Assembly (NCBI GenBank): GCA_031285695.1
Contig: JAITVR010000183.1
Coordinates: forward strand, 1-5,803
DNA length: 5,803 nucleotides
Origin: Prevotellaceae bacterium
Lineage (GTDB): Bacteria; Bacteroidota; Bacteroidia; Bacteroidales; UBA932
Reading direction: 5' to 3'
The position numbers were made by a program, and so were the translations under genes. The notes beneath the pieces were generated by a model. The model worked only from the letters and a program-made list of their open reading frames with translations, made no database searches and was not told the origin of the DNA. Below, in pieces: positions 1 through 5,803 of this stretch; position 1 is the stretch's first letter; each line of letters starts with the position of its first letter.

Positions 1-1464
1 GTGGAAGTAAGTACCACCTCCATACTGAATGCCCCATTGCTTTTCATATACAGACCTACTAAAGAGAGCGTTTTGATTATTTTGCCCGGTGCCACCCAAT
101 GCTACGTCTAACGCTATAAATTCCGAACTGGTTGGCACACGCCAGCCGTCGGGGCAAAGGTCGGCTTTGTACTGATTAACGGCTTCCCATGAAAACAAGT
201 CACCGTGACCAGTTATTTGCCGACAGTCAACTTTAGGAGCACTTATTGTGCCGCCATCGTAGGTGTTCTTTTTACATTGGGTGGCCACCACCGCGTCGCT
301 CCATATTTGGGTGCCCACCGTCCATGTTTGAGCGGTTCGGAAACTGATGACTCCGAAAGGATGTATGGGTTCTTCCGGTAGCGGTTCCGGTTCGGGAAAG
401 GGCAGTTCGGCATAGTCTAAGTTAGGAATTTGGAGGGGCTCTCCTTCACCTGTTTTTTCGAAGTTACCGGAGGAGTTGGGCTCGTAGTCGATGCCCCAAG
501 CGCTGCCTTCGGTGCGGGCAGATACGGTGGTGTAAGCACGGTTGAAGGTGGTGTCGGCACGGTTGAGGATTAAGGTGTAGTACACGTCGGTGGTAACGAA
601 GAGCGAGTAGCGGTATTTTCCCGGTGTTTCGCCGTTTCCGCCTACTGTGGCAGAAATGCTGAAGGTCTCGCCTTTCATTACCGATTTGGTGGTTTCGTAG
701 GTGTTGGAGGTGGAGCGGGTTTCGGAGTCTTCCCAGCCGTACTCAGCGCCCACGCTGGCGCCTACGCCAAACACCTCTATCGATACGCTCGCATTCACGC
801 TGCTTGTGTTGGTTACGCTGTTTTCTACCGCTGTGGTGGCGGAGTTGGTGATGGCTTCTTCGGTGGCTTCTGACCATTCGTAGGTAATGGTTATCGGCGT
901 TGTTCCGGCATAGATAACGGCGTCTTTGTAGGCGATGGGCACGTTGTTGATGTGACCGAGTAGGAATTCGTAGTAAACGTAGTCATCGTCATACGACCAG
1001 CGCAGCAAGCCGTTAGGTATGGTGCCGGGCAGGGTGTCGACAGAGAGCGCTGCACTAAAGGGCACGGTTTCGTATCGGCGTGTGCCGTTAATTTCTACGG
1101 GCACAAGACCGGTTTGAATAACGGTGATGTTTTTGGTATTCTCGTCGTTCTCTACGGTAATGGTGCCAGTCTTCACGCTTTCGGTCGCATTGGCATCCAC
1201 CGTTACGCGGAACCTGTTGTTGGTTTTGTCTTCGGTGATGTGAATCCATGCCACGTTGGCTCCCACTGTCCAGTCGAGTTCGCTGGTGACGGTTACGTTT
1301 TGGATGCCTTCATCGGCGGCAGCAAAGCGGAGGGTGTCGGAACTGACGGTGAGCGCCGGGTTGGTAGGCGTGGGGTCAGCCGCTACTTCTGGGTCATCGG
1401 CACAGCCGGCAAAGGTAGCAAACGCCGCAAGGGCAAGCAGTGAAAAAAAGTGTTTCGTCTTCAT
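1..1464 (-). CDS. Surface lipoprotein with BACON domain, aerolysin/MTX2-like beta region and FISUMP-like domain (C-terminus off the window)
   Basis: An open frame of 488 codons runs from ATG at 1464 to the left edge without a stop. Residues 1-20 form a lipoprotein signal (MKTKHFFSLL start, FAGC lipobox) with Cys21. The following ADDPE is acidic, as in Bacteroidota surface-export signals, so an outer-leaflet location is inferred. Residues about 38-118 look like a BACON domain (LTVSSDTLRF, WTVGANVAWIHI, GTITVENDE, ITVIQTG). Residues about 130-345 are beta-rich and Ser/Thr-rich. Around 201-262, polar tracts flank an alternating hydrophobic stretch (223-244, with an FGVG turn), as in the insertion hairpins of aerolysin or ETX/MTX2 beta-pore-forming toxins. 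A Pro/Glu linker (355-370) leads to a domain with LCPDGWRVPTSSEF (436-449), typical of the Fibrobacter succinogenes major paralogous (FISUMP) domain. The lipoprotein and BACON calls are firm, FISUMP is good, and the pore-forming resemblance is tentative. It could instead be an adhesin. The A-rich leader before ATG supports the start. Confidence 0.5.
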   Translation of the reverse strand, partial: MKTKHFFSLLALAAFATFAGCADDPEVAADPTPTNPALTVSSDTLRFAAADEGIQNVTVTSELDWTVGANVAWIHITEDKTNNRFRVTVDANATESVKTGTITVENDENTKNITVIQTGLVPVEINGTRRYETVPFSAALSVDTLPGTIPNGLLRWSYDDDYVYYEFLLGHINNVPIAYKDAVIYAGTTPITITYEWSEATEEAITNSATTAVENSVTNTSSVNASVSIEVFGVGASVGAEYGWEDSETRSTSNTYETTKSVMKGETFSISATVGGNGETPGKYRYSLFVTTDVYYTLILNRADTTFNRAYTTVSARTEGSAWGIDYEPNSSGNFEKTGEGEPLQIPNLDYAELPFPEPEPLPEEPIHPFGVISFRTAQTWTVGTQIWSDAVVATQCKKNTYDGGTISAPKVDCRQITGHGDLFSWEAVNQYKADLCPDGWRVPTSSEFIALDVALGGTGQNNQNALFSRSVYEKQWGIQYGGGTYFH

Positions 1465-1484
1465 TTTTTTGTTTTGTTTTGTTT
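1465..1484 (-). repeat. A-rich leader with a short AAAAC-type tandem repeat before the lipoprotein start
   Basis: On the minus strand the 20 nt before ATG consist of AAAC/AAAAC units followed by an A run. A-rich leaders replace Shine-Dalgarno sites in many Bacteroidota, so this is probably the ribosome-loading region. The tandem units could change in number by slippage. No Shine-Dalgarno-like GGAGG is present. Confidence 0.5.
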
Positions 1485-1766
1485 GGGGGTTTATAATAGG
1501 TAAAGCATAAAAGCCTATAAACGCAAAAAGACCTGCTCCGCCGCTAAGGGCAAAGCAAGTCTTTCACTCCATGTGTATGTACGTACGCCGTGCTAACTCA
1601 CTGAACCTATATATATATATGAGGCAGGTTTGAGGCGATATGCTAAACTGGTAAGCGGCATGGTGTCGGTGTACTAAATTTGAGGCGGTAAAGGTAAAAA
1701 ATAATTATTGAAAGTACGAAAAAATGAACGTTTTATTTAGTATAGATGAAGGAGATAGCGGCATGC
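1485..1766. other. Gene-free stretch between the operon terminator and the lipoprotein gene
   Basis: No open frame with coding character and no RNA gene was recognised here. It holds an alternating TA tract (1608-1620), a GTACGTAC palindrome (1579-1586) and two copies of TTTGAGGCG (1629-1637 and 1679-1687). The promoter of the lipoprotein gene should lie here, because a terminator separates it from the upstream operon. I found no clean TAnnTTTG box on the minus strand, so the start site is unassigned. Confidence 0.5.
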
Positions 1767-1793
1767 AAAAAAGCCGAATTACAAATTCGGCTT
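1767..1793 (-). terminator. Intrinsic terminator of the sigma/FecR/STN operon
   Basis: A perfect 10-bp stem AAGCCGAATT/AATTCGGCTT (1771-1780 with 1784-1793) closes a 3-nt loop. Read on the minus strand, the stem is followed by a U run (complement of the A run 1767-1772). It lies 111-137 nt past the stop of the 662-residue ORF, so it ends that operon and insulates the lipoprotein gene. The flanking A/T makes it possibly usable in both directions, but no plus-strand gene needs it. Confidence 0.5.
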
Positions 1794-1820
1794 AACGTGA
1801 GGTAGCTTTTTTAGTTGAAA

Positions 1821-1900
1821 ATGGAGAATTGAGAATTGAAAATTACTCACGTGCGTTGGGCTGTGCGTTCATTCTCAATTTTCAATTTTCCACTCTCCAT
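1821..1900. repeat. Imperfect 24-bp inverted repeat just past the stop codon
   Basis: Arms at 1821-1844 and 1877-1900 match at 21 of 24 positions when one is reverse-complemented, with a 32-bp loop. The left arm contains tandem GAGAATT units (GAGAATTGAGAATTGAAAATT type). The element starts 3 bp beyond the stop of the operon's last ORF, so the transcript would carry a long A/U-rich hairpin before the terminator. Sequences of this low-complexity style are, from memory, common between genes in Bacteroidota. It could be a mobile palindromic repeat or an mRNA-stabilising hairpin. Confidence 0.5.
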
Positions 1901-1903
1901 TAT

Positions 1904-3892
1904 TTAAAATCTCACACCAATGGTAGCGCCCACCCACACATCGTTGTAGTAGCGGCCGTTGTGGTCGGAGTAAAGAGCGTAGGGCGCTTTGAACTTGGCG
2001 GGGTTGCTGCCTTCGCGGTCGGAATTATATACGTACAGCGCGGGGCCGGCAAATACTGCGAAGTGCTTGGCCAGCTGCTTGAAACCCACCACGCGCAGCT
2101 GCGACAGCCCGTTGTAGCTTTTGTTCCAAAAGAGGTGCTCCGAAATGTTTTGGTGTAAAACTTCAACGTTCATGCCCCAGCTGTTGGGAAAATCAATTTG
2201 AGTACCGAAGCCGAAGCCGTACATCCATTCTTCTCCAAAATTATCGTAGTTCAACGAAACTTCGAGGAAGGTGTATAACTTTTTTGTACCCAAGCGGTAC
2301 GCTGCGCTTACGGTTGATGAGGAGAAGCTAAGTTCGGCCTGCCGCAATCCGCCCCTGCGCGCTATGTTTACCAAGCCTATCATGGCGCCGCTTGCAGTGT
2401 CGGCAATGTTTACCAAGCCCACCTGCGTGCCTGCCGATTTGCTTGCTATGTTGAGCAGGCCGCTGAGCTGAAAGGAGGAGCTTCCGGCAGCGTTTATTAC
2501 ACCTGCCAGCTGAAAGTTTGATGTGTCGGCTACGTTTGCTGCGCCTGCCAGCTGCGTGCTGTTTTTTCCTGCCGAAGCATTTATTACACCTGCCAGCTGA
2601 AAGTCGGCCTGCCGCGCGGCATTGGTAACGCCCGATAATTGCGAGCTGGCGGTGTTGGCAACGTTGAGCACGCCTGCCAGCTGCAGCGCGCTGTTGCCCT
2701 GCGCCGAAAAGTTGGTAATGCCCGCCAGCTGCACATTGTTCTTGCTGTTGTTGGCCATATTTACCGTGCCCGCCAGCTGAATTCCCTCCACGTTTCCCAA
2801 GCTCACATTGGTTATGCCGGCGCCCTGAAAACCCCTCATGCTGTAGCGGTTTACGTTGGCAATGTAGCCCAGCTCAAAGCCTTCTACACCGCCATTGTAG
2901 CCCGCCAAAATATTGAACGAAAAGTTGTAGGTATGCTTTTCGGGCTGCAATTCGGGGAATGAAAACGGGTAAATAAAGGTAAGCAAAAATGGGTGCGCGC
3001 TGTCGGTTTTTACCTCAGCAGGTGCTGCTGCCGCTGCATTTTTTTCAACTACTTCCACCCTTACTTCTACCTCCGGCGTTGCTGTTTTTTCCTCCTGTTT
3101 TTCGGGTGCAACTTCCGGTTGAACTTGCGCAGGCTCTGCGCTCGGCGCGCTGTCGGCAACGCTACTTTCGTTGCGCTGCGTGGTGTCGCTGCTGTTGTTT
3201 GCCCTTGCTTGCGCAACGTGGTTGTTAATTCCGTCGGCGGCAGTTTGTAGCGCCGAAGCGGTGGTTTCGCTAACCTCAACTACTAAAGAGGAAAAACTTT
3301 TCCCAATGTTGTTGAGCTGCGTTGAGAGCGTGCTGTCCTGCGCTTGTGCTGCTGCGCTGCTTGTAGCGATTGCCAGCGTGAGAATGGCCAAATGTTTTTT
3401 CATTACTTCGTTTTTTTTATCGTTTGTAATGATAGGACAATCGCCAAGCTGCGTACCACTATCTGAGTAGCAAAAATTTTTTACGTAAACTTGATTTTTA
3501 ATGTAGCTGCACTCTTTTTTTTCTGCCACAACCGCCTTATCATTAAGTAGTTGCGTTTCTTTTTTTGCAGCCTCAACAGGCTTGATTTTTTTTGCATATT
3601 TTTTTAAAATAACATGCTTTCGCCTCAGCTTATACTCGTATCTTTCGTTCAAAAGTAGGTACAAAGTTTTTTCGGCCGATAGCTTTTGCACCTCTACCGA
3701 AACCAGCTCCGATGCGTCAATGGCGCTTGCGTTGTACGAAAAAGTAAGCCCCGTTTGCAGGCTTATTTCGTCGAGCACCGTTTCCAATGGTTGATTTTTT
3801 GCGCTGAGCGTAACCTCATTTTCGAGCAGGGATTTGGCCTGTGTGTAGCCAACGAGAAAAGTAAAAATGAGCAGGAGGTAAATTTTTTTCAT
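1904..3892 (-). CDS. STN-domain envelope protein fused to a QLAGVxN-repeat, barrel-like protein (662 aa; possibly two genes read through)
   Basis: The start is ATG at 3892, 6 nt after the fecR-like stop. Residues 1-19 are a signal peptide (MKKIYLLLIFTFLVGYTQA). Residues about 25-97 match the STN (secretin and TonB N-terminus short) domain, with PLETVLDEISLQTGLTFSY and a final YKLRRKHVILKK. Residues 125-163 are unlike a domain and are encoded by intergenic-looking DNA. At Met164 a second signal peptide begins (MKKHLAILTLAIATSS). A Pro/Glu/Ala/Val-rich segment follows (about 240-300), then eleven repeats of 14-16 residues (356-512, QLAGVxNxA) resembling LA_2272-type surface repeats. Residues about 520-662 show alternating beta strands and end in VRF, the C-terminal Phe typical of BAM-inserted barrels. 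Position after sigma and FecR suggests a signalling role in which STN contacts FecR in the periplasm. It has no TonB-dependent plug or 22-strand barrel. The function is not established. Confidence 0.5.
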   Translation of the reverse strand: MKKIYLLLIFTFLVGYTQAKSLLENEVTLSAKNQPLETVLDEISLQTGLTFSYNASAIDASELVSVEVQKLSAEKTLYLLLNERYEYKLRRKHVILKKYAKKIKPVEAAKKETQLLNDKAVVAEKKECSYIKNQVYVKNFCYSDSGTQLGDCPIITNDKKNEVMKKHLAILTLAIATSSAAAQAQDSTLSTQLNNIGKSFSSLVVEVSETTASALQTAADGINNHVAQARANNSSDTTQRNESSVADSAPSAEPAQVQPEVAPEKQEEKTATPEVEVRVEVVEKNAAAAAPAEVKTDSAHPFLLTFIYPFSFPELQPEKHTYNFSFNILAGYNGGVEGFELGYIANVNRYSMRGFQGAGITNVSLGNVEGIQLAGTVNMANNSKNNVQLAGITNFSAQGNSALQLAGVLNVANTASSQLSGVTNAARQADFQLAGVINASAGKNSTQLAGAANVADTSNFQLAGVINAAGSSSFQLSGLLNIASKSAGTQVGLVNIADTASGAMIGLVNIARRGGLRQAELSFSSSTVSAAYRLGTKKLYTFLEVSLNYDNFGEEWMYGFGFGTQIDFPNSWGMNVEVLHQNISEHLFWNKSYNGLSQLRVVGFKQLAKHFAVFAGPALYVYNSDREGSNPAKFKAPYALYSDHNGRYYNDVWVGATIGVRF
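2357..2827 (-). repeat. Eleven QLAG(V/I)xN(x)A protein repeats
   Basis: Repeat units begin near residues 356, 372, 388, 404, 418, 432, 447, 461, 475, 490 and 504 of the 662-residue ORF, with spacings of 14-16 residues. The consensus is Q-L-A-G-(V/I/T)-x-N-x-A; the last units shift to QVGLVNIA and MIGLVNIA. Such short hydrophobic/Asn repeats probably form a regular beta solenoid or stacked strands. At DNA level two units share an identical 25-bp stretch (2493-2517 and 2580-2604), 87 bp apart. Confidence 0.5.
3341..3403 (-). other. Internal start and second signal peptide inside the 662-residue ORF
   Basis: ATG at 3403 (Met164) is followed by AAAAAACAT and encodes a complete signal peptide: two Lys, a hydrophobic core (LAILTLAIATSS) and an AxA-type end (AAAQAQ). 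It is preceded by an A-rich leader (GATAAAAAAAACGAAGTA), like real starts in this window. Translation from here gives a 499-residue protein ending at 1904. A signal peptide in the middle of a mature periplasmic protein makes little sense, so an independent start is likely. Confidence 0.5.
3427..3461 (-). promoter_or_regulatory. Promoter-like element, copy B (in front of the internal start)
   Basis: On the minus strand TAGTGGTA (3461-3454), 13 bp, then TTGTCCTAT followed by CATTA (to 3427). The same blocks, at the same 13-bp spacing, precede the sigma gene (copy A). The downstream block ends 28 bp before the ATG at 3403, a normal promoter distance. Conserved blocks around an unconserved spacer look like the -35 and -10 boxes of an alternative sigma factor. 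An A/T run just upstream (3474-3482) could act as an UP-like element. It lies inside an open frame, which is unusual for a promoter. Confidence 0.5.
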
Positions 3893-3898
3893 GCGCGA

Positions 3899-4858
3899 CT
3901 ACTTCTTTTTTAGCACAAAAATGCTGTCCACTTGCGCCACGCTAAGCTGCATGGTTTCGCCAATTACTTCCACAATTTCCTCTATCGCTTCGTTGTCAAA
4001 CGTAGCGCTGATGGACTGCTGCGCCACCGCCGAGTCAACGGCAATGTGCACGCCATACTCCTTATTGAGGAGCGCCAGCGCATCGCTCAAGGGCTTGTCC
4101 TTAAATACAAATAGCTTTGCCGATAAAATAGCGATGTTGGTTTCGCCTTTTTTGAGGCGGGTAAAGGTTTTGCTGCGCTTGTGGTAAATACCGGTTTCGC
4201 CGGCTTGCACCAAAATTCCCTCCTTGTCTTTTGAGTAAAATTGCACCTCGCCGCTTTGCACAAACACCATTACGCTGTCGCTGTCGGGGTAGGCCTGCAC
4301 GTTGAATGATGTGCCGATGTCTTTAATAAAAGTTTCCTCGGCGTGCACCAAAAATTGTCCGCTGCTTGCCTCTGCTATTTCAAAAAATGCTTCGCCTTCG
4401 AGCTGCACCTCGCGTTTTTTGTCGCCGAATTTTCCTACGTAGGCAAGCGAACTTCCTTGGCTCAAATGCACGCTAGTGCTATCTTGCAGCGTATGTTGTT
4501 GTGTCGAATTTTGCGTATTTTCGGCCACCATTTGCAGCGAAGAATTATCAAATCTTATCCACGCAAAAATAGAAAGTCCGATGAGCAAAACAGCCGCTGC
4601 CGCGTAGCGCATCATCGGCTGCCACCACTGAAATTTGGAATTTGAAATTTGAAATTTGGAATCAGCCATGTGCTGCTCAAATTTTTTCCAAGCCTTATCC
4701 ACGTTAGGTTTTGGAGCGCACAGCAGCGCACTGAAGTACGCGCGGTTACCCTCCGATTCGCACAGCCAAGCCTGCAAGGTTTCCTGCTCGCGCGGCGTTG
4801 CCTCGCCACCTAAGTGCCGTGCAATAATGCGGTCTATGTCAGAAAAGTCATGCAACAT
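3899..4858 (-). CDS. FecR-like anti-sigma factor (inner-membrane signal transducer)
   Basis: This 319-residue protein matches the Bacteroidota FecR layout. The cytoplasmic N-terminus (about 5-62, with GGEATPREQETLQAWL and NRAYF) would hold the sigma factor. One membrane segment (about 85-101, AAAAVLLIGLSIFAW) follows. The periplasmic FecR domain is at about 125-225 (STSVHLSQGSSLAY, REVQLEGEAFFEIA, VQAYPDSDSVMVFVQSGEV). A DUF4974-type C-terminal domain is at about 247-316 (FKDKPLSDALALLNKEYGV to the Lys-rich end). Members of the family bind the partner ECF sigma and release or activate it when an outer-membrane partner signals through an STN domain. It starts 9 nt after the sigma gene and ends 6 nt before the STN ORF, so co-transcription is clear. 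An AT-rich repeat (residues about 66-77) is embedded between the sigma-binding part and the membrane segment. The specific signal is unknown. Confidence 0.5.
   Translation of the reverse strand: MLHDFSDIDRIIARHLGGEATPREQETLQAWLCESEGNRAYFSALLCAPKPNVDKAWKKFEQHMADSKFQISNSKFQWWQPMMRYAAAAVLLIGLSIFAWIRFDNSSLQMVAENTQNSTQQHTLQDSTSVHLSQGSSLAYVGKFGDKKREVQLEGEAFFEIAEASSGQFLVHAEETFIKDIGTSFNVQAYPDSDSVMVFVQSGEVQFYSKDKEGILVQAGETGIYHKRSKTFTRLKKGETNIAILSAKLFVFKDKPLSDALALLNKEYGVHIAVDSAVAQQSISATFDNEAIEEIVEVIGETMQLSVAQVDSIFVLKKK
4630..4662. repeat. GAAATTTGGAAT low-complexity repeat inside the fecR-like coding region
   Basis: The 12-mer GAAATTTGGAAT occurs at 4630-4641 and 4651-4662, 21 bp (seven codons) apart, joined by TTGAAATTT. 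On the coding strand it reads as SKFQISNSKFQ (residues about 67-77), a low-complexity linker just before the membrane segment. The repeat keeps the reading frame. Its style matches the AAATTTCAAATTCC-type repeats that, from memory, litter intergenic DNA in many Bacteroidota. Confidence 0.5.
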
Positions 4859-4867
4859 GGCGTTTTT

Positions 4868-5443
4868 CTACAGTTTGATAAAAAACAAAAATGCAGCTAT
4901 CGGCAAAAATTCTTTTAGGCTTTCGCGCAGCAATCGCAGCGCTTTGGCCATGTGGTTTTCTACAGTATTGCGCGAAATTTGCAGCTGCTCTGCAATTTCT
5001 TGGTACGACAAATTTTCAACTCTGCTCAGTTCAAAAACTTTGCGCGCCTGCGCCGGCAGCTGCGCTACGGCGCGGCTCAGTTCCTGCTGTAGTTCGCTGT
5101 GCTCCACGCGGCTGTTGGTGCTATCGTGCGCCTCCTCGTTCACGTGCAAAAACTCGCTGCGGTGCTTTGCGCGAATGTTGCTGTGCTTAATTCGGTTGAG
5201 GCAGTGGTTGTGCACCGCGCGGTACAGGTACGATTTTAGCGACAGCTGCACCTCAATTTCCTCGCGCTTATCCCACAGCGTGCAGAACGTTTTTTGCACC
5301 ATTTCCTCCGCCTCGTCCATATCGTGCAGCAGCGAGCAGGCGTAGGTGCACAGCGCGCTGTACCACGATTTAAAAACCGCTTCGTACGCCTCGTGATTTC
5401 CGTCTTTAAGCTGCGCTAAAATATTTTCGGTTTCGCTCACCAA
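4868..5443 (-). CDS. ECF RNA polymerase sigma factor, FecI-like (Bacteroidota expansion family)
   Basis: This 191-residue protein has sigma-70 region 2 at about 19-88 (AYEAVFKSWYSALCTYA, DEAEEMVQKTFCTLWDKR, LKSYLYRAVHNHCLNRIK). Region 4 is at about 120-172 (LPAQARKVFELSRVENLSY, then the helix-turn-helix QEIAEQLQISRNTVENHMAKAL). A short hydrophobic tail (LPIAAFLFFIKL) is common in Bacteroidota FecI-like factors. Regions 1 and 3 are absent, as expected for an ECF factor of usual length. The start is TTG at 5443 or the next codon, GTG at 5440; a TAA two codons upstream of the TTG blocks any earlier start, and the first internal ATG is in the middle of region 2. It heads the operon with the FecR-like gene, so it should be held inactive by that protein and may transcribe its own operon. 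The targets are not known; the two repeated promoter-like elements are candidates. Confidence 0.5.
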   Translation of the reverse strand: MVSETENILAQLKDGNHEAYEAVFKSWYSALCTYACSLLHDMDEAEEMVQKTFCTLWDKREEIEVQLSLKSYLYRAVHNHCLNRIKHSNIRAKHRSEFLHVNEEAHDSTNSRVEHSELQQELSRAVAQLPAQARKVFELSRVENLSYQEIAEQLQISRNTVENHMAKALRLLRESLKEFLPIAAFLFFIKL

Positions 5444-5461
5444 TTTTTACGTTGAAGAGCG

Positions 5462-5493
5462 CAAATATACAAATTCTGTTGCTTAAATTCAAA
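5462..5493 (-). promoter_or_regulatory. Bacteroidota housekeeping-type promoter of the sigma operon
   Basis: On the minus strand TTTG (5493-5490), a 20-nt spacer, then TATATTTG (5469-5462) match the Bacteroidota primary sigma consensus (TTTG at -33, TAnnTTTG at -7). The predicted start is only about 10-15 nt before the TTG/GTG start of the sigma gene, giving a short leader. This would supply basal expression. Confidence 0.5.
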
Positions 5494-5508
5494 AAAACAG
5501 TCCTCATT

Positions 5509-5543
5509 TAATAATAGGACAACTGAAGGGCGCACTACCACTA
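5509..5543 (-). promoter_or_regulatory. Promoter-like element, copy A (upstream of the sigma gene)
   Basis: On the minus strand TAGTGGTA (5543-5536), 13 bp, then TTGTCCTAT followed by TATTA (to 5509). Compared with copy B, the first block is 8/8 identical and the second 13/14, with spacers of equal length but different sequence. Both copies have an A/T run just upstream. It lies about 65-70 bp before the sigma start, upstream of the housekeeping-type promoter. It may be the autoregulated promoter of the encoded ECF factor, or a paired operator. Confidence 0.5.
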
Positions 5544-5594
5544 CTCAGCATGAAAATATTTTTCAACTATCTTTCTGTTAAGCTACTATATATG

Positions 5595-5803
5595 CTAAAT
5601 GGGGGAGAGGGTAACCACGGGTATAAGCATTTCTTCCATCGAAATTCCGCCGTGCTGAAAGGTGTTGCGGTAGTACTTTACGTTGTGGCCGTAGTTGTTG
5701 GGATAGACTAAGAAGTCGCGGTTGCGGGCAAAAACGTAGCTGCTCGAAAGGTTGGTGCGCGGCAAAAATGCCTGCTCGGGTTTTTTGATTTCAAAAACTT
5801 CCT
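5595..5803 (-). CDS. porX: PglZ-domain response regulator, PorX-like (C-terminal 68 codons only)
   Basis: The frame enters from the right edge and ends with TAG at 5597-5595. The 68 residues seen include FLPRTNLSSSYVFARNRDF, YPNNYGHNVKYYRNT, and a final QHGGISMEEMLIPVVTLSPI. The HGGIS-(L/M)-EEM-(I/L)-(I/V)P ending is characteristic of PglZ (alkaline-phosphatase-like) domains. The short tail just after it fits PorX, which joins a receiver domain to PglZ and regulates the type IX secretion system with the kinase PorY. The His of HGG is probably a metal ligand. The receiver domain is outside the window, so another PglZ protein is not excluded. It reads toward the sigma operon, with 151 bp between the genes. 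No clear terminator follows it, so some read-through into the operon is possible. Confidence 0.5.
   Translation of the reverse strand, partial: EVFEIKKPEQAFLPRTNLSSSYVFARNRDFLVYPNNYGHNVKYYRNTFQHGGISMEEMLIPVVTLSPI

Follow-up and report, generated by a model that had tools for sequence, protein, structure and literature searches.

A two-box element ahead of an ECF sigma gene and within its putative sensor gene: a candidate autoregulatory promoter in Bacteroidales

Excerpts of three reports describe Bacteroidota genomes as carrying dozens of ECF sigma factors with few known promoters (PMC3878776, PMC7366714, PMC12596196). In the same excerpts, ECF promoter prediction is termed challenging (PMC3878776), and a motif is given as known for EcfO of B. 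fragilis and as not known for the ECFs of B. thetaiotaomicron (PMC7366714). The 5,803-nt stretch of Prevotellaceae DNA analysed here (contig JAITVR010000183.1, hereafter the window) carries an ECF sigma gene together with two copies of a short two-box element, one ahead of the sigma gene and one in the middle of a long open reading frame. We asked whether this element is the promoter of the sigma factor, and what a promoter might do inside a gene.

The locus and its twin element

The features of the locus, all on the minus strand, are as follows.
5509..5543, minus strand: sigma-proximal copy of the element, TAGTGGTA (-35-like), N13, TTGTCCTAT (-10-like), TATTA; genus loci 6/8, other Bacteroidales loci 10/12
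4868..5443, minus strand: ECF sigma factor, 191 aa, start at TTG 5443 or GTG 5440; TIGR02985, Sigma70_r2, r4_2
3899..4858, minus strand: FecR-type anti-sigma factor, 319 aa; PF04773 and PF16344 above cut-offs
1904..3892, minus strand: long form, 662 aa, with signal peptide, STN domain, disordered linker, beta-rich repeats and barrel; open reading frame, PF07660, structure model
3599..3817, minus strand: STN signalling domain, long-form residues 26-98; model block, Foldseek
3427..3461, minus strand: internal copy, in frame within the STN-barrel ORF, with an internal ATG 28 bp further on; genus loci 8/8
1904..3403, minus strand: predicted short form from the internal ATG, 499 aa, with a signal-peptide-like N-terminus and an LA_2272-type barrel; M164 conservation
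3338..3403, minus strand: second signal-peptide-like sequence MKKHLAILTLAIATSSAAAQAQ, residues 164-185; by eye

The initial annotation had reported a twin element at 5543-5509 and 3461-3427, and both copies were recovered exactly as TAGTGGTA-N13-TTGTCCTAT-(T/C)-ATTA, with 13-bp spacers of equal length and unlike sequence. Allowing up to three mismatches, the window held exactly two matches to TAGTGGTA-N13-TTGTCCTAT, each with none, against a mean of 0.01 in shuffled windows and no case of two in 200 shuffles. An A/T-rich run, judged by eye, lies 5' of each copy, as had been noted earlier, and remeasuring placed the internal ATG (3403-3401) 28 bp from TTGTCCTAT, as reported; from the sigma-proximal TTGTCCTAT to the TTG of the sigma ORF start it is 70 bp. 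Similarity between the copies was confined to the boxes, so that they do not belong to a longer repeat. As a consensus, the element reads TAGTGGTR (-35-like), N13, TTGTCnTA (-10-like).

The sigma gene product matched TIGR02985 with 167.8 bits (cut-off 126.4), and its gene adjoins that of the FecR-domain anti-sigma factor. Evidence for an STN-type periplasmic signalling domain in the third gene comes from a PF07660 match below the family cut-off (E 6e-5) and from a structure model of the long form, which was used for domain layout alone (mean pLDDT 65) and placed an STN-like fold at residues 26-98 (pLDDT mostly 77-88) and a beta region at 299-661. In Foldseek, the STN block gave weak matches to the signalling domains of PupA and PupB (target TM 0.71 and 0.68, E 0.14 and 0.24), and a PDB structure search returned no match at E <= 0.001. 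The STN-bearing protein had no Plug or TonB_dep_Rec match, so that at this locus the signalling domain does not sit on a TonB-dependent receptor (TBDR); its barrel is of the LA_2272 type, with a repeat match below the family cut-off.

The internal copy and a candidate second start

The internal copy is itself coding, lying in frame within the 662-aa ORF (3892-1904) and encoding part of DSGTQLGDCPIITN. It was found in all eight genus loci, and its codon phase was identical in 15 of 15 loci, although two of the copies were weak (L101 and L109, 11-12 bits). The distance to the internal methionine was 25-37 nt in 12 of the 15 loci, with the Dysgonomonas loci at 85 nt, the commonest gap from the boxes to the conserved methionine being 28 bp. 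This residue, M164, was invariant in nine aligned proteins and nearly invariant in 14, and is followed by a sequence that looked by eye like a signal peptide. Expression from the internal copy would thus yield a short barrel starting at M164, and a sigma-driven barrel without the STN signalling domain is its likely outcome.

The long ORF might instead encode a polyprotein, in which signal peptidase cuts at the second segment to release an STN protein and a barrel, and the internal promoter merely adds more barrel. Of 16 fused-type loci, 15 have an open frame from the STN part into the barrel despite differing linker lengths, which suggests selection for the long product; the second signal-like segment has been retained as well, and in Dysgonomonas mossii (L106) the barrel has been lost while the STN part persists alone as a 174-aa ORF. 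Elsewhere in the phylum, however, STN-barrel fusions that have no second segment are common, and an uncut fusion can therefore be a working sensor. On balance we regard cleavage into two products as rather unlikely.

A further explanation is that the internal copy is unused as a promoter and that its box sequence is kept for a conserved peptide of the long protein, DSGTxLDDCxIIT. The copy lies in frame, and both the peptide and its flanking codons are conserved in the genus: identity was 0.95 and 0.94 for the two boxes, 0.85 for the preceding 30 nt and 0.80 for the spacer and following sequence. When 10 loci were compared, however, the boxes retained identities of 0.94 and 0.91 while the spacer fell to 0.68. 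Non-coding DNA upstream of sigma also carries these boxes with this spacing, the distance from the internal copy to a methionine that opens a signal-peptide-like stretch is nearly constant, and two Paludibacter loci have their second copy (25.0 and 25.6 bits) before a separate, unfused surface-protein gene. We consider it improbable that the internal copy is unused as a promoter and kept for the peptide.

A synonymous-codon test of the internal copy had only three qualifying codons in box A and two in box B. Separately, we note that conservation of the internal copy is in part coding conservation. A site before a stand-alone barrel at L108 was rejected as too weak (10.7 bits).

Conservation ahead of the sigma gene and a candidate regulon

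Comparison of orthologous loci, which had been suggested as a check on the element, bore it out for both copies. Besides the internal copy, present throughout the genus loci, the sigma-proximal copy was kept in six of eight genus loci, being absent from L090 and L093, and also from L096; in L097 it is placed at the sigma/FecR junction. Outside the genus we used a held-out test, in which a matrix built from 12 sites of the window's genus was applied to the 400 nt or less upstream of sigma at a threshold of 15 bits. Of 12 Bacteroidales loci from other genera, 10 had a site of at least 15 bits by this genus-trained matrix, seven of them reaching at least 20 bits, compared with a mean of 0.02 and a maximum of one for 500 column-permuted matrices on the same 12 loci. 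No locus scored on the antisense strand, and altering the spacer to 9, 11, 12 or 14-17 likewise gave none, with a single locus at spacer 10. Among 16 non-Bacteroidales or distant held-out loci, none reached 15 bits. The sigma-proximal copy thus has its two boxes a fixed distance apart, in sense orientation ahead of sigma and conserved together with it across species, as an autoregulatory promoter would.

A diverged version, TCAGGGTA-N13/14-GTGTC, lies upstream of sigma in nine of 12 Saprospiraceae loci, having been spotted by eye in weak matches and then tested on those same loci. It also lies upstream of a divergent TBDR in six loci and of a DUF2807 gene in three.

Copies elsewhere in the genus genomes point to a candidate regulon. 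Exact copies in 11 genus genomes numbered 12, of which six were internal, two sigma-proximal and four before TBDR-type genes; exact copies were not scattered through unrelated coding DNA, with 8/12 in sigma loci and 4/12 before TBDR-type genes, and the internal copies were the only ones inside a sense ORF. The four off-locus copies, in four genomes, were all upstream of TBDR-type genes, one of them truncated, and would place a predicted promoter before a receptor gene in each. In the window's genome, which is 77% complete and in 255 contigs, the off-locus element precedes a TBDR gene followed by a DUF4249 gene. This TBDR belongs to the subfamily found in the Dysgonomonas sigma operon (41% identity), and those of two other genomes to the subfamily whose Saprospiraceae members are divergent from the sigma gene (37-39% identity). 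The element-bearing TBDRs had CarbopepD_reg, Plug and/or barrel matches and no STN match.

The TBDR target varies between species. None of nine orthologues of the window-genome TBDR carried the element (best 5.0 bits), and we dropped the idea of a single conserved target receptor in favour of target turnover; 19 of 22 TBDR-A relatives were likewise without it. Off-locus sites with one mismatch in the genus were antisense to an ORF in one of seven cases (G001:C200). In the window's genome, one such site, of 21.3 bits, stands before a DUF2807 lipoprotein gene, and seven of eight DUF2807 loci in the genus had no element, the exception being the C2 site. A site of 19.6 bits (C201) precedes a ketoacyl-synthase-III-like gene and is a candidate only, with none of seven orthologues of that gene bearing the element.

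With up to one mismatch, TAGTGGTR-N13-TTGTCHTA gave 20 matches in the 11 genus genomes versus three for a reversed control, and 17 versus 64 in 49 other genomes. Without the leading TA, GTGGTR-N13-TTGTCHTAT at one mismatch showed no enrichment by count in the genus (22 versus 24), and GTGGTA-N13-TTGTCCTAT at three mismatches gave 39 versus 23 in the window's genome; these loose-pattern counts were set aside, and our conclusions use the leading-TA pattern and position-aware tests. An exact search of 392 other genomes of the order returned seven sites in six genomes, four of them antisense to ORFs, and the roughly 3 kb examined around each contained no homologue of sigma, FecR or the STN-barrel protein; we treated these sites as chance occurrences rather than regulon members. 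Viral contigs that were searched held no relative of the sigma factor. The same boxes therefore precede other operons with few chance copies, as expected for an autoregulatory ECF-sigma promoter.

Fixed-spacing conserved boxes alone cannot separate a promoter from an operator, and paralogous sigma factors share these genomes (eight sigma matches in G000), but it is highly improbable that the element is a site for a separate activator or repressor co-regulating the sigma operon and receptor genes, given that the boxes are asymmetric, that functional sites are always sense, that the boxes track this sigma clade across families and diverge along with sigma in Saprospiraceae, and that the -35/-10 geometry of ECF promoters accommodates the 13-bp gap from TAGTGGTA to TTGTC. 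The earlier proposal of an autoregulated ECF promoter is thus upheld as far as sequence tests reach, by conservation before sigma and by the scarcity of exact off-locus copies. Most probably, the twin element is the promoter recognised by the window's ECF sigma factor, which would thereby activate its own operon, an STN-less barrel and at least one TBDR elsewhere. Transcription would start at the element, and its reader is presumably the window's sigma factor and not a paralogue.

Known systems and a proposed feedback

The locus resembles FecI/FecR/FecA (E. coli fec; PupA/PupB) in pairing an ECF sigma factor with a FecR-family anti-sigma factor and an STN-type domain, and in having TBDRs among its predicted targets. 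Unlike in that system, the STN domain here is on a barrel without a TonB-receptor domain, the element-bearing TBDRs are without an STN match, and a second copy of the element lies inside the sensor gene. The sigma operon itself carries the element, in contrast to E. coli fecIR, which an excerpt of PMC9249621 states is not autoregulated.

In the portion of PMC3878776 on Bacteroides polysaccharide loci, an ECF sigma factor with a FecR-like anti-sigma factor controls outer-membrane uptake genes, and SusC-like porins are given as the contact partners of the anti-sigma factor's periplasmic domain. Our locus shares with these a Bacteroidota ECF sigma factor, a FecR-like anti-sigma factor and predicted outer-membrane uptake targets, but no SusD gene was seen here. 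The off-locus target of the window's genome, a TBDR gene followed by a DUF4249 gene, is like the BT2172/BT2173 pair, described as a conserved operon in an excerpt of PMC11003636 in which no sigma link is mentioned. Unlike that pair, the one here follows the element, and in Dysgonomonas the pair ends the sigma operon.

We propose that, when a signal arrives at the STN domain carried by the long form of the gene-3 product, the FecR anti-sigma factor would be relieved. The freed sigma factor would then amplify its own operon from 5543-5509, make the STN-less barrel from 3461-3427 and turn on the receptor. With the response switched on, the internal promoter would tip production from a signalling-competent towards a signalling-incompetent barrel. 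We tentatively suggest, as a possibility that falls somewhat short of probable, that a sensor gene carrying its own sigma factor's promoter in frame forms an isoform switch with built-in feedback in at least six Bacteroidales lineages. Among open-licence papers, we found no description of such an internal-promoter sensor gene.

Taken together, our results would give a clade of ECF sigma factors a defined promoter, a regulon whose members can be enumerated from sequence and a means of predicting target genes across families. If the internal copy works, it would be a compact means for one gene to supply both a sensor and its signalling-dead counterpart, and would explain why an open reading frame is interrupted midway by promoter boxes and a further signal peptide.

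The element and its genes in the window

Two minus-strand copies of the two-block element had been reported at 5543-5509 and 3461-3427 in the initial annotation, and both lie at these positions. Searching the whole window for TAGTGGTA-N13-TTGTCCTAT with up to three mismatches returned two matches, both with 0 mismatches, while shuffled versions of the window gave a mean of 0.01 matches and reached two in 0 of 200 shuffles. The element is real, and from the sequence comparisons described below it is very likely a promoter of this sigma clade. The three genes concerned are:

5443-4868, minus strand: ECF sigma factor (TIGR02985, 167.8 bits, cut-off 126.4)
4858-3899, minus strand: FecR-type anti-sigma factor (FecR and FecR_C, both above their cut-offs)
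3892-1904, minus strand: 662-aa STN-barrel ORF, with weak matches to STN (PF07660, E 6e-5, below cut-off) and to the LA_2272 surface repeat

The model of the 662-aa protein (mean pLDDT 65) comprises an STN-like fold at residues 26-98, a low-confidence linker at about 101-295 and a beta-rich part at 299-661. Foldseek returned nothing at E 0.001 or better for this model; compared with the signalling domains of PupA and PupB, its STN part gave target TM scores of 0.71 and 0.68 (E 0.14 and 0.24).

The fragment directly upstream of the candidate sigma promoter (5595-5801, minus strand) is the C-terminus of a PorX-like T9SS response regulator (NF052313, 102.9 bits, under its cut-off of 300). A near-perfect inverted repeat downstream of the barrel ORF, at 1813-1901 (25-nt arms, 88% complementary, 32 nt apart), may be a terminator or a repeat element, and an open-ended ORF for a BACON/FISUMP-domain surface protein (1-1464, minus strand) showed no link to the element. 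The FecR coding sequence, on the minus strand, contains a short repeat, GGAATTTGAAATTTGAAATTTGG, at 4637-4659 (peptide SKFQISNSKFQ). With up to two mismatches this sequence has 16 copies in the window's genome, compared with 0 for the reversed pattern; it is a dispersed repeat, and possibly a mobile one.

Conservation in front of the sigma gene

In eight genus loci, namely the window and loci with the same sigma at 60-70% identity, the element has largely been kept: the sigma-proximal copy is present in 6/8 (absent from L090 and L093) and the internal copy, inside the STN-barrel ORF, in 8/8. A close sigma orthologue was not found in three more genus genomes (G001, G005 and G006; 50-87% complete).

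A matrix trained on 12 sites from the window's genus alone was applied to 28 held-out sigma loci outside the genus, which had been obtained via sigma alignment (12 Bacteroidales, 16 other), counting sites of at least 15 bits within 400 nt upstream of sigma. Ten of the 28 passed, all of them Bacteroidales (10/12; 15.9-24.5 bits, seven scoring at least 20), with L096 and L097 failing; none of the 16 remaining loci reached 15 bits, the best scoring 14.1. For the 12 Bacteroidales loci, 500 column-permuted matrices gave a mean of 0.02 loci and a maximum of 1, the antisense strand gave 0, and a scan of spacers 9-17 recovered 10 loci at spacer 13, one at spacer 10 and none at any other length. Across 35 whole loci, including the training loci, there were 30 sites of at least 16 bits and 19 of at least 22 bits, compared with 2 and 0 in reversed sequence.

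Locus L097 has a strong element (22.2 bits, position 2224) at the sigma/FecR junction and none before sigma, and weak elements (11-11.6 bits) occupy the same junction in L107 (2271) and L108 (10569). Such placement would make the anti-sigma the regulated gene.

Weak matrix matches at a similar position in other Bacteroidota prompted a search for a diverged, Saprospiraceae-type version, TCAGGGTA-N13/14-GTGTC, which was chosen by eye and then tested on the very loci that had suggested it, 12 in all. Nine of them have a site with up to one mismatch 37-90 nt before the matched sigma region; L107, L108 and L110 do not. Six loci (L112, L115-L118 and L122) carry a second, exact copy on the opposite strand before a divergent gene, which is a TonB-dependent receptor (TBDR) by Pfam in L115; divergent genes were compared by BLAST for L105 and L115 and judged by eye from gene starts for the remainder. 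L112, L115 and L122 each have a third exact copy as well, in front of a DUF2807 gene some 3.5 kb downstream. With up to two mismatches, spacers of 12, 13, 14 and 15 gave 10, 11, 14 and 9 matches in real sequences, where the same site is recounted at shifted spacers, compared with 0, 5, 0 and 0 in reversed sequences.

The internal copy

The internal copy lies within the open reading frame of the STN-barrel gene, and its codon phase is identical across 15 related loci. An in-frame Met follows at 28 nt in 9/15 (in L092 there is another at 25), at 31 nt in both L093 and L097, and at 85 nt in the four Dysgonomonas loci, with an additional one at 40 nt in L103. In L101 and L109 the copy is weak (11-12 bits), but its distance to the Met is exactly 28 nt. 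By eye, a signal-peptide-like sequence follows the internal Met in all 15 loci except L106, which is also the exception among the 16 loci, window included, in having no frame open over the STN-barrel junction. In this Dysgonomonas mossii locus the STN part is left as a 174-aa ORF (11481-12005) with the second element copy, no barrel remains and a TBDR ORF comes next.

This layout occurs in the window's genus, G017 (L098), L097, L101, L109 and Dysgonomonas. In the Paludibacter loci L100 and L102, gene 3 is unfused and a second copy (25.0 and 25.6 bits) follows it, before a separate gene. The 120 barrel homologues listed of 184 include both fusions to STN and barrels that stand alone, the latter about 360-450 aa long, and five distant fusions examined by eye over their full length (P0016, P0033, P0050, P0051 and P0117) lacked an internal start of this kind. 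Plausibly, the layout arose by fusion of an STN gene to a barrel gene lying downstream of it, whose promoter and signal peptide were carried along.

Our literature search, which covered open-licence papers, found no description of the element or of a comparable internal ECF promoter. The in-frame internal copy would be the novel feature of the system; among known Bacteroides ECF motifs, that of EcfO is the closest.

Off-locus sites and the proposed circuit

With up to one mismatch, TAGTGGTR-N13-TTGTCHTA had 20 matches in 11 genus genomes compared with 3 for the reversed pattern, and 17 compared with 64 in 49 other genomes; once the leading TA was dropped, the genus showed no enrichment (22 compared with 24). 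The 12 exact genus sites comprise 6 internal, 2 sigma-proximal and 4 off-locus copies, and all four of the latter (G000:C160, in the window's genome, G002:C110, G010:C100 and G003:C42) lie upstream of a TBDR-type gene. At G003:C42 (L156, 2910-3311) this is a 133-aa remnant with the CarbopepD_reg part only. The G002 and G010 receptors group with Saprospiraceae TBDRs divergent from sigma (37-39% identity), and the G000:C160 receptor, which is followed by DUF4249, groups with the TBDR-DUF4249 pair that ends a Dysgonomonas sigma operon (41%). Receptors carrying the element in one lineage are thus of the kinds linked genetically to sigma in another. Three further off-locus sites, each with one mismatch, were found in G000 and G001:

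C2 (21.3 bits): upstream of the gene for a DUF2807 lipoprotein
C201 (19.6 bits): upstream of a ketoacyl-synthase-like gene
G001:C200: antisense to an ORF

The element precedes 0/9 orthologues of the G000:C160 receptor, 3/22 TBDR-A relatives, 1/8 DUF2807 loci and 0/7 orthologues of the C201 gene; as judged from these counts, its targets turn over between genomes. In receptor orthologues without the element (L125-L132), the start is preceded by a TTAC-TTTG stretch, whose likeness to the Bacteroidota housekeeping -7 box, with the consensus TAnnTTTG given in PMC7366714, suggests a promoter swap. In 392 other genomes of the order, an exact search gave 7 sites in 6 genomes (reversed control, 22), four of them antisense within ORFs, and these seven look like chance.

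The signalling domain of FecA contacts the C-terminal part of FecR, as established for the family (PMC9249621). In the proposed circuit, the long, STN-barrel form would act as the sensor and the freed sigma would read the element, with the internal start yielding an STN-less barrel. This short form may dilute or end signalling, or may merely supply the barrel as output.
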